A DNA stretch of 64,000 nt, taken from positions 46,222,001 through 46,286,000 of the forward strand of contig OY754466.1 in NCBI GenBank assembly GCA_963575645.1. Reading direction: 5' to 3'. The position numbers and the translations under genes are program-made. The notes below the pieces were generated by a model. The model worked only from the letters and a program-made list of their open reading frames with translations. It did no database searches and was not told where the DNA came from. Positions 1 through 64,000 of this stretch are shown here, in pieces. Source of the DNA: Xanthostigma xanthostigma. Lineage: Eukaryota > Arthropoda > Insecta > Raphidioptera > Raphidiidae. Each line of letters starts with the position of its first letter. Position 1 is the first letter of the stretch.

Positions 1-1438
1 GGAGGTTTCAAAATTTTATTAAATCCTTTTTCAAATGAACGTTTACATCCGTCGAGGTTTTTTTCAAAATTTTTAATTTTGTTTTATTTTAAACTTTTTA
101 GAAATTTTATATTAGTGAGTTCAGATAGTCTAAACTAGCGTAGACAGTGTAGCTAGTATGGTATAGTATGTATTATGTACAGAAATTGACACTGTAACAG
201 AGAAAGCCGATTAAATGCCCGTTGTGTACTATGAAAATATTATTCTATAGACCTTGCCATCTACGCATCCATTCACACCCGTAACAACTCACAACCGTAA
301 TATAATGTGGTGGTAGCTGAAAAATAGGATTTGCATAAAATTCGTTCTTAGTGAGTGTTTACGTCGAGAAAGAAGTAACTATGCCAAATTTCAAGTCAAT
401 CGGACTTATTTATTTTTAAATTTATTCAATACTAAAATTGAAGGTATTAAAATTTCAAAATGCCTCAAGGACTTTTTTTGCAAATAAAATTTCGCAAAGC
501 TAAAAATTCACAGCTTGACTAGGCTCCACTACCCTTCATCCAGATCTTCGATTTTGTGTCCAGACGATGCAAAAGAAGTGTTTCATAAATTTTTATGTTG
601 CCTCAAATACCAACCCAAAAATGTTTGATAGCTTTCCTGCTATTACTTTTTACCCCACGCGTTAACAGAATTTTTATATTATCACAAATCAATCAAATGC
701 CCGTATTCTTCAGTTAGTATGGAATGATCGCGTTCTCCAGCTAGTTAAATATTTTTTATTAGTAGTTTTTTTTCTTCAGTTAATATAAACGTGTTTAATT
801 TTAAATTCTTTGGTTTAGTCTAACTGATAAGAAATCAAATAAAGCAAGAAGGATTATTTAATTTGTTGTGCTCATAAAGTCTAAACAGTTGTTTATCTTT
901 ATGTTAACAGTTCTAAAACTGACACAAAAATGCATGCCATAAAATGTGTAAATTTGCACAAGAAAATAAACACATTATTTATACATGCATGAGTGACAAC
1001 AAAAACGTTGTTAATTTGTATATTATTAATTCTCTAAACGATGGATCTCGATCCTTCCATATTTTTAAGTTTCGCAGACTTCGCTAACATGTCAAACAAA
1101 TAAGTATCCTTTTTTTGGTAACCAATAAAGATTAAAAGTTATCATATTCGAATGCGGGACTGTTGGAGCCGAATGGGGGCGGAGCGGCGCGGAATCAAAT
1201 TCTATGGTGGTATATGTTGGCATTTACACTTAAGCGATATGTGCCGCTCACTTATTGATTGCCTAGCGTTGCCGCTGCACAGATTAAATACGGTACAAAA
1301 TAGCTATATTATTTATCAATAAAATTTTTTTAATAAGCTTCCTAATCATAAGCAAAGCTTGCCTATGAAAAGTTAAAAAAAAAACTGAAAATGTTTTTAA
1401 CCTGTAATTGTTTTTATGATACTGATGAATTCTTTTTT
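1..1438. other. Intergenic, no feature seen
   Basis: AT-rich sequence with no long open frame, no terminal repeats that I could pair and no RNA-like fold that I recognise. Confidence 0.5.
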
Positions 1439-2408
1439 GTTTTTTACAGTGGCGGATTTACAGATTTGCCGCCTGTAGGCTATTCAATTTTTGCCGCCTC
1501 TGAATTTTGATACCTTAGTCCACAATCATATCAATTACATTTTCTATCAATGAAATTCCAACTTTATGATTTGTGTTCCAACTTTTCTCGTATGGTTAGT
1601 ATCATTGAGAATTAATAGTCCAAGAGACGGCTGCAGAAAATGTGTCGTCATAAGGTGGACGAACGAAAAAATTAGAGATGATAGTTAAGACCATAATTAA
1701 GAAAGATCGCTAAGGTTGCCTGCGAAAATCCTGCTGAAACAATGTTTTTTTAATTTGTTTATCAGTTAATAGACCAGTGAAGTTAGCTTTTGACAAGGAC
1801 AAAATTAATAACAGAAAACGAATGATGAGGAAGGGAAGAAACTGCCGTCAGAAATACAGAAACCAAAAATTCAAATGCGTAAAAGGCCGGAGGGCTGTGG
1901 GGGGTGCATTTTAGGGGTCAAACTCGGTTTTTCGTTATTTCCGGCGAAAGTTGACCCCCAATCGAAAAATGTTGTATGGCAATGTTGTAGGTATTAAAAG
2001 GATCTACAACTTTTATGAATATAACTTTTTCACATAACCTTAAAGATTTAAAGAAATATTGAAAAAACCGTGTTTTTTGTTTTTAATTTTTTTATCGAAT
2101 CGCTATTGCGATATTCTAAAAATTCATGATCATTAAAGGATACTTTATAAAGCCTTTAGCAATTGTTCATGTAGAGATGTTGAAATATTTAGTATTTAGC
2201 ACTGTATATAGGACTATATTTCGATTTTTGTTAAATATTTTGATTTCTCTTCAATTTTCGAAATTCGTATTTTGTGTGGATAATAATTTCTTGTTTATTT
2301 TGTAAATCGAAATAAAAAATTTATAAACTAAATCTGCCGCCCCTTAAAATTTGCCGCCCTAGGCTTCAGCCTACTCAGCCTGCTGGTAAATCCGCCACTG
2401 GTTTTTTA
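1439..2408. mobile_element. hAT-type non-autonomous element, 954 bp, perfect 8-bp target duplication
   Basis: The element proper spans 1447-2400. It starts with CAGTGGCGGATTTACA and ends with the inverse, TGGTAAATCCGCCACTG. It is flanked by an identical 8-bp duplication, GTTTTTTA, at 1439-1446 and 2401-2408. An 8-bp duplication and CAG...CTG ends are the hallmark of the hAT superfamily. No transposase coding is visible inside, so it was mobilised in trans. A shorter relative with the same ends and subterminal motif (CCTACTCAGCCTGCTGG) lies at 42155-42378. Confidence 0.88.
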
Positions 2409-2758
2409 AATCTATTTGATAATTTTTTTAGTCATAACTTGTAAGTATAGTAACTTTATATGACGTCACTTTTCATAATTGTTTGTATTAGTGCAAAATA
2501 AATCTATCTATTCAACGCGTTATGTTGCCTTTTGAGAGCTTGAGCATTTTGAAAACACGTATACTTTTGGAAGCAACATTTTTTCGAATTGTAGTCGCCA
2601 GACAGAAAAAAATTGTGGCGCAGCCTCTTGTCAAAAATGTAAAACATTTTTCTTGAAAATTTTAACGTAGCTTTCATTCTAACATATTAATACGCTTTCC
2701 TGTGTGTCTGTCCGGGTGGACAGATACATATTCATTCTTACTGTAAGGCACATAGCAA

Positions 2759-2836
2759 GAACTGGTCTATGGCTCAGATGGTTAGAGCGTAGTGCTAATA
2801 ACGCGAAGGTCGCGGGTTCGATCCCCCATGCGACAT
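2759..2836 (+). pseudogene. tRNA-Ile(AAT)-like sequence, degraded acceptor
   Basis: The A box (TGGCTCAGATGG) and B box (GGGTTCGATCC) are intact, and the anticodon loop CTAATAA carries AAT, as in tRNA-Ile. The D and anticodon arms match the usual insect tRNA-Ile closely. The acceptor stem pairs only partly and the 3' half of the T stem is one base short. It is therefore probably a tRNA pseudogene or an isolated SINE head rather than a working tRNA. Confidence 0.65.
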
Positions 2837-3733
2837 GTAATATTTTTTATGATGTAAATTGCATTGTAGATTATTTTGACGTGACGCAATGAGGTATGTC
2901 GTAATAACAATTTTAATGGAAAATCCTAAATGGATTTATTATTTATAGCAAACAATATTAAAAAAATCATTTTAATAATGTTAAGATGCTGTTTCGGTTT
3001 GCTTCACTTCTGGTCTTATTTTATCAATTAAATTATTGAGAATGTTTTAATTAAAGGGTAATTACCCAGACTGAAGACGTAAGTATATACAAAAATAAGT
3101 ATTATATTGGCGTTTTTTCCTATTATTCTTAGACGTAATGCTTTGTTGAACAGACTTGTAATTTTTCTATTTCCATCGATAATTTTAAAATATGCAGGGT
3201 AAAGACATATTTTAATAACCAGCCCTGTTCTTACCAGGAAAGCTGCCAGTTTTGGTTCATACAGTCGTGGGTTAGAAATTGACTAACAAACATCAAATTG
3301 CCGTTAGACTAATTTATACATTTACACAATTTATACAATTTTCAGTAAAAATCAGTCGTTTTTTCAAGAAAAATAGTAATTTTAATACCCGTTGATGACA
3401 TTTTTTACTTTAATTTATTTTATACATAACAACAATACTGAGAAAACAGAAGGAATTGATTCTCCGAAGATGGCATAAAGTTTGCCGAAACGTCAGACAA
3501 TAAAATGCAATAAAAAAAACCTTCAGTATTTGCTTAGTTCATCGATCTTAGGTCACCAGGATTCATCCTTTAATCTTCCAACATTTAAACAGGATCATCA
3601 TCACTCTAAATTATTAGAGTTATTTTTCACAAAAATAAAGACTAATATTCTCACATTCAATTCCAAAAAAATATATGAACTGTGCCAATTTTAGTAGACC
3701 TATAGAGTTAGATGACCCGATCATGTACGTATA
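2837..3733. other. Intergenic, no feature seen
   Basis: AT-rich. The short open frame at 3482-3694 has no recognisable domain. Confidence 0.45.
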
Positions 3734-3735
3734 TA

Positions 3736-4225
3736 CAGGTGAGTTTTAAGTTGATGCTTTTTTTTACAGCGTGTAAAAATCAAATAGACGAGCAAATATT
3801 TCAAATAGTTTTTTTATTAAAACTCAAAAATAAGAGAGAAACAGCCTTTCGAAGTTTAAATAAATTTTATTAAATTTTCTTTAATTTTGAGGTTGGTCCT
3901 GGGGTTATATTATGTCACTATGGAAATAAGTTGTTATTATCAATCAAGTATGTGTATCTTTGTGCATCTTTGGGTCCAACAAAACGGGGACTACTTCGAA
4001 CAATTTCTGTGAATACTTGATAATAATAACATATTTCCATAGTGACATAATATAACCCCAGGACCGACCTCAAAATTAAAGAAAATTTAATAAAATTTAT
4101 TTAAACTACGAAAGGCCGTTTCTCTCTTATTTTTGAGTTTTGATAAAAAAACTATTTGAAATATTTGCTCGTCTATTTGATTTTTACACGCTGTAAAAAA
4201 AAGCATCAACTTAAAACTCACCCTG
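3736..4225. mobile_element. Foldback element with ~210-bp inverted repeats
   Basis: The left arm runs from 3736 to about 3944 and the right arm from about 4015 to 4225. They are near-perfect reverse complements around a ~70-bp loop. The ends read CAGGTGAGTTTTAAGTTG and its complement and are flanked by TA (TATA) on both sides, which fits a Tc1/mariner-type insertion. No coding capacity. Confidence 0.8.
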
Positions 4226-4376
4226 TATAACTGTAAATAACCGAATTCCGATTTCGAGGGTTAATTCTGGGGGGACAAATTAGAATTAAAAAAAAACATT
4301 TTTTCCAGTGCATCATCTGACATATCAAATTACAGGGCTCGTTATAAGTAATACTGTAACAATTATTATTATTTTA

Positions 4377-4606
4377 TTCAACATATTTATTAACGTAAGT
4401 TTGTAACATGAATACTATTTAATTCAACATATTTATTAACGTAAGTTTGTAATATGAATATTATTTAGTTCAACATATTTATTAATGTAAGTTTGCAACA
4501 TGAATATTATTGAATTCAACATATTTATTAATGTAAGTTTGTAACATGAATACTATTTAATTCAACATATTTATTAATTTAAGTTTTTTAACATGAACAC
4601 TACTTC
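4377..4606. repeat. Tandem repeat, five units of 46 bp
   Basis: The units start at 4377, 4423, 4469, 4515 and 4561, each opening with TTCAACATATTTATTAA. Spacing is exactly 46 bp throughout, and the units differ by a few substitutions. The last unit is the most diverged. Confidence 0.9.
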
Positions 4607-5447
4607 CTAGTTCATACGTTCCGCTGCCATCTTGCCTCTGTTTCTTCACATGACCACCAGGGTACACCAGTGGCGGGGTGGCTTTTTAAGACGTGGTGTT
4701 ACAATACAAATATATTTTTGTTTATAATTTAAAAAATGTATAGTTTAAAAGATATTAACGAAAATATACGACAATCGAGCAACCCCCCACCTAACTCGGA
4801 AACTGCTCCTAAATTAAAAAAAATAAAGAATATAGAGCCTCACTTATAGTTTACAGGAAATGCTAAATTGAAATCCTAAGTTCCCGCACAAAACAATGAT
4901 ACGGAACCCTTTCCACAATAATATTTCGGCTTGCACTTGACTTGTTTTAATATCTTGAGTATAACGTGATACGGATTTAATAAAATAAAATTATAACAAT
5001 TAAACGTATTTATGTAGCTGTGAAAATTTAGTGGCGAGATTCTCAGTTGTTTTTTAAAAATTCCGTGATAACAATGAAGGGCATCAATTTTATAATAGAA
5101 TTTATAATAAATAATGAACGATGCGTCCACGTGATAAAAAAACAATGGAATGTGACACGTGAATTACATAATATATAATTATAAGTTGGCTGTGAAGTGT
5201 GTAAAATAAATCAAGAAATGAACAATAAAATATAGGAATGATGAAGTGCCCCTTGGACCTCGAAAATAGCCATTGACATGTTTACATCTTCAACTGTTTA
5301 AAAAATAGTCATGAATGTGGCTTTAAATGCTATTTTCAATTGAAAATTATTACCTAAATTCAGACGGTCACTATAATATTATAATAAGCTTAATTCAATT
5401 CGATGTAATTAGACGCTAGAGACCTTATTTAGCGAACGTTTGTATAA
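4607..5447. other. Intergenic, no feature seen
   Basis: AT-rich. The 89-codon minus-strand frame at 4876-5145 shows no domain and has the composition of chance sequence. Confidence 0.45.
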
Positions 5448-6112
5448 TCTACTAGCTGTCCCGCCCGGTTTCACCCGGGTGCAAAAGAACGAATGGGGAA
5501 GAAAGGGACATGAGTACACACATTAATCTTAGTTTACCGAGATGAATGTTGTGTTCAAACTTTATAATGATCGGAGTTACCGTTCAAAAGTTTTTGTCGT
5601 TAAAAAGCAGAATTTATATACTTTTTTTAAGTAATAAAATTTCTTTCAAGACATATAATAAATATTTAATTTTAATTAGTGGTATTAAAATTTTAAAAAA
5701 TTGAAATGTAAGCCTTAGAAGAAAGCAATGAAGAAAATAAAAAAAATAAAAATATATATTCGCCGACGTGGGGCTTGAACCCAAGACCCTGGCATTAAGA
5801 ATCTTGCACTCTATAGACTGAGCTATTCGACCTGTAACCGTCGTGCGCTAATATTTCAATATATACTTAAGGCATTTCACCTGATAATATTTGTCGAACG
5901 GACTAATTTTGAGGTACATCTTGCAAGTGATTTTTCATTGATGTTCCGCTCCAATTGGTCATAGCGTAATATTATATAGCCTATAGCCTTCCTCGATAAA
6001 TGGGCTATCTAACAAAAAAAATTTTTTTTCAATTCGAACCAGTAGTTTCTGAGATTAGCGCGTTCAAACAAACAAACAAACAAACGAACTCTTCAGCTTT
6101 ATATATTAGTAT
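5448..6112 (-). mobile_element. SINE-like repeat with internal tRNA domain, copy 1
   Basis: One end is ACTAGCTGTCCCGCCCGG and the other ends in ATATATTAGTATAGA after a run of AAAC units. The same layout recurs at 12569-13190 and 23708-24304. On the minus strand a tRNA-like domain (5761-5832) lies ~280 bp from the AAAC-rich end. The outer parts resemble tails of RTE-like LINEs found in many insects (family knowledge). Non-coding. Confidence 0.8.
5761..5832 (-). pseudogene. tRNA-Lys(CTT)-like domain inside the SINE-like repeat
   Basis: Read on the minus strand, it has an A box (TAGCTCAGTCTATAGAG), an anticodon loop TTCTTAA (CTT, Lys) and a Lys-like T arm (GGGTTCAAGCCCCACG). The anticodon stem is poorly paired. 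It is better read as the pol III promoter of the repeat than as a tRNA gene. Confidence 0.75.
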
Positions 6113-6162
6113 AGATAATAAATAAATGAAATTAAAAAGTATATATATTAATAATAATATGC

Positions 6163-6328
6163 AAATCAACGCACACAATAGAAAATAAACTTCTCCTTCT
6201 CTTCTATAACGTTTAAAAGCGTGAAGCACTCAATGATGTAATATATTTAGATACGGTGATTGTCTCACGCTTTTAAACGCTGTAGAAGAGAAAGAAATTT
6301 ATTTTCAATTTTTTGGTGCGTTGATATA
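6163..6328. repeat. Imperfect hairpin, arms ~60-70 bp
   Basis: The sequence from CAAATCAACGCACAC through TCTTCTATAACG is repeated in inverse as CGCTGTAGAAGAG through GTGCGTTGATAT, around a short loop near 6240. It could be a small MITE. No clear target duplication was found. Confidence 0.6.
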
Positions 6329-6589
6329 AACGTGTTTTTTTAGATTTTTTTAAACTATGAATTTTCATTTTCAGACTTTTAATCAAAATGTATTATATTA
6401 TTTTGAATTTTTAACGGCTGAAGACACGTTTTCCCACCATCAACACCGTCACTCCCACCACGTATTTTTATTTCCATTTTTTCAACTTGTTATGTAAATA
6501 TTATTATAGCCAAAATTTCACGTCAAGAGGATACTTTGAAGAAGGCGAAAATGGAGTTATTATTTTTGAGCTTTCAAAGAAGCTCTATG

Positions 6590-6725
6590 AATTTTTCCAT
6601 AACAGTTTTTAACAATCTGCCCTCTCATATAAAAAACATTCCAACGAATTCTAAAATCAAAATAGCGCTTTAAAAGTTCTTAATTTCAAAGTCTTTTTAC
6701 AAAATTAGCGAATTTTTCTCAAACT
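6590..6725 (+). pseudogene. Decayed LINE reverse-transcriptase C-terminal fragment
   Basis: Conceptual translation gives VFNNLPSHIKNIPTNSKIK, a stop, then KFLISKSFYKISEFF. This matches the typical C-terminus of non-LTR retrotransposon polyproteins (a Phe-Asn-x-Leu-Pro motif, then Ile-Lys, then a Leu-x-Ser-Lys-x-Phe-Tyr motif). It has an in-frame stop, no upstream coding, and is a 5'-truncated relic. Confidence 0.6.
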
Positions 6726-6744
6726 GATTATTTTACTATTCCAA

Positions 6745-7225
6745 CCCACAAGTGGGGAATGGTACTAGTTTAGGTCAAAAATCACTTTTCAAAAATTTTA
6801 CAATATCTTTCCGTTTTGAGGTCCCCTTAATCCAAAAAACATATTTTTGAAAAAACTCTGTGCGTCTGTTAGTCTGTCTGTGAACACGATACAGGCCAAA
6901 CGGATAAGCGGATTGAAACCAAATTTTGGGAGGAAAGTTTTGTTAAAAAAGCTTTTTTCTAAACTTTATAGTTTCGGAAATATTTTGAAAATAAAAAAAA
7001 ATCATCCACTCTTTTGTTTTATGGATCTGTCAGAAATAAACTAGTTAGGCATGCTTTGATTAATTCTTACATGACGTAGAACATACTATGTACTTCAACG
7101 AATTAGTAGTTAATATCATATTGAATACTAGCCATTACTCGCGTCACCTCACGCGATATCAGAAATTTTCTTTATTATCATCAAATGTCAACATTTTTGA
7201 AGTTGGAATGGTCTCGTCGCCCAAT
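6745..7225 (+). repeat. Dispersed repeat R1, copy 1 (LINE-tail-like)
   Basis: Begins TGGGGAATGGTACTAGTTT and ends CGCCCAATTGGCTGGAATTT. A fuller copy lies at 15946-16513, a diverged copy at about 53456-53925, and fragments at 13672-13727 and about 52760-52870 (minus). No terminal inverted repeat. It follows a LINE C-terminal relic at 6590, so it may be a LINE 3' untranslated region. Confidence 0.7.
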
Positions 7226-8030
7226 TGGCTGGAATTTTTATGACAATCCAAGCATCTTGTAGATCTTTTGAAAATAAACGATATTATTATAATTATTATT
7301 ATATACAAGCGTGTTAAAAAGAACGATGCTCAGACGTCGCGTAAAATATAATTCAACGATAGAAGTGTTTGAATAATAAATTTTGCAGTAATATTGCGGA
7401 GGTGTTAATTTGTTTTTTCCCCACCGAGGAGGACACACGCGTGAAACAAAAAATAACGTGATATTTGTAAAATACGACCTTCCAATTGGCATATTATAAT
7501 TATATTGAAATATTTTAAATGCCTGTTCCGTTTGTGAATATACAAGTCGACCGGAAGTACGAAGACAACCTCCTCGACTTGTAAGTTGTATTTTCAAACT
7601 GCACTCACTGGTTGCACCGTGAACAATCAATGTCGAATAATATATCTTATCCAAGGTCGACATCATAATATTATGCATGCTATGTGGTTTTATTCTAAGC
7701 TCACTTTCTTCTACTTATTTAATATTTACAATGTCATGGTCATATAACCTCAAAAAAAAAATAAATAAAAAAAAAACTACCTACGTCTTAAAAAACCTAG
7801 TAAACAAGCTTCATGAAAAGTAACCGCGGAAAAAGATAAGTAATATAGCTTCAAAATCGTGGGAAAGTTAGGCAATGAAAAACAATTAAAATAAATTAAT
7901 TGACTCGCAACGTTTCGCCTATATATTAATTTGTTTTTATTGTTTTTGATAGTCCAACTTTTAAAGTTATTTAAAAACATTTTGGACACGAATATGCCAC
8001 AATATTATTTATCCTACTACTTTTTATATT
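7226..8030. other. Intergenic, no feature seen
   Basis: A 146-codon open frame exists on the minus strand (7238-7678), but I recognise no domain and the composition follows the background. I do not call it a gene. Confidence 0.4.
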
Positions 8031-8226
8031 AGACTAGCGGTCCGTCCCGGTTGCATCCGGGTGCAAAACTGTTCTGGAAATATTATATTGATCTTCCCAT
8101 CTACACAGCAGAATTATCAAAGTGCATTATTTTGATGTATCTCTGAAGATTTGGCCAACGTATACGAAAATAGCTTTTTTTACAAAACACCGTCATAGTT
8201 CAGCCATTTTGCACAAAATATTTACA
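8031..8226 (+). repeat. LINE/SINE-tail-like fragment
   Basis: Starts GACTAGCGGTCCGTCCCGG followed by a CCGGGTGCAA motif, a variant of the terminal motif of the SINE-like repeats. It runs into sequence related to the ~185-bp unit that recurs at 22.9 kb and 50.6-51.9 kb (ACCGTCATAGTTCAGCCATT). Confidence 0.55.
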
Positions 8227-9230
8227 AATTATGTACAGAAACCTTTCTAGTTTATCGCTCTTTCTTTTAGTGAAAACCGTATCAAAATCCATTCGGTAGT
8301 TTTTGTTAAGGTTTTGAGTAAATACGACTATATTCGATTCAAATTCGAGTCAAGTATGACCGGACTGGCTAGTATTTTTATAACATGTTAGCTATACAGG
8401 CTGTCCCATTTGGATGTGTACATACGATTGAAATTCATATAAATTGTTAAGGGTGGCGCAGAGGAAACGCATGTTTTTCACCTAAGCATAACATTTTATA
8501 TTTTCAAGATACTGTTGTTTTAATTACAGCTAAATGCGAAGTAATAATAATGCACTTTTAAATCAATTATGGAAAATAAAGTCAGTCGAGTGTCGCCCTG
8601 CTTCGCGGTCGCACATCTCCAACCGCTCTTGAAAATTGTGCATCACATTTAAAATCATTTCTTGCGATTTCTCGACGAATAGCAATTTTCAGTTCTTTTT
8701 GTGGGGTTACCTTAAGTCTAAAGTGTACGCTAACAAGCCCCGTACGTTACAGGAGCTGAAAATTGCTATTCGTCAAGAAATCGCAAGAGTACCACATGAA
8801 ATGATTTTAAGTGTGATGCACAATTTTCAAGAGCGGTTGGATATGTGCGACCGCGAAGCAGGGCGACACTCGACTGACATTATTTTCCATAATTGATTTA
8901 AAAGTGCATTATTATTACTTCATTTAGCTATAATTAAAACAACAGTATCTTGAAAATATAAAATGTTATGCTTAGGTGAAAAACAAGCGTTTCCTCTGCG
9001 CCACCCTTAACAATTTATATGAATTTCAATCGTATGTACACATCCAAATGGGATAGCCTGTATAGCTAACATGTTATAAAAATACTAGCCAGTCCGGTCA
9101 GACTTGACTCGAATTTGAATCGAATATAGTCGTATTTACTCAAAACCTAAACAAAAACTACCGAACGGATTTTGATACGGTTTTCACTAAAAGAAAGAGC
9201 GATAAACGAGAAAGGTTTCTGTACATAATT
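8227..9230. mobile_element. 1-kb palindrome built on a Tc1/mariner-type transposon end
   Basis: Left arm 8227-8692 and right arm 8756-9230 are near-perfect inverse copies around a 63-bp spacer. Inside lies a shorter terminal repeat pair, TATACAGGCTGTCCCATT (near 8394) and its inverse (near 9065), which looks like the original transposon end. The palindrome extends ~165 bp beyond those ends on both sides, so flanking DNA was duplicated too. The right arm encodes a transposase C-terminus. Confidence 0.85.
8697..8896 (+). pseudogene. C-terminal fragment of a Tc1/mariner-type (DDE) transposase
   Basis: The translation includes LWGYLKSKVYANKPRTLQEL, then an Ile-Arg-x-Glu-Ile helix and a closing Asn-Phe-x-x-Arg...Cys...Gly-Arg-His...Ile-Phe-His pattern. 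This is the usual C-terminus of insect DDE transposases that carry an N-terminal DUF4817-type helix-turn-helix (family knowledge). There is no catalytic core or N-terminus. Most of the fragment lies in the right arm of the palindrome, so the left arm carries the same coding in inverse. The related element at 42652-44256 keeps both ends of such a protein. Confidence 0.7.
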
Positions 9231-9534
9231 AGTACCTATGTAACAATTTAAAAGTGCCTTAAATACATTGTTTTTTGTAAAGAGAACTGAAATATACTTA
9301 CTGCATATACTTACAGAAAGTTTTGTCGTTCCGTTAGTGACGGCACAGCACAGATTCGGTCATAGTAGACGGAATATAATGCAGCAGTCAACGCTGAAGA
9401 TAAATTTGATGATCAGACAGATGCGCAGCGCCGTTGGCATAAAGATGGTCAACGACCACCATCAAGCAATGCAGGTGTCATCGAGTTGTTGACCTATCCG
9501 TGTCTATCGTTCTAACTTCTACCGACCTGCTATA

Positions 9535-9853
9535 GTATAATACGCGCCACGGATCTAAAAGGTTCGGAAGCTGGTCACAAACAGCGTCGCAAAGGCTCAT
9601 TTTAGAGCCGTTGTGACTCCCACCACCTCCCAGCTACCTGCACGGAACGTTCGCTCGTCGGTGATTGGCCGTGATCGCTCTTTGCCTTTGTCACTATGCT
9701 TTAAAGTACAGTCGAGTATGCTATTGTCAAGTTGTTATTGTTATTTTAGTTTTGTTGAGTTGCGAGTTTGTAGTTTTTCAACAGACTGTACAAGCGCAAG
9801 CCCGCATTCGCATCTAACTTCCGAGCCTTTTAGATTCGTGGCGCATATTATAG
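9535..9853. mobile_element. MITE family M1, copy A (~320 bp)
   Basis: Terminal inverted repeat ATACGCGCCACGGATCTAAA at the left, matched by TTAGATTCGTGGCGCATAT at the right. Two more copies lie at 39041-39364 (intron 6 of the SLC5 gene) and 55704-56024. The interiors are ~90% alike. Flanking bases are TA-rich, compatible with a TA duplication. Confidence 0.85.
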
Positions 9854-12263
9854 CAAGGGAGGGTTTGAGTCAGTTAGAAATTAATTCGGTCATTTTTTAA
9901 GACAGAAAACGTTTACAGTAAAGTCAAAATAACATTTCAAAGTTACTTTACTTTGCTTTACTTTAAGAATAATGAGTTGATTTTGAATTTTGATATTTTA
10001 ATTTTTTGTATAAAGCTGACATTTACAAAAATTTACATAATAAAAAATTGGACAAGTGGTATTCAAGTACAGACAATTTTTTAAACGGATATCTGTATAA
10101 TTGTTTAGATTAGAACGAATGCAGATTTAAGTAAACAGTGGAAAAACAGTGAACGACCCAGATCTATAAGTGTTCTGTACTCTCACAATATTATTTATTA
10201 TAATATACTATATCTTCGGTCTCAAGGTAAAACCGCGTATACAATCAAGTAGTTGCAGATAATAAATTTATATCCAACATCTTACTAATGCTTATCTTGT
10301 TATTTCTAATTTAATACGAAATCTAGAAGGGTCCGGTTTGGTTTCAAAAAAACAGTAACTAAAGTTCACCCTGTAACTAAATTTTGCCCTGTCATCTAGT
10401 TGTCGCCTTTGATAAAAGCCACGTTATAATCTAACGCATACACAAAGCAAGCGCTGTCTGCATGTAGCGAAATATTAGTAACTAAATTTCGCCCTGTTAT
10501 CTAGATGTCGCCTTCAACTAAAGTCGTGTTTAATCCAACGCACACAAACGTACTTCCTCCCATAAAAGTGTCCCGTCGATTGCACGGTTTTACTTCCAGT
10601 AAAACGCGCCATCAGATTATTCACATCAAACATTTTTTCTTTATATCTCGATCAAAAGTACATACTTTTGGCATCAATGTAAGGCAGAAAGTCTAACATT
10701 TACGCATTGGTCAGATGCACTGATGCGGAAAGTACGTACGTTCGGGCGGCACTAAAGAGAAAAAATAACCAATCAACTGTTGTTTAGATGTCGTTTCCAT
10801 AGCAACTATAACATTTTAGCTAATAGTCGCGAACAGCTGTCCTTCGTGCTTTTACGTATAACCTCAAAGCTGCTTGGAATTTATCTGTGTTTTTATGTAA
10901 TTAATTAATTAATGTATTTAATAATAGTTATTGGCGTAACTAGTAGTCTAAGTCATTCATCGCGCTGACAGGTCATGACTTAGCCTACAAGTTGCGCCCA
11001 TAATTTTATTCAACAATTGCGCGTTATTCATGTTTTAATTATAATGAGATGTTGTAAATATCTATTTACTTCTTTATAAAAAAAACTGTCAATACTAACA
11101 GCACCAAACAGCACGATTCAATGTTTTGGTTTGAGGTTAGCCGGTTATGAATAAACTCCATGTCGAAAACATTCGGCCTCTCAATTTTAGTCTCAATGGG
11201 TAACAACGGAGTTGTTGTTAGCTACTATTTCGTTACGACTCAGAAAATAGTTACGTTTATTTTCATTACTCCACAATGGCCGAGCTAGTAGGAATCTTCA
11301 TTGAGTTATGACAAGTAATTGTCACCAGTCGGAAAATGGCTATTTAGGGTTCGGTTTTTAGGCATGATAAAACATGAATAACGCGCATGAGTTGAATAAA
11401 AGTAATTACGACTGAGGTATGAAGAAAAATAGTATACACACTGGCCGAAAGTTTGATATTCTTGAACTGCGCGCCATGATGTCTTCGGCGCGCAGTGCAA
11501 GACTATCTAAAGTATACTAATTAAGTATACGTAAAGTTAAATCAAAGCAGGTATATAATTAAACTTTAAACATACACGATTTTCGTTCGTGGCCACAAAT
11601 TTGTATATCTGGCATGCGACATCGATATGTGATGGACGTTCGTAGACCTAATGCCCTTGCCGGCATTTCCTCATTACCGGTCCATTAATTAATTTATTGC
11701 ACGCTTAGAGCGTTGGTAGCATCGTTCAAGGAATAATGCAGGTACAAATAAACAAATAAAAACTCGGGTCGCAGTGCCAAACCCTGCCGACAATATAGTG
11801 TATTTGCTTACACTGGCAGTGTGGCTTTATTATGTGAACTTAACCCTTTTGGTTTTGGACATAATAAAAATTTTAACTTAATACATCCCTTAAAATAATA
11901 TTTTTTTTCTTAATTTTAATATTACTATCAATTTACCAAATTAAATTCACCCTGCACTAAGTAAATCTATATCTACAATTTAATGTTTTCATAAAATGTT
12001 TAAGTCCGGTCCTGTCGGGCCGAATTTAATAAAATTTTGGTAGCATATTTTAATCATTACTAAAGGGTTAAATTTCAATTTTGAAACGATTCGAAGAAAT
12101 TTTTCAGTATTTTTGGGCCCAAAAATATTTTTCAACCCCTAAATCCCACCCTTTAAGTTGCCCGATTGGGCCCATTTTAAATAGGCTTCGTGCGGTGATG
12201 GATTTTAACATGTGGTCCAAATTTCATTGAAATCAATTAACTCCTTCGAAAGTTATTGCCCGT
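9854..12263. other. Intergenic with weak repeats
   Basis: Two related ~90-bp blocks (about 10365-10450 and 10472-10555) share the motifs AACTAAATTT(C/T)GCCCTGT and ATCTAGxTGTCGCCTT. A partial inverted repeat pairs about 11018-11038 with 11368-11400 (GCGCGTTATTCATGTTTTA). No gene is supported. 12090-12430 reads like an RTE-type LINE tail, but no coding is left. Confidence 0.45.
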
Positions 12264-12264
12264 A

Positions 12265-12324
<60 letters not shown>

Positions 12325-12326
12325 TA
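12264..12326. repeat. (TA)n microsatellite
   Basis: About 27 uninterrupted TA units followed by CATATATA. The 81-codon open frame across it is a by-product of the repeat. Confidence 0.97.
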
Positions 12327-12568
12327 AACATACTTTTCCAAAAATGGTGCCAAAGTGTTTAGGAGGCTATGAAACGTCGAGAAATTTTGGTCCGACCTCT
12401 AGGTCCCGCCATCCGACCGACGCCAATAGTGTAAGTGCCTTATGGCAAATACACTAATGAACTGCGTAAAACATGTGACTACTATGTATGAATATGACTG
12501 ACAATTAGTGACAACTGACGAATATCAATTTATTATTAGGAAGTCCGAAGTGTACCTATATAATTTAA

Positions 12569-13190
12569 CTAGCGGTCCCGCCCGGTTTCACCCGGGTGCA
12601 AAAGAATGAATGGGGAAGGAAGGGACATGAGTACACACATTCATCTTATTTTCCCGAGATGAATGTTGTGTCCAAATTTCATGATGATCGGACTTACCGT
12701 TCAAAAGTTTTTGTCGATAAAGAACAGTATTTAAAATTTTTTTAACGAATATTTTTTTTTTAAATGAATTAAATAAAATTAAAATAAATTTAAATGTAAG
12801 CCTTAGATAAAGCAATGTAAAAAATAAAAAAAAAAAAATAAAAATATATTCACCCAACGTGGGGCTCGAACCCACGACCCTGATATTGACAATCGCATGC
12901 GCTACCGATTGATCTACCAGAGGTTGTGTTCTTTCATCATTAATATGAGTATATCTAGTTAGTGCATTTCACATGAATAGAAGCTTATTTTTGAGATACT
13001 TTTTGCAACATTTTTCATTAAAGCTCCACTCCTAATCGTCGTAGCGTAATATTATATAGCCTATAGCCTTCCTCGGTAAATGGGCTATCCAACAAACAAA
13101 ATTTTATTCAATTTGAACCAGTAGTTCCTGAGATTAGCGCGTTCAAACAAACAAACAAACAAACTCTTCAGCTTTATATATTAGTATAGA
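12569..13190 (-). mobile_element. SINE-like repeat with internal tRNA domain, copy 2
   Basis: The ends are ACTAGCGGTCCCGCCCGG at the left and TATATATTAGTATAGAT at the right. It is collinear with copies at 5448 and 23708. The minus-strand tRNA-like domain is at 12851-12920. Confidence 0.82.
12851..12920 (-). pseudogene. tRNA-like domain, anticodon loop TTGTCAA (GTC)
   Basis: The minus-strand A box contains AATCGGTAGCGC and the T arm is GTGGGTTCGAGCCCCACG. The T arm and acceptor resemble tRNA-Lys, but the anticodon position reads GTC (Asp) and the anticodon stem is mispaired. It is best seen as a decayed Lys-type SINE promoter. Confidence 0.72.
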
Positions 13191-13214
13191 TATCTATACA
13201 AATGCCCTCTACAC

Positions 13215-13565
13215 CAGTGATGTCAAAGATACGGCCCGCGGGTCGCATCCGGCCCTCAAGCAATTTCAATACAGCCCGTGACCAGAATCTATCCAGTGAA
13301 GATTCCAATCTATTCTGAAAAGAACTATCTCAAATATGACACCTGACATCAATGAGCTTATCAAAAACAAGAGACCTCAGGTGTCTGTATCCTGAAGCTC
13401 AATATAAATTACCCTTTTTATTACCTTTATATGAAAGCTGATTTAAACTAAATAAATAAATATTTTAATTTAGGATGTGTTTTAGTTTTTAATTTCGAGT
13501 CTGGCCCGCTAACACATCCTAAATCTTATAAATGGCCCTTTAAAAAAATCTGTCTGACATCTCTG
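13215..13565. mobile_element. hAT-type MITE, 351 bp, 7/8 target duplication
   Basis: Starts CAGTGATGTCAAAGATACGG and ends GTCTGACATCTCTG. Flanks are CTCTACAC (13207-13214) and CTCTACAT (13566-13573), a duplication with one mismatch. The subterminal GGCCCGCGG and CTGGCCCGC motifs are typical of this hAT MITE group. No coding. Confidence 0.85.
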
Positions 13566-13671
13566 CTCTACATTCTTCATCCCAAATTCTTTCCCTTCGC
13601 CTAAAAACGGTTGCAGCTCTCCCGACGCTATATTTAAAGTCGAAGAATTCGAGTAAACGCCAAATGAGAAA

Positions 13672-13727
13672 TCAAATGTCAACATTTTTGAAGTTGGAAT
13701 GATCCCATTGTCGAATTGGCTGGAATT
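13672..13727 (+). repeat. Repeat R1, 3'-end fragment
   Basis: Matches the last ~55 bases of R1 (AATCAAATGTCAACATTTTT, then CCAATTGGC/GAATTGGC TGGAATTTTT). Confidence 0.7.
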
Positions 13728-14052
13728 TTTACACTAGAACATACCAAACACAATAGGGTTACTGACAGTGATTAAAATTAAATATAAAACTGTGTTATAA
13801 TGAAAGTTTATGGTCTAAAATATCGTTTAGAATTATTATTTTTATTAAATAAGTGCGTTAAATATATTAAAATAAATAAATAAAATCACGATTTTTAACC
13901 TATGTGCCACGTGACTTCAAACACCAATTGACGTCATTAATCATGCATTCAATAGACAAGGAACAATACATGCATATACCTATCTTCTTTGGTTATACCT
14001 ACCTATCATGGACATAGATTCCTATGTCCATGTGTTGTACCCGCTTGCTTAG

Positions 14053-14093
14053 TGTTTACAGATTGCCTACTGTGACGTAGGCAATCAGTAAAC
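14053..14093. repeat. Short near-perfect hairpin
   Basis: TGTTTACAGATTGCCTAC pairs with GTAGGCAATCAGTAAACA across a 5-base loop. Confidence 0.8.
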
Positions 14094-14840
14094 ATGGCTG
14101 TCAAGGTCAATTGACGTTTTGGCGCAGAATTTAAAGTCAAAATAAAAAAACAACTAATAATGAGTCAAATCTGTTATATTTATGAGAAAAAATATTGTTT
14201 ACGGGTACATATACCTTTATTTTTTAATTTTAAATACTTTTTGAAATTTTGTCAATAACCCTATTAAGTAGCTGGCGGTTAGGAACAAGATTTGTCTGGG
14301 AGAAATAAATCAAACTATTTCACATTCAAAACCAACATTCCAAATACAACACTCAAGTTCCTTTTTTTCGTAACATACTCTTACTGTTGTATAATACACA
14401 AAACCTGAGCTATATTTTGTGTAAGAACTAAGAAGTTATGAAATTCAAGGTTTAGTTTATTTTAAGTAAACAGTTTAAAAAAAATGTTTCGCACGATTTG
14501 TTATAATAGCACAGTGTTTCCCAAACATTTTTGGTTAGAACACGGTCATATATATAATGTCAGGGCATCCCCGCAATTTAAAGACATCAACTAACAGATG
14601 GCGGCATCAAAACGCACCTAGAAAAACCATCTTGAACGAAAGGTGACACATTTCTACGAACGCAAACCAATTAAAGCAAAGCCAACGCAATTTAACTTTC
14701 GGGTGATTTAATTTGTGAGGGAATATTTTCCAAAAAAGCGAGAGCGGTTAAAACAAATTAAAAGAATTTTTATGTCAACCGTGCGTAAAGGTTGTTTGAA
14801 AAACAGACAAAAAGACGAAATTAGAGTAAAACATTCTTCT

Positions 14841-15370
14841 ACTATTTTATATATTGACTGACGAGATAAATGAATTCCTCCCTCTCGAACAAAAATCTAT
14901 TTACGCCACTGAAATTTCTGCACGATTTGTATAATCCGGGAATATATCTATTAATTAACTATATCTATTCATTAACTATATCTATTAATTAACTATATGA
15001 ATCATTGCCTATCTACTCAATGTGCGGTGAGTGAACGCAACAAAATGTATCAAAAATATATCTGCGTCTCTTTCTTCGATGTAATTCCCTGATTTCTCCG
15101 ATGATAGGATCGGTTGATGTATTTCCATTCAATCTGAATAAAGTATCTCTGTTTCAAAAACTTTGTCTTTTTTTATGACGATAACATGGACGTACCCAGC
15201 TTTTGGCCCAGGAGGGAGCAAATTATAAATTTCTTAAGCCGGGTCCTTCGTGCTTGTTTTGCCCTCCTGGGGACGCCAGTGCTTACGGCGTAAAAAATGA
15301 CAGAAGTATATGTTTGCACCCTAATGTTTCGATTGCGATTTTAATCCTATGCTCAGTATAGAATAAAAGT
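14841..15370 (+). repeat. Dispersed repeat R2, copy 1
   Basis: A ~530-bp repeat recurring in inverse at 40056-40556 (intron 5 of the SLC5 gene) and partly at 33450-33745. Shared landmarks are CAATGTGCGGTGAG, TATATCTGCGTCTCTTTCTTCG and TTCGATTGCGATTTTA. Non-coding, with no clear terminal repeats. Confidence 0.8.
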
Positions 15371-15945
15371 ATATGGGGTAAACTGTAAATATCTGAGGAG
15401 GATTCCTTAGTGGATTGCGCTTATGGAAAAACCTGGCTCAATATTTAACTAAGTAATGGTAATTTTTTCATAAAACAACCGACTGCCGTATACTTAACCG
15501 GCGCAGTCCATCGAAATCTGGTTATATCCAGTTAGGTGTGTATGACGTTCTTAAGAAATTAATACAGAAGTAGATACAGCAGATATCAGTTTATCATCGG
15601 CGTTGGTTAAATGATGTTGATTATCAGATTATGAATGTTCTTTTTAGGAGCAATTAGCACACATGCATTAAAATGCGGTACATTATTTTTCATTCGTGTA
15701 CAAATAATGTAAACCAATATGTTAATCCTTTCTTTTAATACATAGGGTTCAGTTCGATAACTCGATGTGCCCAAATTTTTACTTTTTTTAAGTCATAGAA
15801 AACGGTAAATTTTGACATTCAAAAAAAAACTTTTGATTATTCATAAATTTCTTAAAAAATGCGTAAAAACTTTTCATTTGTTTAATCTAACCAATCAGAA
15901 ATCACATATACACGCCATAGCAACTGGTGTAGAATTACACAAGTG

Positions 15946-16513
15946 GGGAATGGTACTAGTTTATGTCAAAAACACTTTTCAAAAATTTTACAATATCTTT
16001 CCGTTTTGAAGTCCCCCGAATCCAAAAAACATATTTTTGGAAAAACTCTGTGCGTCTGTTTGTGAACACGATACAGGTCAAACGGATGAGCGGATTGAAA
16101 CCAAATTTTGGGAGGATGTTTGGTATGCAAATATGAATTTTTTATATGATAATGGTATACTTTTCATAACGGCTTATTTTTCTATTTATTTTTTCAAGAA
16201 AGTTTTGTTAAAAATTTTTTTTCTAAACTTTATAGTTTCGGAAATATTATGAAAATAAAAAAAAATCATCCGCTCTTTTGTTTTATGGATTTGTCAGAAA
16301 TAAACTAGTTAGGCATGCTTTGATTAATTTTTACATGACGTGGAACATACTATGTAGGTAACCATGGCAACGAATAGTTAATATCATATTGAATACTAGC
16401 CATTACCTGCGTCACCTCACGCGATATCAGAAATTTTATTTTTTTTATTTTAATCAAATGTCAACATTTAGGAAGTAAGAATGGTCCCGTCGCCCAATTG
16501 GCTGGAATTTTTT
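15946..16513 (+). repeat. Dispersed repeat R1, copy 2 (longest)
   Basis: Collinear with 6745-7225 but with an extra ~90 bases after the AAATTTTGGGAGGA motif, including TTTTCATAACGGCTTATTTT. It ends in GCCCAATTGGCTGGAATTT. Confidence 0.75.
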
Positions 16514-18709
16514 ATATTAGCGTAGGATGATGATGGTGACCTGAGTGGGTGTTATATAAAATAATACATAATCAAATATCCAATGACTTTTGTATTATTA
16601 AAAATGACCAAAAGTGTTGTCCGATCCAGAATATCGAGGCTGTAGAGTAATTTTAGTAGCCCACCTTAATAATAGATATGGTTTAAGTTTGATGTCATTA
16701 TGTATGCATGAACGTGAAATTATCCACGTCAACAATTTTAAAATAGGATTTTGGTCACGTTTCAATTTTTTCTTCTTTTTTGATCTGGACTACAACGAAA
16801 CATTGTTATTATAAGCATTATATTATATTAATTGATTCAACCTAGAGAACAAAAAGAGTTCTGATGCGTCAATTATTTTTATCTTGAGGATCTTTCGAAT
16901 TAATTGACATAAGTCATAAATCATAAAAGTACCAAAAAACTAGTCATTATTTAAGTAGATCTGTCTGGATTGATTCGGTTTTTCTAAATGTGATCTTTAG
17001 TGGATGTATATTATTGATACTTCTCGTGCTGTATTTGCCTATACATAGTATATGGCCTATGCACTATTGGAATTGGCTTAATGGATGGACCTAAGACGTT
17101 TCCACATTATTTTGAAAGATTTGGAACCAGTTTTGATGAAAGATCTCATTGATTTCAACGAAATTTGGCATACATATTGAAATCTATCACAGCACTAAGT
17201 TTATTCAAAACGAACGCAAGGGCCTATGTGCAGGGAGGTGGAGTTACAAATTTTTCGATGCGAGCGTTTGTGGTGAGCACTAGGGGAAACTTCAAACTCA
17301 AACTGTCAGTGAGCAATGTTTATTAAAAGTGAAAATAGTTATAATTTTATGAAGTTTTTTAATTACAAAGAAAACATAGGAAAACTAAGCGAGCTGGAAA
17401 TGGTTGTTGTGTTCCGGGCTGTTGCGCCGATGGCGATTAAGACCATTGGCGCCCTAATTTGACGTTCCGCTGTCAGCGTAAACAAATTAACATCAGTTTT
17501 CTTTATTACTTTTCTTTTGACACATCATGGCTAACTAATGTTTTTGACTTATCACCTTAGAAACATGTCGCGATTTCCATAAAAACTGAGTTCAATAATT
17601 CTCTATTACCCACTAGCAGCGCTAATAGGTTTCGTGCACACAGCCTATAGGACCATTTTAAAGATTGTATTTAAAGGTACAATAATTTTTTGGGGCCAAA
17701 AACACCGAAAAAATCAACAGAATTACTTCAAAATCGAAGTTTAATCCTTTAAGTGAAGATAAGGTAAGTTTGAGAAAATTGGGTGGACGGAACGAATTTG
17801 CAAAATTTAGATAGTTTGTGTATAATATATAGTGAATTACAAATCTTTCAACCATTTTTAGGAACAACACAAATTCACTTCCATAGTGCAAATACAGTAA
17901 ATTTCAGTTGAAGTTTGTCTTTTTGGTATATAGATATGGAAGTCATTAATCCCTTGGGCGCCCGGTTTATGTTGCATTTTATGGGGAACGATTTTCTGAA
18001 ATGCATTAATGATTTCCGTAGCTATCATATCAATAAAATTCATGTAATATGTTGCGTCTTAAATGAATTTCATTGTATGCAATTTTCTCGGCAGGGTTCT
18101 GCATTACGGTCCGAATTATTTCGTAACATTTTATTGTTGGTTATAATAAGCTTGTCATCAGTGATGTAGCTCTGAAGTATTGTTAAAGAAGTACCGACAA
18201 ATTATATTATAATTTTTAGTTGATGTTTTTATTTTCTTGCTATCTGTTTGTGTGGATGAAATTGAGTGGGTAGAGAAATAGATTTTTATGTCTATGATAA
18301 AAAATAAATGCAGAAATGAAATTCAATACATCTGAGTTTTAAATAAATTTTAAATTTCATTCCGATATAAGACATCCGTTACATGTCCAATAATGCCTAC
18401 TTAATATGGGAAAGTTATTTCGCGCGAATAATTGATATAATTACTACAACCCTGAGAAATAAACATTTATAATTTCTTTATACGTTATCGCGTTTCATTA
18501 GCAGTTTTATTGTTCGTCTTAATTTTTTCGCAGTTAAATAATTAGTAATTAAACAATTAAAATAAAAGTCATTGTCTATTTCTGTGATGTGTTGTTTTAT
18601 GGAATTGTCCAAGAGATCTTCAGTATCACATCTCATGTAATTGTAAAAACTGTTTCCTTGTTCGGACATCACGCAAAATTGCCAATACCAATTTTCACTA
18701 AACTCGCTA
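16514..18709. other. Intergenic, no feature seen
   Basis: Several short frames are present (up to 84 codons at 17915-18169), none with a recognisable domain. I see no paired repeats. Confidence 0.4.
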
Positions 18710-18874
18710 TTACAGTCTTATTGGCTCACGGAGCATTCCTAAAAAAAGTTGCCCGGGCAGATTTTAAAGAAGAGTTCCTATTCATTAGAGTTTTAAGTTT
18801 TCTAGGACCTCCTCTTTAAAATCTGCCCGTACAACTATTTTTTAGGAGTGCTCCGTGAGCCAATAAGACTGTAA
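18710..18874. mobile_element. Short MITE, 165 bp, ~65-bp inverted repeats
   Basis: Left end TTACAGTCTTATTGGCTCAC and right end GTGAGCCAATAAGACTGTAA are exact inverses, with flanking TA on each side. This fits a Tc1/mariner-type MITE. The arms cover most of the element. Confidence 0.85.
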
Positions 18875-18962
18875 TATGGTGGAGCTGATGGCTTCACTAT
18901 TGTCTCTGCCCTGTTCCATCTCAATCGCGTCCTAGTTTATATACAGTATGTAAACACGTAAG

Positions 18963-19492
18963 CTGCACATAGGGAAAATAACATTGGGAAAAAATGACTG
19001 GATCAGAGTGAGCCTTGAAATCTTGTTTTTCAATTTGACAGATAATATTCTTTTGCAAAATGAATGTGTATACTACCGAAGAAAATATTTAAATGATTAC
19101 AACATAATCGGACTTTTTTTATTAATGGGACATTAAATTCCCAAAAATACTTAAATATGGTGCGAGATCAAATATCTCCGCCTATTCGTGTTGAACCTAA
19201 AGACATTGGGTCACTGATTTACCAACGCGCATACGTCATACCAGTCAGACAATTTTTGAATGTTTCCAAACAGATGGAGTGGTTTTTTTTATTTATTTTT
19301 GTACAAAAAAATTAAAATAATGATTTATAAGAGTTTTTTATTATTAAAAAAGCCAAGTAAAATAAAAATAAATCAAAATAAAATAGAAATCCTCAAGATT
19401 ACCACGATAATTCAATAGAAATAACAATTAATGCAGTCATGGCTAACTCTGATCCAAGTATTTTTTCCCAATGCTAATTACCCTATGTGCAG
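18963..19492. mobile_element. Terminal-repeat element R3, complete copy (530 bp)
   Basis: Left end CTGCACATAGGG and right end CCCTATGTGCAG are exact inverses. The inverted similarity continues ~46 bp (TTGGGAAAAAAT...GGATCAGAG). A copy lacking the left ~35 bp lies at 23145-23645. The superfamily is not clear and no coding is visible. Confidence 0.75.
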
Positions 19493-20044
19493 TAGTTTCA
19501 AAGATTACCTCCTACATCCAAACTTATACCTATTTATAGTTAGATTAGCAAAAGTAAATTTTCGTGGGAAAAAGTTATATAACGTTGTTTCATCTCATTC
19601 GTGTGCGAAGACGCAGGTAACTGGTAGTTATTAATAGGTATATGGTTAGTGAACTTTGTTTTTTAACAAATAGCATTATGGTCGAGGGTTCACATGTGAC
19701 CTAAGCTTTGGTGTATTAAAATTCTTAAGGATTCATTACACTGTTTTTGGAAAATAAAAGCATTTGTTTTTTTATAGATTGTATGACATTGCTAGTTCAC
19801 AAGATATCAAGTTAATGTAAAATTATCACTTGTCATATAAAACGTAAATATTTTATGCGCATGATTTTGATTAACTTTTTTACGTAAACATGATTAATCA
19901 TCTCCGTTAATTGAAGCGAAAATAGACACATAATAGCTATTATTATAATTATTAAAGAGCTTTTTAATATCCGGCTAAAGCGAAGCAAAAATAGGATAAA
20001 ATAGGATAGTATGAAAAAAATTGTATTTTACGAAAGCAATGTAA

Positions 20045-20469
20045 AGGCCGCTGCACACGAGGCTAGAAATGCTGCTAGAAACGCTGCTAGAAGCCGGTAG
20101 GCTAGGTACGAAGCTGGAAATGACGTCACTGCGGGCTGCGTTGCTAGCTCAGAAGATAGGTTTTAAAATTAGAACAGGGGCTATTTTCCCTGTTAGATTT
20201 GCGGTTAGGTATGAGCAAGAACCAATCAGGAAGCAGTATCTTCACGTGGGCACTTGAACAAACGCCCACATGGCGTCATTCTGCCAGACAACAGACACGT
20301 TTTGCTCTGTGTTTATATTCTGTCATTGCGCGCGTACCAGATCTAACCACAAAACAAACTTGAAAAATAGTCTCGTGTGAAGCGAGCACTTAACAGCAAT
20401 CAAGAAAACCAGCGCTAGAAAACTAGTAGGCAAATCTAGCAGCGTTTCTAGCTTCGTGTGCAGTGGCCT
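20045..20469. mobile_element. Terminal-repeat element R4, copy 1 (~425 bp)
   Basis: Left end AGGCCGCTGCACACGAGGCT and right end AGCTTCGTGTGCAGTGGCCT are inverse copies with a few mismatches. Subterminal GAAACGCTGCTAG motifs repeat in both arms. Copy 2 is at 24750-25193 and a partial relative at 49086-49375. I could not define a target duplication. Confidence 0.75.
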
Positions 20470-21225
20470 CAAGACACGAATGTCAATCTTATGTCATAAT
20501 TTTGAACATAATAATAAGTAATAGCCTTTTTTCAGCACTTGTTAAACGCAACATAGGGGGCCCAATTTTACTTTTTGCCCCGGAGCCCCCAAGGTTCTAA
20601 ATACGGCTCTGTGGGTTTCTGAAGTAATCGCCACGCAGAAATGCTAGAGATAGCGAACCCCAGTGTTCCTATACATCCCTGATTTTATTGTAGATGTATT
20701 TAATTTTATTTTTAACAAACAGTAATGTCGATTGAGTAATCCATTTTTAAAGCTTAAAACGATTTTCTGATTATGAAATTAGCCTTGACTAACAATGGTT
20801 TATGTTTTTATTGTTTGTTTGTTTATCTCAAAATTCATAATGTCAAACATCATTTTTCAGGTACGTTTATTTTTACATGAAAATACTGGTTATAACCGGC
20901 AATATTTAGATGCTTTTTATTGATTTTTAAATTACTTGAAACGCATCACCAATACCCGTCGTGATAAGGAGCAAGTTAATGACCTATAAGCACATCTTAG
21001 GTGTTTGGTATCATGCTCCATCAGTGTAAAAAGTTCTCTGGGTACGCAAATATTAATTGGTTTCACTTCAAGAGTAAAATACAAATATTAAGAGCACTGT
21101 AGTTGAACCAAAAAGAAAAAAAAGACGGGTTGCACTCCGGGAGTGCCGGCAGAAGTGAAAACTTGAATATTAACGTCTTAATTTTTTGCATTTAGAAGCA
21201 TTGTTTATTTATTGGCAACACTTGT

Positions 21226-21375
21226 AAATAAAATGGTTTGTATCATAGATTGCATTTTTATGTACGATATTTCAACGCTAGATGTCTAACGTTGTATAAA
21301 AAATAAAATGGTTTGTATCATAGATTGCATTTTTATGTACGATATTTCAACGCTAGATGTCTAACGTTGTATAAA
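21226..21375. repeat. Perfect tandem duplication, 2 x 75 bp
   Basis: 21226-21300 and 21301-21375 are identical as far as I can read. Each starts AAATAAAATGGTTTGTATCA. Identity implies a recent duplication or an assembly artefact. Confidence 0.95.
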
Positions 21376-21493
21376 AAGTATCTGGCAATTACTATCACTT
21401 AGAGAGTTTCACCCAGTTCTTACTTTTCCTGACGCGAGTTTAACATTTTTTACCCATTTCAAAAAAAGTGTACAACGCCGCTAAAGAAGTTTT

Positions 21494-21681
21494 CACTTCA
21501 AAAATAAAGAATAGTTACTTCTTACCACAACAGTTTTATTAGTGGATGTACATTTCGAGAGGTATGCATCTTCAGCAAACACTAAGTTTGGTGATTGCTG
21601 AAGATGAGAGCATGGCTCCCGAAATGTACATCCGCTAATAAAACTGTTGTGCTAAGAAGTCACTATTCTTTATTTTTCAAG
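21494..21681. repeat. Hairpin element, arms ~85 bp
   Basis: ATAAAGAATAGTTACTTCTT through ATGCATCTTCAGCAA pairs with TTGCTGAAGATGAGAGCAT through AGTCACTATTCTTTAT around a ~15-base loop. Probably a MITE. Confidence 0.8.
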
Positions 21682-22821
21682 AGTAAACATTTAATAAATA
21701 GGTAGAATTTTCAGTTGAGTTGACACGCGTCTATAATATTATGGATATCAGTAATGCTACCAGTACGCACACTTAAAGAATGAATAATCATTTTTTCGGT
21801 TTTGTTGCGATTTCTTTCTAGAATTCAAACAATTGAATATAGAAATAGGAGAATAATGTCAATCTGTGTTGAATTATTTAGTTGAGTAATTTCTATTTTA
21901 TTTTATTCTAATAGAATACTGCAAGTTTTTGCAAATGGATTTTTAGAAGAAAAAATATTGATTTTGTAAATTACCTAAAAAAATGAAATAGGAAGCATTT
22001 TTAGTATGAATATGTTTCTTTAGTAACCCGAATTTTCATTGCCAGTTCCGATTTTTCTTACACAGTATCCTGAAAACCTGATTTTCAAAGTAGGCAACCC
22101 TACTCGCACCTGCTGTTTTTTTAAATTTTATTTTTAATGAAAATGATGTAATTGTTTCAACTGTTGTCACTCTTAACATTTACACCGGCTTTAACACGTG
22201 TCTTAGTTTTTATTAGTTGAATATTTTATTCAATAAAATCTTTCATTCTTCGATGCTATACCACATATCTAATACCTACTCAACATACAGTACCTTGCAA
22301 ATGAAAAGCGATAACAAATTTTTGTCATTTTATAACTCAGGACTGGCCACATTACATGACTTGAGTGAATTTGTTTAATTCGACAACGTTCCCTTTAAAA
22401 CCAGTAAGGGGACTTTACCATTTTACCATCTGTTTTGTAAGTTCATTTTCACGCTACTGCATTCCTCCCTTTTAATTTTTTTCTCAATTGCGCATACCTA
22501 TGTAAATAATTCTAAACAAAATGATGTTTTATTGAGTAGAGTCCAGTACTTTATATTGAGTACCGGTGCAAACCAGATTTATCCAAAGTTTCAATATTTT
22601 CAGGTTTTGTGTAAAGATGTGTACACCTATATGCATCATCCATTATTACCAACCGCCGGCCGATTAATATTCAAAAAGATTGTCACAAATTATGCCTTAC
22701 TTGGATTTGTAACAGGTCCGGTTCCGTACGCGTCGTTACGAATTTAATTGCGACTCAGGAAGTATTTAATGTATTTTTCATGTTTATATAGATAAATACT
22801 TTAAGATAATTCACCCTAGGG

Positions 22822-22905
22822 CAGGGGTCGGCAACCTTTTAAGACGGAAGAGCCAAAAGTTACAATTTACAAAATTTCTCAGTTTTTAAAGAGCCGACAG
22901 AGACT
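22822..22905 (+). mobile_element. hAT element left end, truncated
   Basis: CAGGGGTCGGCAACCTTTTA is a classic hAT MITE terminus. No matching right end was found before the ~185-bp unit begins at about 22918. Confidence 0.6.
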
Positions 22906-22917
22906 TTGTTTTTAACT

Positions 22918-23144
22918 GTGCAGTCTTTGACAAAATACCGTCGTATTTCAGCCATTTTGAAAAAATATTTACAAATTGTATACAGAAACTTTCCTCGTAT
23001 ATTGATCTTTCTATTAGCGAAAACCATTTCAAAATCCGGTGCGTGGTTTAGAAGAAATGACCGGTGAAAAAGACAAAGACAGTCTGAGACTCTGATTTTA
23101 ACTATGTAGGCTTTGCTAAAATTCCGTCGTAGTTCAGTTATTTT
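22918..23144 (+). repeat. ~185-bp dispersed unit, about 1.2 copies
   Basis: Carries GCAGTCTTTGACAAAATACC and CATTTCAAAATCCGGTGCG, the same unit that is tandemly repeated in the arms of the 49981-52584 palindrome. A second partial unit (GTAGGCTTTGCTAAAATTCC) follows and is cut off by element R3. Confidence 0.75.
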
Positions 23145-23645
23145 ACTGGATCAGAGTGAGCCTTGAAATCTTGTTTTTCAATTTGACAGATAATATTCTT
23201 TTGCAAAATGAATGTGTATACTACCGAAGAAAATATTCAAATGATTACAACATAATCGGACTTTTTTTATTAATGGGACATTAAATTCCCAAAAATACTT
23301 AAATGTGGTGCGAGATCAAATATCTCTGCCTATTCGTGTTGAACCTAAAGACATTGGGTCACTGATTTACCAACGCGCATACGGCATACCAGTCAGACAA
23401 TTTTTAAATGAAATGTTTCCAAACAGATGGAGTTGTTTTTTTGTTTTATTTTTGTACAAACAAATTTAAAATAATGATTTATAAGACCTTTTTATTATTA
23501 AAAAAGCCAAATAAAATAAAAATAAATCAAAATAAAATAGAAATCCTCAAGATTACCACGATAATTCAATAGAAATAACAATTAATGCAGTCATGGCTAA
23601 CTCTGATCCAAGTATTTTTTCCCAATGTTAATTTCCCTATGTGCA
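23145..23645. mobile_element. Element R3, left-truncated copy
   Basis: About 97% like 18997-19490. It lacks the left terminal repeat and joins the ~185-bp unit directly. Confidence 0.8.
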
Positions 23646-23707
23646 CCTTATTATCCGAGGACGACACGTCGCGACCAAACAAACAAACTCTTCAGACTTA
23701 TAATATA

Positions 23708-24304
23708 CTAGCGGTCCCGCCCGGTTTCACCCGGGTGCAAAAGAATGAATGGGGAAGGAAGGGACATGAGTACACACATTCATCTTAGTTTACCGAGATG
23801 AATGTTGTGTCCAAATTTCATGATGATCGGAGTTACCGTTCAAGATTTTTTGTCGATAAAGAGCAGTATTTAAACTTTTTTTAACTAATATTTTTTTTTA
23901 AATGAACTAAATAAAATTAAAATAAATTTAAATGTAAGCCTTAGAAGAAAGCAATGTAAAAAATAAAAATATATTCACCCAACGTGGGGCTCGAACCCAC
24001 GACCCTGATATTGACAGTCGCATGCGCTACCGATTGATTTACCTGAGGTTGTGTTCTTTCATCACTAATATGAGTATATCTAGTTAGTGCATTTCACACG
24101 AATAGAAGCTTATTTTTGAGATACTTTTTGTAACATTTTTCATTAAAGCTCCGCTCCCAATGGTCGTAGCGTAATATTATATAGCCTATAGCCTTCCTCG
24201 GTAAATGGGCTATCCAACAAAAAAAAATTATTAAATTTGAACCAGTAGCTCCTGAGATTAGCGCGTTCAAACAAACAAACTCTTCAGCTTTATATATTAG
24301 TATA
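23708..24304 (-). mobile_element. SINE-like repeat with internal tRNA domain, copy 3
   Basis: Very similar to 12569-13190. Just left of it, 23672-23706 keeps the AAAC-rich end of another copy, so two copies abut. The tRNA-like domain is at 23976-24046. Confidence 0.82.
23976..24046 (-). pseudogene. tRNA-like domain, anticodon loop CTGTCAA (GTC)
   Basis: The minus-strand A and B boxes match those of 12851-12920. The stems are as imperfect as in that copy. Confidence 0.7.
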
Positions 24305-24749
24305 GTCTTGTATAGATATAGATATAGATTAGTATAGATTTGTACGTGAACAATTAATATTGTAGGGTGGACCAGGCCCATCTGGTCCCCCCTTTTGTTA
24401 CGCCAATGACGCTGTTCAAAATTTTCAAATTTTAATACGTGTGACGACCCTATTAACACAACGAAGAACTGTTGATTGTATTAGCATGATAGTAATTGCG
24501 GAAATTTTAGATGCGTAAGTAAATTAGTGTGTTCATTTTCAGGTGAGTTATTGTTGAGTCATTAGTTGATTTATCCCGTTGTTGATTTATTTATAATGAT
24601 GCAACATTATGCGACAATGACAGTCGACAGATAAAAACAATATGATTTATAAATAATTACTATATTCTAGTGTATAAACGAATATATATCTTTATCTATA
24701 CCTACTAATATTAGCTGTCTGATCTGGCTTCGCTCAGGTAGGGCTAACT

Positions 24750-25193
24750 TAACACACGAGGCTAGAAACACTGCTTGAAACGCTGCTATAGGAGTTCTGC
24801 TAGCCGGTAGGCTGGGTACGAAGCTGGAATAGACGTCACTGTGGGTGACCTGCTAGCTCACAAGATAGGTTTTAAAATTAGAACAGGGGCTATTTTCCCT
24901 GCTAGATTTGCTGCTAGATATGAGCAAGAACTAATCAGGAAGCAGTATCTTGTCACGTGGGCACTTGAACAAACGCCCACAAACCAACATGACTTCATTC
25001 TGCTCAGAGTCAGACAACAGACACGTCGAACTGTCACTGCGCGCGCACCAGATCTATCCACAAAACAAGCTTGAAAAATAGTCTCGTGTGAAGCGAGCAC
25101 TTAACAGCAATCAAGAAAACCAGCGCTAGAAAACTGGTAGGCAAATTTAGCAAGGAATCTAGCAGCGTTTCTAGCCTCGTGTACAGCGGCCTT
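24750..25193. mobile_element. Terminal-repeat element R4, copy 2
   Basis: Shares GATAGGTTTTAAAATTAGAA, CACGTGGGCACTTGAACAAA and the terminal CACACGAGGCTAG / CTAGCCTCGTGTACAGCGG with copy 1. Confidence 0.75.
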
Positions 25194-25683
25194 TATTCTA
25201 ACATAAATTGGAAAGGGTAAGGAATAATGAACTGAATATAGTCATTCATTCGAAATTATCATAAAATCATTTCCAAATTTTATACCTACGGATACTACAA
25301 AAAGTAGTACATTAAATACACAGGTTACGTCGATCCATGAATGACGTCCGCTGGCAGACCGTCCATATTTTTGTCAACCAAGCAATATCAATCGACATGT
25401 CCACTGGATGACGTTATCCCTATATCACTTTTTCTGTTTTTAATAAAACCGAAAAATCAGTGAGATATTGTTTACATACGACTTATAACACTGAGGTTAT
25501 TCTTATAGAAAAAATCGCGGTGAATCGGGTTCCGACCCCTCCCACCTCCGTATCATTAATCGTTTAGAACTTACGGCGTTTTTAATTTTTTTTTCAAATA
25601 GTATAAAATTACACTCGTATCTAAAGGTGATTGCGACAAGAGCGTAATTTTTTTTTTTTGGTGGTTGTAAAGCAAAAAAAAAA

Positions 25684-27112
25684 TGGTTGTCTGTAAAGTC
25701 GGTTTACGGACGATAGTTTTACGTGATAACGTATTCTGTAATACATAACCTAAACCTCCCAAAATTTGGTTTCAATCCGCTTATCCTTGGTGTCGGAATG
25801 ATAAGAAATGTCAAAAGTGACGTTTGCAACTTACAAAGTATTATGTTCTAATAATAATTAGTTATTCCAATACTTAACTTAGAAGGCTTTGCATTTCACA
25901 ATATACTAATGTCAAAAAATTGAATTAAACATTAGAAATGCAGCTGTTTTCATGTTAAGACAAGACATACGTTTGCTTCTAATTTCCATGTACGGCAAAC
26001 AAAGACAACCGACCGCGTCGCGCCATGCATTACACAACATTGCATTTATACAGCTATTTTTCTATATAAATTTGTATAAAATATTTTTCTATATAAATTT
26101 GTATAAAAAAACTGTTTAGGCAAATTCTGTTATACGAAATCTATGTAAAATGTTCTCCTCTTTCGTTTAAGACTGGTTTCAAACCGATCTGATTTAAATT
26201 GAGCGAGAAATTAGCAAAAAGCACGCACAGGGTCAGGCGGAACGTTTGGAACGTTACGTTACACTTTTTCGAACATGCAGCCGGTGTTTTATCAATTTAT
26301 AATATTGGTGATTCATCAATTTATAAGACGTTATCACGTCAAAAAATCAATTTTTTTAAGTTTTATTAAATCACTTAAGAATAGTTACGGAGGAATAGCA
26401 TATATTATAAGCATATATTTAATAATTTACTATATGAATCGTTGTCTATCTATTCAATTTCTAAATTTATTTCTAAATTTTATTTTGACGTGATAACGTC
26501 TTATAAATTGATGAATCACCAATATTATAAATTGATAAAACACCGGCTGCATGTACGAAAAAGTGTAACGTAACGTTCCTAACGCGTAACGTTCCGCCTG
26601 ACCCTGTGCGTGCTTTTTGCTAATTTCTCGCTCAATTTAAATCAGATCGGTTTGAAACGAAAGAGGAGAACATTTTACATAGATTTCGTATAACAGAATT
26701 TACCGAAACAGTTTTTTTATACAAATTTATATAGAAAAATAGCTGTATAAATGCAATTTTGTCTAAAGCATGGCGCGACGCGGTCGGTTGTCTTTGTTTG
26801 CCGTACATGGAAATTAGAAAATAACGTATGTCTTGTCTTAACATGAAAACGGCTGCATTTCTAATGTTTAATTCAATTTTTTGACATTAGTATTTTGTCA
26901 AATGCAACGCCTTCTAAGTTAACTATTGGAATAACTAATTATTATTAGAACATAATACTTTGACAGTTGCAAACGTCACTTTTGACATTTCTTATCATTC
27001 CGACACCAAGGATAAGCGGATTGAAATCAAATTTTGGGAGGTTTAGGTTCTGTATTACGGAATACGTTATCACGTAAAACTATCGTCCGTAAACCGACTT
27101 TACAGACAACCA
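25684..27112. mobile_element. Large foldback element FB1, 1.43 kb, arms ~640 bp
   Basis: Left arm 25684-26345 and right arm 26483-27112 are inverse copies around a 137-base loop. The termini are TGGTTGTCTGTAAAGTCGG and its inverse. The right arm lacks one of two tandem TTTCTATATAAATTTGTAT units present at left. A-rich and T-rich tracts flank the ends. Other copies are a single arm at 31325-31996 and a deleted version at 53668-53895. No intact coding. Confidence 0.85.
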
Positions 27113-27119
27113 ATTTTTT

Positions 27120-27222
27120 TAGGCAGGTATTTGTATTATTTTCAATTTTATTTTTTTATTATTCATATCCTGGGGGGGGCGTAATTTCCCCCTTTAGCCC
27201 CCACCCACATCTACGCCCTTGG
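27120..27222 (+). mobile_element. Right-end fragment of the CAAGGGCGTAG hAT-like MITE
   Basis: Matches the right part of 45192-45443: a TCCTGGGGGGGG tract followed by CATCTACGCCCTTGG. The left end is missing, apparently lost next to FB1. Confidence 0.65.
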
Positions 27223-28164
27223 TTACACATGTCATGGAAAATAAAAATATTTTGATTTTGCAACACAGAAGTCGACATGACTTCCATTGATAACGCGACA
27301 TTTAGTTTTAATGACTAATCATGAAAACGAATTTGACAATGTTAGTTGGGTGGTATCTATTTCTTTCGCAGGGTACAGAACCATAATATTGATTCACATA
27401 TAATATTATATTTTCATTTTTTTTTTGTTGTTGACTTACACATAAAAATAATAATATTAACCATTGTGCCTTATTATTCAAATAGAGAACAATTGACGTC
27501 TTTGTTTATAAGTGTTTTAATAATGTTTACTTTTATACTAATTTATATTATTTACAAATGCGGTTTGTCATTGCCTAAAGACTAATTGCGGAGTATTTGC
27601 TAAATATTTACCTATCACCAAACAGTTAAATAAATTATGTACAAAACTTTAACGATATCGCCTTATCAATTAGACACGGTGCTAAGAAGGACCCACAAGG
27701 CTGCCGAGGCTCTAAAACTTTTCTTATTCAATAAATATTCAAAATCTAAATTGTCTTGACAATACGACCATTGGTTGGGGTGGGCTAAGCCAATTTCAAA
27801 CATGCCTAATTAAATTCTCATGTATTTGCCCCCCTCGCCTAAAAAAGGTTCCGTCGTCAATTAACATAATACATATGTCTGGAATTTTCCAAACACAAAG
27901 AAAAAAAAACTTGTATAGGCCAGTAAAATGAAGATGATTTGACCCTAAACATTTCCACAAAATTGCAGAAGGGTGCAAATTTGAGGGAACATTTGATACA
28001 CAATCTTTCAAAATTGGACCTTCGTGAACTTGTTAAAAAAGTGTTAAAAACCGCGATAAATTTCATATAGTAATAGACGTCATCAAATCAGAACCACAAA
28101 AAAATCTTAATATAATTATGGATGATTTAGATAATAATAAATTTTAAATAGCATTATTCATTAA
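27223..28164. other. Intergenic, no feature seen
   Basis: AT-rich with several short frames, none recognisable. Confidence 0.4.
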
Positions 28165-28410
28165 GGTGGCTTCTCACGGCGCGTTTTATCGCAGGCCGCG
28201 CCACGCCGTGCCGATTTGTACGCGCGAGCATTCGCCACAGACGAGCCCGCGCCCGCCCGTTCTCACGGCGTGCGTTGCGCCGCGCCGCATCCAGACCGAA
28301 GCACGCATAGATGCAGCGTACTTTTTAACCGACGAAAAACAAAAACGGAGGAGGTTCTCAATTCGACGCATATATTTTTTTTTTGTTTTTTTTTTTTTTT
28401 TTATTTATGA

Positions 28411-28738
28411 ATGACCACGCATAACTTTTTACAGAGTAGTCCGATTTTGATAATTATTTTTTTGTTTGAAAGGGTATACCCCGAAGTTGGTCCCATATAA
28501 ATTTGGTAAAAAAATTCCAACCCTAAGAGTAGGAAAACAGGGGATGATTGATTGTTCACTCACTGATTGTAATGTATGACCACACATAACTTTTTACAGA
28601 GTGGTCCAATTTTGAAAATTATTTTTTTATTGGATAGGGTATACCTCGAGGTTCGTCTCATATAAATTTGGAAAAAAAACTCCTACCCTAAGGGTGGGAA
28701 AATAGGGGTGATTTATAGTTCACTCACAGATTTTCATG
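28411..28738 (+). repeat. Two tandem units of 165 bp
   Basis: Both units open ATGACCACxCATAACTTTTT and carry GGGTATACC followed by CATATAAATTTGG. They are about 85% alike. Confidence 0.85.
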
Positions 28739-28788
28739 CTGAGTTGTGTATTACAATTATAAATTATATAGCCACAAAAAATTATAAA

Positions 28789-29285
28789 ATAAAAACTTTT
28801 TAACAAAAAATTAAACCGCCGAAAAACTGAAAAGCAAAAAATAATAAATCTTTTTATTTAACTAAGTTCTATCTAAGTAGTTGAACGTATGTGACAGTCT
28901 AGTATATCTAAGTAATTTTGAGTCGGCGTCAAACCATCAATGAACAAAGATCACTAAAAGAAATAACCAAATCAAATTAACAATGATACGTGAAATCTCC
29001 AGCGATAAACATTAACATTTCAAACATGCGCTCTCCACACGACCACTCGCAAAGACGTGTGCCCTCAGTGTGCCCGTTCGGGTTGCTCTATCGCTGACAT
29101 TAACTTCGTGAACGCTCAGAGATTTCCGGCGAAGGATTGTTGACGCCGACTCAAAATTACTTAGATATACTAGACTGTCACATACGTTCAACTACTTAGA
29201 TAGAACTTAGTTAAATAAAAAGATTTATTATTTTTTGCTTTTCAGTTTTTCGGCGGTTTAATTTTTTGTTAAAAAGTTTTTATTA
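28789..29285. mobile_element. Hairpin element with ~145-bp arms and 200-bp loop
   Basis: Left arm 28789-28934 and right arm 29141-29285 are near-perfect inverses. The arm sequence passes through CAAAAAATTAAACCGCCGAA and ACGTATGTGACAGTCTAG. The loop is of ordinary composition with no terminal motifs of its own. Confidence 0.85.
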
Positions 29286-29534
29286 TAATATTGTAGTTAC
29301 TGATCTAGCATTGTACTAACTACACTAACAGGGTTGCCAGGCAACCAGACGTACGCGAAATCTCGTACCATTACGAGATTTACAGTTTTTGTACGAGATA
29401 CAAGAATAACAAAATTCTCGTACAATTTTGTACGAGATTTCGCTAGGTATAGCCAAAAAGTAAGAATTTGCATATTTACCTACTTCACACACCACAAAAC
29501 GATCGACTGGGCGCATCAATATATAATACAATAA

Positions 29535-29669
29535 GGCCTAGTTTATATGAGAGGCGTTCAACGCGCGTTGGCCCAATGCGCGTTTACAGTTTCTATACAA
29601 TTGTATAGAACTGTTTATATGATAACGCGCGTTGGTGGCGCGTTGAACGCCTCTCATATAAACTAGGCC
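29535..29669. mobile_element. Hairpin micro-MITE (135 bp), TAA duplication
   Basis: Termini GGCCTAGTTTATATGAGAGG and its inverse, flanked by TAA on both sides, as in PIF/Harbinger insertions. It is the longest of four related copies; its middle holds an extra palindromic segment. Confidence 0.88.
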
Positions 29670-30818
29670 TAATACACCGAACATAGTTTAATGCGACGTG
29701 TTCATCCGTACTACCACGCGCGCGCTCGAGTCTGCACGGATGCACACGCGCCGCACCGCGCCGCGCCTTTGACGGGACCGACTTTGTTCGGTAAGGACGC
29801 GCCAACCCGCGCCAGCTCGCGCCGCTCCGCGCCACTGCCTTCACACTGCGCGAGCTGGCGCAGCGCGATCTGTAATAAAACGCGCCGTGAGAAGCCGCCT
29901 TTACAAATTTTAAAAATTCAATTCTTCAAGGACACACAGAGGTTATATTTAAATCTATTTTTATCAATCAGTTTGTTATAGGCAGCCAGTCTTGGATTTG
30001 CTTTTTAGTGATCGATTTTTACTTTTAATTTATTGTGATAATTTTAATGATTTTTATAAAAAAAAACTATTCTGAAGATGGACTTATATGTCCGAAAGCG
30101 CTTGACAATTAAATAATAAAAAACAAAAAAAAAAATTGGAAAGGATTTCTTCTCATTTTCATCTGAAATCTAAATTTATGGCGTATTTGAAAAATTAAAA
30201 ACAGCGTTTAATCAGTCTTTTGCTTGTATCTCCAGAACAGTTAGAATTAGCCATATTTTTTATTGATAATATTGTAAAAGAGATAATGATTCACGTAAAA
30301 GTCTTTAAGAATAATTCTCCAACTATTTTAGAAAATAATAAAACATTATTAAAGTAATGTATCCAACATTTAAAAATACGAAAAATTATCAATTAATTGA
30401 ATATTTCTATTTTTTGATTTTTAAAAAATCGGTCTAAAACTGTCTCCTAATCCGCTCCGAGTTCTTCTAACTTTCGAATTAGTGGAAACTGAGTTCGCCA
30501 TTTTACTGACCTATGTAGCCGGTATAAGGTTTCAAATATATTAATTAGTTTACTATACAACTAACTAATTAGCTAAGAACTCTCGCCTGGGTTTGTTAGA
30601 ATTTCAATAATTTAATCAAAAAAAGTCTTACCTGCAAAATTCGATGCATCACGGAAGGTAGTAATAATGATGTCCGTGCAAACCATATTTTTGTAGACTG
30701 GCAAATTATTAAACATATCTGCAAAACACATCACAATGCACGCACTTTTAAGTGTCAAAAACTGAAATCTTTCAAAAAATATTTATTATATTGAAACTTT
30801 GCACACTGAACGCTGTTA

Positions 30819-30894
30819 AGGCCTAGCACACATGAAGAGCGTTCAACGCGCGTTGGGCTAACGCGCGTTGAACGCCTCTCATATAAACTAGGCC
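30819..30894. mobile_element. Hairpin micro-MITE (76 bp), TTA duplication
   Basis: Near-complete palindrome: GGCCTAGCACACATGAAGAG at left and CTCTCATATAAACTAGGCC at right, with ACGCGCGTTG cores. Flanked by TTA on each side. The asymmetric arms show it sits in the opposite orientation to 32887-32961. Confidence 0.87.
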
Positions 30895-31082
30895 TTAGTG
30901 TCTATAATACACAACTTATTTGAACGTTGCAAACGCACTACTGAACAAGAAACGACTGGTTAGATAATTTTTATTTTTCAATAAAAATTTAGCTAGTTAC
31001 GTAATTTGATGTTATAAAGTTCGATTCACAGTAAAATTAATTGTAGGTTTGCAACGTTTGTATTCTTGCGCTTTTTTTTGGG

Positions 31083-31157
31083 GACAGTGTGGTGTAATGG
31101 TCAGCGTGGTGGCCTTTGGATCGCACTGTCGTGGGTTCGAATCCCACCTCCGCTCAT
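31083..31157 (+). pseudogene. tRNA-like sequence with intact A and B boxes
   Basis: The A box (TGGTGTAATGGTCAGC) and B box (GTGGGTTCGAATCCCAC) are perfect pol III promoter elements. The 5' acceptor half does not pair with the 3' CTCCGCTC, and the anticodon stem is poor. It resembles a Gln/Glu-type tRNA D arm. Most likely a SINE head or tRNA pseudogene. Confidence 0.6.
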
Positions 31158-31324
31158 GGATATTTTGTGATTGTCGTTTAGACTCAGCTTTTCATACTCA
31201 AACATACTGGCCAGATACTAAGAGGTAGTGCCATCCCCCCAAGTGATATTCTGTTGTATATGTGCATATGCTCTATATATGTGGATATATACAATTGGAT
31301 ATATCTTTAAAAAAAAAAAAAAAT

Positions 31325-31996
31325 TGGTTGTCTGTAAAGTCGGTTTACGGACGATAGTTTTACGTGATAACGTATTCCGTAATACATAACCTAAACCTCC
31401 CAAAATTTGGTTTCAATCCGCTTATCCTTGGTGTCGGAATGATAAGAAATGTGAAAAGTGACGTTTGCAACTTACAAAGTATTATGTTCTAATAATAATT
31501 AGTTATTCCAATACTTAACTTAGAAGGCTTTGCATTTCACAATATACTAATGTCAAAAAATTGAATTAAACATTAGAAATGCAGCCGTTTTCATGTTAAG
31601 ACAAGACATACGTTTGCTTCTAATTTCCATGTACGGCAAACAAAGACAACCGACCGCGTCGCGCCATGCATTACACAACATTGCATTTATACAGCTATTT
31701 TTCTATATAAATTTGTATAAAATATTTTTCTATATAAATTTGTATAAAAAAACTGTTTAGGCAAATTCTGTTATACGAAATCTATGTAAAATGTTCTCCT
31801 CTTTCGTTTAAGACTGGTTTCAAACCGATCTGATTTAAATTGAGCGAGAAATTAGCAAAAAGCACGCACAGGGTCAGGCGGAACGTTACGCGTTATGCGT
31901 TACGCGTTACACTTTTTCGTACATGCAGCCGGTGTTTTATCAATTTATAATATTGGTGATTCATCAATTTATAAGACGTTATCACGTCAAAAAAAA
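31325..31996. mobile_element. Foldback element FB1, single-arm copy
   Basis: Nearly identical to the left arm 25684-26345, including the doubled TTTCTATATAAATTTGTAT, but the loop and right arm are missing. A run of 14 A precedes it. It stops at the arm's inner end (TTATCACGTCAAAAAA), consistent with loss of one arm. Confidence 0.85.
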
Positions 31997-32886
31997 TTTC
32001 TTGCACTTTCAGATGAATATAATAAAGATGGTGTAGTCGTGTCCCGGGAGTCGCCCTGGAATATAAGTGGAAGAGCTCAACTCTGCCACAATACTTCAGT
32101 GTTTAATTGTGGATCACGAAATACAAATAATATTTTCTGAGAATATAAATTGAAATATACAGAATGTTTCAAAACATGTGTCTGAAATCAATCGACACAA
32201 AAATGAAATATTTCTAATTTCATTTTTTTTCAATTTTATTAATGTGTGTTAAAAAAATATTTCCGTTTTTTCCGCGACCATGCATCATATTTTGCCACGT
32301 TTTTATTAACCCACTGTCTTGTATGTTTTGTCCGGGTGGAATTTTGTAATTGATTTTATCCTGATGAGATAGAGACTTGAAATTTTTAACTTAACTCAGA
32401 ACTAGATGACAAGACAAGAAAATGTAGATATAATAAAAGAAATATATTTTTTTAATATACCGCGTTTTTAAGAAGTATAAAAATAATAAAAGAAATAAAC
32501 AAAATTTATGTTGGTTGCATGCGACAGTTATAAGATAAGATAAGATATATATTTTGTCAGTCGAGATATACATCTGTTTGACACGTCAACAAAATATTAA
32601 CATAAATTACAACGTATAAATTACACGATATAAAATATTACTGAATAAAATTATTGGCAACATAAAAATTCATCTACGCTGTAAAAGACCCATATATGAA
32701 AAGTATAGAAAATAGCTATCAATGAATGAGATAAAACGAATAATTCGCCCCACGTTTTTCGTTCCAAATCTTATTCATAAGGCTTAAAGAAATTATTTTA
32801 TACTTTCTAGTTCGTCTTAAAAACGTGGAATATTAAAAAAAAATTATTTCATTTATTTTAGGTCTACATCCTTATATTAATAGTAA
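31997..32886. other. Intergenic, no feature seen
   Basis: AT-rich. A short open frame (31895-32140) begins inside the FB1 arm and has no domain. Confidence 0.4.
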
Positions 32887-32961
32887 GGCCTAGTTTATAT
32901 GAGAGGCGTTCAACGCGCGTTGACCCAACGCGCGTTGAACGCTCTTCATGTGTGCTAGGCC
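32887..32961. mobile_element. Hairpin micro-MITE (75 bp), TAA duplication
   Basis: GGCCTAGTTTATATGAGAGG at left, CTTCATGTGTGCTAGGCC at right, with central CAACGCGCGTTG palindromes. Flanked by TAA at both ends. Confidence 0.87.
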
Positions 32962-33449
32962 TAAAGGTAGCTACACATTATATAACGTCTATATGATAGT
33001 GTTCAAAAATATATTAACAATATTATTTATCTAACATTATATTCACTAGAAACTAGTGTATGAACAATTTGTATAAATAAATATTACAACCTATTCTAAT
33101 AAATTATGATTTAACTAGACATAAATGGAAGCACTGGATATTAGTAAACAGTTTTTGTGTCATAAAGCAGTGTCTGATTTTAGATCTCTGCCTTTGACGT
33201 TTTTCATTACAAAAATCGTTTAGAAAATACAGCCGCAGATATTTTTGCAGGATTTTTCTTAATAAATTACAACAAAGTATAGATGAAGATATATAAAAAT
33301 ATTAAATATTCTTCTACAGATCGATGGCTTTACACTACACACCAGCTAACTCCAGTTTTGGTCTAATTTTGGATTTTAATCTCGTCTGTTAGCAAATAAT
33401 CTTATAATTTAGTTAACCTACTCGTATGTATTTATATCATATATATAAT

Positions 33450-33745
33450 AATTACTATATGAAGCATTGGCTATTTACTCAATGTGCGGTGAGCGAAGGC
33501 AACAAAGCGTATCGAAAATATATCTGCGTCTTTTTTTTGAAGTAATTCCTTAGTTATTCCGATAATATATATTAGCATTGAGTATATCTTTCTTTATCAA
33601 AAGTCGAATGTCTTTATCTATGGCGTTAGCCAATCAGAACCAACGAGCTCTTTCGACTTAAAAAAAAAACAGAAGTATATGTCTGCACCCTAATGGTTCG
33701 ATTGCGATTTTATTCCTATGCTCGGTATATAGTAAAAGTATAGGA
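33450..33745 (+). repeat. Dispersed repeat R2, partial copy
   Basis: Shares CAATGTGCGGTGAGCGAAGG, the TATATCTGCGTC motif and the TTCGATTGCGATTTTA end with 14841-15370. Its middle ~190 bp are replaced. Confidence 0.7.
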
Positions 33746-34044
33746 TTTATATACAAAATATTCCGTTTTTGCTGTCCCTTGTAAAATTGGTAGCTCTGGA
33801 GTTATCAGGTTTGTATTCTAAACCAACGATAAGTCTTTCTGATATTTATTTTGTCTCAAATGATTCTTTGAGCAAATATTACAATTTAATTAGACGTGGT
33901 TTTAGAAATTTAGTTTTCAGTAGGCTTCCAGTTGCCACTAAAAACTAGTTTATATCTGTTTTATTCTTTGGTTGTCTAAGCTGCAGGGATTCTACGTTAT
34001 TTATTTACTAACAGTGATTATGGTACTCTATGCTCTTAGGTTAA

Positions 34045-34119
34045 GGCCTAGTTTATATGAGAGGCGTTCAACGCGCGTTGGGCTAACGCGCGTTAAACGC
34101 CTCTCATATAAACTAGGTC
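34045..34119. mobile_element. Hairpin micro-MITE (75 bp), TAA duplication
   Basis: Both arms carry the TTTATATGAGAGGCG version, so this copy is nearly a perfect palindrome (one end has GGTC in place of GGCC). Flanked by TAA on both sides. Confidence 0.87.
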
Positions 34120-34324
34120 TAAAACTTAACCCATATATGCGCAGAACTATTTTCATCACCGATGGAGCAAAAACTTAGAATAGTACAAGTTCTTACGAGC
34201 TAGGATTGTTAAAAGTAAGTTGGTACCAGGGGCACGAAAACGACCCAATGCGCATATATGGGTTAATTTCGGTTGAATTTTTTGGGTTGCCTGTCAAAAC
34301 CACGCCTAAAGATATTGGTCTAAG

Positions 34325-34625
34325 GTACAGGGACGGATCCAGGAGGGAGGGGCCGAAGAGGTCATGTATTCTAATTTAAAGAAACAACCACATTGTCGAG
34401 CCTGCGGAATTCTATCGTGTTTGAATAAAATGCCATGGTTTTCATGTTACATTCATAGAAAATGTAAGTTTCTTGGTTGGTGCTTTTGAAGCGCTTGCAA
34501 TAGTTTTTGAAGCACTAAATTTTAAATGGAGGTCCCTCGGCCTCTCTGCTGTATAGAGGATGTGCCATAACTCTCCGGAGGCAGAGATCCCAGCCATCCT
34601 TGAAAATCGACTGGATCCGCCCACG
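34325..34625. mobile_element. Possible hAT-like MITE
   Basis: CAGGGACGGATCCAGGAGG at left and GACTGGATCCGCCCACG at right are inverse over ~15 bp, the usual terminal pattern of one hAT MITE group. I could not confirm an 8-bp duplication. Confidence 0.5.
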
Positions 34626-35333
34626 ATTGTTTATATAATTTAAACCTAATCCATTTTTTGGATACAATGACGTAACTTGTAAAGCTAGTATAAAAATATT
34701 TCAAAGGGTTTCAGATAAAGTTACTATTTTTGACGATCAAATTTAAGTTTAATTATACTTCAATTTAAAATTTATGTCATTTCCCTACATATAAATTATA
34801 GGGGAAAACCCTAATGATGTGCCTACCTAGTTACGATAATAAATTATGTATAAAACTATTTTGTTGTTTTTCCGTTAAAATTATTAAACTTAACATATTT
34901 AAGATATGCTGAATATTAATGATTTCAATACTGTTACATTTTTTACACTTTATAAATTCTCTATGTGTCTAAATTCGTTTAATTTTGTGTAGTACGTGGC
35001 TGCCGACTACACAAAATTCACTTAATCCAACTCTGAACAAAGTTTTTTCAGCACGAGATTGAACAGACACCTAAAGCTTGATGGCAGAAAAAAATAATCG
35101 TCAAAAATATTGACGAGCGCGAATCACTAAAGTTTTTACCTCGAGCTTCGCATCCTCATTTTCATTATTTACTAAAAAATTAGTGGTCCAGTCCCGCATC
35201 GGTCAGGATGGCTTTTGCCCGCGATTTATTTTTATTATATTTGGTATAATATTCACAAATTCACTCAATCGGTCAGATAGATAGATAGATAGGACAGATA
35301 GACGCGCACGAGAATTTTATATACAGAGTGACC

Positions 35334-35745
35334 AGTAAATTCTCGTATTCCTCTCGAGAGAACAAACTATGACTAATTTAGAATGATTTAACCTCTATCA
35401 CTTGGGGGTAGGAAAAGCGTCATTTTCAAGAAAATTAACTTCGAAATCTGAATTTTAATAGTTTAACATAAAAAAAAATTACTCTCATTTTTTAACCTGA
35501 ATTTTTCCATGATCTGATAGCATACTAATTGGCCAACCTTCCTAAAGCTAAAACTAAAAACCATAAAATTTACTGTTAGATTTTATGTTGTGTGTTAAAA
35601 CCATGTTAAAACTGACAATAAATAAAAAAAATAAAATAATACTTCTTCACAGAAGTGTCATTATCATAAAAAATGACGCATTTGCGACCCCCAAGTGATA
35701 GAGGTTAAATCATTCCAGAGGAATACGAGCAATTACCGGTCACCT
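35334..35745. mobile_element. Inverted-repeat element, Tc1/mariner-like ends
   Basis: CAGAGTGACCAGTAAATTCTC and its inverse (GAGCAATTACCGGTCACC) define the ends. A second inverted pair inside (TTAACCTCTATCACTTGGGG / CCCCAAGTGATAGAGGTTAA) lengthens the fold. Flanks are TA-rich. Confidence 0.7.
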
Positions 35746-36343
35746 TATATTATTATGTAGTGATTAGTGAAGTGATGATTATTAACTCAATACAATAAAC
35801 TGTATAGCTTATTGCGTTTTCCGAGGTTTTCTAACCTGTTGCCGGACCCTAGTTACATTATATAAAAATATTTATAATAACAAATGCAAAAATAACAATA
35901 ATTAACTTACTAACATCTCATTATAAAATTATTAAAAACAGTGGGATACACTACAAAATTTCGTAGCAGTAATCAAGCAGTGGGGCTTGGTATAAAAAAA
36001 CAAATCGGGTTGAGTTCAACTCTGGTTGTACCAGTGTTAATAATTGAATGGGATGTCATTTCCTTTCAAATGATACCTCAAAAACGATTATACCTTTTTT
36101 TTACATGAGTAATTTGAAGTGACTTGCGTATACCCAAGGGCATTAAAAACATTTTTGTTCTGGTGCCTACTAAAATGAACTCAATAAATAAAATATTTAC
36201 ATCTTCCCAAACTTTGAGTTCTTTGCGACAATATCGATTTTGGCAAAATGAAGACTATATACGGCTATGAATCTTATAACCGCAGTCTATTTTTAACTAA
36301 ATTATCATTAACTAAAAATAAACAATCAGTTCTATATTTGTTG

Positions 36344-36424
36344 TTATAAGTACGTTATTTTGTTTTTATCAAATGGTGCGTTAAAATCAGATGATGAAAT
36401 TTTTCCAATGTCCGATGATGAGTT
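36344..36424 (-). CDS. SLC5 exon 10 (residues 573-598, stop)
   Basis: A short terminal exon found by phase and acceptor (CTTATTTACAG). It encodes a Ser-rich tail starting [14 protein letters not shown] and ending in ITYL then TAA. The exon is short, so it is less certain than the others, but frame, acceptor and PDZ-like end agree. Confidence 0.72.
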   Translation of the reverse strand, partial: NSSSDIGKISSSDFNAPFDKNKITYL

Positions 36425-39400
36425 CTGTAAATAAGTATGAAAAAGATAACTCAAGACCTCTTTAACGGAAAATTTGAGTAAAAAAATATGTAATAAATCA
36501 ACGCTTTACAATTTTCAGTGATTATGAATGTGTTGTAAGTATTCCAATTAATTATTAAAAAGTTTTTACCAACCTGGCTTGCAATAGACAATCTTTTCCC
36601 TTCTTTTCTCAACATCCGCTCTGCTATTGGTGGAACGAACAAGTTCGGGTTCAAATCTCTTTTGTTTTGTGAAGAACTTATTTCAACAATGAAGCTTACA
36701 ACCAGTCCAACAATTAGTGTCGCCAAAAATCCAAGAACGCTGAACCACATGTATGACAGTCGATATAAGTAAAAATACTCACTGAAACACAATGGAAGAT
36801 TGTATATCTATAGTTATGTAATGGTATAAATAATATTACGACGCGGTGTGACGATGTTTAAAACGAGCGCCAGCGAGTTTCAACAGTTACAAAAGCCGTA
36901 ATACCAATACGCACGAGATATATTTGATATTCTTTGCACATATCTCCCAAAAATAGCTGGTTTGGATTTCATTTTCAAAATTTGCGATAGTTCACTTTTA
37001 AACAAACGTCACTTCTAATAGTAGGTCATAATAAAAACAACTGACAAACTGTGTGCGTAATTGGTCACTTTACATGTTTGTATACAATATAAAACAGCTA
37101 TTTTATAGTGCAAAAATAATACATACTTCTCCGTTTCGTCGGATGCATTTGTAGAACTTTGATTGAGCAGGCTCATAAGAGTCGATGTACTTGGAACTGT
37201 TGTTGCATTACAGCCGTCATCGTAGACAGGTAAATAGGGTGGCGGAGGTTTGGGTCCTCCAAAGCCGATCCACAAAGAAAATGCTAGTCCGACAGCGAAA
37301 CCACTCAGGGCACCCTAGAAATAAAGCATGTTAGAACATGTAGCTGGACGAAATACAAATACATTAAAACTTCTTGTAAACATGTCGGGTTATAAGAAGG
37401 CAATAAAACATCATAAATGAGATTTAAGAGTGTCTTTTTAATACCAAGTTGAACAAGAAGACTGATCTATCTTAAACAAATCTTGAATATCAGTCTTCTC
37501 TCCGCGTTTTTTTATTGGGTAGTATTTAAACGAGTGACTGTAAATTACAATTTTGGGTGACAAAAATAATCAATTTGGGTTACTGTATTACTAAGTGAGC
37601 GACTGAGTGCGCGTGACGAGAAAATAATAGTTGGGTGACTAAATTACTAAGTGAGCGACTAAATTACTAAGTTGTTAATAGTTAATTGTTTTAATAGAAC
37701 TGCGTTTTCTAAAAAATATATATTTAATTGACTGTCAATAAAATATACATTTTTTAGAAAACGCAGTTCTATTCAAACAATTAACTATTTAATTCGCATA
37801 CCCCGTTATCGTTCACCCTGGAATTGTTTTTTTTTAAAAACTCCTCATTTGCCCCTTCCCGTTTCACTGCGAGACAATTCGCATACCCATTTATCAAAAA
37901 AAGCGGTGGTTTTCAATCTTCATGAAAATGTGAGTTTTAAGTTGTAGTCTCAAAGTGAAAAAAAAAATAAAAAGTAAAAACAAAAGAAGATATCTGCTTC
38001 AAAATTACCGAAGGCATTCTAGTCGCTCACTTAGTAATTTAGTCACCCAGCTATTATTTTAATATCTCAAGTTATTAAAACAGTATCTCATCATCAGTCA
38101 CCAAATTTGTTTTTTTTATATTCGACCGTTTTATAATTCCCCTTTTTTTATTAAGTCATTTCGTATAATGCAACTTTTCATTACTTTGGCACCATTGAAC
38201 AGACTGCTGTGTTCAGATAATTTAATAAACTTGAACTAGGCGTGGATTTTCTCCCTGAAAGTCGTTCCGGATAATCAAGTGTATTGGACCGTATAGGACG
38301 CAGAACTGAAGCAAGCTTGGTGTTTCTTTAAAACCTCTTCAAATCTGGACACTATAATATTGTTGGTTATCGGCTATCGCCCACATTATAGCTATTTGCA
38401 AGAAGATGACTGATAAGTCCTCTTTCAAATATTGTGACATTCAAAGATAGTGTCTGACTTTAGGTCTTATCAATAATTTTAAATTAATTGCGATTATCCG
38501 GCTTAATAACATACCGTCTGATTTCCAATTCTGAAGAACATCCCCAGAGTGAAAAGCCCCAAAAGCGGTCCTCCGACAACTCCAAAGATCGTCAAGGCCG
38601 ACTGAAGAATGCCGCCTAGGAACTGGGCAAGGAAGGCAACGCCCAAGCAAACCAAACCGTAAATGAACGCAATTATTTTCGTGTGTATGCTGGTGTTTTC
38701 AGGTACATCGCGTTTGTAGATTTTTTTGTATATGGGCTACAACGGAAATTGTAAATTAGGGAAGAACCTATATGTTGATTTGTCGTGTGTAATCTTAGAG
38801 CCAATTTAAAAAAAAAATTCATTCAAGTGTGTAGGTTTTCATGGCAGGCGTTGTTTCAAATATTCTTGGTTTCCGGTCTTGTAGAACGTCGTTCATTGGT
38901 ATTTCTACCTGAAGTTTCGTCTATAGCTACTAGTGCTTCTTTTTTGTCTTCAATGAAAACCGATATGAGATAGTTTTAGACTATCTCATTATGCTTTCTC
39001 CATGACAGCCTAGCCCTAATATGTCTATCTTTAATAGATACAATACGCGCCACGGATCTAAAATGTTCGGAAGTTAGTCACAAACAGCGTCGCAAAGGCA
39101 CATTTTAGAGCCGTTGTGACTCCCACCACCTCCCAGCCACCTGCATGGAACGTGCGCTCGTCGGTGATTGGCCGTGATCGCTCGTTGCCTTTGTCACTTG
39201 TCGCTTTCCTGCTTTAAAGTACAGTCGAGTACGCTATTGTCAAGTTGTTATTGTTAGTCTGGTTTTGTTGAGTTGCGAGCTTGTAGTTTTTCAACAGACT
39301 GTACAAGCGCAAACCCGCATTCGCATCTAACTTCTGAGCCTTTAGATTCGTGGCGCGTATTATACTCTACGGGCGAATCAGGACCGGACTTCTAGTAAGT

Positions 39401-42400
39401 AAAATCATGAAGACAATGGGTCATTCATAAATGATAGACATAAAACTTGCGTCACATAATTTATTCATCTATCTTACTTGTCATTGAACGTACGCGATTT
39501 ATTGACACTATTTGCTGCTGACATTTTTATCTGGCAATGTCAATAAATTGATAAGTAGTTTTTTCCTGACCGATATTCGATAAACTGACCTTGAAATAGT
39601 CTTCTAACGTAACGGCGGCCAAACTGTTGACAGCTGCCGAGACGGTTGATAAAGAAGCGCTGAATATTCCTGCGACAAATAACCCTGATATTCCGGGAAT
39701 GTGCCCCATCGATTCTACTACGTACAACGGCATCAACTGAAAAAAATATTTATACTACTTGATTCATCTTTGATCTGGTTAATTGTTCTACGAGAGAATC
39801 GAAAAAAAGCCGAAAGAACAAATAGCTCCACACTACAATGGAATAAAGAAAATGATGAAGCGTTTAATGTCTTCTTTTTTGTCATTCGCGTCATCATTAT
39901 AAAGATTTTTCCGTTATTTTTTACATATTTAAACTTCAACTGAGTTAATAGCATCCGAATCAATAGAAAGATGACGGAAACTTAAAAAGGATTTTTCATT
40001 ATTTATCACCGCTATGGGGCCAAGTCCACTCTGGCCTCTTATATTAGTCGCCCACTTTTATTCTATACTGAGCATAGGAATAAAATCGCAATCGAACTAT
40101 TAGGGTGCAAACATATACTTCTGTCTTTTTTTACGCCGTACGCACTGGCGTATCCAGGACGGCAAAACAAGCACAGAGGACTCGGCTTAAGAAATTTCTA
40201 ATTTGCCCCCTTCTGGGCCAAAAGCTGGGTACGCCCATGTTAACGTCATAGAAAAAGACAAAGTTTTTGAAACAGAGATACTTTATTCAGATTGAATGCA
40301 AGTACATCAACCAATCCTATCATCGGAGAAATCAGGGAATTACATCGAAGAAAGAGACGCAGATATATTTTTGATACGTTTTGTTGCGTTCACTCACCGC
40401 ACATTGAGTAGATAGGCAATGATTCATATAGTTCATTAATAGATATATTCCCGGATGATACAAATCGTGCAGAAATTTCAGTGGCGTAAATAGATTTTTG
40501 TTCGAGAGGGAGGAATTCATTTATCTCGTCAGTCAATATATATACCACACAGTAGTAAAGAACCGATAGAGTTCAACTGTATAACGGTGATCTTACCTGA
40601 TCATAGTTATTAATTTTTCCGGTCAATTTAGGATCGCAGTTGTAGTATTTGGAAAAAATAGCCAGACCTGAAAACGAGGTGCTTAGACTTAAGCACATTA
40701 GTATTGGCCAGTTTATCCAAAGTGTTTTCTGTGCCGTTTTGAGATCTTTGACTGTTAGATAGCGTTGAATTTGCGTCTGATTAACGGCGTACAATGATAA
40801 ATATGTGACAGAGCCGCCGATAATTAAACTCCACCAGGTGTGCCGTTGGGTGGGATCCACGCTAAAACTGCAACAATACATGTCCAAAATTGATTACATC
40901 GTTTAAAGAACCTAAAATACAGTTTTTTTTCTTTTCGAATCGTTCCGAAGTGCCACGCTGGCAACTGGAACGACGCGGGGGTTTGGAGCGTAAGTTCATA
41001 GCGCGCGAAGATAAAAATATAGTGTTGGGCGATTATGAATGATATAATCGAAATATATTTTCGATTATGGCCGAATAATCGATCATTCGATTATGGCAAC
41101 CGAGATATCATTCACTTGAACCGATTATGAAATATGAAATGAATATTAAATACCGACACAGTACTATTGCTATGTCCACTGTCGATATTAATGTGATATA
41201 CATATCAATATATCATTCGGTTTCTGCATCTACATGCACTGGGATGGGAAGTCTTTGCTGGCAGTGTTTTATTTAATAAACTACCAAATAGCTTAACTGA
41301 AATTCAGTGTGGTAAAGAATTTAAGTTCAAACTTAAATCAAATTCCTAAAAAAATGTTTTCTGACATTAAGGATTTTTTAAATTTCAATTTTAATGTTTA
41401 ACTCATTATGTAAATTAACGATGTATCCATCTAGGGCATAACAAATATATTTCTATTTCTATTCGATCATACCAGTGATTCCATTATTAATATTGTGTTA
41501 AGTAATATTAACAAATCGAAATTGCAAAGCTAGAACATAATTCATAATCGATATTTTGAATGATCATTCGATTATACTGTAAAAGTAAATAAAACGAAAT
41601 TAATAATTGCCAAGTTTGCGCATCATTCATAATCGATAATTCTAATGATCATTCCATTATAAAAACCGATTATTTCGATTCATTCGATTATTGAAATATA
41701 TCGATTATGCCCAACACTATAAAAATACAACACTCGAATCCTGCACGCCAGGCCCGTATGTCAGAAGTGTAAATTCCAAAAGTGTTCGCGTGCATTCGAA
41801 TTCAAAAGGTTTCGAAGTGATATGTGAAGTTTTTACCGAGTTGGAAAGTTTGACTTGGCTCGCTAAATACTTGTATACCGGGGTTTACGTGAAAACATTT
41901 CGGGGTATTGAATATTTTTATTGATGGATACAACTTGACATAGGGGTCGAATATAGTATTTTCTCTTGAACCCCAGTTATTTAAAAAATCTTTCATATTT
42001 GCATGGTACATTTTCTATTAAAAAAGAGACTGTGTATTTTTCACTACACACTACAGAAATAAAACTGGAATAATTTTTTATTACGCTACAAGTATAGGTA
42101 AAACCAAAGTTTTTAGGTTTAAATATTGGGGCCTTTTTATATCAGTGTTTAGGGCAGTGGCGGATTTACACATTTCCCAAGTAGGTATAGGCTTTTAAAT
42201 TTTTGCCGCCCTTACCTCTGCAATTGTCAGTTCTTATAGATTATTTTTACAATCCAACAATTTGGTTGAAATTGCACAAGAAATAGTTTTTGGATATATT
42301 TCTGAGTTACTCAAAGCTTAACTAAAACCTGCCGCCCTAGGATCAAGCCTACTCAGCCTGCTGGTAAATCCGTCACTGACTTAGGGTCCTCAAAGGTTCA

Positions 42401-45400
42401 AGTCCGGCCCTGTATCATCACCACCGATAAATATGTATCGTGTTTTACTAGAATAATTTATAGTTTGAAAGTAATTTTAGCATTAGAATGTTTTTGCAAA
42501 GTAATCCTTGACAAAAGTGATTAATCAATAAGTTTATGTTGGCACAGATTATTTTTGCGCTAGGTAAATATTTTAAAAGCGCATTTTTTGTTTCAATTTA
42601 AAAATATACACGGAGAAATTATATAAAAAACATGTCTAGTCTTTCAATATACAGATTGTATCAAATTAAAACGGTCTATAGAACATTCTGTGTGTAAGAC
42701 AGAGACGATATTATATAAAGCACTAAAGCAGTAAGTAAGAATGAGATAAATGATCGCTAATAGCTAGTTACTGTGGTTATACAATCTGATAGTATCGTCT
42801 TTGTTTTCTAAAGTAAAAATCACAATTTTATCAAATGTCAGTATTCACTAGGAAAATTATTGATAAAATGGCTATTTATACTGTTCGGGAAAAAATCCAA
42901 ATAATTAAATGGTTTTATGGTGGTAATTCAACCGCCGACATAATAAATTTATTTGTAGCTGCCTTTGAAAACAGACTGTCTCCGTCTAAAATAACAATTC
43001 GCAGTGTCATACGAGAATTTGAATCAAATGGTTGCCTATCTCCGAAAAAAAATTTTTTTTATGGGGATTTGTAAAATTCAAAATTTATGACTTTCAAGAA
43101 AATAGAGCTAATAATTTGAAAGAATTGAAAATACAGATTTCCAATGCATGTCAGTCCGTTGACCATGATATGTCAGCCAATGTGAGGGAAAATATTTATA
43201 ATCGATTAGGATATTGTTTGGCAGAACGTGGAGGTCTTTTTGAACATTTAATAAATTAATTATTAAAAGTATTGTTAAAACTTTTGTACCAGATATAAAT
43301 AATAATACGAAATAATATTACAGTTTATGTAGTTGTTTTAATTGATAAATTGGTAAAAATATTTACAGTGTACGTAATTATTTATTTACGTAACCACAGT
43401 AACTATTAGCGATCATTTATCTCATTCTTACTTACTGCTTTATATATCGTCTCTTAAGGCCCCCATACACCTCGTTCTTTTTTGGCAGTTTTAACCGCCG
43501 GGTAAAACTGTACGGTTAAACACGAACAACGGCCATCCCCATACACCTCGTTCTTTTATGGCAGTTTTAACCGCACGGGTAAAACTGTACGGTTAATTAA
43601 ACACGAACAACGGCCATATCCACACAGAGGCGTTGTTTCGTTCAGTTTTTCTGAAGTCGTGGCATCATTAATACGATCTGCTTTGATGGATCCTACGACA
43701 ACGTTAGCAGTTGCAGCCGCAGTGGCTATAAAATTAAAATTTTCAAAAAGAAAACGTTCAAAATGGACTAAAGAATGGTTACTTAAACGCAGGCAATTTT
43801 CACACGTAAATCTTCTAAATGAATTACGACCAGAACCAGGAGATTGGTTTAATTTTCTGCGAATGGACGAAGAAACGTATTTAGAGCTGCTCACTTTAGT
43901 AACACCATTAATACAAAAGTTATTATTAAAATATAAATCAATACTAAAACTAATTACAATAATTTAATTAATATGACTTATTTGCTGTACGTCGCACCAC
44001 TGAATAAACACGTCGATTCTTATCGGAAAACGCCACACATTACGATTTGAAACGACAACCAGCAAACACGTCGTGTTTAAAATCAAGATTCGGCAGATAT
44101 AAAAACTGCCGTGTTTCATCGACAGTTTTTGCCCATACACTTCGGTTTTGACCGACGTGTTTTATCGTGACGATGAAAACTGCCAAAAAAGAACGAGGTG
44201 TATGGGGGCCTTAAACACAGAATGTTCTATGGACCGTTTTGATTTGATACAATCTGTATACTTTATTTCTGAATAACTTACTTGAAGAATTCAATGCGTC
44301 CTCTGCTATCGGCAATTTTCCATATTTCGTCGAGGCCGCCTGTTTGAATGGCGGCACAGATAATAATGCTGAACACGGCGACAAACATCAGCAAGGACTG
44401 GAACACGTCTGTCATCAAAACTGCTTTCATTCCACCAATAGTGGAATAGAACGTACATACGATTCCTGAAACACACACAGTCCTGATTCTTTATTATATA
44501 AGAAAATAACTCAAATTCTAGACTAAGAAGAAAATTTGAAAACTACTGAGAATGGAAAATTGAAGATTTAAGATGTAAAGCGGCCCATAGACGCTGAAAA
44601 TTATTGCGCAATATTTGGGTTTGTGCAATAGAATTGACCGCTTGTAGACGAGATTGAAAGGTTGCGCGATAGATTGTGTGATTTTCAAAATCTTGAAAAT
44701 ATATTGCACAAACGGGGAAATATTGTGCCGTCTGTTGTCAAGATTGCGCAATATCCCGTCAGTTGATCTCAAGTAGCGGTCGTTTCAACAAGTCGTCTCA
44801 ACTACGTCTCATCATGGGTGACAAGAAAGCCGAAAGACAATTTTTTGTTGAATTTATCGAGATGTATCGTGGTCTTCCGGCTCTGTGGGATGTGAAGTCC
44901 AAAGACTATACTAATCGTGACAACATGATGACTGAAGTTCTGGTGGGGACTGTTTGCACAATGTGGCTGTACCATCTGTGCTCGCAATTGAACAATATAT
45001 TGCACAACCTTCAATATCGCCTCCATATAGTACAATTTTTGCAAAAACCAAAATATTGTACAATAATATTGACCGTCTAGGGGCCGCCGTGAAAATATTG
45101 TGCAACCCACATGGCACAATAATATTGAGCCGTTTAAGATAATGGTTCATGTATCTAGTCTGGAATTCATTATTTTATGACGAGTTGTGACCAAGGGCGT
45201 AGAATTTTTTTTTTCTGGGGGGGAGGGGAAAAAGACAAACAAAAACAATGTTTTTAAGTTTTATTAATATCACGAAGGAAGGTGTCAAGCAAAATATAAA
45301 TTCCCAAACTAATTTAACAAATTCCTTCTCAAAAAGTATTTCTAAATTTTATTTTTAGCCAGGTTTTCGTAATATTTTTTTATTATTATGATCCTGGGGG

Positions 45401-47560
45401 GGGGTAATTACCTCTTTACTCTTCCCCTTTATCTACGCCCTTGGTTGTGACATTGTTTTAACAACGAGCGATCAGCGAGTTTCAAAAGTCACACGAGTTG
45501 TACTAAACAAAATTGAGATCTTTTTACCTATGATGATTATCGACAGTTCTTTCGAAATGCCAGTGACTTGTTCAAGAGCCAGTGCAGGGGCGTACAAAAC
45601 AATGCCCATGTAGAGAACCATCTGAAGACTGTATGCCAAAGATGCGGCTAGTCGAGCTCCAAATCCAAATCTCTTCTCTAAATACTGAAAAGCGTTTTTT
45701 GATTTTTATTTTACAGTTACAATTATCATTCACTTTGAAATATTGTAATCACTCTATTTTTAATTATTTGATTTTCTATACTCCCTAAAACCGCGGCAAC
45801 TTTTTATCACTGCAGTCTTTATGTTCGACTTCTGGTATGCTCTATTTTTAAAATAGATTTAATGTTGACAGCCAATCCTAAATGGATTGAATGTTGAAAG
45901 TCGAACCAGAAACTCAGCATAACTATATTGTTAAAAGAGTGAATAGGCCGTAACTTTTTCAGAGTTATCAGGCAAAACATTTGTTTCAGAAATATTGCGT
46001 ATCACATAATATGTTATCACACACTATTAGCATTGGTTAACGTATTATAGGGTTAGTCAATGCTATTAGCCATGAATCAAATATGTTAGGTTCGAAAAAC
46101 AGTTGTGGCACCACTGATAATATTTTCCTGATTAACTGTTGCAACATACCTCATAGGCACTGGTAGCCTGTAGCCTAAAGAAAACCGGCAAATAGAGATA
46201 GGCGGCAATAGGGGTGGACAGTAAGTAGGAAATGTTGATGATGACGAAATGTGTCCCGTACATGTAATTTTCCGTGGACACACCTAGCAACGTGATGGCC
46301 GACATAAAGGACGCCATTAGCGAGAAAGCAACCGGCATTACGGACATATTTCGATCGGCTAATAGATACTCCTGCAAAAAAATCAATTTTTCAATACTTT
46401 TTCTAGCACCAAATTATGTCAATATTAAGTTGATATTAATTCATAGAGGTCAAAACGGAAATGAGAAAAAAAATTTGACTTCAAAATGCAACTACTGGCT
46501 GAATTGTCCAAAATCGATCGAAGCGCCTCTGCTGGTGGTAACTGCATCATTTTGTGTTACTAACACAATCTACGATTATTTCTCGAGGTCCCTACTTTAC
46601 TGAGATCCCAAGGGCGCGTTAACTGTACTTGTGGCGTGATGTATATGTTACGGTCTATACCCGAATTCGCTCAATGACCGAAATAAATGCGCAAAACTAG
46701 TTTTGACCAACGAATATTGCCCAAACCCGAAATCTTACATTTAAACGGGTATTGAGTGTTATAAAATGAGCAATACTAGTTTTGCGCATTTTCAGTTGGA
46801 CAAAACTAGTTCTGTCTATTTCTGAACGGACAATACTAGTTCTGCTTGTTTCATTCAATCAACGTCCGAACCCGAACAAAAATAGGGTTATGTTTTTGTT
46901 TATGTACCTATCTATTGAATTGTTCTCCTGAATGTTATAATTAATATAATGGTGGGATATTTAGTGTAATAATTAAGTAAAAATGCAAGGTGAATTCGAG
47001 TCTCAACTATTTCGGCTATTGGAGGCTTTTGAAACATAATTTTATGACGAAACATAATTACCTTACTACACTAAGTGAGGTTAAGAAAGCAAATTTGTTG
47101 AAAGCTGAATTAAAAACTCTGTCTGCTAAAACAATACCTACAGAAGAATAAATCACTTTGATATAATAAGTATCGTTGATGTGGAAAAGTTTATTAAAAA
47201 ACGCAAAGAAGATTCCGATGCCATACTAGTATTGTCCGTTCAGAAATGGACAGAACTAGTTTTGTCCAACTGAAAATGCGCAAAACTATAGTTTTGCTCA
47301 TTTTATAGCACGCAATACCCGTTTAAATGTAAAATTCGTTGGTCAAAACTAGTTTTGCGCATTTATTTCGGTCATTGACCGAATTCGGGTATAGACCGTA
47401 ACATATATATTTTTTTAGGAAATATATTTAGTCAGACTCTTACCTGTGTTGTTTTTTGACGCCCGCCAGTAAATCGATAATAAACGCCAATCGATGATGA
47501 GATCAGCAACATTATCACCAATACAATGTAATCAGATACGGCGAATTTAGTGCCTTCCAT
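36344..47560 (-). CDS. SLC5-family sodium:solute symporter (SMCT/SMVT-like), 10 exons
   Basis: Predicted plasma-membrane Na+-coupled cotransporter, 598 residues, the usual SLC5 length. Coding exons on the minus strand are 47444-47560, 46150-46371, 45528-45684, 44282-44465, 40597-40867, 39590-39736, 38515-38736, 37127-37314, 36574-36781 and 36344-36424. Every intron is GT-AG and phases join without a break. The start is the only in-frame ATG, in context CAAAATGG. Family landmarks are [17 protein letters not shown] (about 171-187), [12 protein letters not shown] after exon 4, [20 protein letters not shown] (about 342-361) and [18 protein letters not shown] (about 417-434). About 13 membrane segments are expected. 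The substrate (monocarboxylate, vitamin or iodide-like) cannot be fixed by eye. The C-terminus, Ile-Thr-Tyr-Leu, fits a class I PDZ ligand, as known for SMCT1. Read-through of intron 9 would instead add 40 unlike residues, stopping at 36451. Introns are rich in transposons. Confidence 0.93.
36574..36781 (-). CDS. SLC5 exon 9 (residues 503-572)
   Basis: The last membrane helix ([20 protein letters not shown]) and the start of the cytoplasmic tail. The donor is GTTGGT, weaker than the others, which makes read-through to the stop at 36451 conceivable. Confidence 0.88.
37127..37314 (-). CDS. SLC5 exon 8 (residues 441-502)
   Basis: A hydrophobic helix ([20 protein letters not shown]) is followed by a Pro- and Ser/Thr-rich extracellular loop. 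That loop has Asn-Ala-Thr, Asn-Gln-Ser and Asn-Ala-Ser sequons likely to be glycosylated. Phase 2 exit. Confidence 0.9.
37623..38059. mobile_element. Inverted-repeat element in intron 7
   Basis: Outer arms 37623-37660 and 38021-38059 (AGTGAGCGACT / AGTCGCTCACT) and an inner hairpin at about 37681-37788 (AACTGCGTTTTCTAAAAAAT and its inverse). The spacer is AT-rich. The superfamily is not clear. Confidence 0.65.
38515..38736 (-). CDS. SLC5 exon 7 (residues 367-440)
   Basis: Ends in [20 protein letters not shown], one of the strongest SLC5 landmarks. Phase 0 at both ends. Confidence 0.93.
39041..39364. mobile_element. MITE family M1, copy B, in intron 6
   Basis: Left end AATACGCGCCACGGATCTAA, right end TTAGATTCGTGGCGCGTATT. 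About 92% like copy A at 9535. It carries an extra CTTGTCGCTTTCCTG segment that copy C also has. Confidence 0.87.
39590..39736 (-). CDS. SLC5 exon 6 (residues 318-366)
   Basis: [20 protein letters not shown], then the family's Ser-Ala-Ser-Leu-Ser-Thr...Asn-Ser-Leu-Ala-Ala-Val-Thr core, which in related transporters contributes to a Na+ site. Phase 0 at both ends. Confidence 0.93.
40056..40556 (-). repeat. Dispersed repeat R2, inverted copy in intron 5
   Basis: Reverse complement of 14841-15370, about 93% alike, and ends ~40 bp from exon 5. Confidence 0.82.
40597..40867 (-). CDS. SLC5 exon 5 (residues 227-317)
   Basis: [18 protein letters not shown], then [20 protein letters not shown], the conserved Asn-Gln-x-x-Gln-Arg-Tyr segment. 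Phase 2 entry, phase 0 exit. Confidence 0.93.
41020..41719. mobile_element. hAT element, 700 bp, perfect 8-bp target duplication, in intron 4
   Basis: The ends TAGTGTTGGGC and GCCCAACACTA are exact inverses, flanked by TAAAAATA at 41012-41019 and 41720-41727. Subterminal regions hold many ATTCGATTAT / ATAATCGA(A/T) motifs, likely transposase binding sites in such elements. The middle contains a LINE fragment. Confidence 0.92.
41263..41345 (+). pseudogene. LINE reverse-transcriptase C-terminal fragment inside the hAT element
   Basis: Translates as [20 protein letters not shown] then FKLKSNS before a stop, the Phe-Asn-x-Leu-Pro...Phe-Lys-x-Lys-Leu-Lys pattern of non-LTR retrotransposon ends. 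It is followed by a 3' tail. Probably a retro-insertion into the hAT element. Confidence 0.6.
42155..42378. mobile_element. hAT MITE, 224 bp, short relative of 1447-2400
   Basis: CAGTGGCGGATTTACAC at left, GGTAAATCCGTCACTG at right. Flanks are GTTTAGGG and ACTTAGGG, a decayed 8-bp duplication (6/8). It lies in intron 4. Confidence 0.82.
42835..43259 (+). pseudogene. Fused N- and C-terminal remnants of a DUF4817-type DDE transposase
   Basis: 42835-43060 encodes an N-terminal helix-turn-helix of the DUF4817 type ([20 protein letters not shown], then a Ser-Lys-Ile-Thr-Ile-Arg recognition helix). From about 43060 in another frame, [20 protein letters not shown] begins the transposase C-terminus, which runs to the stop at 43257-43259. 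The whole catalytic core is missing. The junction lies at an A8T8 tract and is out of frame, so no transposase can be made. Confidence 0.82.
43457..44211. mobile_element. PIF/Harbinger-type element nested in the Tc1/mariner element
   Basis: The ends GGCCCCCATACACCTCGTTC and its inverse are flanked by TTAA, consistent with a 3-bp TTA/TAA duplication. The left terminal ~76 bp is duplicated in tandem (starting near 43461 and 43537). The interior holds the 5' part of a Harbinger transposase gene. Confidence 0.9.
43686..43967 (+). pseudogene. N-terminal fragment of a PIF/Harbinger transposase (93 codons)
   Basis: Contains [20 protein letters not shown], then Leu-Leu-Asn-Glu-Leu-Arg...Phe-Leu-Arg-Met-Asp-Glu-Glu-Thr and a [11 protein letters not shown] end. 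This is the conserved N-terminal region of insect and vertebrate Harbinger (HARBI1-like) nucleases. The DDE nuclease domain is absent, and the frame runs into AT-rich filler after PLIQK. Confidence 0.85.
44282..44465 (-). CDS. SLC5 exon 4 (through residue 226)
   Basis: Encodes the SLC5 signature with Thr-Ile-Gly-Gly-Met-Lys-Ala-Val and Thr-Asp-Val-Phe-Gln. Acceptor TGTTTCAG, donor GTAAGT. Phase 1 entry, phase 2 exit. Confidence 0.93.
44575..45132. mobile_element. Terminal-repeat element with a MADF-domain exon, in intron 3
   Basis: Inverted ends are AGCGGCCCATAGACG (44579) and CGTCTAGGGGCCGCC (45074-45088). A further ~45 bp on the right ends GAGCCG. An 8-bp direct repeat TTTAAGAT sits at 44567-44574 and 45133-45140. 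Short ATTGCGCAATAT / ATATTGCACAA motifs recur throughout. The duplication suggests hAT, while MADF cargo is more usual in Harbinger, so the superfamily is open. Confidence 0.7.
44814..44936 (+). pseudogene. MADF-domain fragment
   Basis: From the ATG at 44814: [20 protein letters not shown], then [15 protein letters not shown]. This is the first half of a MADF (Myb/SANT-like) DNA-binding domain (Phe-Ile-x-x-Tyr-Arg...Leu-Trp-x-x-x-Ser-x-x-Tyr-x-x-Arg). It breaks off before the second half, so it is not a working protein. Confidence 0.72.
45192..45443. mobile_element. hAT-like MITE, 252 bp, perfect 8-bp target duplication, in intron 3
   Basis: Ends CAAGGGCGTAG and CTACGCCCTTG, flanked by GTTGTGAC at 45184-45191 and 45444-45451. 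G-rich tracts (GGGGGGG) lie near both ends. A right-end fragment of the same family is at 27120-27222. Confidence 0.9.
45528..45684 (-). CDS. SLC5 exon 3 (residues 114-165 plus 1 nt)
   Basis: [20 protein letters not shown] matches the conserved Tyr-Leu-Glu-x-Arg-Phe loop, followed by a hydrophobic helix. Phase 1 exit. Confidence 0.92.
46150..46371 (-). CDS. SLC5 exon 2 (residues 40-113)
   Basis: Opens [20 protein letters not shown], the conserved Tyr-Leu-x-Ala-x-Arg-x-Met motif leading into helix 2, then [16 protein letters not shown]. Acceptor TTTTTGCAG, donor GTATGT. Phase 0. Confidence 0.92.
46642..47407. mobile_element. Foldback element with Ginger/KRBA2-like coding remnant, in intron 1
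   Basis: ~200-bp inverted arms begin GTTACGGTCTATACCCGAAT and end in the inverse, with TATAT/ATATA outside. Arms contain repeated AAAACTAGTTTTG and ATACTAGTTTTG motifs. The middle carries decayed coding at 46983-47240. Confidence 0.8.
46983..47240 (+). pseudogene. Decayed KRBA2/Ginger-type integrase N-terminal remnant
   Basis: Frame-broken translation gives [18 protein letters not shown], then [20 protein letters not shown], then [17 protein letters not shown] Val-Glu-Lys-x-Ile-Lys-Lys-Arg-Lys motif after a short N-terminal helix region is what I associate with KRBA2-like proteins derived from Ginger (Tdd) transposons. Stops and frameshifts are present and no integrase core remains. I judge the family assignment moderate. 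Confidence 0.5.
47444..47560 (-). CDS. SLC5 exon 1 (residues 1-39)
   Basis: Starts [19 protein letters not shown], the first transmembrane helix typical of SLC5 (Asp-Tyr near the start), and ends before GTAAGA. Phase 0. Confidence 0.88.
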
Positions 47561-48234
47561 TTTGATTTATAGTTAATAAATAATAAACGTTTTATTCATA
47601 TAATACTTCAATATTAATTTAATAAAAATCACAGCGATGATGTTACATATTATTTAAAAAATATACAAAAAAATATTTCAATCATTGTTTTAGTTAATCA
47701 GATAATTATTTATGTCATTATGGATTTATTTAGATAAAATTATCTGAAACAAAGAAACAATCATTAGATAACATAAACACTAAACAGCATTTAAATCTTT
47801 CCTTATTAAAAATGTTAGTCACATGTCAATTTAGAAAAGATTTAATAAAACCACTCTAAAATTTTAAGCAGCGATCAAGTATTTTTTCACATGCATAGTT
47901 ATACTTTTTGGCGCAGTAATAAATCGCTTTGCTAGATGATGAGTTTAGGAAACATTTAAATCAGTTCTGTTTATTGCTGGTAGGTGGATATTATTCGCAC
48001 GTGACAGGTAGCGACTAAAATATCTTGGTGAGCGTAATTTAAACTATATTTCCGGTATATATTTGAAAATGTTTTATTTGAACTTATTGCTACATCTGCC
48101 ACCTATCTGTAATTAGGTGAACTGCACTTGTTTCGTAAGTTTATCATATGTATGTAGTTTATATCGCGAAGTTATCGCGTAAAAATGCATAAGTATTATG
48201 AATTATGACAATGGCTTTTGTCTAGACTCTAGTG
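47561..48234. other. Upstream region of the SLC5 gene
   Basis: AT-rich, presumably holding the promoter and 5' untranslated sequence. I can point to no specific promoter element. Confidence 0.4.
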
Positions 48235-48433
48235 CAGGGGTGTCAAACTAGTGGTCCGCGGGCCGCCTCTATGGAAAATACAGTAACAAATTAAAAAAAA
48301 GTAAAAATGTCGCAATTAGAATTTTAATTTTACGCGAAAACTTTAAACGATGTTCAATTTCGTGTACATATTTAATGGTTACACTAATATCGTTGGGAAC
48401 TGGTCCGGGACTCAAATGAGTTTTACACTCCTG
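48235..48433. mobile_element. hAT MITE, 199 bp
   Basis: CAGGGGTGTCAAACTAGTGG at left and AGTTTTACACTCCTG at right. Flanks CTCTAGTG and TTCTAGAG match at 6/8. The CCGCGGGCCGC subterminal motif is typical of this group. Confidence 0.82.
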
Positions 48434-49085
48434 TTCTAGAGCTAGACTATAGTTCGTTCGTGAATTCTAGACAGGGATTCATACACTAATACTTCACAAT
48501 GTAAGCGGCTCAGTTTTTATGAGTGAAACGGATATGATTTACATTATTTCGTTGCTTCGCCGCTCTATTATGCCTATTGTAGCATAATGATGACTCACTG
48601 TATACTATCTTAGAACCGTAGTAAGTATAATAATTATTATCTAAACTGAAATAATTATAGATACTGTTCTGTCTTAACAAGTGAATTGCGATATTAAAAA
48701 AATAATTTCATTCAGATGAGTTGACGGAAAGTGATTTGCTTCATTATCTAAATTATTTTATTCTATGTACGTTTATTATTGTCTTTTAATACCTAAAATC
48801 ATTTGTTTAAAAAAAATGCCATAATTAAAATTTTTTATCTAAATAATTTAATCCTTTTTTTTATTTGAATCTTTATTTTATTCCACTGTAATAAAAATGC
48901 TAAAAATGTTTATAATTAATATTGCCATGGATGGTTGACTATCTGTACTATTCGAAAGTAAAGCAAATTTAAGATTTAAACAGTGGTTCTAAATATGTTT
49001 CAAATTTAATTTTATAGTTACGCACATTGGTTGAACTTTTCTATTGTCTTTCTGTGGGAATGTACAAGTTAACAAAATGCATAAA

Positions 49086-49375
49086 GATCACTGCACACGA
49101 GGCTGGCTTTGCCGCTCAATTCCTTGCTAGATTTGGTTGCTAGGTTTCGTGATTGGTTTTATGTGTTCGCCTTCACACGATGCTTGTATTGAAGCTTGCT
49201 TTGTAGATGGGTTTGGTGTGCTCGCAGTGACAGTTCGAATGTCAACAATAGTGAACGTTTATTGTCTCCGAACAGAACACACACTATGACGCCATGTTTG
49301 TTTGTGGGCATCTGCCTATTTAGCTCACCTGACAAAATACTGTTTCCTGATTGGTTCTTGCTTTTTAGATGTATT
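49086..49375. mobile_element. Partial, rearranged relative of element R4
   Basis: Shares CACTGCACACGAGGCT, the CCTGATTGGTTCTTGCT stretch and the GCCCACA/CAAACGCC (inverted) core with 20045-20469. No right terminal repeat. Confidence 0.55.
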
Positions 49376-49384
49376 TTAACTTTT

Positions 49385-49680
49385 TTTTGTGTAAATTTTG
49401 GCATTTTTGGGTAATTTTGACAAGTTTTTGATAACTTTCGGCATGAATTTCGACAATTTTGACAAAATAGGACAATTTTTTGGTGAATTTTAAAAACTTT
49501 TTAGATGTATTTTGACAATTTTTTGGTGAATTTTGACAACTCTTTGGATAAATTTTGACATTTTTTTGGTGCTTGTTGACAATTTTTTGTGTAAATTTCG
49601 GCATTTTTGGGCAGTTTTTTAGTGCATTTTGATAATTTTTTGCATGAATTTCGACGACAATTTTGACAAAATATAGGGCC
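49385..49680. repeat. Degenerate short tandem repeat (period ~27-32 bp)
   Basis: Variants of TTTTTGGTGAATTTTGACAA and GGCATTTTTGG recur about ten times. Minus-strand open frames here (Lys/Asn/Gln-rich, CQNxxK repeats) are a result of the repeat. It ends next to GATCCGCCCCTG, a hAT-like right end at about 49710-49723. Confidence 0.75.
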
Positions 49681-49980
49681 CCATTTCAATAGGTCGTAGG
49701 CCCCGAAAAAGCTAGATCCGCCCCTGATAAGGATAATAGTTTTCTTAAAATAATTGACTTCATAAAATTGCAGTTAAATTTCAATAAAATGCGTATTTTA
49801 AACGATTCTTATTGCATTACAAATTATAATAATAAAACAAAAATAGATTTTGATATCAAGGTCACTTAGAGCTTTGCAATTTTCAAACACACAGCATTTT
49901 CAGTGTTTTGCCTATAAACATTATGTATATACTTTAAATATAAAGCATTTTTTGTGTTCGGGAAACTTTCAGCGTGTTTA

Positions 49981-52584
49981 GCCCGGTCATATTTTACACT
50001 AAAAATCGCTAATCTCGCAAACTAACATGTAGTTCTGATTTTTTAATATGTTGTTAGGACCACTACCAGTAGCGTATATCCAAGTTTGCAGCTTCGAAAG
50101 ACCTGTGCTAACTTTGCAGCACTCAAAAAACTGCGAAATTTTCGCACTTTTTTTGGTATTCTCAATATAGGTCTTAAACTATGCATTTTTTTATAAAATA
50201 TTTTTTATACGTTTTTAAGTAGACTAAAATTGCTACAATTTGAGACCAGAACCAGCTCTGTAGGTTCAATACTTACCAAGATACAGCTTTCCAAAAATTG
50301 ACCAGTTTTTTCAAAAAAGTGAAATTTTAAGATTTGGTCAATTTTTGTCCCCGATATCGGGGAAAATACTCATTTTAAGGGTAATATCATAGGAACATAT
50401 ATTGTAGCAAATGTAATTAGCTTTAATTTAAGCAGAGAACGACGTCTGTAGGCCATATAGTTTACTCACAAATTTTAAAAATACAAAAAATGAGAAAACT
50501 GCATTTTCGCAAATTTAAATTTAATACCTAGTAATCGTTATGTAAATCCATTCAGTGATTTTAATGTGGTTGAGTAACAAAATTGAGTAACATAGTAGCA
50601 TAAACGAGTAACATAATAAAAAAATAACATAATTGATAACATCATAAAAAATTATGCAGTTTTTGACAAAATACCGTCGTATTTCAGCCATTTTGTAAAA
50701 AATATTTACAAATTATATTCATGAACTTTCCTCGTTTATCGCTCTTTCTATTACCGAAAACAATTTCAAAATTCGGTGCGTGGTTTACTAGAAGAGAGCG
50801 GAGAAAAGGACAGAGACTTTGTTTTTAACTATGCAGTCTTTGACAAAATACCGTCGTATTTCAGCCATTTTGAAAAAATATTTACAAATTGTATACAGAA
50901 ACCTTCCTCGTATATTTTTCTTTCTATTAGCGAAAACCATTTCAAGATCCGGTGCCTGGTTTAGAAGAAATGAGCGGAGAAAAAGACAAAGATAGGCAGA
51001 CTCTCTGTTTATAACTATGTAGTCTTTGCTAAAACACCGTCGCTGTTCTGGCATTTTGTAAAAAATATTTACAAATTATATACAGAAACTTTCCTTGTTT
51101 ATCGCTCTTCCGACTACCGAAAAGCATTTCAAGATTCAGTGCATGGCTTAGAAGAAGTGAGCTGAGAAAAAGACAAAGACAGACAGATGATCTATTTTTA
51201 ACTATGCAGTCTGAGCTAAAACACTGTCGTAGTTCAGGCATTTTGTAAAAACTATTTACAAATTATATACAGAAACCTTCCTTGCTTATCGCTCTTTCTA
51301 TTACCGAAAACCATTTTAAGATCCGGCGCATAGTTTAGAAGAACACCGACAGTGTTTTGTCAAAGACTGCATAGTTAAAAACAGTCTCTGTCTGTCTTTG
51401 CCTTTTTCTCTGCTCACTACTTCTAAACCATGCGCCGGATCTAAAAATGGTTTTTGGTAGTAGAAAGAGCAATAAACGAGGAAAGTTTATGTATATAATT
51501 TATAAATATTTTTTACAAAATACCTGAACTACGACGGCATTTTAGCAAAGACTGCATAGTTAAAATCAGAGTTTCAGACTGTCTTTGTCTTTTTCACCGC
51601 TCACTTCTTCTAAACCACGCACCGGATTTTGAAATGGTTTTCGCTAATAGGAAGATCAATATACGAGGAAGGTTTCTGTACACCATTTGTAAATATTTTT
51701 TTAAAAAGGCTGAAATGCGACGGTATTTTGTCAAAGACTGCATAGTTAAAAACAAAGTCTCTGTCCTTTTCTCCGCTCTCTTCTAGTAAACCACGCACCG
51801 AATTTTGAAATTGTTTTCGGTAATAGAAAGAGCGATAAACGAGGAAGGTTCATGAATATAATTTGTAAATATTTTTTACAAAATGGCTGAAATACGACGG
51901 TATTTTGTCAAAAACTGCATAATTTTTTTATGATGTTATCAATTATGTTATTTTTTTATTATGTTACTCGTTTATGCTACTATGTTACTCAATTTTGTTA
52001 CTCAACCACATTAAAATCACTGAATGGATTTACATAACGATTACTAGGTATTAAATTTAAATTTGCGAAAATGCTGTTTTCTCATTTTTTGTATTTTTAA
52101 AATTTGTGAGTAAACTATATGGCTTACAGACGTCGTTCTCTGCTTAAATTAAAGCTAATTACATTTGCTACAATATATGTTCCTATGATATTACCCTTAA
52201 AATGAGTATTTTCCCCGATATCGGGGTCAAAAATTGACCCAATTTTAAAATTTCACTTTTTTGAAAAAACTGGTCAATTTTTGGAAAGCTGTATCTTGGT
52301 AAGTATTGAAACTACAGAGCTGGTTCTGGTCTCAAATTGTAGCAATTTTAGTCTACTTAAAAACGTATAAAAAATATTTTATAAAAAAATGCATAGTTTA
52401 AGACCTATATTGAGAATACCAAAAAAAGTGCGAAAATTTCGCAGTTTTTTGAGTGCTGCAAAGTTAGCACAGGTCTTTCGAAGCTGCAAACTTGGATATA
52501 CGCTACTGGTAGTGGTCCTAACAACATATTAAAAAATCAGAACTACATGTTAGTTTGCGAGTTTAATGTAAGATATGACTGGCC
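49981..52584. mobile_element. Giant palindromic element, 2.6 kb, with tandem ~185-bp units in both arms
   Basis: The outer arms (about 49981-50650 and 51910-52584) are near-perfect inverses, ending GCCCGGTCATATTTTACA and the inverse, with flanking TA. The inner arms each hold four tandem ~185-bp units marked by ACAAAATACCGTCG. Plus-orientation units lie near 50656, 50836, 51021 and 51207; minus-orientation units near 51348, 51531, 51719 and 51896. The symmetry centre is near 51287 for the outer arms. No coding capacity. TA flanks suggest a Tc1/mariner-type insertion. Confidence 0.85.
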
Positions 52585-52599
52585 TAGTTGCTAGTTCCA

Positions 52600-53455
52600 T
52601 TCCACCGATTTCAATATTTTCTTTAAATTAATCGCATAAAGGTAGGCTACCGCGGGTTTAAATATTATGATAGGCATGGTTACATGTATACATAGTATGT
52701 TAAATTAATCACGCTTGTCAGCTACCTAACTAATTTCTTTTTGATAGATCTATAGAGTAAAAGAACGGCTGTTTTTTTATTTTCCGAAACTATAAAGTTT
52801 AGAAAAACAATTTCTATAAGACTTTCTTGGAATAATAAATCGAATAATAAACCGTTATGAAATAATTACCATTATTATATAAGAATACAACGTTAGAGCA
52901 TATCTCTCTTCTGTAGGTACATACGCTGATTTTCCTCAAAAATAGTAGACTCTTCATGCCAGCGTATCAAACATTTTTTTCAATCCCTCCCCTAAATTCG
53001 GCCCTGGGAATAGTAAAATTATGTGAATGGCCTTTCAAAAACGTCTATGTATGAAAAATTTGTTTAGCACATCGATATTCAAATACTGATTATTACATAA
53101 TAATATGTATTTATTCAAGTAGCTGTACGACAATAGTTATAGAGTTAGCTACATATGCAAAATAATTATTGTAAATGAGTTTTTGTGTCAATAAAACCTG
53201 TTCTGTGTTTAGAATTTAGCAGTTTTTTTGTGAATAGTTCAATGTCCACCGTTTGTTACTTTACGCTGATTAATCAATCATATATTTTATTCATAAAATA
53301 TATTAGCATTGATTAATTAATACGATCGAACCTTTCGAAAATATAAATAAAAATATCTTTCGAGTTTGCTCGGGTAGCTTTCGGAAATTCAACAGAATGC
53401 GTGCGTTTATTGAAATTAGCGTGAATTACCTTCCAACAACACACATGAAATCAAA
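52600..53455. other. Intergenic with an R1 fragment and a short hairpin
   Basis: About 52760-52870 matches the middle of repeat R1 in inverse (CCGAAACTATAAAGTTTAGA). A short inverted pair near 53268-53322 (TTAATCAATCATATATTTTA / TAAAATATATTAGCATTGATTAA) forms a hairpin. No gene. Confidence 0.5.
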
Positions 53456-53925
53456 ATTCACTTTTAAAAATTTTACAAAAAAAAATTGTTTTGAGGTTTC
53501 CCGAATCTAAAAAACATAATATTTTTGCATTGTTTTGGAGAAAATTAGCGCATGTGCACAGTAAAGAAGAGATATATGCTATAACGTTGTTTTTTATATA
53601 ATGATAGGTATACTTTTCATAACAGTTTATTATTCTATTTTTATAAGAAAGTTTTGTAAACATTTTTTGACGTGATAACGTCTTATAAATTGATGAAACA
53701 CGGGCTGCATGCACGAAAAAGTGTAACGTTCCGCCTGAGCGTGAAACACCAGCTGCACGCACGAAAAAGTGTAACAATCCGCCTGACCTTGTGTGTGCAA
53801 GCGAGAGCGCAGTAATGTATTATTAAATATGATATTCGAGCGGAATACGTTATCACGTAAAACTATCGTCCGTAAACCGACTTTACAGACAACCAATTTT
53901 TTTTTCTAAACTTTATAGTTTCGGA
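53456..53925 (+). repeat. Repeat R1, diverged copy interrupted by FB1
   Basis: Collinear with 15955-16250 (CACTTTT...AAAATTTTACA through TTTCATAAC...GTTTATTATTCTATTTTT), then interrupted at a T-run by the FB1-derived insert. It resumes with TTTTTCTAAACTTTATAG. Confidence 0.7.
53668..53895. mobile_element. Foldback element FB1, deleted copy inside R1
   Basis: Begins at the arm's inner end (TGACGTGATAACGTCTTATA) and ends ACAGACAACCA. It lacks most of the arm. A ~50-bp GCATGCACGAAAAAGTGTAAC segment is duplicated with changes. It sits exactly in the T-tract that is uninterrupted in the R1 copies at 6.9 and 16.2 kb. Confidence 0.82.
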
Positions 53926-54393
53926 ACCGACACCGAGCCTTGTTTAAATTTGTTTATTATTTTGTTTGTATACTATAAAAATGATGTCATAGAAGGTAAA
54001 CATGGCCCCTCGTATTTTCGCGTCAATTTTTATTTTAAATGAGTGCCATTTTGTCCCATAAAAAGATTACATTTAACCGAAATAAAAATTCCTGTGAACC
54101 AATACTACAATCTGAACATTTTAAGATATTTTAAAAATAAGAGTCAAATAAATTATTGAAGAATTCTAATCAGACGTTAATCAAAGATTTGAAAAGAGTC
54201 AAAAAGCCTAGTGTCAAACTCTGAAGTCATTGTTTTTGTAATTTTTAGGACTATGATTAAGAGTAGAAAAAAAACATGGAAAACTTTCTAACTAATTTGT
54301 TTTTCACTGAATCTCGAATTAGTATCTGGGAAGAACGGTTTTGAAACAGATGAACTATGGTAACGTATTAATACTGGTCATAACTTTTTAAAA

Positions 54394-54471
54394 CAAGATT
54401 TTAGAACGTCATTTGTTTTCAATTAAATGGAAAACTTCGTGTTTAGTTGAAAACAAATGACACTCTTAAAT
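54394..54471. repeat. Imperfect hairpin
   Basis: GTCATTTGTTTTCAATTAAA pairs with TAGTTGAAAACAAATGAC. Weaker pairing continues outward to about 54366 and 54494. Confidence 0.65.
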
Positions 54472-54494
54472 CTTATTTAGTATTGGTCATTACT

Positions 54495-55703
54495 TACGCA
54501 ATGATTTTTAAATAAAAAAATCTTCAATAACCCACGACCTTTTTAATTAATTTAAATTGCAAAGTTACAAGACGAAAATATTTAAAAACGTTTCAAGGAA
54601 TCAATTGATTAACTTCGATTGTTTCAATCAATGGTATACCGAATGTTATACAAACAATTAGATTTGTTTAATTTCTTTAATTGTTATATAGAATTATTAT
54701 GAAACTTAAAAGGCGCCGTTTACACTTGTCATTCTAATTGTCTAGACATTTTTAATACCATAAAATTCCAATCTAATAATTAGTTAGTAAGATAATTCAG
54801 ATAAATTCGATTTGTTGTTAAAAAATAAATAACAATGGAAAATAGTCATCACTTCTCGGGTTAGAATGAAAAAAAGAAACGGGGCTCTCAGAAGATTATT
54901 TTGATGTCCGTCGAGACACATTTTCTCTGGAACGGCTAGACGTACTGTGCGATCGGCGAAAGAAGACCGGTGGGGAAAGGGCAAGAAGTCGCTGATGTGT
55001 TCCCAAATTATCGGAATTCATAGGCGGCGCATAGCAAGGCATGCAAACAATGTATAGCTTTAAATTTTAAGGCATTATTTTGAGCCTCTAACTCGCATAT
55101 TTTAATTACATTCGCTATGACCTCCCTAGCGCCACTTCTAACTGTTTTTCTCTTTTTACTTTCCATTTTGATGATATTCAGACAACACCCCTCAACTTAG
55201 TCCGTGAACGCACACCTATGTACTGTCTGGTGTATGATTTTTTTGTACTGTTAGCAAGTGTCGCTGTATAGTCGTACGGCTATAGCAATAGTACAATTAT
55301 CGCGATAACACAATTGTTATACGTTTGGTCGACTGGACTCCCTTATTGCATAGAAGCGGTTCCAGGATCATTACCTTTTACTAATATAAAATACATGTGC
55401 GCTCTTCTGCAATAAGGTCATAGGACTACATTCCATAGACCGGTCTTCTTTTAAAAATCCAACAGTATCAAGTTTCTAACATCTAACTCAATGCAATTGC
55501 AAAAGATAAGGATCTTCAAAAAACCACATATTATGATACTGACGCACTTATTCATCAAAACCATAGATAAATATCTCTGATCAAAACCTATGGATGATGT
55601 TTCGTTGACTTTGAATCTTTAAAGGCACGAAAGAACGTCTCAGGAACCATAGCACAAATAAAGGAAAAAATTTGAAATCTTTAAATTCTAATTCTATGTC
55701 GAA
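54495..55703. other. Intergenic, no feature seen
   Basis: A 66-codon minus-strand frame at 54784-54984 has no recognisable domain. Confidence 0.4.
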
Positions 55704-56024
55704 TTATAGTAAGCGCCACGGATCTAAAAGGTTCTTAAGTTAGTCACAAACAGCGTCGCAAAGGCCCATTTTAGAGCCGTTGATACTCCCACCACCTCCC
55801 AGCTACCTGCACGGAACGAGCGCTCGTCGGTGATTGGCCGTGATCGCTCGTTGCCTTTGTCACTTGTCGCTTTCCTGCTTTAAAGTACAGTCTATTACGC
55901 TATTGTCAAGTTGTTATTGCTATGTTAGTTTTGTTGAGTTGCGAGTTTGTAGTTTTTCAACAGACTGCACAAGCGCAAGCCTGCATTTCCATCTAGCTTC
56001 CGAGCTTCGTGACGCGTACTATAC
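55704..56024. mobile_element. MITE family M1, copy C
   Basis: Left end AGTAAGCGCCACGGATCTAA and right end GAGCTTCGTGACGCGTACT, more decayed than copies A and B. The interior is close to copy B. Confidence 0.82.
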
Positions 56025-57310
56025 GTGACAAACTTAATTTAATTTAACCTCAACAAAGTATAATATCGATTTATTATAATGATACGAAATCCTCATGATT
56101 AGGTCCTACACGCACGGGTTCGTATTTTTACTATCACTTGTAGTTCATTTTCTTTAAAGGTAATATAATTCCAAAGAGGAAGGGGATAGAAATTATTAAC
56201 TGAATATTGATAGATTTACGATTTGCACGAAGAAGAATAGATAGTGACGTTATAACTTGATCATGATGACTTAAAAAAATAAAAAAAATACTGATAATCA
56301 TTCATAATATACATAATGAGACCTATTCTACTAACGATAGCCACAATGATTACCAAGTGCTTAGCAAAGACTGACTAATAACTTTTGATTCTGCTATAGC
56401 AAAGTGACTTGAATAGCATGTTAAACATTAGTGATTACAAGCAATGCTTATAAATTCTGTAATCACTGTGGTTACATAAGAACAGTGATTACGATACAAA
56501 TAGTAGAATATGGCTAAATATTTTATTGTTGATACCAAATTACGGGCTCATATTATTTATTATTCGCGTAATGTGATATTTTTCTAAACATTTGATAGCA
56601 TTTAACCCTATTTACTATTTTATTAAAAATTATTACCGTGGATTATAACATTTAATCGATTATTGATATTAATGCGATTGTTTTTTGTTGCTCATTTTTT
56701 TATCAAACTATTTTGTTTAAACATTTTACATTGTTTAAAATAATTAAACAATATTTTCAGTTTTCGTATTAACGGAATACATTTGTTGCTATGTTAAAAA
56801 TATTCGCAGCCATGAAATGAATAAGTACCTACAAATGCAGTGTTATCATGACAAATTATTGTTTTTTGTTTGTTTTAAATAAAAAATTGAAAATCTAAAT
56901 TATACTTTCTCACATGAGAACCTGCGTATTTTATAATTTTGAAGCTAAAAATGACTAAAAATACAGTTGCGTCCGATCCTCTAGTTTTTGAGATTTTTTT
57001 CTAAAGCAGGTTTCGAAACGCCAGCAATAGAAAACAATATTTTTTAAACATTTTTTTATGAAAAATTTCTGTTTTACTTAATGTTGGGAAATAGAAGACA
57101 TTTTTTTCACTTGTCAAAAATTTATTTGATTATTTATTTTGTTTTGAAATAAATTTTCACACGTATACTGTAATATTTTAATATCACTTTTAATATGGGC
57201 GTAAAATTGCAGGAACATCTTTGTAAGTTTTATAAATTTGAAAACAATTGAAATTATTTCAAAATAACTGACAAGTAATTAATGCCACAATTCAAAAAAT
57301 AATATGTATA
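56025..57310. other. Intergenic, no feature seen
   Basis: AT-rich without recognisable coding or paired repeats. Confidence 0.45.
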
Positions 57311-57947
57311 CAGTGTGTTCACCGAAAGTGGTAACAATGTATAATTCGTGTATCAGCTACTATAGGTACAAAAAACAGTAGTTTTTTGTTCAACTCGAGA
57401 TTTAATACTTATCGGAAACTGCTCAGGTATATTTTTTATACTTCAGACTCAACCGGAAGTGTACATGGATTTTTTTACATTTTTTAAATCTCCATTTTTT
57501 TCTCTATAATTTCACATAAAAGTTTCGTAAGTTACATAAGAAAATATTCAAGAAAAACGTTATCACTTATATTAATAAAATACACATTAATAATTATTAT
57601 TAATAATTAATTTACACGTGTGTGAAGTGATATGAAAAATAATATTTATTACTGTTTATTTAATTAATAAATTGATAACGTTTTTTCTGGAATATTTTCT
57701 TATGTAACCTTATGAAAATTTTATGATTTTATAGAGAAAAATAGAATTTCGAAAATGCAAAAAAATATATGTTGCCATTTGAAAAAAAAAATGCATGTAC
57801 AGTACCTAACTCCGGTTGAGTTTAAAGTTCAAAAAAAATATACCTCAGCAGTTCCCGATAGTAAACCTCGAGTTGAACAAAAAACTATTTTAAACTTTTT
57901 TTTGTATAAACACATTATTCACTGTTACCACTTGCGGTGATCGCACT
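57311..57947. mobile_element. Palindromic element, 640 bp, Tc1/mariner-like ends
   Basis: CAGTGTGTTCACCGAAAGTG at left and CACTTGCGGTGATCGCACTA at right. Inverted similarity runs through almost the whole element to a centre near 57620. Flanking TA. Arms are ~80% alike, so it is older than the other palindromes. The 61-codon frame at 57755 is incidental. Confidence 0.75.
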
Positions 57948-58873
57948 ATATATACAAACTCATTTTGTAAATATTTTACAAAAATTCAAATATTTTTTTA
58001 ACGTCGGTACACTTGATTCTACTCCAGCACTAGCTAAATTACAATTATTTTTTAATTATGTATTAATTGATAATGAATTAGATACATAATAATTTAATTT
58101 AAAATTGTTTGAAATAAGATAAAAATTATATTTTCTCTTTGCAGCATCGTGAAATTAGATTTTATTTTTAATAATCAATCGCGATGTTAATTGCGATCAA
58201 AAAATTTCGTCATTCAAAAAAGACAGTTCCCTGCCCACGTGATTGGAGACATGCCTTTTATCTGTCCGTTCTCTGAAAATAATCAATATAACCCAACCGC
58301 CATGAAATACCGGCGCCAAGCGATAAATGAAAATAGTGAAAATATAAATGAAAACTTTAATAACAAATAACTGCAGTGTGTTCTATTGACTTTCGTGTTT
58401 AATACTTAAATCTACTTACGTTAGTCAAGGTATTTAAAACGATTCGCAGGTATTTTTCAGTCGCGATTTTTTCGCGCACGCGCATTTATCAACACGACCG
58501 CACGCGCTACTGTTTCGCGACTAACTATGTAGATCACCTATGTCAAGTGAACTAAAAACCGCGTGTTGTACTCGCTCGCGCCGTTTCTGTCCATTTCACT
58601 GATTAGGGATGCGTAAAATTAACTGACGTTTTTCAAAGTGGACGATAGCGTCGTCTGGGGGATACTGGAGCGATCCAGTGTTGCAATCATATATATTAAT
58701 ACGCTAAGGTTAAGATGTTTGCTTCCCTTTTTAGAAAAAACCTCACAATTTCTCCACATAAATTACATATCATTTTACAGATAATTGCTTGCTCTACTGA
58801 CATCGACAACTAAAAAATTTATTATTGCTTTTGTTTTTGAAAATTAATTAAAATACAGCAACGCTGAACAAGG

Positions 58874-59145
58874 TCTGCCATCTGACGGCTTTAATTTTTA
58901 AACAACGTCAACACTTCTATCTGTCATCTGACCTTCATATTGTAGTACAACAGACACAATACTGCATACTGCCATCTGACGGCTTTAATTTTGAAACAGC
59001 GAGCAACGCTTAACAACGTCACAGCAATGCTACATGATGCCATCTGACGGCTTAGCTCAACGCTTTTGCTACTTGTGCCTCTATATGACAATTTTAGTAA
59101 AATATTTCTTCGATCTGTCATCTGAGCTTCATATTGTAATACAAC
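58874..59145. repeat. Irregular direct repeats of ~70-100 bp
   Basis: TGCCATCTGACGGCTTTAAT occurs near 58876 and 58971 and partly near 59038. GTCATCTGA(C/G)CTTCATATTGTA occurs twice (near 58922 and 59117). No coding. Confidence 0.7.
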
Positions 59146-59559
59146 AAAAAGAAGGACGTTACAAGCAGTGTGCCAAATTAGAAACGAATTGAATACCTGC
59201 AATCATATTTAAAAAATAATTTTGTAAAGTGATAATTATTATACTTATTTAGTGCGAATAATTCGCACAGGTCACTCTAGTAGTACATAAAATTGTACTG
59301 AATTAACGCTTCCTATTTCGGCGTTTCGGGGGATTTCTTATAACGGGGTGGTGACGATGCGATGGCGTTTTTCTTTGCGCAGTGAAAAGCAGAGGGCGTT
59401 TTGGGGAGCTCCTTAAAAAAACGATAACGGGGTGGTTTTTGCGTTTTAAAATTCGCCAAAAACGGAAGTCAGTAAACTGTTACCCAATAGTATCTTTTGA
59501 AGAAATTGGAGAGCGCTGAATAAAAAAAAATGTGGTTTAAAAAAATGTTATTTTTAATA

Positions 59560-59910
59560 CAGTAGAACCTCTTTAAGTCGAACCTCGATAAGTCGAAAAC
59601 TTCCAAAATTCGAAAAATGTTTTATTCCCTTCCCCTAAGCTCCAAAACCTCCATTACTGGAAATCTCAACCCTCTGTAGGTCGAAATAATCAGTGAGTCC
59701 CTACAAGCCATTTCTGTACATATTTACCCTCCTTAACTCGAAAAAATAAATTGGACCTCTATATCTCGAACATAGCAACTCAAAATTAGTTAGAATGAAT
59801 CTTAACCTCTACAAGTTGAATATTTCCTTACAAAATCCGCCTAAATCGAAAACTATAACTCGAATTTTTTTGGCGTCTCCTTTGATGTTTGACTTACAGA
59901 GGTTCTACTT
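59560..59910. mobile_element. pogo/Tigger-like MITE, 351 bp, TA duplication
   Basis: Left end CAGTAGAACCTCTTTAAGTC, right end GACTTACAGAGGTTCTACTT, flanked by TA on both sides. The CAGTAGAACCTC terminus is characteristic of pogo-type elements. Internal AAGTCGAA / CTCGAA motifs repeat many times. Confidence 0.82.
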
Positions 59911-60494
59911 TATAATGATTTTATTTAACAGCTATACTTAGAATGTCCCCGACTCGATAAAATTAAACCTTTGGAATAAGCTTAAAATGAGAATGGCTTA
60001 TTCAAAAAATTAAATCATATCGAGTTACGGGCTCCCTATTTAAAAAAAATATATATGTTTATATTTATGACCAATCAATAAAACGTTAAAAACATTTAAT
60101 TTCTTTTTTTATTGTTTTCTGACAAGTCATTAAAAATATGCCGCCTCAAATACGTGCCTGTTCCTTGTTAATCCTGTTTAAGTTTGTACTGAAAGAGTTA
60201 AAAGTTGCTCAATTTCATATTGTTATAATTTTCTCAGCCCTGGGAAACGTTAAGGTCGACCCCAAGCATGTTCAAAGTGACGTCACTAAAATGATCAAAG
60301 TACGCATTTTAGCGCCTTACAATTCAACTACCGCAAGGTAAAAGGACTTACGTTGGATTTTTGAAATTTTCTTACTATTTGAAGTTTGGTTTGTTTTTTT
60401 TTTTGTTTTAAGACCACCAACAGCCAGAGTTATTTGAACCAAACACCGACGCATATTTTCAATTTATTATTTTTTAAAAACTTTTGCTAAATCT
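59911..60494. other. Intergenic, no feature seen
   Basis: A 67-codon frame at 60138-60341 has no recognisable domain. Confidence 0.4.
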
Positions 60495-60502
60495 ATATTA
60501 GT

Positions 60503-61292
60503 CCGTGCCGGATTAATCATTAGGCAGAGTAGGCCACTGCCTGGGGGCCCCGCATCGACAAGGGGTCCGTGCACGCTTCAAGAAAAAAAAAACTTTTCAT
60601 TGAACGAAAATTTTATTTGAAAATTTGTATGAAATTTCCCAACAACAATACTGACCCATCAAAAAACCTGGATCATCAATTATCTATTAGAGCTGTAAAA
60701 GTAACGAGAAATTGTGTACCCGTATGTATTCGTTACTTAAAGAACCAGTACCCGTTACTTTCGTATCGTTACGTTACTCGTTACTTTTCATACGACATAC
60801 AATCGTGTACTAACAGCATCAAGCATGTACCATCGCATCGAGACGTGTCGCACACGTGATACGGTATGACTACGTTCGTATAACGTATAACCGCATCAAA
60901 CGAGTCGAACTGACATGGATACGACAGATGCGAGTAACGAAATGAATTTGTAAGTAACGATTCGTTACTTCGAGTCAGACGATGTACCCGTTACTCAGTA
61001 ACGAATACATACGGTTTGTTACAGCTCTATTATCTATAACCTATTCATTAAGACCATTTCAATAAAGCTAACGAGTCAGGTAAGGCGATGCTGCAGCATC
61101 TAGTCAAAGTAATCATGTTGTTACAATATCACCACAAAACACACAGACTGTGTGTTTTGTGAATATCACATAAGACATTGAAGTAACAGGATGCCTGGAG
61201 CCGATGATCTGGATGTTACTCACATCCCTTCATCAACTTGAAAAGACCTGATTGCATTGCCTAGGGGCCCGGACAGGGTTAATCCGGCCCTG
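60503..61292. mobile_element. hAT element, 790 bp, perfect 8-bp target duplication
   Basis: Left end CCGTGCCGGATTAATC and right end GGTTAATCCGGCCCTG, flanked by ATATTAGT at 60495-60502 and 61293-61300. GGGGGCCCC and GGGGCCCGG motifs lie just inside the ends. It hosts a second hAT element (60688-61029). Confidence 0.9.
60688..61029. mobile_element. hAT MITE, 342 bp, nested, perfect 8-bp target duplication
   Basis: TAGAGCTGTAAAAGTAACG at left, GTTTGTTACAGCTCTA at right, flanked by TTATCTAT at 60680-60687 and 61030-61037. Subterminal GTTACT / AGTAACG motifs repeat more than ten times. Confidence 0.93.
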
Positions 61293-61617
61293 ATATTAGT
61301 ACTTGGGGGTTTGTAACAGAATTTGTTAGACAGCAATACTTACCGTATGACTATGAGTGAGTAACTAGCATGAAAGATATCGTGGCAGAGTCGCAATTGA
61401 ACAATAATTAAATGTTCCAATTTCATTGGTTAGTTATCAAAATTATGATAAAAATGTTTAAGAACTCTATACTCCCTGGGTGCTGGATGTCAAGTGTGAA
61501 CACACATTTTCTAAAATACTCTGTTTAAGTGTTTTTCAACAGTGACAATAGATAAAATTTTGAAAAAAGCTTCTTAGATATGTGACGAGTATATTCTAAA
61601 CATTAGAATATTTCTCG

Positions 61618-61836
61618 GTGATATTTCTATGTGTTTTTAAACTACGAATGCGCGATTTCCTCATAAGAGCTCATGATAATTTCAGAATTTTAATAATTTT
61701 AAACGAGTTAGTAAACCGTCATGAAATTTTGAGTACTTATTCCAGAAATAAGGTATATATTAAAAATAAATTGATAAAATTTCTTTCGTATCTAAGTGAT
61801 CTGAGATACCCTTCATATACATTAGTAATCAAGTAG
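61618..61836 (+). pseudogene. Possible MED31-like relic
   Basis: A 72-codon frame. Residues 24-72 resemble the core of Mediator subunit 31: NELVNRHEILSTYSRNKVYI, then IKFLSYLSDLRYPSYTLVIK, against the family's Leu-Ala-Asn-x-x-x-Leu...Leu-x-Tyr-Leu...Pro-x-Tyr...Ile pattern. It stops just where MED31 would continue with Tyr-Pro-x-Cys-Leu. The similarity is read by eye and may be chance. Confidence 0.25.
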
Positions 61837-61947
61837 GGATCAAAGTTATCTGATTTTAAGCGAAAAAAACAAATAAGAGGATCGATACGCTGTTAGATGT
61901 AATTCAGAAGTTTGAAAATTTGCATTGAAAATTATTGTTTTTAAAAA

Positions 61948-63807
61948 ATGTCTGGCAAAGATCGTTATCCAATATTTCCTACGAGAGGCAACGAAACACT
62001 CATGCGTTCAAAACTGAAAACTGCACAGAAAGGATTCTCAATCATGAAAACAAAATCTGACGTCCTCCAAATGAAAAGCCGTCAATTGCTGAGACAAATA
62101 TTTTTTACAAAGGTACGAATGATTGATTTACTGAAAGAAGCGTTGATGCAATTGGCTGAAGCTAGATACACGGGCGGTAGTTTTGCGCCTCATGTTTTAA
62201 GTAATGTAACTGATAATGCTCAATTGAAAGTTTCAGCAAGAATAGACAACGTTGCTGGAGTTCAAATACCGGTTTTCGAATTACTTGATAGCGGTTACGA
62301 CATAAACAATTTAACGTGTTTGGGTCGCGGTGGCCAGAAGGTCAACGAAGCAAAACTTATGTTCCAGGCTGTGTTAGAATTTTTAGTTGATTTGGCTTCT
62401 TCTCAGTGCTCTTTTCTCAGAGTTGATAGTGCTTTAAAAATGGCGAGTATGAGATCGAACGCGCTTCAATACGTTGTTATTCCGCGAGTTACAAAAACTC
62501 AGCATTACATTGCGAATGAATTGGAAGAATTAGAACGCGAAGAATTTTTTCGTTTAAAGAAAGTACAAAATAACAAACGAAAGGAGGCTAAGGCAAGAGA
62601 CGCAAAACGTCTTGAAATTATAAAAGCAGAACATGACAGAGAGCTTGCATCTGATTTGGAGAAAAAAGAACATGATCGAGAAGAACATGATCGAGAAAAA
62701 TTTGAAAGAAATGAACGCGAAAGAAAAGAACGTGAAAGAAATGAACGCGAAAGAAATGAATATGAAACAAATGAACGTGGAAGAAAAGAATATGACAGGG
62801 AAAACAATTCCGAAGCAGACCGTGATGGAGAAAGGCGTGACAGAGAACATGCACACGAATTAGAAGACAAAATTTCAGTATCGTCATCTACAACATTTAT
62901 GAGTCGCTCGTATCATGCAAAAGAGCATTCTGATGATGATGAAAGAGAAAAACGTGAAAGAAAACAAGATGACAGAGATGAATACGACAGATCAGAACAT
63001 GACCGAGAAGAAACCGATCGAAAAGAACGTGAAAGTAGAATATACGGAATGGAACAAGATGACGGAAAAGACCGTGCAAGTCGAAAATTTGATATAAAAG
63101 AAGATGACAGAAAAGACCGTGCAAGTCGAAAAATTGATATAAAAGAAGATGACAGAAAAGACTGTGCAAGTCGAAAATATGATATAAAAGAAGACGACAG
63201 AAAAGACTGTGCAAGTCGCAAATATGATACAAAACAAGATGACAGAAAAGAATGTGCAAGTAGAATATACGAAATGGAAGATGACAGAAAAGACTGTGTA
63301 AGTCGAACATATGAAATAAAAGATGAGAGACAAGACTGTGCAAGTCGAAAATATGATATAAAAGAAGAAGACAGAAAAGACTGTGCAAGTCGAAAATATG
63401 ATATAAAAGAAGACGACAGAAAAGACTGTGCAAGTAGAATATACGAAATGGAAGATGACAGAAAAGACTGTGCAAGTCGCAAATATGATACAAAACAAGA
63501 TGACAGAAAAGACTGTGCAAGTAGAATATACGAAATGGAAGAAGATGACAGAAAAGACTGTGTAAGTCGAAAATATGAAATAAAAGATGACAGACAAGAC
63601 TGTGCAAGTCGAAAATATGATATAAAAGGGAATGATGGCAAAGAAAATGATAGAAAAGAACATGTAGATTGCCTGCATTGCAGATTGGAATATAAGGGAT
63701 CGGTTTCGTCGACAGTAGATAAAGGAAAAAAAGCAGACGAGGAAGATGAAGAAGACGAAGAGCCTACTTTAGATGCTTTGAAAAAAGATGATGACATTTT
63801 ATTTTAA
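61948..63807 (+). CDS. V-type proton ATPase subunit D-like protein with long charged repeat insert (intronless)
   Basis: 619 codons, one exon; subunit D proteins are normally ~245-260 residues. Residues 1-210 are subunit D, the central rotor stalk of the V1 sector: MSGKDRYPIFPTRGNETLMR, AQKGFS near 26, DNVAGVQIPVFE (100-111), RGGQ (127-130), NALQYVVIPR (171-180) and ELEELEREEFFRLKKVQ (191-207). The extreme C-terminus (acidic run, then DDDILF) matches the family's acidic Leu-Leu-Phe tail. Between lie a Glu/Arg/Asp-rich stretch (~225-300, repeated HDRE and NERER motifs), a Ser/Thr patch (310-322) and 14 tandem repeats (361-565). It starts at the family-typical MSGKDR. Lack of introns and an A9 tract ~80 bp after the stop suggest a retrocopy. 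It may be an alternative (for example germline-specific) rotor subunit; this is inference. Confidence 0.9.
   Translation: MSGKDRYPIFPTRGNETLMRSKLKTAQKGFSIMKTKSDVLQMKSRQLLRQIFFTKVRMIDLLKEALMQLAEARYTGGSFAPHVLSNVTDNAQLKVSARIDNVAGVQIPVFELLDSGYDINNLTCLGRGGQKVNEAKLMFQAVLEFLVDLASSQCSFLRVDSALKMASMRSNALQYVVIPRVTKTQHYIANELEELEREEFFRLKKVQNNKRKEAKARDAKRLEIIKAEHDRELASDLEKKEHDREEHDREKFERNERERKERERNERERNEYETNERGRKEYDRENNSEADRDGERRDREHAHELEDKISVSSSTTFMSRSYHAKEHSDDDEREKRERKQDDRDEYDRSEHDREETDRKERESRIYGMEQDDGKDRASRKFDIKEDDRKDRASRKIDIKEDDRKDCASRKYDIKEDDRKDCASRKYDTKQDDRKECASRIYEMEDDRKDCVSRTYEIKDERQDCASRKYDIKEEDRKDCASRKYDIKEDDRKDCASRIYEMEDDRKDCASRKYDTKQDDRKDCASRIYEMEEDDRKDCVSRKYEIKDDRQDCASRKYDIKGNDGKENDRKEHVDCLHCRLEYKGSVSSTVDKGKKADEEDEEDEEPTLDALKKDDDILF
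63028..63642 (+). repeat. In-frame 42/45-bp coding minisatellite, 14 units
   Basis: Units of 14 or 15 codons with consensus CASRKYDIKEDDRKD. Two main types alternate: the KYD type (SRKYDIKEDDRKD or SRKYDTKQDDRKD) and the IYEME type (SRIYEMEDDRKD). The first three units have Glu or Arg where later ones have Cys. Cys recur at residues 406, 421, 436, 450, 464, 479, 494, 508, 523, 538 and 552. All length changes are multiples of three. Confidence 0.95.
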
Positions 63808-64000
63808 ATTACCTAATATACTTATTTCAATTTGTCGTAGAAAACATTGTTTAATGTATTTTTTTTCTTGAATCAGTATTAATATAAAAAAAAATAGTAC
63901 CTAATTAAAATTTAGAATATGACAATAATTAATCAGTTACAGTATGACTTCTGAAATCGTGTGGACTCTACTTTATTTTGATGATATTTAAATAACCATC
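63808..64000. other. 3' flank of the V-ATPase D-like gene
   Basis: No canonical AATAAA. ATTAATATAAAAAAAAATAG near 63879-63898 could be a weak polyadenylation signal plus the remains of a retroposed poly(A) tail. Confidence 0.4.

Follow-up and report, generated by a model that had tools for sequence, protein, structure and literature searches.

A retroposed V-ATPase subunit D paralogue with a long, repeat-bearing linker before a family-like C-terminal tail

Near the end of the 64-kb stretch of DNA analysed here (the window), the forward strand carries an intronless open reading frame of 619 codons and a stop (61948..63807), which contains no internal stop or frameshift in the standard code and lies, stop codon left out, at C3:46283948-46285804 of its own genome. 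A first description made from the letters alone (the sequence-only reading) recognised an intact frame, a full V-ATPase subunit D core and a family-like DDILF end, and all three hold. The MSGKDR start and the C-terminal tail are in one frame. The subunit D core, comprising the rotor coiled coil and its foot, occupies residues 1-213 (61948..62586), the foot region itself being residues 77-126 (62176..62325). It is followed by a charged extension (residues 214-279; 62587..62784), a low-complexity spacer (residues 280-363; 62785..63036), an array of tandem repeats of 14 or 15 residues of the type RKDCASRKYDIKEDD (residues 373-563; 63064..63636), a CLHC motif (residues 575-578; 63670..63681), an acidic stretch (residues 597-605; 63736..63762) and, as comparison with homologues indicates, the family tail DDDILF (residues 614-619; 63787..63807 with the stop). 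An ATTAAA at 63904..63909, about 100 bases after the stop on the same strand, is a motif match that may represent a poly(A) signal.

Within the window, tblastn found no further copy of D, no Rfam family was matched at its gathering threshold, and ARAGORN, run with the bacterial code, found no tRNA gene. Three other features were seen. Two tandem arrays of 187-base units (50653-51921) stand back to back in opposite orientation, 3 bases apart and 91% alike over 577 bases; they would form a large foldback and may be a mobile element whose inverted ends are repeated. On the reverse strand, 36454-36807 may be the final exon of a gene for an SLC5 (sodium-coupled) transporter; its matches are weak (SMCT1, E 0.006; multivitamin transporter, E 0.008) and none to Pfam passes the cut-off. 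Finally, 44697-45077 on the forward strand is a fragment similar to the beginning of a MADF DNA-binding domain, with a score under the Pfam cut-off.

The match of the core to the D family is far beyond chance: PF01813 (ATP-synt_D) covers residues 17-208 (E 1.1e-47; 162.9 bits against a cut-off of 25.7) and TIGR00309 residues 9-213 (E 6.5e-44), while identity to the best 120 of 1603 matching proteins of ordinary length is 44-53%. AlphaFold2, supplied with 132 aligned sequences, predicts the D fold of two long helices and a foot hairpin. The first 21 ten-residue blocks of the model include 15 whose pLDDT exceeds 90, and beta strands are predicted at 93-102 and 105-114. Foldseek lays the model onto human subunit D (9cf8_G) with E 1.8e-19, a TM of 0.85 of the target and 46% identity, and the predicted fold is thus compatible with a rotor. 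The strands lie within the foot region, whose name and bounds are our own definition, and to which we take the helix of D that inserts into subunit d to belong.

We searched the genome assembly (623 Mb, 28 contigs) for the family in six frames and exon by exon, and found two D loci, the window gene on contig C3 and another on contig C10; the locus counts from this search are lower bounds. The four exons of the C10 gene are separated by introns of 144, 136 and 630 bases; in its 246-residue product a linker of 36 residues precedes the end DEDLLF. All three intron sites of this gene fall within the shared coding part and are crossed unbroken by the window gene, which by the usual intron criterion is a retrocopy, as had been proposed from the sequence alone in anticipation of an intron-bearing paralogue. 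The copy is dispersed, since the two genes lie on different contigs; the longest word common to both flanks is 9 bases, and the copy is too diverged for traces of a poly(A) tract or target site to have lasted. Glycine at position 14 is shared with all 29 named pancrustacean rows of our comparison and leucine at position 195 with 27 of the 29, while neither occurs in any of the 11 other named rows, a pattern that points to a pancrustacean D gene, most likely that of an insect, as the source. A corresponding search for subunit d found one locus, again as a lower bound, so that nothing points to a full second set of rotor subunits.

Several comparisons show that the core evolved under long constraint. 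Over 212 codons, the window core departs from the C10 gene at 84 first, 64 second and 128 third codon positions, corresponding to pN 0.344 and pS 0.766, so that dS is saturated. When the C10 coding sequence was allowed to change neutrally to the observed identity, none of 1000 simulated cores remained free of stops, and only 3 of 1000 did so at 60% identity; with 120 homologues as starting points and a matched mean identity the result was 0 of 500 runs, and 1 of 500 at the second threshold. The core has kept 78 of 109 family-invariant sites (0.716), above the neutral expectation of 0.597 (sd 0.033) and above the neutral maximum of 0.688. The mildness of its replacements is a weaker measure, because the mean BLOSUM62 score of 0.06 exceeds the simulated mean (-0.32, sd 0.14) but not the simulated maximum (0.17). 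The foot (15 of 17 invariant sites) and the helix end (17 of 20) are the best preserved parts, compared with 27 of 42 and 19 of 30 in the two stretches of shaft; pooled, 32/37 against 46/72 gives a Fisher p of 0.014 for a grouping that was picked after the counts had been seen. Synonymous saturation and the neutral simulations together rule out a young pseudogene with a chance open frame, and the selection that the sequence-only reading had supposed for residues 1-210 is borne out as past constraint. Since no orthologue was found, this signal is historical and speaks for past constraint.

The insert that separates core from tail presents a different picture. It had been placed where the C-terminal part of the rotor leaves the core, and this agrees with the mammalian D chains in the Foldseek list, which are modelled for 199-218 of 247 residues, or for 104 and 109 in two partial maps; the insert thus starts where ordered structure normally ends. 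AlphaFold2 predicts one unbroken helix over residues 127-279, in which the charged extension continues the C-terminal helix of the rotor with block pLDDT falling from 92 (211-220) to 75 (261-270) and then 53 (271-280), and the salt-bridge score for 214-280 stands at z 2.1 relative to shuffles. The family alignment does not reach the extension, whose helix is in effect predicted from one sequence. A second helix is predicted at 327-367, with pLDDT of 78-88 in the blocks of 331-360. In the repeats that follow, block pLDDT is 35-63, their salt-bridge score is at chance and their cysteines do not fall on one helix face, so the array is supported neither as a single alpha helix nor as a one-faced ladder of cysteines.

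The array itself had been described as 14 tandem repeats with 11 cysteines at intervals of 14-15 residues. The array and the cysteines (residues 406-552, in 11 of the 13 units) are confirmed; the count is not, a strict anchor giving 13 units in register, preceded by a partial one, with eight spacings of 15 residues and four of 14. Four further cysteines lie outside the array, two at 575 and 578 in the CLHC motif and two in the core. Units 3 and 8, and likewise 4 and 10, are identical in DNA, which implies that the array was remodelled recently. Preservation of the frame across these repeats had been taken to argue for selection on the protein, an argument that we reject: the antisense strand of residues 364-563 is likewise free of stops in all three frames, and copying a stop-free unit of 42 or 45 bases any number of times leaves the frame open, which makes the open array weak evidence of selection. 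Substitutions within the insert tell the same story. Among the repeat units pN/pS is 0.58, and a duplicated block of four units differs by 6 nonsynonymous changes on 145.7 sites and 2 synonymous changes on 28.3. Contig C7 (6693348-6693674) carries the spacer alone as a broken copy of 334 bases, corresponding to about residues 262-373, which is 91.5% identical to the gene and interrupted by a stop and a change of frame; over 109 codon pairs (3 codons dropped, one stop codon left out) it differs by 12.5 nonsynonymous changes on 265 sites and 2.5 synonymous changes on 59, a pN/pS of about 1.1. Neither of these two small tests, then, reveals constraint on the insert. The C7 fragment is also curious in its own right, as a small inner piece of the gene that has been copied to another contig.

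Beyond the insert the protein ends as D proteins do. The strict form of the tail is present in 111 of 120 ordinary homologues, a close variant in 5, and it is absent from 4; the four conserved columns (D614, D616, L618 and F619) are 96.7-98.3% conserved among them and all are kept in the window protein. Retention at the rate of the core would produce this with a frequency of about 0.27 (0.72^4), so that tail retention appears to be no more than the core's own retention predicts. What is exceptional is the distance from the RLKK of the core to the tail, which is 29-45 residues (median 36) in the 112 measurable of the 120 homologues and 408 in the window protein. A looser pattern finds a tail in 138 of the 158 proteins compared, the window protein among them, and none in 20; 125 of the tail-bearing proteins have linkers of 50 residues or fewer, 12 have linkers of 141-184, and the window protein has the longest, although the set was drawn by similarity to the window protein and by length, contains some gene-model fusions and does not give family-wide frequencies. 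Given these 12 other rows, we do not count a short linker as a defining feature of D.

The likely meaning of the family-like end is changed by a partner recently reported for the D tail, DMXL2 of the mRAVE complex. This tail is described as highly conserved and invisible in all reported structures (PMC12527914). An AlphaFold3 model in the same report, with which crosslinks are consistent, places the DMXL2 helical bundle against both subunit A and the tail of D, and all but one of the DMXL2 substitutions made at the D interface abolished V1 binding, the proteins being human. The authors proposed in 2025 that the D tail may bind DMXL2/mRAVE only while D is not rotating (PMC12527914). From its place and conservation, we infer that the DDDILF end of the window protein is the same element. 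A possible partner is encoded in the genome, where our search found at least one locus of Rav1/DMXL type, with three exon-like matches to PF12234 on contig C8 that span profile positions 316-530 of 640.

Our essential contention, which on balance we consider probable, is that the window gene is an old retroposed D paralogue that encodes a functional isoform of D, in which a fast-evolving linker has been tolerated and a docking tail retained. Under a second reading, the insert is itself the object of selection, its charged rod and cysteine-periodic array anchoring or crosslinking the protein, for instance within a sperm structure, and the D core serving as anchor or adaptor. The regular cysteines, the predicted helicity of the first 66 residues and the fact that repeat units differ in length by whole codons only are all compatible with this. 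We nevertheless regard it as unlikely, because neither the repeat units nor the comparison with the C7 fragment reveals clear constraint, and because the cysteines lie off any single helix face in a region of chance salt-bridge score and low pLDDT.

Two other readings doubt instead that the core still serves in a pump. The gene may have left the pump for another job, as certain D-derived proteins of moths may have done, among them two Cydia proteins of 809 and 889 residues that have a cysteine-rich C-terminal part and no D tail. A core that is at most 53% identical to the best 120 D proteins and has changed 31 of the 109 invariant sites would suit such a departure, but the degree of loss is very different: the Cydia proteins keep 46/109 invariant sites and 6/17 in the foot, and the window protein keeps 78/109, 15/17 and the tail as well, so that we think this reading improbable. 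Finally, the gene might once have been selected and now be released, with the expansion of repeats as a sign of decay. The unconstrained insert, its broken fragment on C7 and the failure to find an orthologue among proteins sharing short exact words in a set of 5.8 billion are what such a history would leave behind. Yet 1.86 kb without a stop or frameshift, a start and a tail that remain in frame, and the evidence of long constraint in the core all oppose it, and we consider decay very unlikely.

Returning to the functional isoform that we favour, we propose that in some V1 complexes, probably those of a restricted tissue, the window protein takes the place of ordinary D. The analogy with Drosophila Vha36-2 makes the male germline the best guess for that tissue. 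In such a rotor the core would still fill the A3B3 ring and dock on F and d. About 60 residues at the start of the insert would carry the rotor helix further as a charged rod, and the remainder would be for the most part a disordered and rapidly remodelled leash, in which the cysteine repeats are most likely a tolerated expansion and not a selected device. The tail, reportedly bound by DMXL/mRAVE on resting V1, would remain available for binding, since it acts as a short motif in its own right and the length of the linker is only loosely constrained. Such an arrangement is in keeping with the distribution of change in the core, in that the parts that would meet partners outside the A3B3 ring, the foot and the tail, have been kept and the shaft has drifted more. 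For the Thermus enzyme, D is described as inserting a short helix into subunit d (PMC7367684). A further and rather doubtful suggestion supposes that mRAVE normally binds the tail only of a D that is at rest. If so, a docking tail held to the rotor by a leash of about 400 residues could allow mRAVE to stay on turning or fully assembled pumps, and pumps with a leashed tail might then be kept assembled, or be re-assembled, without the usual gating, for example in spermatids.

No description of a D retrogene, or of a D protein with a C-terminal extension, was found in the open-licence PMC literature, but the window protein has analogues at several removes. With V1 subunit D (Vma8/ATP6V1D/Vha36; PF01813) it has in common the fold and length of the core, the MSGKDR start, the foot hairpin, the helix end EL.ELEREEF.RLKK and the tail D-x-D-[ILV]-L-F, and differs in its linker and in the divergence of its core. 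As an extra D gene beside a housekeeping one it recalls Vha36-2 of Drosophila, for which Table 1 of PMC3734111 gives a signal of 716 in testis, 0-3 in nine other tissues and 45 in the whole fly. Fly V-ATPase paralogues are reported to be often retroposed and testis-expressed, testis expression being found for 11 of 17 paralogues without the dCLEAR motif (PMC10452791). Loss of DMXL2 from mouse germ cells is reported to lower sperm counts at puberty, with fertility kept (PMC6383954), which fits the idea of a male germline role without testing it. Viewed in this company, the window gene exemplifies a gene for a rotary motor subunit that was retroposed long ago, with a core that was held by selection and a linker that bears no such sign.

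Extended D proteins of moths have a similar outline. In Cydia (P0019 and P0156) a D domain is followed, as in the window protein, by several hundred additional residues containing cysteine; in P0020 of Choristoneura and in P0158 only the end of the D domain precedes such residues, perhaps through truncation of the gene models. Identity to the window core is about 30% for the Cydia proteins, which have CxxC pairs and a GVFETE block where the window protein has its DRKDCASR repeats. All four proteins share this block and the CxxC pairs in the C-terminal part and have no tail, and by these features they apparently form a family that has diverged from a role in the pump. Derived residues shared by the window protein and the moth proteins number 8 where 3.5 (sd 1.8) are expected, which is suggestive only, and a common origin is not supported, the window branch being too long to place in trees. 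Orthologues bearing the repeats, which the sequence-only reading had looked to for support, were not found among proteins of the 5.8-billion set that share short exact words with the query; one of these searches scored the best 7990 candidates, being those that share most words.

Further parallels are two unrelated-looking groups, yeast-like (P0007, P0009, P0010, P0149 and P0150, five rows that are 96-100% alike) and alga-like (P0015-P0017, P0151 and P0153-P0155) by eye, in which a D core is followed by a linker of 141-184 residues and then by the tail, at or next to the end of the protein. Their linkers differ in composition from that of the window protein and contain no cysteine repeats, one group having a Pro/Ala-rich linker and the other a Lys/Glu/Ala-rich helix followed by an acidic part. 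For P0009 a prolonged helix at 121-270 is predicted, followed by an acidic part of low confidence, similar to the predicted extension in the window protein. With a linker 11 times the ordinary length in the window protein and 4 to 5 times in these two groups, retention of the tail suggests that it is an independent motif, and long-linker D proteins may thus be natural variants with which to probe the rotation-gated docking of assembly factors put forward in the 2025 model.
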